Assembly (NCBI GenBank): GCA_913776965.1
Contig: CAJYQL010000001.1
Coordinates: 1-49,807, forward strand
Direction of reading: 5' to 3'
Length of the DNA: 49,807 nt
Origin: an uncultured Xylophilus sp.
GTDB taxonomy: Bacteria; Pseudomonadota; Gammaproteobacteria; Burkholderiales; Burkholderiaceae_C
Numbering within the stretch: the first letter of the stretch is position 1; each line of letters begins with the position of its first letter. Shown one piece after another: positions 1 to 49,807 of the stretch. Position numbers and translations under genes: made by a program. The notes under the pieces are model-generated. The model saw nothing but the letters and a program-made list of their open reading frames with translations. It was not told the origin of the DNA and ran no database searches.

Positions 1-1950
<1,950 letters not shown>

Positions 1951-2216
1951 GACGACCTCGGATTCAAAAAGACGACAACACAAAGAAAAGACCAGGTGCG
2001 CCACGGCGTCGGCGCGGCGGGATGCAGACATCGGACGGGTGCGCGGGTGGCACCGTCGTCATGTCTTTCAGGTGAGGAGGAATCCTCGGACGGCAAGATG
2101 TCGGGCGATCATTTGGAGTGCAGCCCTTGCGGTGGAGAAAGGCCGGTCGTGCGCGGGGCATCGGTGGGCCGGAAGTCCGGAGGTACTGCTGTCGCTCTTG
2201 CCGTCAGCAACCGTAC

Positions 2217-2222
2217 ATTATA
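2217..2222 (-). promoter_or_regulatory. Candidate -10 box for an rpoD-proximal promoter
   Basis: A perfect TATAAT lies on the minus strand just after the dnaG stop, about 265 bp upstream of rpoD. The -35 is weak: CTCTTG sits 16 bp upstream, and a better-looking TTGAAA is only 13 bp away. If used, the promoter would give rpoD a long 5' leader (about 1951-2210) and let it be transcribed apart from dnaG. That 260-bp leader contains no convincing small gene. Confidence 0.4.
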
Positions 2223-2247
2223 ACGACGGGCCGATTTTCAAGAGCTG

Positions 2248-4209
2248 TTAAGAGGTCCGGACCAGGGTTGCACGCAGTGCGAGCAGTCGCGCATGCAGCG
2301 CCTTGTAGCGCTGCAGGGCGGCAGGATCCGCGCCGGCGTCGGCGATCGCCATGCGCTCCTGCTCCTCGATCTGCTCGATCTGCATGCGCGTCAGCAGGCC
2401 GCGCAGCTCCCGGGCATCGGCCTCGCCCTCGGCATGCGGGCCCGACAGCACCCGCGTCGCGAGGTCCTCGGCCTCGTGGCCACGCAGGCCTTCACGCAGC
2501 GCAGCCCACGGCTGGGCGCCGTGCTCGTGCAACTGGCCTTCGAGCCACAGGAACAGCGCGCCGTGCGGCGCGGGCAGGGCGCATAGCATCTCGCGCTCCT
2601 CGTGGGACAGGGAGTCGAGCGCCTCGACATGCAGCAGCAGCAGCCGCGCCGCATGGTCGGCGCGGGTCACCGGCGGCAGGCGGTGGCTGCTTCCGCCGCT
2701 GCGCGGACCGCGGCGGGTGCTGCCGTAGTGGTCGTCGCGCCCGCCGTCGCCGAAACCGCGGTTCCAGCTCGGCTCATGGCTGTGCCAGCCATCGTCTTCG
2801 GTATCGCCGCCGGTCTGCGGTGCCTCCCGGCTGCGCCGGCCGGACGGGGATGCGCTGTCCCGTCCTGCCCGCGGCCGGCGCTCCTGCGCAGCCGCACTGG
2901 TCCACAGCTCCGTCAGTTCGCGCGCGTCGAGCTGCACCTGCGCCGCGATCTCGCCGACGAGCTGTCGACGGAGCGCGCCGTCGGGCAGCAGATTCCACAG
3001 CGGCCGGGCCTGGCTTGCCATGCGGGCCCGTCCTTCAGCGGTATCCAGGTCGCAGCCGTCGCGCGCCGCTTCCAGCAGGAAGCGGCTAAGCGGCAGGGCA
3101 TCCGCCACGTACTGTGCGAAGGCGTCGCGGCCGTGTGCCCGCACGAAGCTGTCAGGGTCGTGCTCCTGCGGCAGGAACAGGAACTTGACCGCGCGAATAT
3201 CGGTCGCGAAGGGCAGGGCGGCGTCCAGCGCCTTGCGGGCCGCCCGGCGGCCGGCGGCGTCACCGTCGAAACTGAAGACGATCGTGTCGGTGAAGCGGAA
3301 CAGCTTCTGCACGTGGTCCGCGGTGCATGCGGTGCCGAGCGTCGCCACCGCGTTCGGAAAACCGAGCTGGGCAAGGGCCACCACATCCATGTAGCCCTCG
3401 GTCACGAGGGCATGGCCGCTGTCGCGGAGGGCGGCACGCGCCTCGAACAGCCCATACAGCTCCCGGCCCTTGCTGAACACGGGGGTTTCAGGCGAATTGA
3501 GGTACTTGGGCTTCTCGTCGCCCAGCACCCGGCCGCCGAAGCCGATGCATTCGCCCTTCACGTTGCGGATCGGGAACATCACCCGGTCGCGAAAGCGGTC
3601 GTAGCGCTTGCGTTCGGACTCGGGCGTATGGCCGTCGTCCTCGCCGGCGATCACCAAGCCGCTTTCGACCAGCAGCGGATCGTCGTAGGCCGGGAACACG
3701 CTCGCCAGCGCACGCCACCCTTCAGGCGCATAGCCCAGGCCGAAGCGTTTCGCGATGTCGCCCGACAGACCGCGGCCCTTGAGGTATTCCACGGCCCGAG
3801 GAGAACTCTTAAGGTGGCGGCGATAGGCCTCGCCGGCCTTGTCCAGCACGTCGTGCAGCGTGACCTGCTTCTGCCGCTGAGCGGCGGCGCGCGCCCGGTC
3901 TTCGGCCGAGGCATTGTCCTCGGGAACCTGCATGCCGTTCTGCTGCGCCAGATCGTGCACCGCTTCTACGAAGGTGGCACCTGTATAGGCCGTCAGGAAT
4001 TTGATCGCATCGCCGCTCGCCCCGCATCCGAAGCAGTGATAGAACTGCTTGGCAGGGCTGACCGAGAAGGAAGGCGATTTCTCGTCGTGGAAGGGACACA
4101 ACCCCATGAAGTTGGCGCCGCCCTTCTTCAGCTGCACATGCTTGCCGACCACGTCCACCACGTCGGTGCGGGCCAGCAGTTCCTGGATGAATGATTGGGG
4201 GATGGCCAC
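2248..4209 (-). CDS. dnaG: DNA primase
   Basis: Synthesises RNA primers for replication and works with the DnaB helicase. The 653-residue length suits the family. The N-terminal CHC2 zinc finger is intact (C38, H41, C59, C62 in CPFH...CFGC). The TOPRIM core shows the acidic LVTEGYMDVVALAQLG near residue 270 and FSFDGDAAGRRAARKAL near 310. A Pro/Arg/Gly-rich linker around residues 440-510 separates the core from a C-terminal helicase-binding domain. The start at MAIPQSFIQELLARTDVVDV matches the usual primase N-terminus. rpoD lies downstream. rpsU, often the first gene of this operon, is absent here; a PhoD-type phosphatase gene ends 54 bp upstream instead. Confidence 0.97.
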   Translation of the reverse strand: MAIPQSFIQELLARTDVVDVVGKHVQLKKGGANFMGLCPFHDEKSPSFSVSPAKQFYHCFGCGASGDAIKFLTAYTGATFVEAVHDLAQQNGMQVPEDNASAEDRARAAAQRQKQVTLHDVLDKAGEAYRRHLKSSPRAVEYLKGRGLSGDIAKRFGLGYAPEGWRALASVFPAYDDPLLVESGLVIAGEDDGHTPESERKRYDRFRDRVMFPIRNVKGECIGFGGRVLGDEKPKYLNSPETPVFSKGRELYGLFEARAALRDSGHALVTEGYMDVVALAQLGFPNAVATLGTACTADHVQKLFRFTDTIVFSFDGDAAGRRAARKALDAALPFATDIRAVKFLFLPQEHDPDSFVRAHGRDAFAQYVADALPLSRFLLEAARDGCDLDTAEGRARMASQARPLWNLLPDGALRRQLVGEIAAQVQLDARELTELWTSAAAQERRPRAGRDSASPSGRRSREAPQTGGDTEDDGWHSHEPSWNRGFGDGGRDDHYGSTRRGPRSGGSSHRLPPVTRADHAARLLLLHVEALDSLSHEEREMLCALPAPHGALFLWLEGQLHEHGAQPWAALREGLRGHEAEDLATRVLSGPHAEGEADARELRGLLTRMQIEQIEEQERMAIADAGADPAALQRYKALHARLLALRATLVRTS

Positions 4210-4263
4210 GATGGATTATCGGGTCCTACCTGGTACACACTAGGTTCAATGCGGACATGGCAC

Positions 4264-5841
4264 TCACGAGATGGGCGTCGCTCCTGGAATGCCGTCGTCC
4301 ACCCTGAACCGGGCGAGGTTCGTGATGTCGCTGTCCGCCTGCCTGGCATCGTCTACCACGCGGAGCGTGGTGTCCCATCGCGCCGGCGTTACCTCCACCC
4401 AACCGTAGCCCCGCTTTTCACTGATGGCCAAATGGATGTGCAGGTTGCGGCGGACCAGCGCATCGAGCCGTTCCTGCGAAGCTCCCGAGAGCGACGTGAT
4501 GGACGTCCCGCAGAACTCGGTCGCCACCCGGGGGCCGGTGGCATGGGCGACGTCGGCATGCACGTCGCAGACGAAGTTCTGGTGGATGTCGCCGCCGATG
4601 AAAACCGTGTTCGCCGGCTGGTTGCGCTGCAGCGACGCGAGCAGACGGTCGCGCCCGGCCGGGTATCCGTCCCAGCCGTCGGTCGGCACAGGGCCACCAT
4701 CCGCTCCGTAGTTCCGCGACGAGAACAGGGTCTGCTGGGCGATCACGCTCCATCGGGTGCGGCCGCCCGCGGCATCCGCTTGCAGGCCGGCATCGAGCCA
4801 TTGCTCCTGGCCGGTGCCCAGCAGGGTGCGTGTCGGATCACTCAACGCTGCGCAGGCGTCGGCGCGCACGGCGCCGCTGCTGCTCTTGCGCATGTCGCGG
4901 CAGGCCTGCACATCCCGGTACTGCCGGGTGTCGAGTAGGTGAAACTGCGCCAGCCGGCCGAAGGCGTAGCGACTGTGGACGCGAACGCCATCGGGCTGAC
5001 CCAGGCCCGCCAATCCGCGGACTAGGGCGGACGTGCGCAACGGCATGTTTTCGTAGAACGCCTGGTAGGCCGCGCTGCGCTGCATGAGGAACGCCCCCGG
5101 CGTTTCTGCCTGGCCGACGTCGCCGGCGTAGTCGTTCTGGACTTCGTGGTCGTCCCAGGTCGCGATCCAGGGACAGGCGCGGTGCGCGCGCTGGAGATCC
5201 GGGTCGCTCTTGTAGAGCGCGTAGCGGTCCCGGTAGTCGGCGAGCGTCGTGGCGTAGTGCAGCGTATGGCTGCGCACAATGCTGGGGTCGGGCTTGCGAG
5301 GGCTGGCGTATTCGTAGATGTAGTCGCCGAGGAACACCACCAGGTCGGGATGCTCGTCGGCCACATGCCGCCACGCCGCGTAGTAGCCGTGCTCCCAGCG
5401 CTGGCAGGATGCGAAAGCGAATCGCAGCCGTGCCGCCATCACGTCCGGCGCGGGGAACGTGCGGGTGCGGCCGACCGGGCTCGTCGCGTCGCCCAGGTGG
5501 AAGCGGTAGAAATACCACCGATCCGCGGCAAGGCCGCCGGCCTCCACATGCACGGCATGGCCGAGCGCGGGGACGGCTGCGGCCACGCCGGCACGGACGA
5601 TCCGTCGGAACTGGACATCGTCGGCGATTTCCCAGCGGACGGCGGCGGTAGCGTCCGGGCTGGGCAGCGATACGTTCGCCACACGGGTCCACAACACGAC
5701 ACTGCGATCGTCCGGCGCACCGCTGGCGACTCCGCAGGCGAACGGGTCGGCGCGCAGCGATGCGGCCGACCGGGCCCAGCGGACCGGCAGGCTCCCGGTG
5801 GCAGCGGCAAAGGCCAGGCGGAGCAGGAGGCGTCGGTCCAT
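4264..5841 (-). CDS. PhoD-family alkaline phosphatase/phosphodiesterase, probably Tat-exported
   Basis: Predicted periplasmic metallophosphoesterase of the PhoD family, which releases phosphate from mono- or diesters. The 525 residues begin with a twin-arginine leader (MDRRLLLRLAFAAATGSLPV), fitting the Tat export of PhoD enzymes. Family blocks occur in order: FASCQRWEHGYY near residue 142, VVFLGDYIYEY near 170, TWDDHEVQNDYAG near 228 and VFIGGDIHQNFVCDV near 413. These carry the Asp, His and Asn metal ligands. It is co-directional with dnaG and divergent from the guanylyltransferase gene, 77 bp away. No Pho box was recognised in that gap. The family is firm; the substrate is not determined. 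Confidence 0.88.
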   Translation of the reverse strand: MDRRLLLRLAFAAATGSLPVRWARSAASLRADPFACGVASGAPDDRSVVLWTRVANVSLPSPDATAAVRWEIADDVQFRRIVRAGVAAAVPALGHAVHVEAGGLAADRWYFYRFHLGDATSPVGRTRTFPAPDVMAARLRFAFASCQRWEHGYYAAWRHVADEHPDLVVFLGDYIYEYASPRKPDPSIVRSHTLHYATTLADYRDRYALYKSDPDLQRAHRACPWIATWDDHEVQNDYAGDVGQAETPGAFLMQRSAAYQAFYENMPLRTSALVRGLAGLGQPDGVRVHSRYAFGRLAQFHLLDTRQYRDVQACRDMRKSSSGAVRADACAALSDPTRTLLGTGQEQWLDAGLQADAAGGRTRWSVIAQQTLFSSRNYGADGGPVPTDGWDGYPAGRDRLLASLQRNQPANTVFIGGDIHQNFVCDVHADVAHATGPRVATEFCGTSITSLSGASQERLDALVRRNLHIHLAISEKRGYGWVEVTPARWDTTLRVVDDARQADSDITNLARFRVDDGIPGATPIS

Positions 5842-5918
5842 CGTCCGATTGTCTGCCAGCGCGCGGTCGATAATCGGCGCGCTTCCTCACTCCTGCGCGG
5901 CCTGGCCGCCCCTCTCGC

Positions 5919-7346
5919 ATGGCACACGTTCTGGTTCCGGTCATCCTGTCGGGCGGCAGTGGCAGCCGGCTCTGGCCGCTGTCGCGGGCGCAGCATCCCA
6001 AGCAGTTCCTGGGAGTGACCGAAACCCGCACCCTTTTCCAGTTGACGCTGGACCGTCTGCACGGACTGACCGGGGCGGAGGTGGCGGCGCCGATCGTCGT
6101 CGGGAACGAGGCCCATCGTTTCATCCTGGCGGAACAGGCCCGTGCGGCAGGGGTCGTCCCGGGCGCGTTGCTTTTGGAACCTGCTGGCCGTAATACCGCC
6201 GCAGCCATCGGCGCCGCGGCCGCCGCGGCTCTGCGCGACGGCGCCGACCCGCTGCTGCTGGTGCTCGCCGCCGATCATGTGATCGCCGATGTCGCCGCCT
6301 TCCACCGGGCAATCGCTGCCGGCGTGCCCGCGGCGGAGCAGGGGGCGCTGGTCACGTTCGGCATCGTGCCGACGGCGCCGGAAACCGGTTATGGCTATTT
6401 ACGCGTCGCCGGACGGGCGGTCGAAGGAAAGCCTTCGCAGGTCGAAGCTTTCGTGGAGAAGCCTGACCTCGCTACCGCCCGACGGTACCTGGCCGAGGGT
6501 CGGTATCTCTGGAACAGCGGCATGTTCCTGTTCCGCGCGTCGGCGATCCTGGCGGAATTGGAGCGCTTCCGGCCCGCGATCGCTGCGGCCGCCCGGGCGG
6601 CGGTCGAGTACGCGAAGGCCGACCTGGATTTCCTGCGGCTCGATGCCGACGCTTTCGCTGCGTCGCCGTCGGAGTCGATCGACTACGCCGTCATGGAGCA
6701 TTCGGACCGGGTCCAGGTGGTGCCGCTCGACGCCGGCTGGAGCGATGTCGGTGCATGGAATTCGGTCTGGCAGGTCGCTCCTCGCGACGCCGACGGCAAT
6801 GTGCTGCGCGGCGACGTGATCGCCCAGGGCGCGCAGGGCAACTACGTCCATGCCGAGCACCGGCTGGTGTCGGTGGTCGGGGTCGAGAACCTGGTGGTCG
6901 TTGAGACGGCGGATGCGGTGCTGGTCGCCGCCAAGGACCGGGTGCAGGACGTGAAGAAGGTGGTCGACCGGCTGTCGGCCGACGGCCGGAGCGAGGCAGT
7001 CGTACATAGGAAGGTCTACCGCCCCTGGGGCACCTACGACGCGATCGACCGGGCGGAGCGCTACCAGGTCAAGCGCATCACGGTGCGCCCCGGGCAGAAG
7101 CTGTCGGTGCAGATGCACCACCACCGCTCCGAGCACTGGATCGTGGTGTCGGGCACTGCGAAGGTCCGCCTGGGCGACCAGGACATTCTGTTGACGGAGA
7201 ACCAGTCGACCTACATCCCAGTCGGCGTGGTGCATTCGCTCGAAAATCCGGGCCGTATTCCGCTGGAGTTGATCGAGGTGCAGTCAGGGTCCTACCTGGA
7301 AGAGGACGACATCGTCCGGTTCGACGATGCCTACGGCCGCACCTGA
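5919..7346 (+). CDS. Mannose-1-phosphate guanylyltransferase / mannose-6-phosphate isomerase
   Basis: Bifunctional type II enzyme (ManC/XanB/AlgA group) that isomerises fructose-6-phosphate to mannose-6-phosphate and makes GDP-mannose for surface polysaccharides. The 475 residues begin with the nucleotidyltransferase signature SGGSGSRLWP at 11-20, followed by HPKQF. VEKPD and GWSDVGAW follow in the middle. The C-terminal cupin isomerase domain shows YRPWGTYD and QMHHHRSEHWIVVSGTA near residue 400. The ATG at 5919 gives the usual short N-terminus before the signature. No other polysaccharide genes are adjacent, so the pathway it feeds cannot be read from this window. Gene naming varies among manC, xanB and algA, so no symbol is given. 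Confidence 0.93.
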   Translation: MAHVLVPVILSGGSGSRLWPLSRAQHPKQFLGVTETRTLFQLTLDRLHGLTGAEVAAPIVVGNEAHRFILAEQARAAGVVPGALLLEPAGRNTAAAIGAAAAAALRDGADPLLLVLAADHVIADVAAFHRAIAAGVPAAEQGALVTFGIVPTAPETGYGYLRVAGRAVEGKPSQVEAFVEKPDLATARRYLAEGRYLWNSGMFLFRASAILAELERFRPAIAAAARAAVEYAKADLDFLRLDADAFAASPSESIDYAVMEHSDRVQVVPLDAGWSDVGAWNSVWQVAPRDADGNVLRGDVIAQGAQGNYVHAEHRLVSVVGVENLVVVETADAVLVAAKDRVQDVKKVVDRLSADGRSEAVVHRKVYRPWGTYDAIDRAERYQVKRITVRPGQKLSVQMHHHRSEHWIVVSGTAKVRLGDQDILLTENQSTYIPVGVVHSLENPGRIPLELIEVQSGSYLEEDDIVRFDDAYGRT

Positions 7347-7375
7347 GATTCGCTAAACACAGGACTTCGAGAGCG

Positions 7376-7401
7376 TTGCAACGAAGTGTGACTTCTATAA
7401 T
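7376..7401 (+). promoter_or_regulatory. Candidate promoter for the GGDEF/EAL gene
   Basis: TTGCAA at 7376 and a perfect TATAAT at 7396-7401, with a short 14-bp spacer. The site lies between the guanylyltransferase stop and the ATG at 7493. Its position also argues against the upstream in-frame TTG at 7376 being the start of translation. Confidence 0.4.
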
Positions 7402-7492
7402 TCGTCACGCTCTTCAATCCTTTGCATCCCCGTGCGGAAACTCTTGGAAATCCCCGACGCGACGCCGTCTGCGGGACAAGAATGCTGCTGAC

Positions 7493-9703
7493 ATGAGCCC
7501 TTCCTGGCCCCTGCGCGATGCGTTGGCTCCTAGCGACATTCTGGGTCGTCCTGGTGACTCCGAAGCGCGCACCCTGCGGAGCCTGTCGGATACCTCGGGC
7601 GCCGGTCCTTCCGTCGCCCCTCCGCTGCCCGCGATCGTCAGCGGCCTGCACTCCCTGGTTGCCGATCTGCGTCGGCAACTGGCACAGCGGGACGACCTGC
7701 TGGAAACGGTGCTCGCGCATGTACCCGATCAGGTCTATCTGACCGATGGTGACGGCGAATGGCTCGCCGCCGGTCCCGCCGCGGTCGGGGCCTTGCGCGT
7801 GACGGGCCATACGCCCTCGAACGACGACTCGGCAGTTTCGGCGATTGAGGCCTCTGCGCGGTTCGTCGAAGCAGTATGGCGCGACGGACATCTGCTGCGT
7901 TGCGAGGAGACTGTCCACGATGCGGTGCGCGGCCCGCGCGTGCACGAGGTGACGTGCGTGCCTCGATTCGATGCGTCGGGCGGCCGGCAACACATGCTGG
8001 TGATGCGGCGCGACGTCACCGCGCTCCGCAGTGCCGATGCCCGCTTGCAACTGGCCGGCCGGGTGCTCGACCAGAGCACCGACGGCATCCTGGTCGCCGA
8101 TGCCGAGCATCGCGTGGTGATGGTGAACGCCGCCTTCTGTGCGATCACCGGTCATACCCAGGCCGAGGCGCTCGCGCAGGACCCGATGGCACTGACGGCC
8201 GGCCAGCAGGACGAGGCGCTGAACCGCGCCATCTGGGAATTGCTGGAGAGCCAGGACCAGTGGAGCGGGGAGGTCTGGAACCGCCGCAGCGACGGCCAGG
8301 TGTTCCCGCAGCGCCTCAGCCTGTCGGTGCTGCGCGCCGAAGGTTCCGGTGCGATCACCCACTACATCGCGGCGCTGTCGGACCTGAGTTCCAGCAAGGC
8401 GGCGGAGGAACGGATCGCGACCTTGTCTACGCTGGACCCGGTTACCGGTCTGGCGAACCGTCACCAGGTATCGCTGCACACGTCCACCGAACTTGCCCGC
8501 GCCCGGTCCCAGGACGAGCAGGCGGCCGTCATGGTGGTGGACGTGGACAACTTCAAGGTGCTCAACGACTCGCTCGGCCATGGCGCGGGAGATCAGCTTC
8601 TGCGCACCGTGGGCGATCGGCTGCGCCTGGCGGCCGGCCCGCATGCAGTGGTCGGGCGGCTCGGCGGCGACGAGTTCCTGGTGATGCTGCCGGGCCTGCG
8701 CCATACCGCCGAAGCCGCGCACGGGGCGCGCAACCTGATGCGCGCGGTCAGCGAGCCGGTCGTGCTGGCGGGCATGCCGATCAACGTGTCGATCTCGATC
8801 GGCATCGCGCTGTTCCCGGCCGACGGCGAGGATTTCGACACGCTGTTCGGCCGTGCCGACAGCGCTTTGCACGCCGCCAAGCGCGGCGGCCGAGGCGACT
8901 ACGAATTCGCGATGGCGGCGATGACCGAGGCGTCGCTGGAGCGGCTGCGGCTCGAATCCGCGCTGCGCCATGCGCTGGCCACCGACGGTCTGCGGCTCGA
9001 GTACCAGCCGCTCGTCGAGCTGGCCAGCCGGCGCATCGTCGGCGTGGAGGCCCTCTGCCGCTGGGACGACCCGCAGCACGGCACGGTGCCGCCCAACGTC
9101 TTCATCCCGCTGGCCGAAGAGAGCGGCATGATCGAGACGCTCGGCGGCTGGGTGCTGCGGACCGCTGCCCGCCAGCTGCGGGCGCTGCACGACGCGGGCC
9201 ACGGCCACCTGATCATGGCGGTGAATCTGTCGGCCCGGCAGTTCCAGCGGGGCGTGGTGCTGGAGCAGGTGGAAAACGCGCTGGTCGAGTCCGGCATCCC
9301 GCCGGGCCACCTGGAACTGGAGCTGACCGAAAGCGTGCTGCTGCACGACGGCGAGGCGGTCACCAGCACGCTGCGCCAGTTGCAGGCCCTGGGCGTGAAA
9401 CTGTCGATCGACGACTTCGGCACCGGCTATTCCAGCTTCGCCTACCTGCGGCGCTTCAAGTTCGACAAGATCAAGATCGACCAGTCCTTCGTCCGCGACC
9501 TGATCGACGACCCGGACAACGCCGCGATCGTGCGCGGCATCATCTCGCTGGCCCGCAGCCTCGGCCTCGACGTGCTGGCCGAAGGCGTCGAGACCGAGCC
9601 GATCGCGCAGCGGCTGCGGCACCTGCACTGCACCTATGCGCAGGGCTACCACTTCGCCCGGCCGCTGCGGCCGGAGGTGCTACTTGCGCGGCTCGCCTCC
9701 TAG
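7493..9703 (+). CDS. PAS-GGDEF-EAL cyclic-di-GMP signalling protein
   Basis: Predicted cyclic-di-GMP enzyme of 736 residues with no evident membrane segment. An N-terminal half with PAS-like sequence (for example LDQSTDGILVADAEHRVVMVN) is followed by GGDEF and EAL domains. The cyclase motif GRLGGDEF near residue 390 is complete. The upstream RxxD inhibitory site is not evident. The EAL domain keeps VEALCRW near 518, LELTESVLLHD and IDDFGTGYSSFAYLRRF. Both activities could therefore be intact. The ORF can be extended upstream to a TTG at 7376, but that overlaps the promoter-like sequence, so the ATG at 7493 is preferred. It converges on the quinone oxidoreductase gene. Confidence 0.92.
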   Translation: MSPSWPLRDALAPSDILGRPGDSEARTLRSLSDTSGAGPSVAPPLPAIVSGLHSLVADLRRQLAQRDDLLETVLAHVPDQVYLTDGDGEWLAAGPAAVGALRVTGHTPSNDDSAVSAIEASARFVEAVWRDGHLLRCEETVHDAVRGPRVHEVTCVPRFDASGGRQHMLVMRRDVTALRSADARLQLAGRVLDQSTDGILVADAEHRVVMVNAAFCAITGHTQAEALAQDPMALTAGQQDEALNRAIWELLESQDQWSGEVWNRRSDGQVFPQRLSLSVLRAEGSGAITHYIAALSDLSSSKAAEERIATLSTLDPVTGLANRHQVSLHTSTELARARSQDEQAAVMVVDVDNFKVLNDSLGHGAGDQLLRTVGDRLRLAAGPHAVVGRLGGDEFLVMLPGLRHTAEAAHGARNLMRAVSEPVVLAGMPINVSISIGIALFPADGEDFDTLFGRADSALHAAKRGGRGDYEFAMAAMTEASLERLRLESALRHALATDGLRLEYQPLVELASRRIVGVEALCRWDDPQHGTVPPNVFIPLAEESGMIETLGGWVLRTAARQLRALHDAGHGHLIMAVNLSARQFQRGVVLEQVENALVESGIPPGHLELELTESVLLHDGEAVTSTLRQLQALGVKLSIDDFGTGYSSFAYLRRFKFDKIKIDQSFVRDLIDDPDNAAIVRGIISLARSLGLDVLAEGVETEPIAQRLRHLHCTYAQGYHFARPLRPEVLLARLAS

Positions 9704-9707
9704 AGCT

Positions 9708-9727
9708 CGGTCGCGCAGCCGCGACCG
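9708..9727. terminator. Hairpin between convergent genes
   Basis: A perfect 8-bp stem (CGGTCGCG, loop CAGC, CGCGACCG) lies directly after the GGDEF/EAL stop and before the convergent oxidoreductase stop. There is no T tract, so intrinsic termination is uncertain. It could act as an RNA 3'-end stabiliser for either transcript. Confidence 0.4.
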
Positions 9728-9739
9728 GGCCGCTGCCGT

Positions 9740-10729
9740 TCAGCCCGCCGCAGCGTCGTTGACCATCACCAGTTTGCCCTTCACCTCGCGCGAGCCCATC
9801 CGGGCATATGCCTCGGGCAGGGCGGACATCGGCAGGGTGCCGTCGATCACCGGGCGGATCCGGCCTTCCGCGTACCACTGCATCAGTTCGCGGAACATCG
9901 CGGCGTTGGCCTTCGGCTCCTTCTGCACGTAGCCGCCCCAGAACACCCCGACCACCGAAGCGCCCTTCAGCAGGGGCAAATTGAAGGGCAGCGCCGGGAT
10001 GGGTCCCGCCGCGAAGCCGATCACCAGGTAGCGGCCGCGCCAGGCGATCGAGCGGAAAGCCGGCTCCGCCAGGTCGCCGCCCACCGGGTCGTAGACCACG
10101 TCCGGGCCCTTGCCGCCGGTCAGGTCCTTCAGCGCCGTCCGCAGGTCCTGCGTGCCGTAGTCGATGGTGGCGTCGGCGCCGAGGCTGCTGCAGACCGCGC
10201 ATTTCTCCGCGGACGACGCGGCGGCGATCACCCGCGCGCCGGCGGCCTTGGCGATCTGGATCGCCGCCGTGCCGACCCCGCCGGCCGCGCCCAGCACCAG
10301 CAGCGTCTCGCCCGGCTGCAGCTGGCCGCGGTCGATCAGGGCGTGGTGCGACGTGCCGTAGGTCATGATGAAGGCGGCCGCATCGACGTACGGGAAACCT
10401 TCCGGCAGCGGAATGCAGCGGGCCGCATCGGCGAGGACGTGCGTCGCGAAGCCGCCGGTGCCCTGCAGGCAGGCGACGCTGTCGCCGACCCGCAGATGCG
10501 TGACGCCCTCGCCGACCGCCTCCACGACGCCGGCGAATTCCGAACCGGGCACGAACGGTGTGGCCGGCTTCATCTGGTACTTGCCCTGCACGATCAGCAG
10601 ATCCGGGAAATTCAGGCTCGCGGCACGGATGGCGACCCGCACCTCGCCGGCGCCGGGGGAGGGCGGCGGCAGCGACTTCCATCGCAGGTCTTCCACGCCG
10701 GTGGGGGTATCGCATATCCAGGCTTGCAT
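9740..10729 (-). CDS. NADPH:quinone oxidoreductase (zinc-independent MDR family)
   Basis: Predicted cytosolic NAD(P)H-dependent quinone or enone reductase of the medium-chain dehydrogenase/reductase superfamily, 329 residues. Visible features are the N-terminal GroES-like fold with PGSEFAGVVEAVGEGV, the cofactor-binding Rossmann motif LGAAGGVGTAAIQIAKAAGA near residue 144, and GPDVVYDPVGG. The zinc-ligand set of alcohol dehydrogenases is missing, as expected for this branch. The start ATG at 10729 gives MQAWICDTP. The frame stays open upstream to 11782, but that part is antisense to surE. Divergent from surE, with 138 bp between. The exact substrate is unknown. Confidence 0.9.
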   Translation of the reverse strand: MQAWICDTPTGVEDLRWKSLPPPSPGAGEVRVAIRAASLNFPDLLIVQGKYQMKPATPFVPGSEFAGVVEAVGEGVTHLRVGDSVACLQGTGGFATHVLADAARCIPLPEGFPYVDAAAFIMTYGTSHHALIDRGQLQPGETLLVLGAAGGVGTAAIQIAKAAGARVIAAASSAEKCAVCSSLGADATIDYGTQDLRTALKDLTGGKGPDVVYDPVGGDLAEPAFRSIAWRGRYLVIGFAAGPIPALPFNLPLLKGASVVGVFWGGYVQKEPKANAAMFRELMQWYAEGRIRPVIDGTLPMSALPEAYARMGSREVKGKLVMVNDAAAG

Positions 10730-10804
10730 GGCGTCTCTTTCGTTGTGTGTGTCGGCGCGGCGCATCATAGGAGCGGGCGGATCGGGCTTTTGTCCCTCCG
10801 GCGA

Positions 10805-10827
10805 CCGGGTCGCCGCCCGGCTTTTTT
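10805..10827 (+). terminator. Terminator-like hairpin upstream of surE
   Basis: Stem CCGGG/CCCGG (805-809 with 816-820) is followed by C and six T on the plus strand. An alternative hairpin GGCGAC/GTCGCC immediately upstream overlaps it and cannot form at the same time. No plus-strand gene lies upstream, so what it would terminate is unclear. Confidence 0.3.
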
Positions 10828-10867
10828 CGGTCCGCCGCCTACAATCCGTTGCACTTCCGATTGCTCC

Positions 10868-11683
10868 ATGAAGATCCTGATTTCCAACGACGACGGTTTC
10901 CAGGCGCCCGGCATCGTGGCGCTGCATGCGGCGCTGCAGGACCTGGCGGAGGTCGAGGTGGTGGCGCCCGAGCACAACAACAGCGCCAAGTCCAACGCGC
11001 TGACGCTGAATGCGCCGCTGTACGTGCACCGCGCATCCAACGGCTTCCGCTATATCAACGGCACGCCGGCCGACTGCATGCACATCGCCCTCACCGGGCT
11101 GCTGGGCTACCGGCCGGACTTGGTCGTCTCGGGCATCAACAACGGCGCCAACATGGGCGACGACACCATTTATTCCGGCACCGTCGGCGCCGCGATGGAG
11201 GGTTTTCTGTTCGGCATCCCGGCGATCGCTTTCTCGCAGGTCGAGAAGGGCTGGAGCGAGCTGGAGGCCGCCGCGCAGAAGGCCCGCGAGATCGTCGCGC
11301 AGCTGGTCGCCGACGCGCAGGTCGGCAGCGCGCCCTGGCTGCTGAACGTCAATATTCCCAACCGGCCGCTCGCGGCGCTGAAGCCGGTGCGGCTCTGCCG
11401 GCTCGGCCGCCGCCATGCTGCGGAGCGGGTCATCACCCAGGAAAGCCCGCGGGGCGAGACGATGTACTGGATCGGCGGCGCGGGCTTGGCGAAGGACGAT
11501 GCCGAAGGCACCGACTTTCACGCGACGGCCCAGGGCCACGTCGCAATCACCCCGCTGAAGGTCGACCTGACCGACCACGACAACCTCGGTTACTGGGTCG
11601 AGACCGCGACCCGGCTGGGCGGCGCGCTGGCACCCGATGCCGACCGCGACCCCGACGAGGGCGTGATCCGGGCGCCGGCCTGA
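10868..11683 (+). CDS. surE: 5'-nucleotidase / survival protein SurE
   Basis: Metal-dependent 5'(3')-nucleotidase and exopolyphosphatase active on nucleoside monophosphates, linked to stationary-phase survival. The 271 residues start MKILISNDDG, with the metal-binding pair D8-D9. Further family blocks are VVAPEHNNSAKSNALTL, NGTPADCMHIAL and VSGINNGANMGDDTIYSGTV. A TACAAT at 10840-10845 may be the -10 of its promoter. It is the first gene of the well-known surE-pcm-nlpD order; pcm begins 16 bp after its stop. Length and motifs are typical. Confidence 0.97.
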   Translation: MKILISNDDGFQAPGIVALHAALQDLAEVEVVAPEHNNSAKSNALTLNAPLYVHRASNGFRYINGTPADCMHIALTGLLGYRPDLVVSGINNGANMGDDTIYSGTVGAAMEGFLFGIPAIAFSQVEKGWSELEAAAQKAREIVAQLVADAQVGSAPWLLNVNIPNRPLAALKPVRLCRLGRRHAAERVITQESPRGETMYWIGGAGLAKDDAEGTDFHATAQGHVAITPLKVDLTDHDNLGYWVETATRLGGALAPDADRDPDEGVIRAPA

Positions 11684-11699
11684 CACTGCACGACCGATA

Positions 11700-12554
11700 G
11701 TGAAGACGCCTGGCCGTCCGTCCGATCCTGCAGGCGAGCGCGCCCGGCCGCGTTTTCCAGCACGTCTCGCGCCGGCAGGCACTGCTCCTGCGTTGCCGGA
11801 AACTCCTAAAAAGATAGCTGGTTACGCAGGCGGAGCGGGCGCTGGAGGCCAAAAACCATCGCAAAACAAGGTGCCGCTGGACCGCCCCGCCGGTCACGGG
11901 CTCGATTCGCAGGCGGTGCGGATGCGGATGGTGCAGAAGCTGGAGGCGCAGGGCATCCGGTCCGATGCCGTCCTGCAGGCGCTCGGCCGGGTCGAGCGCC
12001 ACCGCTTCGTCGATTCGGGGCTCGCCAACCAGGCCTACGAGGACACCAGCCTGCCGATCGGCTGGGGCCAGACCATCTCCAAGCCCAGCGTCGTCGCCCG
12101 CATGGCCGAACTGCTGCTCGGCGCCGACATCGTGCGCCAGGGCGGCATGCCAGCGCGGGTGCTGGAGATCGGCACCGGCTGCGGCTACCAGGCCGCGCTG
12201 CTCGCACAGCTGGCACGCGAGGTCTACAGCATCGAGCGGCTGCGCGGCCTGCACGAGAAAGCCCAGGCCAACCTGCGGCCGTTCCGCATCGCCAACCTGC
12301 ACCTGCTGTTCGGCGACGGCATGGCCGGCTATGCGCGCGGGGCGCCGTACGCCGGCATTATCGCGGCCGCCGGCGGGGAGGAGGTGCCGTCGGCATGGTG
12401 CGAGCAACTCGCCGTGGGCGGCCGTCTCGTGGCGCCAACGGTCATGGTGGGCGGCCGTCAGGCGCTGGTGGTGATCGACCGCTCTGCACAGGGCCTGCAG
12501 CAGACGGTGCTCGAAGACGTTCACTTTGTCCCCCTAAAATCCGGGATTGCCTGA
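11700..12554 (+). CDS. pcm: Protein-L-isoaspartate O-methyltransferase
   Basis: Repairs isoaspartyl residues in aged proteins using S-adenosylmethionine. The 284 residues exceed the ~210 of the E. coli enzyme because of a ~60-residue Ala/Pro/Gly-rich N-terminal extension. The conserved part begins near MRMVQKLEAQGI. It contains RHRFVDSGLANQAYEDTSLP, GQTISKPSVVARM and the SAM-binding LEIGTGCGYQAALLAQL near residue 154. The only start in frame that keeps the extension is the GTG at 11700, and a shorter start is possible. Part of the extension (KKIAGYAGGAGAGGQKP) is encoded by a palindromic repeat. It lies between surE and nlpD and overlaps the region where nlpD translation signals begin. Confidence 0.92.
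   Translation: MKTPGRPSDPAGERARPRFPARLAPAGTAPALPETPKKIAGYAGGAGAGGQKPSQNKVPLDRPAGHGLDSQAVRMRMVQKLEAQGIRSDAVLQALGRVERHRFVDSGLANQAYEDTSLPIGWGQTISKPSVVARMAELLLGADIVRQGGMPARVLEIGTGCGYQAALLAQLAREVYSIERLRGLHEKAQANLRPFRIANLHLLFGDGMAGYARGAPYAGIIAAAGGEEVPSAWCEQLAVGGRLVAPTVMVGGRQALVVIDRSAQGLQQTVLEDVHFVPLKSGIA
11800..11858 (+). repeat. Degenerate copy of a dispersed palindromic repeat inside pcm
   Basis: This stretch contains GATAGCTG, then CGCA, then GGGCGCTGGAGGCC and an A run. The same order of elements occurs in the copy upstream of pheS (GATAGCTG...CGCA...GGGCTAGGGC...AAAA). From memory, similar elements are common in Comamonadaceae intergenic regions. Here it is translated as part of the Pcm N-terminal extension. 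Confidence 0.5.
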
Positions 12555-12582
12555 AAAACGGCCTGATCTGGAAGGGATGCGT

Positions 12583-13449
12583 ATGCTGGGACCGCGTGGA
12601 CGGATGTGGATCGGAACGGGCGCGCTCGCCGCGGCCACCGCGATGCTGGCGGGGTGCAACACCGCGCCGGACACCCCACGCCGGGCGCCACCGGTCGAGG
12701 ACCGGGGCATCGGCGCGGGTTCCTTCCCGCCGCCGTCCACCGCGACGCCGCCTTTCGCGCCGCCGGTTCGGCTGCCGGGTGCCGAGAATGCCGGCAAGCC
12801 CGGCTACTACACCGTCAAGCCCGGCGACACGGTGCGCCGCATCGGTCAGGAAACCGGCCAGAACTGGCGCGACATCATCCGCTGGAACGAGCTTGCCAAT
12901 CCCGACCTGATCGAAGTCGGACAGGTGCTGCGCGTGGCACCGCCCTCAGCCCAGGTCGCGCAGACCGCACCGGCCAAGCCGACCGATCCGGCCGCCCCGT
13001 CCACCGTCACCCCGACGCCGCTGCCGCCCGCCACCCCGGCCAGCACCGTGCGTCCGATGCCGTCGGGCGGCGGGGGCGAGGAAGAGATCGCCTTCATCTG
13101 GCCGGCGTCGGGCGTGCTGATCGCGAGCTTCGACGAGGCGAAGAACAAGGGCTACGACATCGGCGGCAAGGCAGGCGACCCGGTCGTCGCCGCGGCCGAT
13201 GGACGGGTGGTGTATGCCGGTGCCGGCCTGCGCGGCTACGGCAACCTGGTCATCCTGAAGCACAACAACACTTACCTGACCGCCTACGCCCACAACCAGT
13301 CGCTGCTGGTGAAGGAAGACCAGACGGTCAAGAAAGGCCAGAAGATCGCCGAGATGGGCAGCAGCGATGCCGACCGCGTCAAGCTGCACTTCGAGATCCG
13401 CCGCCAGGGCAAGCCGGTCGATCCGTCGCGCTACCTCGCCGCCCGCTGA
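12583..13449 (+). CDS. nlpD: NlpD-type lipoprotein, LysM plus degenerate M23 (LytM) domain
   Basis: Predicted outer-membrane lipoprotein that activates cell-wall amidases during division. Of several in-frame starts, the ATG at 12583 is best placed: a GGAAGGG lies 6 nt upstream. It gives a lipoprotein signal peptide with lipobox LAGC (Cys25). A LysM domain (YYTVKPGDTVRRIGQETG) spans about residues 73-121, followed by a Pro/Thr-rich linker and a LytM domain at about 185-285. The zinc ligands are degenerate: NKGYDIGG replaces the HxxxD site and KLHFEI the HxH site. E. coli NlpD is altered in the same way, so this should be an activator, not a peptidase. It closes surE-pcm-nlpD; no rpoS follows. 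Confidence 0.9.
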   Translation: MLGPRGRMWIGTGALAAATAMLAGCNTAPDTPRRAPPVEDRGIGAGSFPPPSTATPPFAPPVRLPGAENAGKPGYYTVKPGDTVRRIGQETGQNWRDIIRWNELANPDLIEVGQVLRVAPPSAQVAQTAPAKPTDPAAPSTVTPTPLPPATPASTVRPMPSGGGGEEEIAFIWPASGVLIASFDEAKNKGYDIGGKAGDPVVAAADGRVVYAGAGLRGYGNLVILKHNNTYLTAYAHNQSLLVKEDQTVKKGQKIAEMGSSDADRVKLHFEIRRQGKPVDPSRYLAAR

Positions 13450-13486
13450 GGCGGCGCGCGCGTCGCCGGCGCCCACCGCCTGCCGC

Positions 13487-16102
13487 TCAGGCGGCCAGCG
13501 CCTCCAGGTCGGCCTCGCCGGCGACCGGCGCGATGCCGTCGATCAGCCAGGCGAAGAGCCGCTCCACGTCCAGCGACTGGATCAGCAGGGCCCCGCGGTT
13601 GGCCTTGATCACCTCGGTGATCAGCATCGACTGCCCCTCCGACGCGATCGGCGTGCGGATGATCTGCCGGGGGTCGAACTGCGGCACCGCATGCAGGTCG
13701 TCCACCAGCAGTCCGAGCGTGTGGGCGCCGTGGCGCACCACCAGCACCTGGCTGTGGGGCGTGACCGCAGTGGGCGCCGCGCCCAGCAGCTGGGCCAGGT
13801 CGTAGACCCACATGAAGCGCTGGTGCATGTCGGCGCGCTGCAGTCCCAGGATGCCGATCCGGCCGGTACCGCCGCCCAGCGGGGTGGGGCGCACGTCGGA
13901 GAACGGGACCGCCTCCAGCACATGCTCCGCGCCGATCGCATACAGGCCGTCGCGGCAGAAGAAGGTGGCGAATTCGGCGGCATCGGCGGGTGCGGCTTCG
14001 TGCTCGATCTGCAGCGCCGCGCGGTCGCTCGCGGCCGAGGTGGCGCGCACCGCACCAAAGCTCTGAAACACTACGGCGATCACGTCCTCCTGGTAGCCGT
14101 CGGTGACCTTGAATTCGCGATAACCGGCCGATACGGTGCAGGCGACGATCGCGTACTGACCGTCGTGCAGGGTGATGCGGGCGGCACTCTCGCCGTGGGG
14201 CAACGCCCGAAGGTCGGCGTCGAGTTCCAGCACCGTGCCGACCGGCCGGGTGTCGTCGGTGGTCGAGAGGATGCGGCCCGCGCGGTCCACGTAGAACGCA
14301 GCGGTCTTTTCCTTGCCGTTCAGGCCGGCCGCCAGCATGTTGCGGAATTCCGGCGCTGCGTCGAACACGATGCCGATGCCGCCGACGACTTGCGACGCAT
14401 CCTCCAGATCGCGCACCGCAGCGTGGTAGACATAGGTCGGCCGGCCGTCGTAGAGGGGCGTGGGCTCGAAAGGCGTGACGTGGTAGTCCTGCGCAGTGCG
14501 CAGCTGCATCACGGCCGCGAGCGTCGCCGGGTCCAGCTGGCTTCCCACCACCGGCAGGCCGCTGCCATCCGCCGCACCTAGATAGGCGGCGCCGGTGCTC
14601 GCCACCACCCGGCCGTCCCGGTCGTACACGAAGAGCCGCGTATAGACGGTGTAGAGCCGATTTATGTAGTCCAGGATGTCCGCGATCCGGCGGGTGCTGT
14701 CGGCGTCGCCCGCGGCCAGCCCGGCCCGCAGCTCGGGCGTCAGCGCCCACCAGCGGCAGTCGTCCGACCGTTCATAGAGGTTGCGGTCCAGCAGGTCCAC
14801 CAGCAGGTGCGAAGTGAACGCGGCGTCGCGCAGGCTCGAGGCCAGCACCGTCTGGTACAGGTCGCGGATCGAGCGGGCGAAGAGCTCGTTGCTGCGGTTG
14901 CCGGTCTCGCTGATCTGGTCGAGCACCGTCTTGAGCTTCTGCATGTCGCCCTGCTGGCCGGCGGTCATCACCTGGCCGTTCCAGACGATGCGCTGGATCG
15001 TGCGGGCAGCGGTCATGATGTCGTGCAGCGGTGGGCAGAACGACTCGGCATGCGACAGCAAGCCTTCGGCGATCGCCGGGGCGAGGGTCGACAGCGTGTC
15101 GCCGCCGGTGCCTCGGAACGCCACGTCGATCGGGATCATCACCTGGCCCTGCCACCCGACCGGCCCCGGATAGCCCTGGTAGCCGTCCGACGCGAAGGTG
15201 CGTACCAGGTATTCGCGCCCGCCGAACACCCGGGTGCGCGGCTCGGCATCGGAGTTCACCGGCACGACCGTGCCCGGCGGTATCCACAGTTCGTCGGCCG
15301 CCGAGATCACGCGGTTGTCGCCGTCGAGCAGCAGCAGGTTCGAGCGCTCGTCGCCGGCGCGGTGGGAACCGAAGATGCCGCGCATCTCCTCCTCGAAATG
15401 AAAGCACAGGCACAGCACACCGATCACCGCGCCGGACTCGGGATGGTGCATGCGGCGCGAATAGACCAGCGCACGGTCCTTGTGCGGCCGCAGGTCGGTG
15501 CGGCGGAAGGTCTCGACGTAGGTTTCGCTCTCGAGTGTCTCGCGCACCAGGGGGTCGCTGCTGTGTTCCAGCGGTGTCGTCGGATCGATCTGCACCAGCA
15601 CGTTGCCGTCGGTATCGAGCAGCAGGATCTCATCGTAGACCGTGTACTTGCTGCGGTATTCGCGCAACCGCAGCCGGGTGGCAGCGCGGTCCTCCTCGTT
15701 GGCGTCGTCGTCGCGCGCCTCGCCAGAGCGCACGACGAATTCGCACAGCAGCCGGTCGGTCGCGAGGAAGCCGACGTCGGCGGTGCGCTCGAACAGGTTG
15801 CGCACCACGATGTCGATCACGTACTGCGCCTGAGTGCCGATCCCGGCCATCACGTTGCGCACCTTTTCCTGCACCAGGCTCTGCACCAGCTCCTCCTCCA
15901 GCCGGGCGAAGCCGCTGCGGGTCGCGGCCATCGTCGGCAGGATGGTCTTGGCCTCGGTCGGGCAGTTCATCTTAGCCGACGACTCGATGATCCGCCACAT
16001 CATGTTGAGCTCGTGCAGCGACTGCTCGCAGCGCGAGACGTCGCGCATGAAAGGCATGAAGGTGTCGGTGTCCAGTGCGGCATGCGGGGCGGCGGTGGGC
16101 AT
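13487..16102 (-). CDS. Soluble tandem-sensor protein with C-terminal CheW domain
   Basis: A chemosensory protein of 871 residues without signal peptide or membrane segment. Two related sensor-like modules can be seen. The first, from about residue 75, contains RNLFERTADVGFLATD; the second, near 438, contains RNLYERSDDCRWWALT. Each is followed by a segment ending TVYDEILLLDTDGNVLVQ or TVYTRLFVYDRDGRVVAS, which resembles Cache-type ligand domains. The last ~165 residues (ATFFCRDGLYAIGAEHVLEAVP onward) form a CheW domain, expected to couple to CheA and receptors. The start at 16102 has AGGAG five bases upstream; a longer ORF to 16153 lacks this. No other chemotaxis gene is nearby. The ligand is unknown and the sensor-family assignment is inferred from pattern only. 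Confidence 0.8.
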   Translation of the reverse strand: MPTAAPHAALDTDTFMPFMRDVSRCEQSLHELNMMWRIIESSAKMNCPTEAKTILPTMAATRSGFARLEEELVQSLVQEKVRNVMAGIGTQAQYVIDIVVRNLFERTADVGFLATDRLLCEFVVRSGEARDDDANEEDRAATRLRLREYRSKYTVYDEILLLDTDGNVLVQIDPTTPLEHSSDPLVRETLESETYVETFRRTDLRPHKDRALVYSRRMHHPESGAVIGVLCLCFHFEEEMRGIFGSHRAGDERSNLLLLDGDNRVISAADELWIPPGTVVPVNSDAEPRTRVFGGREYLVRTFASDGYQGYPGPVGWQGQVMIPIDVAFRGTGGDTLSTLAPAIAEGLLSHAESFCPPLHDIMTAARTIQRIVWNGQVMTAGQQGDMQKLKTVLDQISETGNRSNELFARSIRDLYQTVLASSLRDAAFTSHLLVDLLDRNLYERSDDCRWWALTPELRAGLAAGDADSTRRIADILDYINRLYTVYTRLFVYDRDGRVVASTGAAYLGAADGSGLPVVGSQLDPATLAAVMQLRTAQDYHVTPFEPTPLYDGRPTYVYHAAVRDLEDASQVVGGIGIVFDAAPEFRNMLAAGLNGKEKTAAFYVDRAGRILSTTDDTRPVGTVLELDADLRALPHGESAARITLHDGQYAIVACTVSAGYREFKVTDGYQEDVIAVVFQSFGAVRATSAASDRAALQIEHEAAPADAAEFATFFCRDGLYAIGAEHVLEAVPFSDVRPTPLGGGTGRIGILGLQRADMHQRFMWVYDLAQLLGAAPTAVTPHSQVLVVRHGAHTLGLLVDDLHAVPQFDPRQIIRTPIASEGQSMLITEVIKANRGALLIQSLDVERLFAWLIDGIAPVAGEADLEALAA

Positions 16103-16219
16103 GGGGTCTCCTGTGTCGACGGGCGGCGGGATCGCCTGTAGGAGAAGAAGCAATTAGCGGGCCCGGACGGCTGCCGAGCGGCGCAGGGGAGGCGGATGCA
16201 CGGCTGAGACAATAGGCCC

Positions 16220-17734
16220 ATGACCGTCCCCACCGACCCATCCCCACACGCCGCCGACCGTGCGGCGACGGCCGTTCCCGCCGATCCGCTGTTCCCCGAT
16301 GCGCTGCGCGTCGATTCGCTCGACCTGGAAGCCCAGGGCGTCGCCCGCCGCGCCGACGGCAAGGTCGTCTTCATCGAAGGTGCGCTCCCGACCGAGGTGG
16401 TCAGCGTCCAAGTCGGCCGACGCAAGAACAACTGGGAGCAGGCGACGCTCACCGCGATCCACCGCGAATCGTCGCAGCGGGTGCGCCCCGGCTGCCCGCA
16501 TTTCGGCCTGCACGCCGGGGCCTGCGGCGGCTGCAAAATGCAGCACCTGCACGTCGGCGCGCAGGTGGCGGCCAAGCAGCGGGTGCTGGAAGACAACCTC
16601 TGGCACCTCGGCAAGACCCGCCCCGGCACCGTGATGCGGCCGATCGAGGGCCCGGCCTGGGGCTACCGCTACCGCGCACGTTTTGCGGTGCGCTACGTGC
16701 AGAAGAAGGGCACGGTGCTGGTCGGCTTCCACGAGCGCAAGAGCCGCTACATCGCCGATATGCAGGTCTGCCCGGTGCTGCCGCCGCACGTCGACCGCAT
16801 GCTGATGCCGCTGCGCGCCCTGATCGGCTCGCTGGAGGCACGCGAGACCTGTCCGCAGATCGAGCTCGCCTGCGGCGACGAGGTGACCGCGCTGGTGCTG
16901 CGCCACCTGGAGCCGCTGTCGGAGGCCGACCGCGCCCGCATCGCCGCCTTCGGTGCCGAGCACGGCGTGCAGTGGTGGCTGCAGCCGAAGGGGCCCGACA
17001 CGGTGCACCTGCTCGATCCGGCGGACGGGCCGACGCTGTCGTATGCGCTGCCCGAGTTCGGCATCGAGATGCCGTTCAAGCCGACCGATTTCACCCAGGT
17101 CAATCCGCACATCAACCGCGTGCTGGTGTCGCGGGCGGTGCGCCTGCTGGACGTGCAACCGGACGAACGGGTGATCGACTGGTTCTGCGGACTCGGTAAT
17201 TTCACGCTGCCGCTGGCGACCCGCGCCCGCGAGGTCCGCGGCATCGAGGGCTGCGAGGCGCTGGTTGCGCGTTCGCGGGAAAATTATGCGAAGAATCGGG
17301 CTTCTGCGCCCGCAGGACGGGCGCTATGTGCTACGGATTTTGTAGCGCGCAACCTGTTCGAGATGACGCCGACGCTGCTGATGCAGGACGGCGTGGCCCA
17401 GAAATGGCTGGTCGATCCGCCGCGCGACGGTGCATTCGCGCTGGTCAAGGCGCTGGCCGATCTGCACCAACAGCGGATCGGCGCCGTACCGACCGTGGAA
17501 ACTGAAGGGGAGGAGGCGGCTCCAGCCGCTACCCGCGTCGATCCTGCAGCGCTGGCGGCCTGGACGCCGCCCCGCCGGATCGTCTATGTGAGCTGCAACC
17601 CGGCGACCCTGGCGCGCGATGCCGGGCTGCTGGTGCACCAGGCGGGCTACCGCTGCACGTCGGCGGGCGCGGTCAACATGTTCCCGCATACCGCGCACGT
17701 CGAGAGCATCGCGGTGTTCGACTACCTCGGCTGA
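16220..17734 (+). CDS. rlmD: 23S rRNA (uracil-5-)-methyltransferase RlmD
   Basis: Methylates the conserved uridine of 23S rRNA (U1939 in E. coli) using SAM. The 504 residues contain an N-terminal TRAM-like domain and a [4Fe-4S] cluster site with C92, C102, C105 and C184. The first two Cys are separated by nine residues ([14 protein letters not shown]), against five in E. coli. The methyltransferase core shows [27 protein letters not shown] and the catalytic [11 protein letters not shown] near C459. Two low-conservation segments lie in the core, one coinciding with a palindromic repeat (17300-17346). It is divergent from the CheW-fusion gene and ends convergently with a small lipoprotein gene. 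Confidence 0.94.
17300..17346 (-). repeat. Palindromic repeat embedded in rlmD
   Basis: Two adjacent hairpins occur within the coding sequence: GCGCCCG/CGGGCGC (17306-17312 with 17318-17324) and GCTAC/GTAGC (17330-17334 with 17342-17346). Read on the minus strand, the order GCTAC-loop-GTAGCAC-TAGCGC resembles the copy in front of infC (GCTAC-loop-GTAGCAC-TAAGCGC). It encodes a variable stretch of RlmD ([16 protein letters not shown]) and keeps the frame. Confidence 0.55.
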
Positions 17735-17768
17735 AAAAACAGTTCGGATCGGCGCGGCCCGCCCGCCG

Positions 17769-18149
17769 TCAGAGCGGCGCGACCTTGCGGGGTTTGCTGC
17801 CGGCCGCGTTCAGCACCTTTTCGGTCGCGCGGTCGAGGCTGGCATCGACCTCCACCGTCGCGGCCGCCGGCTGCGCACCCGGCGCGAGCGTGGCGGGTGC
17901 GCCCGCGATCTTGTTCTCGCGCATGTACTGGTCCATGTCCTTCCAGCCGGTGAACACTGCGGCCTTGGCCGCCTTGGGATTGAGGGTGTAGCAGTCCTCG
18001 ATCCCGCGCTGGGCATGCCGGCAGGCGCCACCGATCGCCTTCGAATCGGCCTCCCGCTGGGCGATCTTCGGATCGGGCCAGACGCCCGGGATTTCGCAGC
18101 CGGTCAGCAGGAGGACGAGGAAAGGCAGGACGAGGATGCGCGGCGACAT
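17769..18149 (-). CDS. Small predicted lipoprotein, function unknown
   Basis: 126 residues with a clear lipoprotein signal: hydrophobic MSPRILVLPFLVLLL, then lipobox LLTGC, so the mature protein would start at Cys18. The mature part has two further Cys (in GGACRHAQRGIEDCYTLNP) that could form a disulfide, the segment WKDMDQYMRENKI, and an Ala/Pro-rich tail. I do not recognise a named family. It sits between convergent rlmD and the Bax-inhibitor-like gene, co-directional with the latter. Gene reality is supported by the signal peptide and reading-frame length; the function is unknown. Confidence 0.72.
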   Translation of the reverse strand: MSPRILVLPFLVLLLTGCEIPGVWPDPKIAQREADSKAIGGACRHAQRGIEDCYTLNPKAAKAAVFTGWKDMDQYMRENKIAGAPATLAPGAQPAAATVEVDASLDRATEKVLNAAGSKPRKVAPL

Positions 18150-18210
18150 GGGCGTGTCCGGAGGGGTTTTCGTTCATTATCGGCAGCCGTACCGGGAACT
18201 GGAGCCGCCC

Positions 18211-18237
18211 AAAAAGAAAGGGCCCGCAGGCCCTTTC
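18211..18237 (-). terminator. Intrinsic terminator of the Bax-inhibitor-like gene
   Basis: On the minus strand the stem GAAAGGGCC/GGCCCTTTC (18216-18224 with 18229-18237) has a 4-nt loop and is followed by a T-rich run. It lies just beyond the stop at 18260. Confidence 0.85.
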
Positions 18238-18259
18238 GTCGTGGATGGGACTGCGGGCG

Positions 18260-18967
18260 TCAGTCGCGCTCGCCGCCCATGATGCCCAGCACGGCGAGCA
18301 GGCTCTGGAACACGTTGAAGAGGTCCAGGTACAGCGCCAGGGTGGCGCTGATGTAGTTGGTCTCGCCGCCGTCGATGATCTGCTTCAGGTCGTACAGCAT
18401 GTAGGCACTGAAGATGCCGATCGCCGCGACCGAGATCGCCAGCATGCCGGCGGTGGAACCGACGAACACGTTCACGACCGAGCCGACCAGCAGCACCAGC
18501 ACGCCGACGAACAGCCATTTGCCCATGCCGGACAGGTCGCGCTTGATCACGGTCGCCAGGCTCGCCATCACGAAGAACACGCCGGCCGTCCCGGCGAAGG
18601 CGGTCATCACCAGCTGGGCACCGTTGCTGAAACCCAGCACCATCGCGATCAGCCGCGACAGCATCAGTCCCATGAAGAAAGTGAACGCCAGCAGCACCGG
18701 CACGCCGGCGGCGGAGTCCTTGGTCTTGTGGATCGCGAACATGAAGCCGAACGCGCCGGCCAGGAAGACGATCATGCCCAGGCCGCCGCTGAGCGCCCGG
18801 GTGATACCGGTCTCGACGCCGATCCAGGCGCCCAGCACGGTCGGCAGCAGGCTGAGTGCCAGCAGCCAGTAGGTGTTGCGCATCACGCGCTGTCGTTGGT
18901 CCCGGACGGCATCCCAGCCGGCGCCCGCGCTGCGATCCAGGGTTTGCGTCTGCAAGTGGTTGTCCAT
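18260..18967 (-). CDS. Bax inhibitor-1 / YccA family inner-membrane protein
   Basis: Polytopic inner-membrane protein of the BI-1 (TMBIM) superfamily, 235 residues. After a ~30-residue soluble start come about seven hydrophobic segments, for example WLLALSLLPTVLGAWIGV, GLGMIVFLAGAFGFMFAIH and LFVGVLVLLVGSVVNVFVG. The family-typical YMLYDLKQIIDGG and ALALYLDLFNVFQSLL lie near the C-terminus, including the conserved Asp residues. Bacterial members are proposed ion or calcium leak channels or modulators of FtsH proteolysis; which applies here is not shown. Monocistronic by context, with its own terminator; divergent from the GlcG-type gene. Confidence 0.9.
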   Translation of the reverse strand: MDNHLQTQTLDRSAGAGWDAVRDQRQRVMRNTYWLLALSLLPTVLGAWIGVETGITRALSGGLGMIVFLAGAFGFMFAIHKTKDSAAGVPVLLAFTFFMGLMLSRLIAMVLGFSNGAQLVMTAFAGTAGVFFVMASLATVIKRDLSGMGKWLFVGVLVLLVGSVVNVFVGSTAGMLAISVAAIGIFSAYMLYDLKQIIDGGETNYISATLALYLDLFNVFQSLLAVLGIMGGERD

Positions 18968-19162
18968 ATGGTCCTCGTAGTCCCGCGAAATGCGGGTGTC
19001 GTCAAAATTCTAAGTGGGGCTTTGCCGAGGGCCCGCAACAATGACCCTCGCAGGCAGTTCCTACTTTTTGTAAGGGCACTCGTGTGCTGCGCAGCGGCTG
19101 GACCCGCCCAGCGGCCGGTATGCTCGCCCGCTTCCGATCGCTCTTCTTTTTCTGATTCCGAC

Positions 19163-19570
19163 ATGCAACACAAGTTCTTCCTCGAACTCGCCGACCTGAA
19201 GGCCATCGCGGCAGCGGCCGAAGCCGAAGCCCTGCGCAATCATTGGGCCGTCACGATCTCCATCGTCGACGACGGCGGGCATCTGCTCTGGCTGCAGCGC
19301 ATGGACGGCGCGCCGCCGATCTCCGCGCACATCGGGCCGGCAAAGGCCCATACCGCGGCACTGGGCCGTCGCGAAACGAAGGTCTACGAAGACATCATCA
19401 ACGGTGGTCGCACGGCCTTCCTGAGCGCACCGGACGTTCAGGGCCTGCTCGAAGGCGGCGTGCCGATCGTGAAGGACGGTCAGGTGATCGGCGCCGTGGG
19501 CGTCAGCGGTGTGAAGTCGAGCGAGGACGTGCAGATCGCCAAGGCCGGCATCGCCGCGCTGGGTCTTTGA
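19163..19570 (+). CDS. GlcG/HbpS (DUF336) family heme-binding-like protein
   Basis: Small 135-residue protein of the GlcG/HbpS/PduO C-terminal family. Hallmarks are VTISIVDDGGHLLWLQRMDGA near residue 30, SAHIGPAKAHTAALGR, and the Gly-rich GGVPIVKDGQVIGAVGVSG near the end. Some members bind heme or cobalamin, others have unknown roles. No signal peptide is visible. It faces away from the BI-1 gene and has a good terminator. hemP and the exbD-exbB-tonB genes follow on the other strand, so a heme-related role is plausible but is inference from context only. The ATG at 19163 was chosen over the long upstream ORF extension, which is antisense to the membrane protein gene. Confidence 0.85.
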   Translation: MQHKFFLELADLKAIAAAAEAEALRNHWAVTISIVDDGGHLLWLQRMDGAPPISAHIGPAKAHTAALGRRETKVYEDIINGGRTAFLSAPDVQGLLEGGVPIVKDGQVIGAVGVSGVKSSEDVQIAKAGIAALGL

Positions 19571-19594
19571 CGGACGGCCGGCCCCTCGCTCTCG

Positions 19595-19623
19595 CAAAAG
19601 CAGCCCTCGGGCGGCTTTTGTTT
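19595..19623 (+). terminator. Intrinsic terminator after the GlcG-type gene
   Basis: Stem CAAAAGCAGCCC/GGGCGGCTTTTG with one mismatch and a short loop, followed by T residues. It lies 25 bp after the stop codon. Confidence 0.8.
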
Positions 19624-19708
19624 GGGGTGCGGCGATATGCGGGCCACCACGGGCCCAAGTCCGCGTGCAACGGAGCCCGTCACATACATGGCGGGCGCGT
19701 CGTACGCG

Positions 19709-19930
19709 TTATTTGGTAAGGATCAACTTACCCAGGCGGGTCGCTTGCAGCCGATAGACGGCGCCGTTGTGCCGGATCTCGACCGTCTTGTGCCCGCGCA
19801 GCAGCGCATCGCTGTCGACCAGCGGCGCGTCTGCCACGGCACGGCTGGAAGCCGCATCGGCATCGCGGAGAAGGGCCGGGTGCAACGACAGCGGCGAGAG
19901 CGAAGCGGTATGGGTGTACAGAGCGGTCAT
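19709..19930 (-). CDS. hemP: Hemin uptake protein HemP
   Basis: 73 residues. The C-terminal half carries the HemP family block: LLRGHKTVEIRHNGAVY followed by RLQATRLGKLILTK. HemP homologues are small proteins of heme-uptake loci; in Burkholderia a homologue acts as a positive regulator of the heme receptor gene. The N-terminal ~40 residues are low-conservation. A GGAG lies just before the ATG at 19930, and a Fur-like palindrome lies 30-48 bp further upstream. It is transcribed in the same direction as exbD, exbB and tonB, downstream of them. No heme receptor gene follows within the window. Confidence 0.9.
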   Translation of the reverse strand: MTALYTHTASLSPLSLHPALLRDADAASSRAVADAPLVDSDALLRGHKTVEIRHNGAVYRLQATRLGKLILTK

Positions 19931-19959
19931 GAGGATCTCCTTCAGTGAGTCGCGCGTTA

Positions 19960-19978
19960 AACGATAAGCATTATCAAA
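19960..19978 (-). promoter_or_regulatory. Fur box in front of hemP
   Basis: The core GATAAGCATTATC (19963-19975) is a 5-3-5 inverted repeat close to the Fur consensus GATAATGATAATCATTATC. Its position in front of a heme-uptake gene fits iron-dependent repression. Confidence 0.75.
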
Positions 19979-20046
19979 TGGGTGCCTGACAGTGCCGCAA
20001 GCTTTTTGGATCCGCCGGCGACCTGATGCCGGCGGATGCGCCCCCG

Positions 20047-20460
20047 TCAGGGGTTCTTGGGCTCAGTGATGAAGCCGATCTTCTTGATGCCTGCCTGCTG
20101 GGCCGCGGCCATGGCCTGCGCGACGCGTTCGTAGCGCACATCCTTGTCGCCGCGGAGGTGCAGTTCCGGCTGCGGGTTCTTGCCGGCCTCGGCACTCAGG
20201 CGCGCCAGCAGGTCGCCATCCGCGATCCGGTTCTCGTTCCAGTAGTAGCCGCCGTCCGCCGCCACGCTGACGCGGATAGTCTCGGGCTTCACGTCTTCTG
20301 GCTGGTTGGTCGCACGCGGCAGGTCGATGTTGACCGCATGCTTCATGACCGGCACCGTGATGATGAAGATGATGAGGAGCACCAGCATGACGTCGACCAG
20401 CGGCGTCATGTTGATCTCGTTCATCACCTCGTCGGTGTCGTCCTGGGTACCGAAGGCCAT
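20047..20460 (-). CDS. exbD: TonB-system proton channel subunit ExbD
   Basis: Inner-membrane subunit of the ExbB-ExbD-TonB motor, which uses the proton gradient to energise outer-membrane receptors. The 137 residues have the family layout: a short cytoplasmic start (DEVMNEINMTPLVDVMLVLL), one membrane helix LVLLIIFIITVPVM with the functional Asp of PLVDVML, and a periplasmic domain ending AGIKKIGFITEP. The ATG at 20460 lies 2 bp after the exbB stop at 20463, so the two are translationally coupled in an exbB-exbD order. The operon direction is tonB, exbB, exbD, hemP. Confidence 0.95.
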   Translation of the reverse strand: MAFGTQDDTDEVMNEINMTPLVDVMLVLLIIFIITVPVMKHAVNIDLPRATNQPEDVKPETIRVSVAADGGYYWNENRIADGDLLARLSAEAGKNPQPELHLRGDKDVRYERVAQAMAAAQQAGIKKIGFITEPKNP

Positions 20461-20462
20461 GC

Positions 20463-21179
20463 TCAGGCCCCTTTCTTGAGCGGCAGCACCGACGATTGGC
20501 CGGCCGTGCTGACCCGTGCGCCGGTGACGAAGTAGGCATGCAGGTCGTGCGCGAAGCTGTTGAGCTTGTTGAGCACCGACTTGTTGCCGCGCACCAGCGC
20601 GTTGTAGCCCAGCACCGCGGGAATCGCCACCGCCAGGCCCAGCGCGGTCATGATCAGCGCCTCGCCGATCGGACCGGCCACCTTGTCGATGGTGGCCTGG
20701 CCGGCGGTGCCGATGCTCATCAGCGCATGGTAGATACCCCAGACCGTGCCGAACAGGCCGATGAACGGCGCGGTCGACCCGACCGATGCCAGCACCGCCA
20801 GGCCCGACTGCATGCGCGCCGTCACCTCGTCGATGCCGTTGCGCAGCGTGCGGGTGATCCAGTCGCTCACGTCGAGGCTGTCGTGCAGGTGTGCCTTGGT
20901 GTTGCGATGGTGCGCGGTCGCTTCCCGACCTTCCAGGGCGAGCTGGCGGAACGGGTTGGCGGCGTCCGAGCCGAGCTTCGTCAGGCCGGCCGCGAAGTCC
21001 TCGCTGTGCCAGAAGTCGTCCGCGGCGCGGGCGAAGGCCTTGTGGCGCACGATGTCCAGCGCCTTCATGATGATGACCATCCACGAGGCCAGGGACATCG
21101 CCAGCAGCAGTACGGCGACACCGCGGATGACGAAGTCACCCTGGGTCCAGACATTGGCAAGGCCGAATTGGGAATCCAT
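20463..21179 (-). CDS. exbB: TonB-system proton channel subunit ExbB
   Basis: MotA/TolQ/ExbB-family inner-membrane protein of 238 residues. Membrane helix 1 is VIRGVAVLLLAMSLASWMVI. The large cytoplasmic loop is followed by the conserved block SGLAVLASVGSTAPFIGLFGTVWGIYHAL and helix 3 GEALIMTALGLAVAIPAVLGYN, where the pore-lining Thr/Ser/Pro residues lie. The start at MDSQFGLANVW gives the short periplasmic N-terminus expected. It lies 17 bp downstream of tonB and couples to exbD. Confidence 0.95.
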   Translation of the reverse strand: MDSQFGLANVWTQGDFVIRGVAVLLLAMSLASWMVIIMKALDIVRHKAFARAADDFWHSEDFAAGLTKLGSDAANPFRQLALEGREATAHHRNTKAHLHDSLDVSDWITRTLRNGIDEVTARMQSGLAVLASVGSTAPFIGLFGTVWGIYHALMSIGTAGQATIDKVAGPIGEALIMTALGLAVAIPAVLGYNALVRGNKSVLNKLNSFAHDLHAYFVTGARVSTAGQSSVLPLKKGA

Positions 21180-21196
21180 ACGAGAAGCTCCAGAAA

Positions 21197-21907
21197 TTAT
21201 TCGAGGACAAAGTTGATCGGGACGGCGAACCACATCGTCTCGGGCACGCCGTTGCGCTTGCCGGGCGTGTAGCGCCATTTCATGACGGTATCGGTCGCTG
21301 CCTTGTCGAGCCGTTCGAAGCCGCTGGAGGTGCGGACTTCGGCGCGCTGGGGCAGGCCGTCGGCACCGATCAGGACCCGGATGATGACCTTTCCCTGTTC
21401 GCCCAGCCGTTTGCTGATCGGGGGGTAGGCCGGTTTTGGGTTCTGCAGGTAGTCGGCATCGCTCGACGGAAGGTCGATCTTCGGTGGGGCGGGTGGCGCC
21501 GGGGGAGCGGGCGGCGGTGCGTCCGGCACCGCCGGGGCGGCGATCGGCGGGGCTGGCGGCTGGGGCGCGGTGACGCCCACAGGCGCTGACGGCGCCGGCG
21601 TGGGATCGGCCACCGCCACGGGACGTGGCGCGGGCGCCGGCGTCGGTGCCCGGGGGCGCGGTGCGGGGGCCGATGGAGGCGGCTTCGGTGCGGGCGGCGG
21701 AGGCGGCGCGGGCGGGATCTGGGGAGCCGCAGGCGTGATGATCTCGCTGATCATCTCCGCAGGCACGACGATCTCGACCACCCGCTGGACCAGTCCGGAC
21801 TGGATCGCCCACAGCACTGCCACATGGAACAGCACCACGCCGCCTGCGATGGCGGCATTGCGGCTGATGCGGGGCGGAGGTGCGGGGCGGGAATAGGTTG
21901 CGGTCAT
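21197..21907 (-). CDS. tonB: Energy transducer TonB
   Basis: Periplasm-spanning protein that transmits ExbBD energy to TonB-dependent receptors. The 236 residues show one N-terminal membrane anchor ([18 protein letters not shown]) and a long Pro/Ala-rich spacer at about residues 60-150 crossing the periplasm. A C-terminal TonB domain follows: [39 protein letters not shown] and [17 protein letters not shown]. It is the first gene of tonB-exbB-exbD-hemP on the minus strand. bfd lies upstream in the same direction, consistent with an iron-homeostasis cluster. Confidence 0.95.
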
Positions 21908-21953
21908 GGGGTTTCAGGCGCTGGCGGCCCGAGACCCCCTGCGCACGGCAGTA

Positions 21954-22028
21954 CTACTTGCGGAAGATCCACCAAGTCGATGCCACGACCAGGATCAGAC
22001 CGGCAGCGAGCGATGCGAGGAATTCCAC
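21954..22028 (-). CDS. Candidate 24-residue single-helix membrane peptide
   Basis: A short ORF with GTG start at 22028 and stop TAG at 21954. GGAG lies 8 nt upstream of the GTG. The product is one hydrophobic helix ([17 protein letters not shown]) ending in the basic tail IFRK, typical of very small membrane proteins. The first 11 codons overlap the 3' end of bfd in another frame, suggesting translational coupling, and tonB begins 47 bp further on. I know of no named family. The ribosome site and the helix make it plausible, but ORFs this short arise by chance. Confidence 0.4.
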
Positions 22029-22267
22029 GCCGTGCTCTCCAGGATCGACGGGGCCAGCTGGACCACCTGCGCACCAGGCGCGCACTGGATGGCCGCCATC
22101 GGATGCGATGCGCTGCACTGGGCGACGACCTCGCGCGCGCAGCTTTCGCACTGGCCGCACTGGGTCGCCACGCCCAACTCGAACTGGATGTCGTCGAAGT
22201 CCATGCCCGCGCGGACATGGCGGGCGATTTCCCGGTCGGATACGCGATGGCAAACACAGACGATCAT
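21995..22267 (-). CDS. bfd: Bacterioferritin-associated ferredoxin
   Basis: [2Fe-2S] protein that releases iron from bacterioferritin. The 90 residues begin [18 protein letters not shown]; cluster ligands are C4, C6, C37 and C40 (TQCGQCESC), the BFD pattern. The C-terminal ~40 residues are variable. It lies upstream of tonB on the same strand. Bacterioferritin itself is not in the window. The ATG at 22267 is immediately before the conserved start, so the N-terminus is secure. Confidence 0.9.
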
Positions 22268-22305
22268 GGCAGCGAAAGTGGTGGCGGGCTATGGAAGAGA
22301 TAGTG

Positions 22306-22334
22306 AGTATAAATAAGAATCCATCGCATTCCAA
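22306..22334 (-). promoter_or_regulatory. Candidate sigma-70 promoter of bfd
   Basis: On the minus strand TTGGAA, a 17-bp spacer and TATACT lie 40-67 bp upstream of bfd. The spacer (AATAAGAAT and flanks) has partial resemblance to a Fur site, too weak to call. Confidence 0.5.
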
Positions 22335-22401
22335 ACTGCCTCGACCCTTTCTGCTTCGGGGATATCGGGGCTCAAGCGTTGGCCATCGCAACCACTCGGG
22401 C

Positions 22402-22430
22402 AAAAAAAAGCCACCTCATCAGGGTGGCTT
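22402..22430 (-). terminator. Intrinsic terminator of the SWIB-domain gene
   Basis: Read on the minus strand, the stem AAGCCACC/GGTGGCTT is followed by eight T. It lies 19 bp beyond the stop at 22449. Confidence 0.88.
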
Positions 22431-22448
22431 CGGCGGAGCGCGAAGACG

Positions 22449-22784
22449 TCAGCTGACGTGCTTGCCGATCAGCGCGGCCAGTTCGAACATCGAGACCTGG
22501 TCCTTGTCGAAGATCGCCTTCAGCTTGGCATCTGCATTGATGTTGCGCTTGTTGGCCTTGTCCTGAAGGTCGTGCTGCTTGATGTACGTCCACAGCTTGC
22601 TCACGATCTCGGTACGGGGCAGCGGCGTGCTGCCCACCACGGCGGCAAGGGCAGGGCTCGGCGTTAAGGCCTTCATGAACGCCGGGTTCGGCGTGCGCTT
22701 GGCGGCCGGAGCCTTCTTCGCCGCAGCCTTGTCGGAGGCGGCCTTCGCCGGTGCTTTTGCCGGCGCTTTCTTTGCAGTTGCCAT
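22449..22784 (-). CDS. SWIB/MDM2-domain protein with histone-like tail
   Basis: 111 residues. The N-terminal ~40 are an Ala/Lys/Pro-rich basic tail (TAKKAPAKAPAKAASDKAAA), resembling the histone H1-like C-termini of bacterial nucleoid proteins. The rest is a SWIB domain: LPRTEIVSKLWTYIKQHDLQ, KRNINADAKLKAIFDKDQVS and MFELAALIGKHV. SWIB domains are best known from eukaryotic chromatin remodellers and also occur in Chlamydia and some proteobacteria. A DNA- or nucleoid-associated role is inferred, not shown. The ATG at 22784 is preferred to an upstream start at 22817 because AAGGA precedes it. Has its own terminator. Confidence 0.85.
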   Translation of the reverse strand: MATAKKAPAKAPAKAASDKAAAKKAPAAKRTPNPAFMKALTPSPALAAVVGSTPLPRTEIVSKLWTYIKQHDLQDKANKRNINADAKLKAIFDKDQVSMFELAALIGKHVS

Positions 22785-23178
22785 GGTCGGGAAATCCTTG
22801 TGGAGTTGGTCTTGCACCAGCGAGAAGGCGGGTCCGCACTGGCTGACCGGATGCTAAAGGAGAAAAAACCGCTTTCCAAGCGCCGCTACAACTTTCGGCA
22901 CCGCGAAGTCTCGCGGAATGGGGAACCCGCAAATTTTTGAAATGAGAGAAAGAATTTCGCCATACAAAATTCTGGATTGTTGCGCCGCCGCATAATTTCT
23001 CAATACGGGAAAATTGATTTCGCCCAATGATATTGCAGCGACAACCCGTTGTTTTTGATAAAGAAATTTTTTGTCTTATATAAGACATAGGACTTCATTT
23101 TGTCTTTTATAAGACCTAAAGTAAGCCCACGAACAGCGATTGCTGCACACCATTCTTCAACCCCCGGAGCACATCACC
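22785..23178. promoter_or_regulatory. AT-rich regulatory region upstream of aceA
   Basis: A 394-bp gene-free stretch, noticeably richer in A/T than its surroundings, between the SWIB gene and isocitrate lyase. It holds two copies of a GTCTT...AAGAC palindrome near aceA and no convincing ORF. It must carry the promoters of both divergent genes. The many poly-A/T tracts suggest intrinsic curvature or nucleoid-protein binding. Confidence 0.6.
23073..23115 (+). promoter_or_regulatory. Paired palindromic operators upstream of isocitrate lyase
   Basis: GTCTTATATAAGAC at 23073-23086 is a perfect 14-bp palindrome. GTCTTTTATAAGAC at 23102-23115 has the same arms and differs only in the centre. Centres are 29 bp apart. 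The pair lies 64-106 bp upstream of the aceA start. A dimeric regulator, perhaps of the GntR type, could bind both. The protein is not identifiable here. Confidence 0.65.
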
Positions 23179-24498
23179 ATGCCGCAGACCATCACCGAAC
23201 AGCTGAGCCGCGAACAACAGATTTCTGCCCTCGAGAAGGAGTGGGCCACCGATCCGCGCTGGAAGGGCATCAAGCGCGGTTACTCCGCCGCTGACGTGGT
23301 CCGCCTGCGCGGTTCATTTCCGATCGAGCACACGGTTGCACGCCGCGGCGCCGAGAAACTGTGGGATCTGGTGAACAACGAGCCCTACGTGAACTGCCTC
23401 GGTGCACTCACCGGCGGTCAGGCCATGCAGCAGGTCAAGGCGGGCATCAAGGCCATCTATCTGTCCGGATGGCAGGTCGCCGCCGACAACAACAGCTACG
23501 CCGCGATGTATCCGGACCAATCGCTGTACCCGGTGGACTCCGTGCCGACGGTGGTCGAGCGCATCAACAACACCTTCCGCCGCGCCGACGAGATCCAGTG
23601 GTCCAAGGGCGCGAACCCCGGCGACGCCGGCTACGTCGACTACTTTGCACCGATCGTGGCGGACGCCGAAGCAGGTTTCGGCGGTGTGCTGAACGCGTTC
23701 GAACTGATGAAGGCGATGATCCGCGCCGGCGCCGGCGGCGTCCACTTCGAGGACCAGCTGGCATCGGTCAAGAAGTGCGGCCACATGGGCGGCAAGGTCC
23801 TGGTGCCGACGCAGGAAGCGGTGCAGAAGTTGATCGCGGCCCGTATGGCGGCGGACGTCTGCGGCACGCCTACCCTTGTGATCGCCCGCACCGATGCCGA
23901 AGCCGCGGACCTGATCACCAGTGATTACGACGAGAACGACAAGCCGTTCCTCACCGGCGAGCGCACCGCCGAAGGCTTCTACAAGACCCGCAAGGGGATC
24001 GACCAAGCCATTTCCCGCGCGATCGCCTATGCGCACTACGCCGATCTGGTCTGGTGCGAGACCGGCACGCCGGACCTGGCCTTCGCCAAGAAGTTTGCCG
24101 ATGCCGTGCACAAGGTGCATCCCGGCAAGATGCTTGCCTACAACTGCTCGCCGTCCTTCAACTGGAAGAAGAACCTGGACGACGCCACCATTGCCAAGTT
24201 CCAGCGCGAACTGGGTGCGATGGGCTACAAGTACCAGTTCATCACGCTCGCCGGCATCCACTCGATGTGGTTCAACATGTTCGATCTGGCGCAGGACTAT
24301 GTGGCGCGCGGCATGTCCGCCTATGTCGAGAAGGTGCAGGAGCCGGAATTCGCCGCCCGTGGCCGCGGCTACACCTTCGTGTCGCACCAGCAGGAAGTGG
24401 GTACCGGATACTTCGACGAGGTGACGACGGTGATCCAGGGCGGCCAGTCCAGCGTGACGGCCCTGACCGGCTCGACCGAGGAAGAGCAGTTCCACTGA
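23179..24498 (+). CDS. aceA: Isocitrate lyase
   Basis: First enzyme of the glyoxylate shunt: cleaves isocitrate to succinate and glyoxylate during growth on acetate or fatty acids. The 439 residues contain the catalytic signature KKCGHMGGK with Cys200, the substrate-binding [14 protein letters not shown], and [26 protein letters not shown] 23179 has GGAG 9 nt upstream and gives [14 protein letters not shown]; an upstream in-frame start at 23140 is less well placed. Paired palindromes upstream suggest regulated expression. Malate synthase is not adjacent. Confidence 0.97.
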
Positions 24499-24528
24499 TC
24501 TTCGGAAAGCATGGACGGGGCCGGATGC

Positions 24529-24534
24529 TAAAAT
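24529..24534 (+). promoter_or_regulatory. Extended -10 element of the thrS leader promoter
   Basis: TGC-TAAAAT (24526-24534), an extended -10, lies 28 bp after the aceA stop. No good -35 is visible, as is common with extended -10 promoters. Transcription would begin near 24541, 37 nt before the leader peptide. Confidence 0.5.
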
Positions 24535-24577
24535 CCGCGCCCCATCCACCGGCAAGAGCGAGAAAGGCGAACCGGTT

Positions 24578-24619
24578 ATGACACCGCGAACTCCGTCGGA
24601 GACCCCGACCGGCCGTTAG
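24578..24619 (+). CDS. Threonine-rich leader peptide of the thrS attenuator
   Basis: ATG at 24578 to TAG at 24619 encodes [13 protein letters not shown], with Thr at 4 of 13 positions (codons at 24581, 24590, 24602 and 24608). AAAGG lies 10 nt upstream. The peptide sits in front of alternative RNA helices that end in an intrinsic terminator just before threonyl-tRNA synthetase. This is the arrangement of classical ribosome-mediated attenuators. Ribosome stalling at Thr codons would report low charged tRNA-Thr. Confidence 0.7.
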
Positions 24620-24690
24620 GCCGATATGTTCGCGCCTGCCCGGACCTTGGTTGCCGGATCACCAAAAGCGCGGACCTCCGCGCTTTTTTG
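24585..24690 (+). promoter_or_regulatory. Transcription attenuator of thrS (alternative helices 1:2, 2:3, 3:4)
   Basis: Segment 1, CGCGAAC (24585-24591), lies in the leader peptide. It pairs perfectly over 7 bp with segment 2, GTTCGCG (24628-24634). Segment 2 extended to GTTCGCGC (24628-24635) can instead pair over 8 bp, one of them G-U, with segment 3, GCGCGGAC (24668-24675). Segment 3 is also the 5' arm of the terminator. Stalling at the Thr codons would mask segment 1 and allow 2:3, preventing termination. Completed translation would favour 3:4. Pairings were read by eye; no energy was computed. Confidence 0.7.
24665..24690 (+). terminator. Intrinsic terminator 21 bp before thrS (attenuator helix 3:4)
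   Basis: Stem AAAGCGCGG/CCGCGCTTT (24665-24673 with 24678-24686), loop ACCT, T run at 24684-24689. It could also end the aceA transcript, but its overlap with segment 3 of the leader structure favours an attenuator. Confidence 0.85.
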
Positions 24691-24711
24691 TTGTCTGCTC
24701 GCTCACATCCC

Positions 24712-26619
24712 ATGATCCAGATCACCCTTCCCGACAATTCGCAGCGCCAGTATCCCGGTCCGGTCACGGTGGCCGAGGTGGCCCAGTCCATCGGGCCCGG
24801 CTTGGCCAAGATGACCGTCGCCGGCAAGATCGACGGGCGGCTGGTGGATGCCAGCGACGTGATCAACCACGACGCGCGGCTGCAGATCATCACGCCGCGC
24901 GACGAGGAGGGGGTGGAGATCATCCGCCACTCCTGCGCCCACTTGGTCGGACATGCGGTCAAGCAGCTCTACCCGACTGCCAAGATGGTGATCGGGCCGG
25001 TGATCGAGGAAGGCTTCTACTACGACATTTCCTATGAGCGCCCGTTCACGCCCGAAGACATGGAGGCGATCGAGCAGCGCATGCGGGAACTGATCGCGCA
25101 GGACTACGACGTCGTGAAGAAGATGACGCCGCGGGCGGAGGTCATCGAGGTGTTCCGCAGTCGGGGCGAAGACTACAAGCTGCGCCTGATCGAAGACATG
25201 CCGGACGAGACGGCCATGGGCCTGTACTACCACCAGGAATACGTCGACATGTGCCGCGGGCCGCACGTGCCGAACACACGTTTCCTCAAGGTGTTCAAGC
25301 TGACCCGTGTCTCCGGCGCGTACTGGCGTGGCGACGCGAAGAACGAGCAGCTGCAGCGGATCTACGGCACCGCGTGGGCCGACAAGAAGGACCTCGAGGC
25401 ATACATCCGGCGCATCGAAGAAGCCGAAAAGCGCGACCACCGGCGGCTCGGGCGCGAGCTGGACCTGTTCCACATCGACGATGTGGCGCCGGGCGTCGTG
25501 TTCTGGCATCCCAAGGGCTGGTCGGTCTGGCAGCAGGTCGAGCAATACATGCGGCAGGTCTACCGCGATACCGGCTACCAGGAAGTCAAAGGTCCGCAAA
25601 TCCTCGACAAAGGCCTGTGGGAGAAGACCGGCCACTGGCAGAACTACCGGGACAACATGTTCACGACCGAGTCGGAAAAGCGCGAGTACGCGCTCAAGCC
25701 GATGAACTGTCCGGGCCATGTGCTGATCTTCAAAAGCGACCTGCGCAGCTACCGCGACCTGCCGCTGCGCTACGGCGAGTTCGGGCAGTGCCACCGCAAC
25801 GAACCAAGCGGCGGCCTGCACGGGATCATGCGGGTGCGCGGTTTCACGCAGGACGATGGGCATGCGTTCGTGACCGAGGATCAGATCCTCGACGAGGTGG
25901 TGGCCTTCACCGCCAAGCTGCAGGCCGTCTACCAGGACTTCGGCTTCACCGACGTGCTTTACAAGCTGGCGACCCGGCCGGAGAACCGTGTGGGTTCGGA
26001 CGCGCTGTGGGACAAGGCGGAGCACGCCTGCATGGAGGCGCTGCGTCGGTCCGGTGTGGACTTCGTGATCGCACCGGGCGATGGTGCGTTCTACGGACCG
26101 AAGATCGAATACACCTTGCGCGACGCTATTGGACGGCACTGGCAGTGCGGCACCATCCAGGTGGACTTCAACACCGCCGAGCGTCTGGGCGCCGAGTACG
26201 TCACGGAAACCAGCGGCCGCGCGCACCCGGTCATGCTGCACCGGGCCATCGTCGGGAGCCTGGAGCGTTTCATCGGCATGCTGATCGAGCACCATGCCGG
26301 CGCCATGCCGGTCTGGCTGGCGCCGGTCCAGGTCTCGGTGCTCAACATCACCGACGGTCAGGCGGACTACGCCCGCGATGTTGTCAGAACGCTGCAGAAT
26401 CAAGGGCTTAGGGTGCAGTTGGATTTACGCAACGAAAAGATCACGTATAAAATACGGGAGCATTCGTTGCAGAAGCTGCCCTACATCCTCGTCGTGGGCG
26501 ACAAGGAAAAGGCGGCTGGTGCCGTAGCGGTGCGTGCCCGGGGCAACAAGGACCTCGGCGTAATGTCCCTCGACGACTTCGCCCAGAAGGTCGCCGCGGA
26601 TATTGCCCTCAAGAGTTGA
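24712..26619 (+). CDS. thrS: Threonyl-tRNA synthetase
   Basis: Charges tRNA-Thr; class II synthetase. The 635 residues have the standard layout: N-terminal TGS domain ([20 protein letters not shown]), editing domain with [16 protein letters not shown] and [13 protein letters not shown], catalytic core with [10 protein letters not shown] and [13 protein letters not shown], and a C-terminal anticodon-binding domain ([20 protein letters not shown]). The ATG at 24712 gives the family N-terminus, but no Shine-Dalgarno sequence is visible in the pyrimidine-rich bases before it. It heads thrS-infC-rpmI-rplT and is preceded by the Thr attenuator. Confidence 0.98.
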
Positions 26620-26649
26620 TCATTCCCGATTTGGCTGTTGACGCACGTG

Positions 26650-26682
26650 CTGTCTGCGCTTAGTGCTACGCTTTTCGTAGCA
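26650..26682 (-). repeat. Palindromic repeat in the infC leader
   Basis: Hairpin TGCTACG/CGTAGCA (26664-26670 with 26676-26682) plus the flank GTAGCAC-TAAGCGC on the minus strand. It resembles the copy inside rlmD. It lies directly before the infC ribosome-binding site and could influence infC translation. Confidence 0.5.
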
Positions 26683-26701
26683 AATTTCGAGGATTAAAGC
26701 C

Positions 26702-27292
26702 ATCGCTACTGAATTCCGTGACCGTCGCCACCGCGAGGAACGCAAGCACCGTTTGAACCGCGAGATCATGGCGCCCGAAGTCCGCCTGTCCGGACCCGAG
26801 AACGAGCCGCTCGGCATCGTGAGCCTGTCGGACGCCTTGCGCATGGCGGGCGAACTGGATGTCGACCTGGTCGAGATCGCCGCGACGGCCAATCCGCCGG
26901 TGTGCCGGCTGATGGACTACGGCAAGTTCAAGTACCAGGAACAGAAGCGGGCGGCCGAGGCGAAGGCCAAGCAGACGGTCATCGAGATCAAGGAAATCAA
27001 GTTCCGTCCCGGTACCGACGACGGCGACTACAACATCAAGATGCGCAACATCCGGCGTTTTCTTGAGGATGGCGACAAGTGCAAGATCACCCTGCGGTTC
27101 CGCGGACGGGAGATCACGCACCAGGAAATCGGTATCGCCCTGCTGAACCGCATCCGTGCGGATCTGGGCGACACGATCCAGGTTGAGCAGTTTCCGAAGC
27201 TCGAAGGGCGCCAGATGATCATGATGATCGCGCCGAGCCGCAAGAAGCCCGCGCCGGCACAGAAGCCGGCAGCGGAATCCAGCCCGGCCTGA
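26702..27292 (+). CDS. infC: Translation initiation factor IF-3 (ATC start)
   Basis: IF-3 binds the 30S subunit and checks start codon-anticodon pairing. The family N-terminus ([20 protein letters not shown]) extends upstream of every ATG, GTG and TTG. The residue preceding it is an ATC codon at 26702, with GAGGA 8 nt upstream. A non-canonical AUU/AUC start is the known basis of infC autoregulation, since IF-3 rejects such starts. This gives 196 residues. Core motifs are [19 protein letters not shown] and VKIRFRGRE-like [14 protein letters not shown]. The C-terminal tail is Lys/Pro/Ala-rich. Calling the start at the in-frame TTG (26753) would remove part of the N-domain. Confidence 0.95.
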
Positions 27293-27454
27293 AGCCGGGG
27301 GAACGAAAAGGATTCGTCCGGGGCAACCCGGGCGAGGGTGACGGAGCGATCCGGCACTGCGCGGCGTGTGAGCGCCGCATGAAAAGTGTCTCGGGGCCTG
27401 CAAGTACGTGAAAAGTTCGCGTCGCCTCACGAGCACAAACAAAGGAGCATTCAC
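27293..27454 (+). promoter_or_regulatory. infC-rpmI intercistronic leader
   Basis: 162 nt without an ORF. It includes the hairpin GCGGCG/CGCCGC (27361-27366 with 27373-27378) and other GC-rich inverted repeats. In other bacteria ribosomal protein L20 represses rpmI-rplT by binding a structured leader at this position. The same is plausible here, but no specific L20 site was recognised. Confidence 0.35.
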
Positions 27455-27658
27455 ATGCCCAAAATGAAGACCAAGAGCAGCGCGAAGAAGCGCTTCCGTG
27501 TTCGTCCCGGTGGCACCGTCAAGCGCGGTCAAGCCTTCAAGCGTCACATCCTGACCAAGAAGACCACCAAGAACAAGCGCCATCTGCGTGGTGCGGTTGC
27601 TGTGCACGAGACCAACATGGGCTCGATTTCACAGATGCTGCCCGGCATGGGCGTTTAA
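27455..27658 (+). CDS. rpmI: 50S ribosomal protein L35
   Basis: 67-residue basic ribosomal protein. It shows the L35 pattern [20 protein letters not shown], then [20 protein letters not shown] and HLRG. A strong AAAGGAG precedes the ATG at 27455. It lies between infC and rplT as in most bacteria. Confidence 0.98.
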
Positions 27659-27684
27659 TTTACTGACGAACAAGGAGTACTTAC

Positions 27685-28044
27685 ATGCCTCGCGTCAAAC
27701 GTGGTGTTACGGCCCGTGCCCGTCACAAGAAAGTCCTAGCCCTCGCCAAGGGGTTCCGCGGCCGCCGCGGTAACGTCTTCCGCATCGCCAAGCAGGCGGT
27801 GATGAAGGCCGGCCAGTACGCCTACCGCGACCGCCGGACCAAGAAGCGTGTGTTCCGCCAGCTGTGGATCGCCCGTATCAACGCCGCATCGCGTGAACTG
27901 GGCCTGACCTACAGCCAGTTCACCAACGGCCTGAAGAAGGCCGCCATCGAGATCGACCGCAAGATGCTGGCCGACCTCGCCGTGCATGACAAGGCGGGTT
28001 TCGCCAGCATCGTGGAACAGGTCAAGGCCAAGCTGGCTGCTTGA
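27685..28044 (+). CDS. rplT: 50S ribosomal protein L20
   Basis: 119-residue ribosomal protein needed for early 50S assembly; in other bacteria it represses its own operon. It starts [20 protein letters not shown] and contains [20 protein letters not shown] and [26 protein letters not shown] lies before the ATG. The stop overlaps a short downstream ORF by one base (TGATG), discussed with the pheS leader. Confidence 0.98.
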
Positions 28045-28138
28045 TGTTCGACGGCGGGTTGCTATCGTTTCGATAGCTGCCTGCGCAACTGAGACAAGGG
28101 CTAGGGCTGCAAAAGGCACTAGCCCTTTTCCATTTTCA
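28044..28138 (+). promoter_or_regulatory. Leader between rplT and pheS with possible Phe leader peptide and terminator
   Basis: An ATG at 28044, overlapping the rplT stop, opens [10 protein letters not shown], ending at 28076 and holding two Phe codons. A terminator-like stem AAGGGCTAG/CTAGCCCTT (28096-28104 with 28119-28127) followed by TT and later T-rich sequence lies before pheS. This resembles the pheM attenuator of enteric pheST, but only two Phe codons are present. No competing helix was found, and the segment doubles as a palindromic repeat. Confidence 0.35.
28059..28112 (+). repeat. Palindromic repeat upstream of pheS
   Basis: Perfect hairpin GCTATCG-TTT-CGATAGC (28061-28077), followed by TGCCTGCGCAACTGAGACAA and GGGCTAGGGC. 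The order of elements matches the degenerate copy in pcm. From memory, this unit resembles a frequent intergenic element of Comamonadaceae. Confidence 0.6.
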
Positions 28139-28150
28139 CGAAAAGATCCC

Positions 28151-29203
28151 ATGAACGAGTTGGAAGCCCTGGTCGCCGACGCCCATGCCGGTTTCGCCGC
28201 CGCCGCCACGCCTGCCGATCTGGAGAACGCCAAGGCGCTGTACCTCGGCAAGTCCGGCCGCATCACGGAACTGATGAAGGGCATGGCGAGCCTACCGGTG
28301 GAGGAGAAGAAGGCGCGCGGCGCGGTCATCAACACCGCGAAGCAGGCGATCGAGGCGGCCCTGACGGCGCGGCGCCAGGCGCTGGCCGATGCCGAGCTCG
28401 ACCGCCAGCTCGAGGCCGAAGCGCTCGACGTGTCGCTGCCCGGCCGCAGCACGGGCGCCGGCGGGCTGCACCCGGTGTCGCTGACGCTGGAGCGGATCGA
28501 GGGCATCTTCGGCTCGATGGGTTTCGCCGTGGCCGACGGCCCGGAGATCGAAACCGACTGGTTCAATTTCACCGCGCTCAACACGCCAGAAGACCATCCG
28601 GCGCGGTCGATGCACGACACCTTCTACGTCGAAGGCGGCACCGAGGCCGCGCCGCTGCTGCTGCGCACCCACACCAGCCCGATGCAGATCCGCCATGCGG
28701 TGCAGCACGTGAAGCGCTACCGGCACCTGCTCGATGCGGGCCAGCCGATGCCGGAGATCCGGGTGATCGCGCCGGGCAGGACCTACCGCGTGGACAGCGA
28801 CGCGACCCACTCGCCGATGTTCCACCAGTGCGAAGGCCTGTGGATCGGCGAGAACGTCAGCTTCAAGGACCTGAAGGTGGTCTTCACCGCGTTCTGCCGC
28901 ACCTTTTTCGAGAGCGACGATCTGGTGCTGCGGTTCCGCCCGAGCTTTTTCCCGTTCACCGAGCCGAGCGCCGAAGTGGACATCCAGTTCCAGAGCGGTC
29001 CGAACGCCGGCCGCTGGCTGGAAGTGGCCGGATCCGGCCAGGTGCACCCGAACGTGGTGCGCAACATGGGGCTCGACCCCGAGCGCTACATCGGCTTCGC
29101 GTTCGGCATGGGTCCGGACCGCCTGACGATGCTGCGCTACGGCGTGAACGACCTGCGTCTGTTCTTCGACGGCGACCTGCGTTTCCTGCGGCAGTTCCAG
29201 TAA
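28151..29203 (+). CDS. pheS: Phenylalanyl-tRNA synthetase alpha subunit
   Basis: Catalytic subunit of the (alpha-beta)2 PheRS. The 350 residues have an N-terminal coiled-coil arm ([18 protein letters not shown]...) and the class II core: [19 protein letters not shown], motif 2 [20 protein letters not shown], and motif 3 [20 protein letters not shown]. Phe-pocket residues [14 protein letters not shown] are present. The ATG at 28151 begins the family N-terminus. pheT follows after 36 bp. Confidence 0.98.
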
Positions 29204-29239
29204 TCGACGCATCCCGGACCCGAGCGAAAGAATCCTTCC

Positions 29240-31681
29240 ATGCAATTTCCCGAATCCTGGCTGCGCGAATTCTGCAATCCGCCGATCGGCACGCAGGCGC
29301 TGGCCGACACCCTGACCATGGCCGGCCTGGAGGTCGAAGACCTGCAGCCGGTTGCGCCTCCGTTTCACGGCATCATGGTGGGCCGCATCATCGACACGGT
29401 GCAGCATCCCAACGCGGACCGGCTCCGCGTCTGCCAGGTGGACGTGGGCCAGTCAGCTCCGCTGTCCATCGTCTGCGGTGCGCCGAACGCCCGCCCGGGC
29501 ATCAAGGTGCCCTGCGCGACCGTCGGTGCCGAGCTGCCGCCGGCCGAGGAGGGCGGCGCACCGTTCCGCATCAAGATCGGCAAGCTGCGCGGCGTCGAGA
29601 GTTTCGGCATGCTCTGCTCGGCCCGCGAGCTCAAGCTGAGCGAGGCGCACGAGGGGCTGCTCGAACTGGCCGACGATGCGCCGGTCGGCGCCGACATCCG
29701 CGAATGGCTGCGGCTCGACGACACGCTGTTCACCCTCAAGCTCACGCCGAACCTAGCGCACTGCCTGAGCATCTACGGCGTGGCGCGCGAAGTCGCGGCA
29801 CTCTCCGGTGCGCCGCTGCGCCCGCTGGACGTGCCGGCCGTGCCGGTCGAGGCAACGCAGCGGGTACCGGTGCAGGTCAGTGCGCCCGACCTGTGCGGTC
29901 GCTTTTCCGGCCGTGTGGTGAAGGGGGTGAATCCGCGCGCCACGACGCCCGCCTGGATGGTCGAGCGGCTCGAGCGCTGCGGACAGCGCAGCGTCTCGCC
30001 GCTGGTGGATATCTCGAACTACGTGATGTTCGAATGCGGGCAGCCGTCGCACATCTTCGATCTCGGCAAGATCCGCGGCGCGCTCGACGTGCGCTGGGCC
30101 CGTGCGGGCGAGTCGCTGAAGCTGCTGAACGGCACGACGGTCGCGCTCGACGACAAGGTGGGCGTGATCGCGGACGAGGCACAGGTCGAGTCGCTCGCCG
30201 GCATCATGGGCGGCGATGCCACGGCGGTATCGGACGACACGGCGGACATCTACATCGAAGCCGCCTTCTGGTATCCGCGGGCAGTAGCCGGCCGTTCGCG
30301 GCGCTTCAACTTCTCCACCGATGCCGGGCACCGTTTCGAGCGCGGCGTCGATCCGGCGCGGACCGTCGAGACGATCGAGCGCATCACGGCCCTGGTGCAG
30401 CAGATCTGCGGCGGCACCGCCGGTCCGGTGAACGACCTGCAGCCCTGCATGCCGGCCGCGCAACCGGTCACCCTGCGGGCGGCCCGCGCGTCCAAGGTCA
30501 TCGGCATGCCGCTGACGGTGGAGCGGTGCGCCGAGGTGCTGGCATCGCTGGGCCTTCCGGTGACGGTGGCCGGCGACACCGTGACGGTGCAGCCCCCGTC
30601 CTGGCGCTTCGACCTGACGATCGAGGAAGACCTGATCGAGGAGATCGCCCGGATGGTCGGCTACGAACAGCTGCCGACCACGCCGCCGCTGGCCCCGATC
30701 ACGCCGCGTTTGCGGGCGGAGGACCGACGCGGACCGTTCGACGCGCGGCGCGCCCTGGCGGCACGCGGCTACCAAGAAACCATCAACTTCAGCTTCGTCG
30801 AGGAACGCTGGGAACGCGAACTGGCGGGCAATGCCGACCCGATCCGGCTGCTGAACCCGATCGCCAGCCAGATGAGCGTGATGCGGTCGTCGTTGCTCGG
30901 CTCGCTGCTGCAGGTGCTGCGCTTCAACCTCGACCGGCGGCAGTCGCGCGTCCGGGTGTTCGAGCTGGGCCGCGTGTTCCTGCGTGATGCGGCCGCCGCG
31001 CACAGCGACACCACCGTGGCCGGATTCGACCAGCCGATGCGCATCGCCGGTGCAGCGGTCGGCGCGGCATCACCCCTGCAGTGGGGGAGGGCCGATGCGC
31101 CGGTCGATTTCTTCGACGTGAAGGGCGATGTCGAGGCGCTGCTGGCGCCGCGTGCCGCCACCTTCGTCGCCGCGACCCATCCGGCGCTGCACCCCGGCCG
31201 CTGTGCGCAGGTGCTGGTGGACGACCGCGTTATCGGCTTCGTTGGCGAGCTGCACCCCCGCTGGCGGCAGGCCTGGGGCTTCGCCCAGCAGGCGCCGGTG
31301 CTGTTCGAGCTGGACCTCGACGCCGTGCTGGCCCGCCCGGTGCCGAAACCCACGGCGGTGGATCGTCAGCAGGATGTCGAGCGCGATCTGGCGGTGGTAG
31401 TGGCCGAAGCGGTGACCCACGCGCAGGTGCAGGACGCGATCCGCGCCGCGGTGCCGGCCGGCCTGCTACGCGAAGCGGTTCTGTTCGACATCTACCGGCC
31501 CAAGCCGGGCAAGGACGGCGCGCTGCCGGCGGGCGGCTGGGCACCGGGCGAAAAGAGCCTTGCCCTGCGGCTGACGCTCAACGGCGGCGATGCGGCCCTG
31601 ACGGACGAGCAGATCGACGGCGCGGTGCAGGCCGTTCTGGCGCAACTGTCCGAACGCCTGGGCGCACGCCTGCGGGCCTGA
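29240..31681 (+). CDS. pheT: Phenylalanyl-tRNA synthetase beta subunit
   Basis: 813 residues, normal length. It starts MQFPESWLREFCNPPIGTQA. An N-terminal tRNA-binding OB domain (VGRIIDTVQHPNADRLRVCQ) is followed by the B3/4 editing domain, the B5 domain and a catalytic-like core (LIEEIARMVGYEQLPTTPP). The C-terminal anticodon-binding FDX-ACB domain shows QQDVERDLAVVVAEAVTHAQ, FDIYRPK and KSLALRLTL. It forms an operon with pheS and ihfA, the latter starting 15 bp after its stop. Confidence 0.98.
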   Translation: MQFPESWLREFCNPPIGTQALADTLTMAGLEVEDLQPVAPPFHGIMVGRIIDTVQHPNADRLRVCQVDVGQSAPLSIVCGAPNARPGIKVPCATVGAELPPAEEGGAPFRIKIGKLRGVESFGMLCSARELKLSEAHEGLLELADDAPVGADIREWLRLDDTLFTLKLTPNLAHCLSIYGVAREVAALSGAPLRPLDVPAVPVEATQRVPVQVSAPDLCGRFSGRVVKGVNPRATTPAWMVERLERCGQRSVSPLVDISNYVMFECGQPSHIFDLGKIRGALDVRWARAGESLKLLNGTTVALDDKVGVIADEAQVESLAGIMGGDATAVSDDTADIYIEAAFWYPRAVAGRSRRFNFSTDAGHRFERGVDPARTVETIERITALVQQICGGTAGPVNDLQPCMPAAQPVTLRAARASKVIGMPLTVERCAEVLASLGLPVTVAGDTVTVQPPSWRFDLTIEEDLIEEIARMVGYEQLPTTPPLAPITPRLRAEDRRGPFDARRALAARGYQETINFSFVEERWERELAGNADPIRLLNPIASQMSVMRSSLLGSLLQVLRFNLDRRQSRVRVFELGRVFLRDAAAAHSDTTVAGFDQPMRIAGAAVGAASPLQWGRADAPVDFFDVKGDVEALLAPRAATFVAATHPALHPGRCAQVLVDDRVIGFVGELHPRWRQAWGFAQQAPVLFELDLDAVLARPVPKPTAVDRQQDVERDLAVVVAEAVTHAQVQDAIRAAVPAGLLREAVLFDIYRPKPGKDGALPAGGWAPGEKSLALRLTLNGGDAALTDEQIDGAVQAVLAQLSERLGARLRA

Positions 31682-31696
31682 CGGAGCGCACCGACC

Positions 31697-32026
31697 ATGG
31701 ACATGCCGACCCACGATGATCTGTCCGTCCAGACGCTGGAAATGCCGGCGCTGACGAAGGCGCAGCTGGCCGAACTGCTGTTCGACCAGATCGGACTGAA
31801 CAAGCGCGAATCGAAGGACATGGTCGATGCGTTTTTCGACCTGATCAGCACCCGCCTGATCCAGGGCGACGACGTGAAGCTGTCGGGCTTCGGCAACTTC
31901 CAGATCCGCACCAAGGCGGCACGGCCGGGCCGCAATCCCCGGACCGGCGAGCTGATCCCGATCGAGGCGCGTCGCGTGGTGACTTTTCACGCCAGCCACA
32001 AGCTAAAAGAGCAGATACAGGGCTGA
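31697..32026 (+). CDS. ihfA: Integration host factor alpha subunit
   Basis: Nucleoid protein that bends DNA as a heterodimer with IhfB. The 109 residues include a short N-terminal extension before the core [20 protein letters not shown]. The DNA-binding arm carries [20 protein letters not shown] and [18 protein letters not shown]. Position downstream of pheT is standard in proteobacteria. An alternative start at MPALTKAQ (31742) would give the more usual ~94-residue length; 31697 is kept because it directly follows pheT. Confidence 0.95.
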
Positions 32027-32161
32027 AAAACTGACCCATGGTCGCGGAGGCCGGTTTTGATCTGTTTCCGCGTGGCCCGTATCGGACACGGGCGCCTTCC
32101 CTGGATCGAGTGCATGCGCTAACCTTCCGGGTTCCGCTTTTTCCAGAGTCACTGCAGCGTC

Positions 32162-32608
32162 ATGGGCCTTCCGCTTCCTTCCATTCCGGCCAAACGCTAT
32201 TTCACGATCGGCGAGGTGGCGGAACTGTGCGACGTGAAGCCGCATGTGCTGCGCTACTGGGAACAGGAATTCACGCAACTGCGGCCGATGAAGCGGCGCG
32301 GCAACCGCCGTTATTACCAGCACCACGAGGTGCTGATGATCCGCCGCATCCGCGACCTGCTGTACGAACAGGGTTTCACGATCAGCGGTGCGCGGAACAA
32401 GCTGCAGGAGTGGATCCAGGAAGGGCGCAGCGGCCGGGCCGGGGTGGTGCCGGGATCCCTGAATCCGGACCATGAAGCGGCAGATGGAGATGTCGATACG
32501 GTGGAAGACGGTGCTTCCGATCGCCCTTCGATCGCGCTGCAGGATTCGGCCGATGCGTCGACCTTGCACCGCGAACTTCTCGAAATTCGTGCCCTGCTGA
32601 CGATCTGA
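32162..32608 (+). CDS. MerR-family transcriptional regulator
   Basis: 148-residue regulator with an N-terminal MerR helix-turn-helix: YFTIGEVAELCDVKPHVLRY, WEQEFTQLRPMKRRGNRRYY and LMIRRIRDLLYEQGFTISGA. The short C-terminal part is acidic and variable and lacks the metal-binding Cys of MerR/CueR. This regulator commonly sits behind ihfA in proteobacteria; its targets are not known to me. 135 bp without a recognised feature separate it from ihfA. Confidence 0.92.
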   Translation: MGLPLPSIPAKRYFTIGEVAELCDVKPHVLRYWEQEFTQLRPMKRRGNRRYYQHHEVLMIRRIRDLLYEQGFTISGARNKLQEWIQEGRSGRAGVVPGSLNPDHEAADGDVDTVEDGASDRPSIALQDSADASTLHRELLEIRALLTI

Positions 32609-32621
32609 GGTACAGGCACGG

Positions 32622-32627
32622 TATACT
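32622..32627 (+). promoter_or_regulatory. -10 box of the tRNA-Pro promoter
   Basis: TATACT lies 11 bp upstream of the tRNA 5' end, with CTGACG 19 bp further upstream as a weak -35. Confidence 0.5.
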
Positions 32628-32637
32628 CGCAGGCTCT

Positions 32638-32714
32638 CGGCGTGTAGCGCAGCCTGGTAGCGCACTTGCATGGGGTGCAAGGGGTCGCGAGTTCGAATCC
32701 CGCCACGCCGACCA
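32638..32714 (+). tRNA. tRNA-Pro (anticodon GGG)
   Basis: Cloverleaf read by eye: acceptor CGGCGTG/CACGCCG, D stem GCGC/GCGC, anticodon stem CTTGC/GCAAG with loop ATGGGGT (anticodon GGG), T loop TTCGAAT, and encoded CCA. One A-C mismatch is present in the T stem. It decodes CCC and CCU proline codons. Confidence 0.97.
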
Positions 32715-32734
32715 ACGATTCACGAATCAGATGA

Positions 32735-32768
32735 ACGGGTTACGACCACAAGTCGTAGCCCGTTTTTC
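32735..32768 (+). terminator. Intrinsic terminator after tRNA-Pro
   Basis: 12-bp stem ACGGGTTACGAC/GTCGTAGCCCGT with one G-T pair, 5-nt loop and a T run. Confidence 0.9.
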
Positions 32769-33084
32769 TTTGTGGGAGCGTAATACGGTGTGCTGTAGTA
32801 CCTCTGCCTCGTGCGTATTCGAGAGTGAGTGAGACGGTTACGGCAGATGCCGCTCTTTCCCGAGCCAAGTCGACGGAGTGCGCTGCAAGGCAAGACGCCC
32901 CTTCATATCCGCTTGGTAAAGAGGGCAAACACGGTCATCTCCGACCTGCGAAAACGCGTTGACGGAGGAGATGCGCAGCTTTGGATGCGCTGAGGACCAT
33001 CTTCCGGAGTATCGAGCCCGACGACTCGGCCCATGCCGCCCGATGGCACATCCGACAGACCAACCATGAGGGTCGCCGCACACC
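32769..33084. other. 316-bp stretch without a recognisable gene
   Basis: Between the tRNA terminator and the BLUF gene. Short ORFs occur on the minus strand but none has a ribosome site or recognisable sequence. Base composition is less GC-rich near 32770-32930. It must include the BLUF gene promoter, which was not identified. Confidence 0.5.
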
Positions 33085-33525
33085 ATGACCACTGCCGTTT
33101 CTGCACCAACCCTGGTCCGCTGCCTCTATGTGAGCCGGCGGGTCGACGAGGCGACCGACCCTCGGCACATCGACGAGATCCTCCAGGCCTCCCGGGCGCG
33201 CAATGCGCATTGCGACATCACCGGCGGCCTGATCTACACCGGCGAATTCTTTTTCCAGGTCCTCGAAGGACCCGCCGCGGCCACGGCCCAGGTGATGCAG
33301 TCGATCAATGCGGACCGGCGGCATAGCCACGTCACTCCGCTGATCTTCGAGACGACGAAGGAACGCCGCTTCGACCGATGGGCGATGGGCTACGCGGACC
33401 TGCCGTCGGCAGTCGCCCTCATCGAGCCGCTGTTCAAGGCGCCGGACGACGAGCATGCCCACCATGCGATGGCCGTGCTGCTGCATGCGCTGCAGCAAGG
33501 TGTCGCGCAACGCCACGCCTTCTGA
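33085..33525 (+). CDS. Short BLUF-domain blue-light photoreceptor
   Basis: 146 residues made of a single FAD-binding BLUF domain plus a short helical tail. Residues essential for the photocycle are present: Tyr15 (VRCLYVS), Asn40 (SRARNAHCDITG), Gln58 (FFFQVLEGP) and the semi-conserved Trp99 (RFDRWAMGY). No output domain is attached, as in the short BLUF proteins PixD and BlrB, which act through partner proteins. The neighbour, convergent and overlapping at the 3' end, is a DUF892 ferritin-like gene; a functional link is only positional. The ATG at 33085 gives a compact start ten residues before the first strand. Confidence 0.92.
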   Translation: MTTAVSAPTLVRCLYVSRRVDEATDPRHIDEILQASRARNAHCDITGGLIYTGEFFFQVLEGPAAATAQVMQSINADRRHSHVTPLIFETTKERRFDRWAMGYADLPSAVALIEPLFKAPDDEHAHHAMAVLLHALQQGVAQRHAF

Positions 33526-34093
33526 CCGGCGGGCGTCGTTCAGCCCTCGCCGTCGCGGCGGTGTGCGCCGCAGCAGGCCCTTCCGGGCCCTGCCTCCAGG
33601 CCGTCTGCGCCCGGCTGTTCGCGCCGCCGACCTCGGCCAGCAGGCTCAGCTTTTCGTCGGTGGACTTCTCCTCGTCCAGGGTGGCCTGCAACAGCTTCAC
33701 GGCATCGCCGTATCCCAGCTGCCGTCCCAGGGCGACCAGCGTGCCGTAGCTGGCGATCTCGTAATGCTCGACCTTCTGGGCCGCGGCGATCAGCGCGGCG
33801 TCCAGGATCGGGCCTTTCTCGATTTCCTCGATCACCTCGGCGGCTTCCTCGACCAGGCCTTCCATCGCGGCGCACTTCATCCGCCTCAGCTTGAGGCCGG
33901 TGGCTTCCACCACGCCGTCGATGCGTTCGACCTGCCCCTGGGTTTCCTCCAGATGGGCGGTGAAAGCAGCCTGCAGGTCCGGCGAGGCGGCGTTGCGGGC
34001 CATGCGGGGCAGGGCCTTGACCAGCTGCTTTTCCGCGCTCGCGGTGTCCGACAGCAAGTGGACGAAAAGGTCTTCGAGTGTTCTGCGTGCCAT
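33434..34093 (-). CDS. DUF892 (YciF-type) ferritin-like stress protein with unusual C-terminal tail
   Basis: Ferritin-like four-helix protein of the DUF892/YciF family, linked to general stress. The first ~155 residues match the family: TLEDLFVHLLSDTASAEKQL, FTAHLEETQGQVERIDGV, MEGLVEEAAEVIEEIEKGPI and QKVEHYEIASYGTLVALGRQ, with Glu and His residues placed as di-iron ligands. The remaining ~65 residues are Arg/Ala/Pro-rich low-complexity sequence antisense to the BLUF 3' end (92 bp overlap). A frameshift that lost the natural stop near 33,540-33,620 would explain this. GGAG lies before the ATG. A consensus FNR-type box is ~90 bp upstream. Confidence 0.8.
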   Translation of the reverse strand: MARRTLEDLFVHLLSDTASAEKQLVKALPRMARNAASPDLQAAFTAHLEETQGQVERIDGVVEATGLKLRRMKCAAMEGLVEEAAEVIEEIEKGPILDAALIAAAQKVEHYEIASYGTLVALGRQLGYGDAVKLLQATLDEEKSTDEKLSLLAEVGGANSRAQTAWRQGPEGPAAAHTAATARAERRPPVRRRGVARHLAAAHAAARPSHGGHARRPAP

Positions 34094-34179
34094 GAGGGCT
34101 CCTGTGCTGAAAGGCCGGACGATGCGGGCAGCGGGATGTGGATGGGTTAAAAGCAGTTACTGACCTGAGGCGATAAAAG

Positions 34180-34193
34180 TTGATTTAAATCAA
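34180..34193 (-). promoter_or_regulatory. FNR/Anr-type box upstream of the DUF892 gene
   Basis: TTGATTTAAATCAA matches the FNR consensus TTGAT-N4-ATCAA exactly and is fully palindromic. Its centre is 93 bp upstream of the DUF892 ATG and 216 bp upstream of the DUF2325 gene. It fits oxygen-responsive control by an FNR/Anr-type regulator. Confidence 0.7.
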
Positions 34194-34327
34194 TGCCTTG
34201 CGAGCGCCGAAAAATCGGATTCGCATGTTCGGAGCGCAGTGTCATTAGCTTTGGGTACGTGCGAAAAACTCTTCGGGCTCCCGACCTACGTAGGGCAAGA
34301 CCGCACACCGCATCCGGGATGCACTGA

Positions 34328-34346
34328 TTTGAGAATGATTCTTAAA
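34328..34346 (+). promoter_or_regulatory. Fur box upstream of the DUF2325 gene
   Basis: A 19-bp inverted repeat, TTTGAGAATGATTCTTAAA, symmetrical around G34337 except for one pair. It closely matches the GAGAATGATTCTC form of Fur sites. It ends 56 bp before the ATG at 34403, overlapping the expected promoter (TAAGAT at 34347 is a possible -10). Confidence 0.78.
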
Positions 34347-34402
34347 TAAGATGCGCTGTTCGCTGCGCGCCTCGGCTGCGGCATCTTTGTCGGAGCACGT
34401 TC

Positions 34403-34972
34403 ATGCCATACATCGCCCCTGTCGCCTCCACCGCACTCGAGCCGTCGCTCGACCATGAACATGCGGTGCTGGTGTCTGCCTACGCCCGTGCACAGGCCCG
34501 CTGCACCGAGTTGATCGCGCAGCAGGCGACGCACATCGAACAGCTCCAGGCGACCGTGATGCGGCTGCGCGCCGAGGTGATGCTGCGCGACACCCGGCTG
34601 GACGCACTGCGCGGTTCCGGCGCGCGCCCGTCCGGCACGCCGCCTTCGTTGCCGCGCACCTCGGTGCGGCGGCGCGCGGTGTTGTGCGTGGGCGAGGACA
34701 CGGCGGCCGCGACCGCGGCGCAGCGGGCGATCGAAGGTGCGGGCGGACACTTCCTGCACCAGAACGGCCAGGATGCGGCGGCGCTGGAGGACAGCCTGGT
34801 CGCCGCCGACCTGGTCATCTGCCAGACCGGCTGCCTGAGCCACGGCGCCTACTGGCGCGTGCAGGACCACTGCCGTCGGACCGGCAAGGCCTGCGTGCTC
34901 GTCGATCAGCCGGCCGCGATCCGGATCGTGCGCGGTGCGGCGCTGGCGGACGCGGTCCCGCAGCAGGGATGA
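34403..34972 (+). CDS. DUF2325 domain protein with coiled-coil N-terminus
   Basis: 189 residues. The N-terminal ~70 form a likely coiled coil (YARAQARCTELIAQQATHIE, QLQATVMRLRAEVMLRD). A linker follows, then a DUF2325 domain: VLCVGEDTAAATAAQRAIEG, GGHFLHQNGQDAAALEDSL, and ADLVICQTGCLSHGAYWRV followed by QDHCRRTGKACVLVDQP. The conserved Cys pair (CQTGC) and later Cys residues could bind metal or form a disulfide. The domain's function is unknown to me. A strong Fur box upstream suggests iron control. Convergent with folA. Confidence 0.88.
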   Translation: MPYIAPVASTALEPSLDHEHAVLVSAYARAQARCTELIAQQATHIEQLQATVMRLRAEVMLRDTRLDALRGSGARPSGTPPSLPRTSVRRRAVLCVGEDTAAATAAQRAIEGAGGHFLHQNGQDAAALEDSLVAADLVICQTGCLSHGAYWRVQDHCRRTGKACVLVDQPAAIRIVRGAALADAVPQQG

Positions 34973-34989
34973 CGGACAGTCTTCCCGCC

Positions 34990-35481
34990 TCAGCGACGGC
35001 GCAGATAGCGCACGAAATCGAAGGGCAGCCCCGACGCAGCGACGTGCGAGGTGCGCGAGGACTCGACCCAGCGGGAGGGATCGAGCACCGGCGCCTGGGC
35101 GTCGCCGTCGAAGTCGCGGCAGATTTCCGTCACGTCGGCGCTGTCCGCGAGCGGCTCGGCCTCGGCGTAGATCTGCGCGCCGCCGATGATCCAGACATCC
35201 GGCGAGTGCTCGCAAAACGATAGCGCCTCGCGCAGGCTGGATGCGCGCTCGGCCCCGATTTCCGCCCAATCCGGCTGCCGGGTGACGACGATGTTGCGCC
35301 GGCCGGGCAGGGGCCGGAACCGCGGCGGCAGCGAGTCCCAGGTGCGCCGGCCCATCACGACCGGTGCGCCCTGGGTCAGCGAGCGAAAGTGCGCCAAGTC
35401 TTCGGGCAGGTGCCAGGGGATCGTGTTGTCGCGGCCGATGACGCCGTTGGCGGCACGCGCGAAGATCAGGCGGACGTTCAT
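34990..35481 (-). CDS. folA: Dihydrofolate reductase
   Basis: Reduces dihydrofolate to tetrahydrofolate with NADPH, the partner step of thymidylate synthase. The 163 residues contain the family signature [38 protein letters not shown] and [12 protein letters not shown]. The ATG at 35481 overlaps the thyA stop by 4 bp (ATGA), so it is coupled to thyA. The frame is open far upstream, but that part is antisense to thyA and the helicase gene. Confidence 0.97.
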
Positions 35482-36323
35482 ACCGCGACGGCGCCCTTGA
35501 TCGCCGGATGGCTCTGGTAGTCGCGCACCTCGATGTCCTCGTAGGCGTAGTCGAAGAGGGTCGGCGGGCGGCGGCGGAAATGCAGCGTGGGGTAGGGGAA
35601 GGGCTCGCGGGTGAGCTGCAGCGCGACCTGATCGCGGTGGTTGCTGTAGATGTGGCAGTCGCCGCCGGTCCAGACGAAGTCGCCGACGTCGAGGTCGCAC
35701 TGCTCGGCCACCATGTGGGTCAGCAGCGCATAGCTCGCGATGTTGAACGGCACGCCGAGGAAGATGTCGGCACTGCGCTGGTACAGCTGGCAGCTCAGCT
35801 TGCCGCGCTCGCCGGGCGCCTGCGGCGGCGCAACGTAGAACTGGAAGAACGCATGGCAGGGCATCAGCGCCATCTTGTCGAGGTCGGCGACGTTCCAGGC
35901 GCTGACGATGATGCGTCGCGAATCGGGGTTGCTGCGCAGCGTGTCGATCACCTGCTGCATCTGGTCGATGTGGCCGCCGTCGGGCGTCGGCCAGCTGCGC
36001 CACTGGACGCCGTAGACCGGGCCGAGGTCGCCGTCCGCGCGGGCCCACTCGTCCCAGATCGTCACGCCGCGCTCCTGCAGCCAGGTGTTGCTGCTGCTGC
36101 CGCTCAGGAACCAGAGCAGTTCCTGCACGATGGAGCGCAGGTGCACCTTCTTGGTGGTAACCAGCGGAAAGCCCTCGTGCAGATTGAAGCGCATCTGGTA
36201 GCCGAAGACGCTGGTCGTGCCGGTGCCGGTGCGGTCGCCCTTCTGCACGCCGTGTTCGAGGACATGGCGGACGAAATCCTCGTACTGGCGGCGGACGGGG
36301 CGGGGGGCGGCAGGTGCGGTCAT
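35478..36323 (-). CDS. thyA: Thymidylate synthase
   Basis: Makes dTMP from dUMP using methylene-tetrahydrofolate. The 281 residues show [32 protein letters not shown], the catalytic Cys block [12 protein letters not shown], and [20 protein letters not shown]. The ATG at 36323 gives the normal length with a short extension. First gene of the thyA-folA pair; divergent from the SNF2 helicase, with 61 bp between. Confidence 0.97.
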
Positions 36324-36384
36324 GGCGGGCGGCGAGGTCGGCAGGAGGACCGGGGATTCTAGGAGCGCACCCGACAATCGCCCG

Positions 36385-38757
36385 ATGCCCGACCCGCTCC
36401 CCTCGCCGCGCCTGCTGCTGCGCACCCTGACCCGCGGCGACGGCCTGCTCGGCATGGCGCCTTCGCCGCCCTTCGGCCCGCGGGCGGCGCCGGTGACGGT
36501 GGCCTGGGTCGACCGGTTGCCGCCGGACACGGACGCCGATGCGGCCCTCGCGCCGTGGGGGCTGCACCGCATCCCGCCCGACAGCCTGCAGTGGCGGGGC
36601 GATGGCGCTGCGGAGGCGGCCTTTGGCGGTCCGCCACCCGCGCTGTGGTCGCTGCCGCAGGAAGACGCATTCGGAGACTTCTGGGCCGACCAGGTGCCGG
36701 CATTGCGCGCGGGCGGATGGGCGGTGGTCGTCCAGCCGGGATTCGCCCACGAGAGCGTGCCGGTCGAGGCGTGGCGCCTGGTGGTGGCACCCGACACCGG
36801 CGAGGTGGTGGGCCGTGCGGTCGCCGGAGCGCATCGGCCGGCAGCCCCTGCCGCCGTGTCTGCGGGTGGCCTGTCGCTGCCGCGGCGCGAAGGATCGTGG
36901 CTGCTGACCCTCGGCATCGAGATCGACGGCGAGGCGCTCGACCTCGCGCCGCTCCTGGCCGACCTGCTGCGCCGCGATCCGCGCTGGCGCGATGCGGCGG
37001 CGCTGGCGGCGATCGACGACGCGGCCCGCATCCGCCTGCGGGCACCTGGCGGACGGCGCATCGACGCACCCGCCGCGCCGCTGAAGGCGATCGTCGGCGG
37101 GCTGCTGGACCTGCTGGCCGATCCGCGCCGGCGGGCCGGTCCGCTGCGGCTGTCGCATTGGGATGCCGACCGGCTGGAGCGGCTGCGGTCCGCGCTGGCG
37201 GCCAGCCAGGCCGGCCGCGCCGGGCCGTCGGGCGCCTGGGCGTTGCAGGGCGACGCCGGCCTGCAGGCGCTCGCCGCCCGGCTGCGCGACAGCGGGCCGC
37301 CGGCGCCGGTCGCCGCGCCGGCCGGGCTGGGTATCACGCTGCGGCCCTACCAGCAGGAAGGGCTGGCCTGGCTGCAGTACCTGCGGGCGCAGGGTCTCGG
37401 CGGCATCCTGGCCGACGACATGGGCCTGGGCAAGACGGCGCAGGCGCTGGCGCACCTGCTGGTCGAGCGCGATGCCGGCCGGGCCGACCGGCCGTCGCTG
37501 GTCGTCGTGCCGACCTCGCTCGTCTTCAACTGGCAGGCGGAAGCGGCCCGGGTGGCGCCGGCGCTGCGGGTGCTGGCGCTGCAGGGCGAGGACCGCCGGG
37601 CGGCCTGGCCGACGCTCGCAGACCACGACCTGGTGATCACCACCTATCCGCTCGCCTGGCGGGACCTCGACCACCTGCGGGCCCAGAGCTGGCACCTGCT
37701 GGTGCTGGACGAGGCGCAGATGGTGAAGAACGCCACCGGCCGTGCCGCACGGGCCCTGCGCCGGCTTCCGGCCCGTCACCGGCTCTGTTTGACCGGCACG
37801 CCGTTGGAGAACCACCTCGGCGAGCTGTGGGCGCAATTCGACTTCCTGATGCCCGGCTTCCTGGGCGACACCCGCAGCTTCCACCGGCTGTGGAAAAAGC
37901 CGATCGAGGTCGGCGGCGAGACCGCCCGCGCCGCGTTGCTCGCCGCGCGGGTGCGGCCGTTCATCCTGCGGCGCCGCAAGGACGACGTGGCGCCCGAGCT
38001 GCCGCCCCGCACCGAGATCGTCGAGCGGGTGCCACTGGTCGGGCGCCAGCGCGAGCTGTACGAGAGCGTACGGGTCGCGGCAGACGTGCAGGTGCGGCGG
38101 GTGCTGGAGAGAAGCGGTTTTGCCGGTGCGCAGATCGCGGTGCTCGATGCCCTCTTGAAGCTGCGCCAAGTCTGCTGCGACCCGCGGCTGCTGCGCGACA
38201 CCGCCACCCCGCCGGACATGGAACACGCCAAGATCGACCGCCTCTGCGAGATGCTGCCGCCGATGGTCGAGGCCGGCCGGCGCGTACTGGTGTTCTCGCA
38301 GTTCACCGCGATGCTGGCGCTGGTCGGCGCGGCGCTCGATGCGCGGGGCCTGCGCTGGATCGCACTGACCGGCGCCACGCCGGCCGCGGACCGGGGTAAC
38401 GTGGTGGCGCGCTTCCAGGCGGGCGAAGTGCCGCTCCTGCTGGCCAGCCTGAAGGCCGGCGGCACCGGGCTCAACCTGACCGCGGCCGACACGGTGATCC
38501 ACCTCGACCCCTGGTGGAACCCGGCGGTGGAGGAACAGGCCACGGCCCGCGCCCACCGGATCGGCCAGACCCGGCCGGTATTCGTCTACCGGCTGATCGC
38601 CGAAGGCAGCATCGAGGAACGGATGCAGGTGCTGCAGGCCCGCAAGGCGGCGCTGGCCGACGGCGTGCTGGGCCGCGACACCGCGGGCGGTGCGCCGAAG
38701 TTCGGCGAGGCCGACCTCGCAGGATTGCTCGCGCCGCTGGACCTGCCGGGCGGCTAA
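36385..38757 (+). CDS. SNF2/HepA-family DNA helicase-like ATPase
   Basis: Double-stranded DNA translocase of the SWI2/SNF2 superfamily, 790 residues. A ~320-residue N-terminal region has no recognised domain. Motif [20 protein letters not shown] is near residue 344, motif [16 protein letters not shown] near 441 and motif [22 protein letters not shown]. The C-terminal RecA lobe has [31 protein letters not shown] and [20 protein letters not shown] near 695-729. The bacterial role is not established. The ATG at 36385 is preferred to upstream starts that overlap thyA. Convergent with the FAD-linked dehydrogenase gene, only 13 bp apart. Confidence 0.93.
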
Positions 38758-38770
38758 GCGCCGACCCTCG

Positions 38771-40198
38771 TCAGGCCGCGAGCATGCGGCCCGGATTCAT
38801 CAGGTTCTGCGGGTCCAGCGCCCGCTTGACCGCACGCATCATCTCCAGCGCCACCGGCGATTCGTACTGCGCCAGCGTGCACACCTTCAGGCCGCCGACG
38901 CCGTGCTCGGCCGAGAAGGAGCCGTCGAAGTCGGCGACCGAGCGGTAGACCAGTTCGTTGATCGCGTGCTCGTGGTCGCGCAGGAAAGCGCGGGTGTCGC
39001 CGCTCTCCGGCGCCTGCACGTTGTAGTGCAGGTTGCCGTCGCCCAGGTGGCCAAAATTAACCAGCCGGATGCCCGGGAACGCATCCTGCAGCAGGCGGTC
39101 GGTGGTCGCCACGAAGTCGGGGATGCGCGAGACCGGCACCGAGATGTCGTGCTTCACGTTCAGGCCTTCCTCGGCCTGGGCCAGCGGGATGTTCTCGCGG
39201 ACGTGCCAGAGCTGGTGGGCCTGCGCCAGGTTTTCCGCAACGACCGCATCGGTGACGCAGCCGTCCTCGAACGCGGTTTCCAGCAGCCGCTCGAACTGGG
39301 CGCGAGCATGTTCTTCCGACTCGCTGTCGGAGTTCTCGAGCAGCACGCAGTAGGGCACGCCCTCGTCGCCCAGGAACGGCACCCGCAACTGCGGCATGTG
39401 CTTGCCGACCAGCGACAGCGCGAACTGGCCCATCACCTCGAAACCGGTGAGGCCGGCGCCCAGGTGCCGATGTGCGAGGCCGAGCAGCGTGACCGCGTGG
39501 CCGAGCGAGGGCACAGCCGCCCAGGCCGTGAGCCGCGCGGCGGGCTGCGGATAGAGCTTCATCGTCGCCGCGGTGATCACGCCGAGGGTGCCCTCGCTGC
39601 CGACGAACAGGTTGCGCAGGTCGTAGCCGGTGTTGTCCTTGCGCAGGCCGGTCAGGCCGTTCCAGACCTCGCCGCCGGCGGTGACCACCTCCAGGCCTAG
39701 GCACAGGTCGCGGGCATTGCCATAGCGCACCACCTGCGTGCCGCCGGCGTTGCTCGCAAGGTTGCCGCCGATCGTGCAGCTGCCCTCGGCTGCGAGGCTC
39801 AGCGGGAACAGGTAGCCGGCTTTTTCCGCGGCTTCCTGCAGCACCTGCAGTACGCAGCCGGCCTCGACCGTGACGGTCAGGTTGTCACCGTCGATCGCGC
39901 GAATCGCGTTCATGCGCGCGAGGCTCAGCACCACCTGCGTGCCCGAGGTGTCGGGCGTCGAGCCGGCGACCAGCCCGGTGTTGCCGCCCTGCGGCACCAG
40001 CGCCGTGCCGGCGGCCGCGCAGGCCTGGACCACTGCGGCGACCTCGTCGGTGCTGCCCGGCCGCACGACGGCGAGGGCGGTGCCTTTCACGCGGCGGCGC
40101 CAGTCCTGCTCCCAGGCGGTGAGGTCGGTGGCGGGATCGTCGTGCGTCAGCACGTTGGCGGCGCCGACGATGTCGGCGAGCTGGGCGAGAAGCGTCAT
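38771..40198 (-). CDS. FAD-linked D-2-hydroxyacid dehydrogenase (GlcD/D2HGDH-like)
   Basis: 475-residue flavoprotein of the PCMH-type FAD oxidase family, oxidising a D-2-hydroxyacid such as D-lactate, glycolate or D-2-hydroxyglutarate. FAD-binding blocks VVRPGSTDEVAAVVQACAAA, LVPQGGNTGLVAGSTPD and EGSCTIGGNLASNAGG are clear, as is LFVGSEGTLGVITAATMKL. The C-terminal substrate domain has FGHLGDGNLHYNV and EHGVGGLK with the metal-binding His and Glu. The exact substrate cannot be read. The gene is divergent from a LysR regulator (78 bp), which probably controls it. Confidence 0.92.
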   Translation of the reverse strand: MTLLAQLADIVGAANVLTHDDPATDLTAWEQDWRRRVKGTALAVVRPGSTDEVAAVVQACAAAGTALVPQGGNTGLVAGSTPDTSGTQVVLSLARMNAIRAIDGDNLTVTVEAGCVLQVLQEAAEKAGYLFPLSLAAEGSCTIGGNLASNAGGTQVVRYGNARDLCLGLEVVTAGGEVWNGLTGLRKDNTGYDLRNLFVGSEGTLGVITAATMKLYPQPAARLTAWAAVPSLGHAVTLLGLAHRHLGAGLTGFEVMGQFALSLVGKHMPQLRVPFLGDEGVPYCVLLENSDSESEEHARAQFERLLETAFEDGCVTDAVVAENLAQAHQLWHVRENIPLAQAEEGLNVKHDISVPVSRIPDFVATTDRLLQDAFPGIRLVNFGHLGDGNLHYNVQAPESGDTRAFLRDHEHAINELVYRSVADFDGSFSAEHGVGGLKVCTLAQYESPVALEMMRAVKRALDPQNLMNPGRMLAA

Positions 40199-40276
40199 GG
40201 GAAAGCCGTCCTGCAGAAGATGAACTGGGTGGGAGCTTAGCCCTGCTGCCGCTGCGGCACAATTTGAAGAATTCGC

Positions 40277-41221
40277 ATGGTTATGCCGGTTTTTCCTCAC
40301 AACGTCTCCCTGCGGCAGCTGCGCGCCTTCGTCGAGGTCGCGGACGGTGGTTCGTTCGCCGCGGCGTCCCGACGGCTGTTCATCACCCAGTCGGCGCTGT
40401 CGGAGTCGATCCGGCAGCTGGAGGCCGCAGTCGGCCTGCGGCTGGTCGACCGCACCACCCGCACCGCCGGCCTGACCGAGGCCGGTGCGCTGTTCCTGCT
40501 GGATGTGCGGCAGGCGCTCGACACGCTGGAGCAGGGCATGCGGCGGGTGGGCGACCTGGCGTCGCTGCGCGGCGGCGACGTGCGCATCGTCGCGGCGCCG
40601 TCGGTGCTGGCCGCTATCGTCATGCCCTGCCTGCCGGCGCTGCGGGCGGCCCATCCGGGCGTGCGGGTGTCGCTGCACGAAGAGGGCGGCGACGCGGTGG
40701 TGCGCTGGGTACGCGAGGGTGCCGCCGACTTCGGGGTGGGCGGCTGGCGCGACGATGCCAAGCCGCTGGAGGCCGAGCCGCTGCTCGAGGATGCGATGGG
40801 CCTGCTCGCGCTGCCCGACGAACCGCTGCTGCGCCGGCGGCGGCTGCTCGCGTCGCACCTCGCCGACCGGGCGATGGTCGGCTACACCACCGATACCGCG
40901 ATCCATGCACTGCTCAGCGCGTCGGCCGAGGTACCCGCATCGGTGCGCGCACCGGCGCTGCGGGTGTCGAACACGGTGCTGCTGCAGCAGGCGATCGCCT
41001 CGGGGCTGGGCATGGCGGTGGTGCCGGCGCTGATCGCGCGCCATCCGGCCCTGCAGGCGCTCGGGTTCGCGCCGCTCGCGGCACCGCGCATCCTGCGGCG
41101 GGTGATGGTGTTCCGGCGTCCGCGACGGGCGCTGTCGCCGGCGGCGGAAGTGTTCCGCACGGCGATCCTGCGGCAGGCGGCGGCGCTGCGGGGGCTGCCG
41201 GGGTTCGGCGACGCGGCCTGA
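40277..41221 (+). CDS. LysR-family transcriptional regulator
   Basis: 314 residues with an N-terminal winged helix-turn-helix (SLRQLRAFVEVADGGSFAAA, then RLFITQSALSESIRQLEAAV and LTEAG) and a periplasmic-binding-like effector domain. Divergent from the FAD-linked dehydrogenase, the usual layout for a LysR regulator and its target. The 78-bp gap contains AATTTGAAGAATTC, but a defined T-N11-A operator could not be singled out. The effector is unknown. Confidence 0.93.
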   Translation: MVMPVFPHNVSLRQLRAFVEVADGGSFAAASRRLFITQSALSESIRQLEAAVGLRLVDRTTRTAGLTEAGALFLLDVRQALDTLEQGMRRVGDLASLRGGDVRIVAAPSVLAAIVMPCLPALRAAHPGVRVSLHEEGGDAVVRWVREGAADFGVGGWRDDAKPLEAEPLLEDAMGLLALPDEPLLRRRRLLASHLADRAMVGYTTDTAIHALLSASAEVPASVRAPALRVSNTVLLQQAIASGLGMAVVPALIARHPALQALGFAPLAAPRILRRVMVFRRPRRALSPAAEVFRTAILRQAAALRGLPGFGDAA

Positions 41222-41233
41222 GCCGCGGCGGCC

Positions 41234-41680
41234 TCAGCGGCCTGCGGCGGCGGTGGGCGGGGTGGCCGCGGCCTCGTGCCGGGCCGAGCGCAGCCGCAGC
41301 CGCACATGCAGAGCGCAGGCGACGAAGAGCGCCAGGCACAGCACCACCTCGATCATCGCGAGCCAGTTGCCGGGCGGCCGGTCGCTCCAGGCCCGCACCA
41401 CGCCTTCGGTGAAATACAGCCAGACCAGCAGGCTCACCCAGCGGTAGGTGTACATCCGGTGCTTGAGCAGCCCGGCCAGCGGCAGGCACAGCGGCAGCGC
41501 CTTCAGCGCCAGCCAGGAGCCACCGGGCCGGATCGGCGCCAGGACCAGTTCCCAGGCCAGGCACAGCACGATCAGGCCGAGCAGGCTGCCGACCGCGAGC
41601 CAGCGGGTGCGGCGCACCGCCAGCGACGGAAGGACGGGGGCGGCGGGACGGCCGGGCGTGGGGAGGGAAGGGGCGGCCAT
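41234..41680 (-). CDS. DUF2069 membrane protein
   Basis: About 148 residues, with four hydrophobic segments (GSLLGLIVLCLAWELVL, ALKALPLCLPLAGLL, WVSLLVWLYFTEGVV and IEVVLCLALFVACALHV). LKALPLCLPLAGLLKHRMYT and the YFTEGVVRAWSD block are characteristic of DUF2069. The function is unknown. The start is ambiguous: in-frame ATGs at 41680, 41692 and 41695 all lack a good ribosome site. Convergent with the LysR gene and divergent from the YihY gene, a few bases away. Confidence 0.88.
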   Translation of the reverse strand: MAAPSLPTPGRPAAPVLPSLAVRRTRWLAVGSLLGLIVLCLAWELVLAPIRPGGSWLALKALPLCLPLAGLLKHRMYTYRWVSLLVWLYFTEGVVRAWSDRPPGNWLAMIEVVLCLALFVACALHVRLRLRSARHEAAATPPTAAAGR

Positions 41681-41702
41681 GGGGGCTGGCATCATAGCGG
41701 CC

Positions 41703-42962
41703 ATGCCTTTTCCTCCCCCGCGCACGGTGCTGCTGCAGCGGCTGCCCGGCGGCCTGCGCGGGCGCGCCGACTCCCTGCTGCACGATCTCTCGCGTTTTCC
41801 GTGGCGTATCACTGCGGCCACGCTGCGCGAACGTTTCCGCGAGGACGACCTCGCGCTCACCGCCAGCAGCCTGACCTTCACCACCATCCTGGCGCTGGTG
41901 CCGTTCTTCACCGTGGCGCTGGCGGCGTTCACCGCCTTCCCGATGTTCTCGGAGATGCAGATGCAGCTGCAGCGCTGGCTGGTGGCGAGCCTGGTGCCGG
42001 ACGGCATCGCGCGGCAGGTGCTGGGCTACCTGACGCAGTTCTCCCGCAGCGCGAGCAAGCTGGGCGTGGCGGGCCTGACCGTGCTGCTGGTCACGGCGCT
42101 CGCGCTGATCCTGACCATCGACCGCACGCTCAACCGCATCTGGCGGGTGCGCCGTCCGCGGCCGCTCGGCCAGCGGGTGCTGATCTACTGGGCCGCGATC
42201 ACGCTGGGGCCGCTGGTGCTCGGCATCAGCCTCGCGACCACCGCCTCGGTGCTGGCGATGTCGCGCAGCGTGGTCGACAGCATCCCGGGCGCACTGCGGG
42301 TACTGCTCGACTCGATGGAATTCTTCCTGCTGGCGGGCGGCATCGCGTCGCTCTACCACTACGTGCCCAACACGCGGGTGAAGTGGAGCCATGCCTGGGT
42401 GGGCGGCGCCTTCGTCGCGTTCGGGATCGAGATCGCGAAGCGGGTGCTCGGCCTGTACATCGACGCGGTGCCGACCTATTCGGTGCTGTACGGCGCCTTC
42501 GCGACGCTGCCGATCCTGCTGGTGTGGATTTATGTCGCCTGGGTGATCGTGCTGCTCGGCGCGGTGGTGACGGCGTATCTGCCGAGCCTCTTGGCCGGCG
42601 TCGCGCGTCGCGCCGGCACGCACGGCTGGCAGTTCCAGCTGGCGATCGAGGTGCTGCAGCAACTGGCCGCGGCACAGCACGCCGGGCACCACGGCCGCAC
42701 CGCGGTCCAACTCGCCGAGGCGCTGCAGGTCGATGCGCTGCAGCTGGAGCCGGTGCTGGAGACGCTCGCGGCCCTCGACTGGATCGGCCAGCTGCGCGAG
42801 GCGCAGGACGGCATGCCGTCGCGCACCGTGCTGCTGGCGGATGCTGAGGCTACCGCGTTGGAGCCGCTGGTGCAGCGCCTGCTGCTGCCGCGCGCGCCCA
42901 GCGTGCAGGATGTGTGGGAAAAGTCCGCTCTGGGCAGGCTGCGCCTGCGCGACGTGCTATAA
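41703..42962 (+). CDS. YihY/virulence factor BrkB family membrane protein
   Basis: 419-residue polytopic inner-membrane protein. The YihY core (about residues 30-310) has six or so helices and family blocks DLALTASSLTFTTILALVPF, LNRIWRVRRPRPLGQRVLIY, WAAITLGPLVLGISL, YHYVPNTRVKWSHAWVGGAF and YSVLYGAFATLPILLVWIYV. The C-terminal ~100 residues are soluble and helical, with AVQLAEALQVDALQLEPVLE that may be a winged-helix-like segment. Often mis-annotated as ribonuclease BN; no nuclease motif is seen. The role is unknown. Confidence 0.92.
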   Translation: MPFPPPRTVLLQRLPGGLRGRADSLLHDLSRFPWRITAATLRERFREDDLALTASSLTFTTILALVPFFTVALAAFTAFPMFSEMQMQLQRWLVASLVPDGIARQVLGYLTQFSRSASKLGVAGLTVLLVTALALILTIDRTLNRIWRVRRPRPLGQRVLIYWAAITLGPLVLGISLATTASVLAMSRSVVDSIPGALRVLLDSMEFFLLAGGIASLYHYVPNTRVKWSHAWVGGAFVAFGIEIAKRVLGLYIDAVPTYSVLYGAFATLPILLVWIYVAWVIVLLGAVVTAYLPSLLAGVARRAGTHGWQFQLAIEVLQQLAAAQHAGHHGRTAVQLAEALQVDALQLEPVLETLAALDWIGQLREAQDGMPSRTVLLADAEATALEPLVQRLLLPRAPSVQDVWEKSALGRLRLRDVL

Positions 42963-43076
42963 AATCGTGAGCGAACACGCGACGGCTGGTGACGCGAAAG
43001 GGCTGGACATGCCGAACCGCCGGGCGATCTAATCGACATCCGCCGCGCCAGGGCGTGCGGCACCACGGAGACCACC

Positions 43077-43526
43077 ATGAAAGTCAGCGACATCCTCCGC
43101 GTCAAGGGCAATACGCTCTACACCGTCACCCCCGACGAGCCGCTGTCGGCCGCCATCGCGATCATGTCCGAGCGCGACATCGGCTCGCTGGTCGTCATGG
43201 AGCACGGCGACCTGGTGGGCATGCTGACCTTCCGCGAGGTGATCCAGATGCTGGTGAAGAACGGCGGCAGCGTCGGCACCACCCTGGTCCGCAGCGCGAT
43301 GGACGACCATCCGCTCACCTGCACCTCCGAGACCGAGCTGGACGAGGTCCGCCGCATGATGCTCGACCGCCACGCCCGCTACATGCCGGTGATGAACCAG
43401 CGCATGCTAATGGGCGTGATCAGCTTCTACGACGTCGCCAAGGCGGTGGTGGACAGCCAGAATTTCGAGAACCGGATGCTCAAGGCCTATATCCGCGACT
43501 GGCCGGAAGGCGCGGAACAGGCTTGA
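43077..43526 (+). CDS. Two-CBS-domain protein
   Basis: 149 residues, essentially a Bateman module of two CBS domains: LYTVTPDEPLSAAIAIMSER with GSLVVMEHGDLVGMLTFREV, then MDDHPLTCTSETELDEVRRM with RYMPVMNQRMLMGVISFYDV. Such stand-alone modules bind adenosyl nucleotides and regulate partners. No partner is indicated. ACGGAG precedes the ATG. It is followed by a triple-hairpin element and aroC. Confidence 0.92.
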   Translation: MKVSDILRVKGNTLYTVTPDEPLSAAIAIMSERDIGSLVVMEHGDLVGMLTFREVIQMLVKNGGSVGTTLVRSAMDDHPLTCTSETELDEVRRMMLDRHARYMPVMNQRMLMGVISFYDVAKAVVDSQNFENRMLKAYIRDWPEGAEQA

Positions 43527-43542
43527 GGGAGAGCATCCCCCC

Positions 43543-43627
43543 GAGCGGCTGCGCCGCTCCCCCCTTCTCTCGCTGCGCGGGAAGGGGGGCGCAGTCGGTG
43601 GACCGGCGGAGCCGGATCCACGACTGC
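43543..43627. repeat. Three-hairpin palindromic element between the CBS gene and aroC
   Basis: Three adjacent stems: GAGCGGC/GCCGCTC (43543-43559), CCCCCCTTC/GAAGGGGGG (43559-43589) and GCAGTCG/CGACTGC enclosing a further near-palindrome (43591-43627). From memory, sequences like CCCCCTTCTCTCGCTGCGCG recur in Comamonadaceae intergenic regions, so this is probably a dispersed REP-like unit. It may also end the CBS transcript. Confidence 0.6.
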
Positions 43628-43691
43628 CCGTGTGAAGGCAGGGTCTGCCGACGGCGGGCGGGTTGATCGGCGTCCCCGATAATCGCCGCCC

Positions 43692-44789
43692 ATGAGCGGC
43701 AATACCTTCGGCACCCTTTTCTGCGTCACGAACTTCGGTGAATCCCACGGGCCGGCCATCGGCTGCGTGATCGACGGCTGCCCGCCCGGCATGGCGCTCT
43801 CGGAAGCGGACATCCAGGCGGACCTCGACCGCCGGCGGCCGGGCACCAGCCGGCACGTCACCCAGCGCAACGAACCCGATGCGGTCGAGATCCTGAGCGG
43901 CGTGTATGAGGGCAAGACCACCGGCACGCCGATCGCGCTCCTGATCCGCAACGCCGACCAGCGCAGCAAGGACTATTCCGAGATCGCCCAGCGTTTCCGC
44001 CCGGGCCATGCCGACTACACCTACTGGCACAAGTACGGCATCCGCGATCCGCGCGGCGGTGGCCGGTCGTCGGCCCGGCTGACCGCGCCGACCGTCGCCG
44101 CCGGCGCGGTGGCGAAGAAATGGCTGGCCGAGAAGTACGGCGTGCAGGTCCGCGGCCACATGACCCAGATCGGCGAACTGCCGATCGGCTTCGACGATTG
44201 GCGCCACGTGCCCGAGAACCCGTTCTTCGCGGGCGTGGCCGACGTGTCGGCGCTCGAGGACTACATGGATGCCCTGCGCAAGGCGGGCGACTCCTGCGGT
44301 GCGCGGCTGCGGGTCGTGGCCTCGGGCGTGCCGGTGGGGCTCGGCGAGCCGCTCTACGACAAGCTCGACGCCGACATCGCCTACGCGATGATGGGTCTGA
44401 ACGCGGTGAAAGCGGTCGAGATCGGCGCCGGCTTCGCGAGCGTGGTCCAGCGCGGCACGGTGCATGGCGACGCGCTGTCGCCGGACGGCTTCAAGTCCAA
44501 CAATGCCGGCGGCATCCTCGGCGGCATCAGCACCGGGCAGGACATCGAGGTGTCGATCGCGATCAAGCCGACCAGCTCGATCATCAGCCCGCGCGAGTCG
44601 ATCGACGTGCAGGGACAATCGGTCGAGGTGGTGACCAAGGGCCGCCACGACCCCTGCGTCGGCATCCGGGCCACGCCGATCGCCGAGGCGCTGCTGGCGA
44701 TGGTGCTGATCGACCACGCCCTGCGCCATCGCGCCCAGTGCGGCGACGTGACGCAGGCGGTGCCGCCGATCAAGGCGTCGTTTCTGTAA
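43692..44789 (+). CDS. aroC: Chorismate synthase
   Basis: Last step of the shikimate pathway: converts EPSP to chorismate with reduced FMN. The 365 residues include [20 protein letters not shown] at 13-32, [40 protein letters not shown] and [20 protein letters not shown]. The length is typical. Its 3' end overlaps the convergent YccS-type gene by 20 bp. Confidence 0.98.
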
Positions 44790-47019
44790 GCGTTGCCGGC
44801 AGGGCCGCCGTCGCGAGCAGGCGGCGGATGCCCTCGCCGATGGCCGGGAGTTGCCGGCACACGAGCGCGAGCTGGCGGCGGGCACGGTCTTCGGCGCTGT
44901 CCGCCGCAGCGGCGGCGTCCAGCGCATCGGCCAGGGCCGCCAGGGCCGCATCGTCGGTCGTCTCGGGCGCCTGCCGTGCCGCCAGCCGTTCCGCCATGCG
45001 GGCGATTGCGCCCGGCAGCAGATCGGCAGCGGTATCGATCTCGGGCGTAGCTGCGGAGGCACCGCCGTCGCGACGGTGCGCGCCGAGGGCGGACAGGTAG
45101 TTCAGCAGCGTGTGGGACTGCAGCAGGAAGCGGATGCCGGACTCGGCACTGTCGCGCAGGAAGCCCGGTTCCTGCAGCATGCCCGACAGGGCCGACGACA
45201 GCGCGGCATCGGCGTTGTGCGCATTGCGGCGGGCGAGCCGGTAGGCCAGATCGTCGCGCTTGCCGGTGCGGTACTGCTCCAGGATCTGCTGCAGGTAGCG
45301 CCCGCTGGCAGCCAGCGCCGCGGACGCGACCTGCTCCAGCCGGCGGCTGCGCCAGTCCGGCAGCACCAGGAAGACGGCCGCCCCGGCGATCGCCGCGCCG
45401 ATCACCGTATCGACCAGCCGCGGCACGATCAGGTCGTAGCCGTTGCCGATCTGGTTGAAGCTGAGCAGCACCAGCAGGGTGATCGCGCCGGTGGCGACGG
45501 TGTACCGGGTGCGGCGGGTCGCGAAGAAGACCACGCCGGCCGCCACCGCCACGACGGACTGCATCCGCAGGTCCGGAAACAGGTCGAACAGCGCCCATCC
45601 GACCACCAGCCCGCCCAGTGTTCCGGTGACCCGCTGCACCACGCGGCGCAGCGTCTCGCCATAGCTCGGCTGGCAGACGAACAGGGTGGTGAGCAGGATC
45701 CACCAGCCCTGGTCGAGCTGCAGCACCTGCTGGACGGCGAAACCCGCGGCCAGGGCGAGCGACAGCCGCACGGCATGGCGGAACACCGCGGCCTGCGGCG
45801 TGAGCTGCAGCCGAACCCGCGCCAGCGCTTCGCGCCAGCCGTGCGCCGACCGGTCGAACAGGCTGCGGTCGGAGCGCGGATCGTCCAGCGCCGCCGGCCG
45901 GGTCGCCCCGGTGAGGCGCATGTCGAGCGCCGCCAGGTTGCCTTCGAGCGCCACCAGCGACCGCAGCAGCCGTTCGCGCGCGGGCGTGCGGCCGGCCGTC
46001 TGCGTCTGCAGGTGGGCGATCGCGTCCCGCAGGTCCGCAGCAGCCTGCTGCCGGTCGCCGCTGCCGCCGTCGAACGGGCGGCGCAGCTGGATCGCGCGCG
46101 CCAGCTGCTGGCAGGCGGTGCCTTGCAGCGCGAGCAGGCGCTGGCAGCGGTACATCACGTCGCTGTGGAAGAAGGCGTCGGTCATCTCGCCGTAGGCGGC
46201 GTGGGAGGCGCTGGCACGCTCGTGGACGTCCTGCGCCAGGAAGTAGAGCGCCAGGTAGCGCCGCAGCCGCCGCGATCCGGTGCGCGAACCCGGCGTGTCG
46301 GTCCGGCGGTAGAGGCTTTCCTTGGTGGTGTTGAGCGCTGCCACCAGCGTTGCGTTGTGCCGTGCGAGGCCGATCCGCCGCCGCTCCACGTCGATGCCGC
46401 GCACCGGTTCGAACAGCGCAGACTTGAGCCACAGGTATTCGCCGAGCAGCGTGTAGAGCCGCGCGAGGTTCTGCTGCACCGGCTGGTGGACGAACACCGC
46501 CGCCCATGCGACCGACAGCAGGCCGTACCAGGCCGCGCCCAGCAGCAGCAGCGCCGGCTCCTGCCAGAACGGCGCGCCGGTCGCCGCGAAATGCTCCATC
46601 CCGATGGCGCCGTAGAGGGCTAGGATGAGCGTGGCCGAGGCGATCGCCCGGTAGCGCTCGCCGACCGCGCCGAGCATCGTCAGCACGAAGGCCGCCGCGA
46701 CCAGCATTGCCGCCAACGCGATGCCGTGCGCATACAGCATCTGCACCGCGAGCGCTGCCGCCGCGAAGCAGCCGAGCGTGGCGAGCAGCGCGCGCAGCCG
46801 GCCGCGCCAGCTGTCGTCGGTTTCGGCGAGGGCCGAGGCGATGATGCCGAGGAAAGTCGGCATCACGAACGCCATGCGGTCGCGTGTCCACCACAGGGCC
46901 ATCACCGCCGACAGCGCGATCAGTACGCGCAGGCTGTAGACGAAGGTGTCGCGGGCCCACAGCCGTCGCCACAGGCCGGGCGACGGCGGAGACGCCGCAG
47001 CTGCAACTGCCGGAGTCAG
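44770..47019 (-). CDS. YccS/YhfK family FUSC-like inner-membrane protein, probable CTG start
   Basis: Polytopic protein with two membrane blocks, each of several helices, separated and followed by soluble helical regions, as in YccS/YhfK and aromatic-acid exporter-like proteins. Family sequence ([20 protein letters not shown], with LSAVMALWW completing helix 1) lies upstream of the first GTG/ATG (46905/46902). No ATG, GTG or TTG occurs in frame before it. A CTG at 47019 overlaps the nrdR stop as CTGA, analogous to the common ATGA overlap, and gives 749 residues. A conservative call would start at 46905 (711 residues) and lose most of helix 1. The transport function is inferred only. Confidence 0.8.
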
Positions 47020-47465
47020 GTGCGCACCTCGTCCACCAGCGTCTTGAAGTCGTCGATGTCCTCGAAGCTGCGGTAGACGCTCGCGAAGCGCACGTAGGCG
47101 ACCTTGTCCAGGCGCCGCAGTTCGCGCATCACCAACTCGCCGATACGGCTCGAAGGGATTTCACGGAGACCGAGGGTCAGCAGGGTTTCCTCGATCCGCT
47201 CGACGGCGCTGTCGACCTGCTCGATGCCGACCGGCCGTTTGCGCAGCGCCAGGTTCATCGACGCGCGCAGCTTGTCGCGCTTGTAGTCGACCCGGCGGCC
47301 GTCCTTCTTGACGAGGGCGGGGAAGCTGACGTCCGGCCGCTCATAGGTGGTGAAGCGCTTGTCGCAGGCGCTGCACCGGCGGCGCCGGCGCACGAAGGTC
47401 GCGTCTTCCGACACGCGGGTCTCGACGACCTGCGTGTCGGCATGGGCGCAGAACGGGCACTTCAT
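47016..47465 (-). CDS. nrdR: Transcriptional repressor NrdR
   Basis: Zinc- and ATP-dependent repressor of ribonucleotide reductase genes. The 149 residues start [20 protein letters not shown]; zinc ligands are C3, C6, C31 and C34. An ATP-cone follows ([20 protein letters not shown], then [15 protein letters not shown]). glyA lies 19 bp upstream, the glyA-nrdR order common in Burkholderiales. NrdR boxes were not sought outside this region. Confidence 0.97.
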
Positions 47466-47484
47466 GCGCGCGGTGCCCGGTGGA

Positions 47485-48762
<1,278 letters not shown>

Positions 48763-48938
48763 GGGACTCCTCGTTGTCGGTTCCGCCGCGCACGAGCACG
48801 ACGAGGTGGACGGGTGGGCGCGGCCCAGGCGTACGGCCGCGCACCGTGTCAGGTGTCGCTCCCCGATGGTGACCCATCCAACGCCAGTCGCGACCTCCCG
48901 ATCGTACCGAGCGCTCCCGTTCGTGTCACCCTGGTGGC
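48763..48938. promoter_or_regulatory. Divergent intergenic region of actinobacterial type
   Basis: 176 bp between the glyA start and clpS. No clear promoter hexamers were recognised. It belongs to the actinobacterial part of the contig and should not be read as the native glyA promoter of the betaproteobacterium. Confidence 0.5.
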
Positions 48939-49226
48939 ATGACCTTGACCACGCCGGACGTCGACGAGCGGACGACGACCCGCTCCGAGACCCCCTGGGT
49001 GACGGTGGTCTGGGACGACCCGGTCAACCTGATGTCGTACGTCACCTACGTCTTCCAGTCGTACTTCGGGTTCAGCCGCCCGGAGGCGGAGCGGCTCATG
49101 CACCAGGTCGACGAGGAGGGCCGGGCGATCGTCGCCACGGGCGCCCGCGAGGTGATGGAGGCGCACGTGCAGGCGATGCACGGCTACGGCCTGCAGGCGA
49201 CCGTCGACCGCGTCCCGGCGCCGTGA
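48939..49226 (+). CDS. clpS: ATP-dependent Clp protease adaptor ClpS, actinobacterial type
   Basis: N-degron adaptor that delivers substrates to ClpAP or ClpCP. The 95 residues contain [19 protein letters not shown], the actinobacterial form of the substrate-pocket motif, plus [20 protein letters not shown] and [20 protein letters not shown]. The stop overlaps the next gene's GTG by 4 bp (GTGA). The clpS-DUF2017 pair is an actinobacterial arrangement, which marks this end of the contig as foreign. Confidence 0.93.
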
Positions 49227-49702
49227 TCCCGTTCATCCGCCGGTCCGACGGCGTGCACCTGGCCATGTCCCCCGGCGAGCGCGACGTGCTGACGTCGCTG
49301 ACCGAGCAACTGCAGCAGGTGCTCGCCGGGAACGTCTCGGCGGACCCGGTGGCGACGCGGATGTTCCCGGACGCATACCCGGGCGACGCGGCGGCGAGCA
49401 GCGAGTTCGGCCGGCTGACCCGTCCCGACCTGCTGACGCAGAAGACGACGAACGCCTCGGTCGTGCACGACTGGTCGACGGGCGTGCGGGACGGCGCGTT
49501 GACCCCGGAGGACGTGCAGGCCTGGCTCCGGTGTCTGACGGACCTCCGACTGACGATCGCGGAGCGCCTCGGGATCACCGACGCGGCCAGCGAGGAGGCC
49601 TCGGCTGCGGACCGGTCCGACCGTGCGGTGGGGCTCCGTGACGTCTACGACTGGATCGGGTACGTGCAGGAGCACCTGGTCGACACCATCAGCGTCCCTT
49701 GA
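49223..49702 (+). CDS. DUF2017 protein, actinobacterial
   Basis: 159 residues from the GTG at 49223: [55 protein letters not shown] and [14 protein letters not shown]. This is the DUF2017 family, which in my knowledge is restricted to Actinobacteria and lies directly after clpS. Function unknown; possibly linked to ClpS. The GTG start is chosen because it overlaps the clpS stop and gives the family N-terminus. Confidence 0.88.
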
Positions 49703-49705
49703 TCG

Positions 49706-49807
49706 TCAGGCCGCTGCGCCGAGTCGGAGCAGCTCGTGGCGGTGTGACCGGGCCCAGCCGGCCAGGGAGCGAGGCGGCTCCCCGGTGATGAGCTCGACCT
49801 CGTCGGT
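49706..49807 (-). CDS. C-terminus of an NmrA/NAD(P)-binding-type protein, cut by window edge
   Basis: Minus-strand frame open from the window edge to TGA at 49706, giving the last 33 residues: TDEVELITGEPPRSLAGWAR, SHRHELLRLGAAA. The pattern TGxPPRSLxxW is typical of the C-terminus of NmrA-like NAD(P)-binding reductases. Too short for a firm assignment. Convergent with the DUF2017 gene, 3 bp apart, and in the actinobacterial part. Confidence 0.55.
   Translation of the reverse strand, partial: TDEVELITGEPPRSLAGWARSHRHELLRLGAAA

Follow-up and report, generated by a model that had tools for sequence, protein, structure and literature searches.

Proteobacterial amino-acid operons (trp, his, thr and pheA) and the pheST genes of Escherichia coli, which are preceded by pheM, are controlled by leader-peptide attenuators, and the leader of the E. 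coli leu operon contains rare Leu codons. The thrS gene of E. coli is a textbook case of translational self-control, in which threonyl-tRNA synthetase (ThrRS) binds a tRNA-like operator in the mRNA and blocks ribosome loading. A leader peptide with Thr codons, thrL, has been predicted before thrS of Streptomyces lividans (PMC8079986), so a leader in front of thrS is in itself no novelty. No description of a thrS leader in Betaproteobacteria, including one with the fixed rare-codon start considered below, was found in Rfam or in the searched literature, which covered few subscription papers.

In the window, i.e., the whole 49,807-nucleotide stretch of DNA that was analyzed, 213 bases separate the isocitrate lyase gene from thrS (gene names via Pfam). 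This region very probably contains a ribosome-mediated (leader-peptide) transcription attenuator that controls thrS (Table 1). The elements named in the original prediction, namely an extended −10, a ribosome site and a 13-codon ORF with four Thr codons (ATG ACA CCG CGA ACT CCG TCG GAG ACC CCG ACC GGC CGT TAG), were all located in the sequence. Both predicted pairings were reproduced at the same positions: region 1 (CGCGAAC) can form a perfect 7-bp helix (1:2) with GTTCGCG at 24628–24634, and regions 2 and 3 can pair over their full length with one G-U among 8 bp (2:3). The predicted terminator is also present. Its T-rich tail ends about 21 bases upstream of thrS, and its stem (AAAAGCGCGG-ACCT-CCGCGCTTTT, 10 bp, 24664–24687) proved to be one base pair longer than the 24665–24686 given at first.

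Table 1. Features of the thrS leader region and of the genes 3' of it (positions in the window).
Feature	Position	Strand	Basis
Extended −10 promoter element TGCTAAAAT	24526–24534	+	Sequence; −10-like motif in relatives
Conserved block AAGAGCGAGAAAGGCNNNNNGGTTATGACACCGCGAACTNN (spans the ribosome site, the ATG and codons 1–5)	24554–24594	+	Column conservation in 124 leaders; sequence model
AAAGG, putative ribosome-binding site of the leader ORF	24563–24567	+	Conserved in relatives
Leader ORF, 13 codons, 4 Thr, stop TAG	24578–24619	+	Sequence; in-frame Thr enrichment
Region 1 (CGCGAAC), within codons 3–5	24585–24591	+	Nearly invariant; complementary to region 2
Small hairpin CGGCC-GTTA-GGCCG containing the leader stop codon	24610–24623	+	Sequence
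Region 2 (GTTCGCGC), candidate partner of region 1 or region 3	24628–24635	+	Sequence, shuffles; lineage-specific
Region 3 (GCGCGGAC), terminator 5' arm and loop	24668–24675	+	Sequence; loop bases correlate with flanks of the region 2 core
Putative intrinsic terminator (3:4) with T-rich tail	24664–24691	+	Scan; shuffles; relatives
thrS, threonyl-tRNA synthetase, start ATG 24712	24712–26619	+	Pfam tRNA-synt_2b, HGTP_anticodon, tRNA_SAD, TGS
infC, rpmI, rplT, pheS, pheT, in that order 3' of thrS	26753–31681	+	Pfam

A −35/−10 pair was not found by a simple promoter scan, so the promoter call rests on the extended −10 element and on relatives, in which the motif TANA[AC]T occurs 30–72 nt 5' of the leader ATG in 87 of 140 leaders (39 in the reversed sequence and 0 in the reverse complement). 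An inverted repeat (GGGGCCGGAT/ATCCGCGCCCC, 24517–24543) encloses the −10 box in its loop. Upstream of thrS at two other loci, such repeats have both arms changed (GGGGCGCCGA/TCGGCGCCCC in L005 and GGGGTGCCGA/TCGGTGCCCC in L007), and the structure may be an operator or belong to the end of the preceding gene. A possible 4-bp hairpin (CGGT/ACCG, 24574–24586), noted by eye and too short to judge, would place the leader start codon in its loop; in families carrying GCGTTATGACACCGC, a shifted version is possible, also by eye. As for the small hairpin at the stop codon, similar ones with other bases were seen in close relatives, but the signal was insignificant across 104 leaders (mean z −0.28 vs. 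−0.18 for the control) and a conserved hairpin at this site was dropped from consideration.

The genes infC, rpmI, rplT, pheS and pheT probably form one operon with thrS, and the attenuator perhaps controls these genes as well; if co-transcribed, infC, rpmI, rplT and pheST would also be influenced by the thrS leader. Elsewhere in the window, a ZMP/ZTP riboswitch was detected on the minus strand (48816–48901; Rfam RF01750, above threshold with 56.4 bits) immediately before a gene that looks like glyA (47485–48762, minus strand), followed by an apparent nrdR (names assigned by eye from translations).

To evaluate the spread of the leader, thrS upstream regions were sampled from the window's family, from 80 named loci, several of them gammaproteobacterial, and from one genome of each of 50 other families of the order. 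Of 93 genomes from the window's family, 76 carry the start block GGTTATGACACCGCGAAC (three mismatches or fewer) before thrS, as do 37 of the 80 named loci, including those of Variovorax, Acidovorax, Massilia, Cupriavidus, Paraburkholderia and Burkholderia. From 38 sequences of the block a sequence model of 50 positions was built, and it matched 57 of 399 genomes of the order, with exactly one match in each. It was found that 56 of the 57 matches are located upstream of thrS (55 of 56 fetched, plus G303, established separately), and the single stray match belongs to G375 (E 0.007). The 56 thrS-associated genomes span nine families and include every one of the 12 members of the window's family in the 399-genome sample. 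In a class-level sample searched with strict filters (E ≤ 0.001), 3 of 274 genomes matched, all from the window's family. The window's own genome contains one match to the conserved block (up to 3 mismatches), and an 18-mer of the block had no exact match in viral contigs; no other use of the start block was found in the own genome, the viral contigs or the 274 class genomes. More distant thrS leaders keep the Arg-Thr pair CGA-ACN (MQRTSTKTITYLG, MPRTSTFGRFHHRRG, MTLRTCTKH and MSFRTRMTTDA, by eye), and in many other families of the order no such leader was visible upstream of thrS.

Four of five Xanthomonadaceae loci (L063, L064, L066 and L068, from Lysobacter, Pseudoxanthomonas and Xanthomonas) have a Thr leader of another kind before thrS (MSTTTAHR, MSTTIAPR or MSTINV, with a conserved CGAGCGTGCGACATGAGCACTA start; translated by eye). 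No Thr leader was seen within 250 bases in the fifth, L065. This is perhaps an independent thrS leader. In other betaproteobacterial families, a tRNA-Val(GAC) gene is located just upstream of the thrS leader in L055, L111, L125, L205, L211, L216 and L220; an ARAGORN scan was positive in these 7 of 10 loci and found none in L001, L005 and L051.

The short ORF and its Thr codons are both strongly conserved in front of thrS. In 124 leaders, the part after codon 5 comprises 1117 residues, of which 249 (22.3%) are Thr in frame 0, compared with 19 (1.7%) in frame +1 and 42 (3.8%) in frame +2, and this part played no role in finding the leaders. The AAAGG columns also lie outside the stretch used to select leaders, and positions −15, −14 and −12 are A, A and G in 116, 117 and 117 of the 124. 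Thus, the leader ORF is real as a coding pattern and its translation is predicted. In 28 leaders from other families, the share of Thr after codon 5 drops to 8.4% (4.0% and 2.2% in the other frames), so Thr2 and Thr5 are the only constant Thr residues there. A terminator between the ORF and thrS was present in 119 of 125 distinct leaders of the first search (identical sequences merged, from 133 loci), and in 117 the stem was below −9 kcal/mol. The conserved ORF, the in-frame Thr, the position before thrS and these 117 terminators support the original idea of a Thr-codon leader attenuator for this gene.

A point against the attenuator is that at least ten members of the wider family do not have the leader ORF (L075, L080, L083, L151, L164, L171, L173, L177, L181 and L193), and in these loci the promoter directly adjoins a retained terminator-like hairpin before thrS. 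Some of them are small-genome relatives, and the hairpin kept there may therefore have a value of its own. This is the observation on which one could base a simpler explanation, namely a constitutive early terminator or 5' hairpin accompanied by a small upstream ORF and free of threonine regulation. Such an arrangement is improbable, as it would leave the in-frame Thr bias, the invariant start block and the association with thrS unexplained.

The beginning of the leader ORF is fixed at the nucleotide level, with ACA CCG CGA/CTG ACT/ACG as codons 2–5. Among 156 leaders, codon 2 is ACA in 152 and codon 3 is CCG in every one, while codon 4 is CGA in 145, CTG in 8 and CGG in 3, and codon 5 is ACT in 128 and ACG in 28. 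Some of this conservation is built in, since the leaders were found by similarity to the same block; the search tolerated three mismatches, and 102 of the 113 family and named matches needed none. Three of these codons are rare elsewhere: ACA and ACT make up 1 and 2 of the 145 Thr codons in the neighbor genes of the window, and CGA makes up 1 of 219 Arg codons. In the thrS genes of 33 relatives the values are 3.5% for ACA, 4.9% for ACT and 3.5% for CGA, and the leaders of the same relatives contain ACA in 31, CGA in 32 and ACT in 23 of 33 cases (33 of the 37 named leader loci were used; the four omitted have a thrS match that does not start at base 1501).

These data suggest that the sensor is the invariant rare-codon start block ACA CCG CGA ACT, beyond the mere presence of four Thr codons. 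A bolder reading, which we offer only tentatively, is that the start ACA CCG CGA/CTG ACT/ACG is itself the sensor and works as a near-initiation rare-codon trap, where a ribosome short of particular Thr-tRNA isoacceptors would stop at codon 2 or 5 over the RNA guarding the terminator. If this is true, the stall site and the switch strand are one sequence, preserved across much of Betaproteobacteria, whereas region 2 and the remainder of the peptide diverge. The stall may in addition be reinforced by the nascent peptide, which is fixed as MTP(R/L)T.

Fixation of the block at the nucleotide and not only the peptide level would also suit a variant of the E. coli operator, in which ThrRS binds the block as a mimic of tRNA-Thr and the ORF is incidental. 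ThrRS of E. coli does bind its own mRNA, and YGGTTATGACACCG can fold into a 4-bp hairpin (by eye). However, the loci L003 and L129 are without this hairpin and yet retain a Thr-bearing ORF. In addition, Thr enrichment is confined to the reading frame and extends beyond the block, the AAAGG site and the stop codon are kept, and a transcription terminator is located between the block and thrS, all of which makes binding of ThrRS to the block quite improbable as the explanation of the leader. A T-box or another known riboswitch reading tRNA-Thr directly deserves hardly any credence: thrS is a usual T-box target in other phyla, but a translated Thr ORF is not a T-box component and no Rfam family reached the threshold in the leader, for which a search at E ≤ 10 returned four weak sRNA matches only and neither a T-box nor Thr_leader.

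The leader-peptide attenuator further implies competing helices, and these were analyzed in the window by shuffling the stretch that carries region 2 (3000 shuffles, dinucleotides kept). A 7-bp 1:2 helix arose in 244 shuffles and an 8-bp 2:3 helix in 258, so that each helix alone, produced by about 8% of shuffles, is unremarkable; both on overlapping bases arose in 10 of 3000. An equally strong terminator was obtained in 0 of 300 shuffles of the intergenic sequence, and the window leader gives a more stable fold than 200 shuffled versions of it (z −3.03), none of which reached its stability.

In relatives, helix and folding tests were restricted to leaders whose terminator was below −9 kcal/mol; these numbered 117 and later 157, and were thinned by similarity to 120 or 128. 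Region 1 is nearly invariant, and covariation in 1:2 therefore cannot be seen; this pairing was positive in two tests, in one of which the duplex z was −1.00 vs. −0.05 for the control, but as a contiguous helix it gave a weak signal (z 1.6 vs. 0.7 and 0.8 for the controls). The original prediction expected the helices to be conserved in relatives, and this was supported less well than conservation of the ORF and of its Thr codons. The GTTCGCG of the window is present between the stop codon and the terminator in 31 of 167 leaders, i.e., region 2 is lineage-specific. A contiguous 2:3 helix of at least 6 bp is possible in 108 of the 120 thinned leaders and one of at least 7 bp in 74, and the helix sequences differ by lineage (GTTCGCGC:GCGCGGAC, GTAGTCGCGC:GCGCGGCTAC, GCTAGTCG:CGGCTAGT and TCGAGG:CCTCGA). 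In an alignment of a clade of 17 leaders, chosen for GTTCGCG and an ORF of 12–14 codons, no pair was changed on both sides, which weighs neither for nor against the helices.

General 2:3 tests gave values close to those of reversed-sequence controls (z −1.34 vs. −1.00; residual −1.25 vs. −0.86 and −0.95; z 6.2 vs. 5.6), because the GCGCGG arm is nearly palindromic. These broad complementarity statistics beat shuffles and partner swaps, but were almost as strong with region 3 or region 2 reversed, and they were set aside. Weight was put instead on a focused test that excludes the GCGCGG core, and this test was positive for 2:3. In 67 distinct leaders, the mean pairing run from the core into the loop was 1.24, compared with 0.71 when partners were swapped, and 0 of 10,000 permutations did as well, a figure that is not a true probability since related leaders are not independent. 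By pair beyond the core, the counts were 0, 1812 and 3511 of 10,000 for the first, second and third, respectively, and the first alone was individually significant.

Folding of the leader, also proposed originally, gave a divided answer. In equilibrium folding with the upstream RNA of the window leader free to pair, the probability of 2:3 never exceeded 0.04 for a ribosome stalled at a Thr codon and was 0.19 for one at the stop codon, so 2:3 did not appear in this model, and in the full transcript the terminator won in all states. In a second model, only the RNA downstream of the ribosome (between ribosome and polymerase) folds, which is a usual simplification. Here the mean pairing of the terminator arm with upstream RNA in 128 leaders was 0.80 for a stall at codon 2 and 0.78 at codon 5, compared with 0.50 for the whole leader free of ribosomes, 0.73 when the ORF is free, 0.58 for a ribosome at the stop codon and 0.67 for shuffled spacers. 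The window values were 1.00 for a stall at codon 2 or 5, 0.67 ribosome-free, 0.79 with the ORF free and 0.83 at the stop codon. The stall exceeded the ORF-free state in 86 of 128 leaders; the spread between states is modest, and an arm paired upstream is not necessarily paired as 2:3. The direction predicted by downstream-only folding fits an attenuator, with a size that is modest and model-dependent.

Taken as an attenuator, the leader would work in the manner of those of trp, his and pheM, as follows. RNA polymerase would start at the extended −10 element and a ribosome would begin the 13-codon ORF. With ample Thr-tRNA, the ribosome would read through the ORF, and region 2 would be sequestered, either by region 1 or under the terminating ribosome; region 3 would then pair with region 4 and transcription would stop before thrS. 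When charged Thr-tRNA is short, the ribosome would stall at an early Thr codon (2 or 5, and the later ones too in this species) and cover region 1, which would allow 2:3 to pair and transcription to continue into thrS. The stalling, the switch, the sensitivity to threonine and a sharper response due to the rare codons ACA, CGA and ACT are what we infer.

The predicted S. lividans thrL (MKRVRPFLETTPGFVPAR) differs from the window leader in a leaderless start, two Thr and, according to its description, the absence of a clear terminator, and bears no resemblance to MTPRT (PMC8079986). If the attenuator is real, many Betaproteobacteria use a ribosome-read leader, and the mechanism that controls one essential gene has changed within Proteobacteria. 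The fixed rare-codon start would allow a direct test of leader-codon choice for isoacceptor sensitivity, and the start block provides a sequence signature for annotating thrS leaders that gene finders have missed.

A comparison with the operator of E. coli thrS indicates that the same gene is under feedback there, but by a system with no leader ORF. The trp, his, thr, pheA and pheM attenuators share with the window leader a short ORF with cognate codons and an intrinsic terminator before the cognate gene, and their competing helices have candidate counterparts in it, and pheM likewise controls a synthetase. Unlike them, the window leader controls thrS, has two Thr in the first five codons and a start block fixed at the nucleotide level, and its region 1 lies inside those same Thr codons. 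The use of rare synonymous codons as a putative sensor is shared with the E. coli leu leader; in contrast to that leader, the amino acid and the gene are different, and the fixed codons here include a rare Arg codon, CGA (or CTG), located between the Thr codons.
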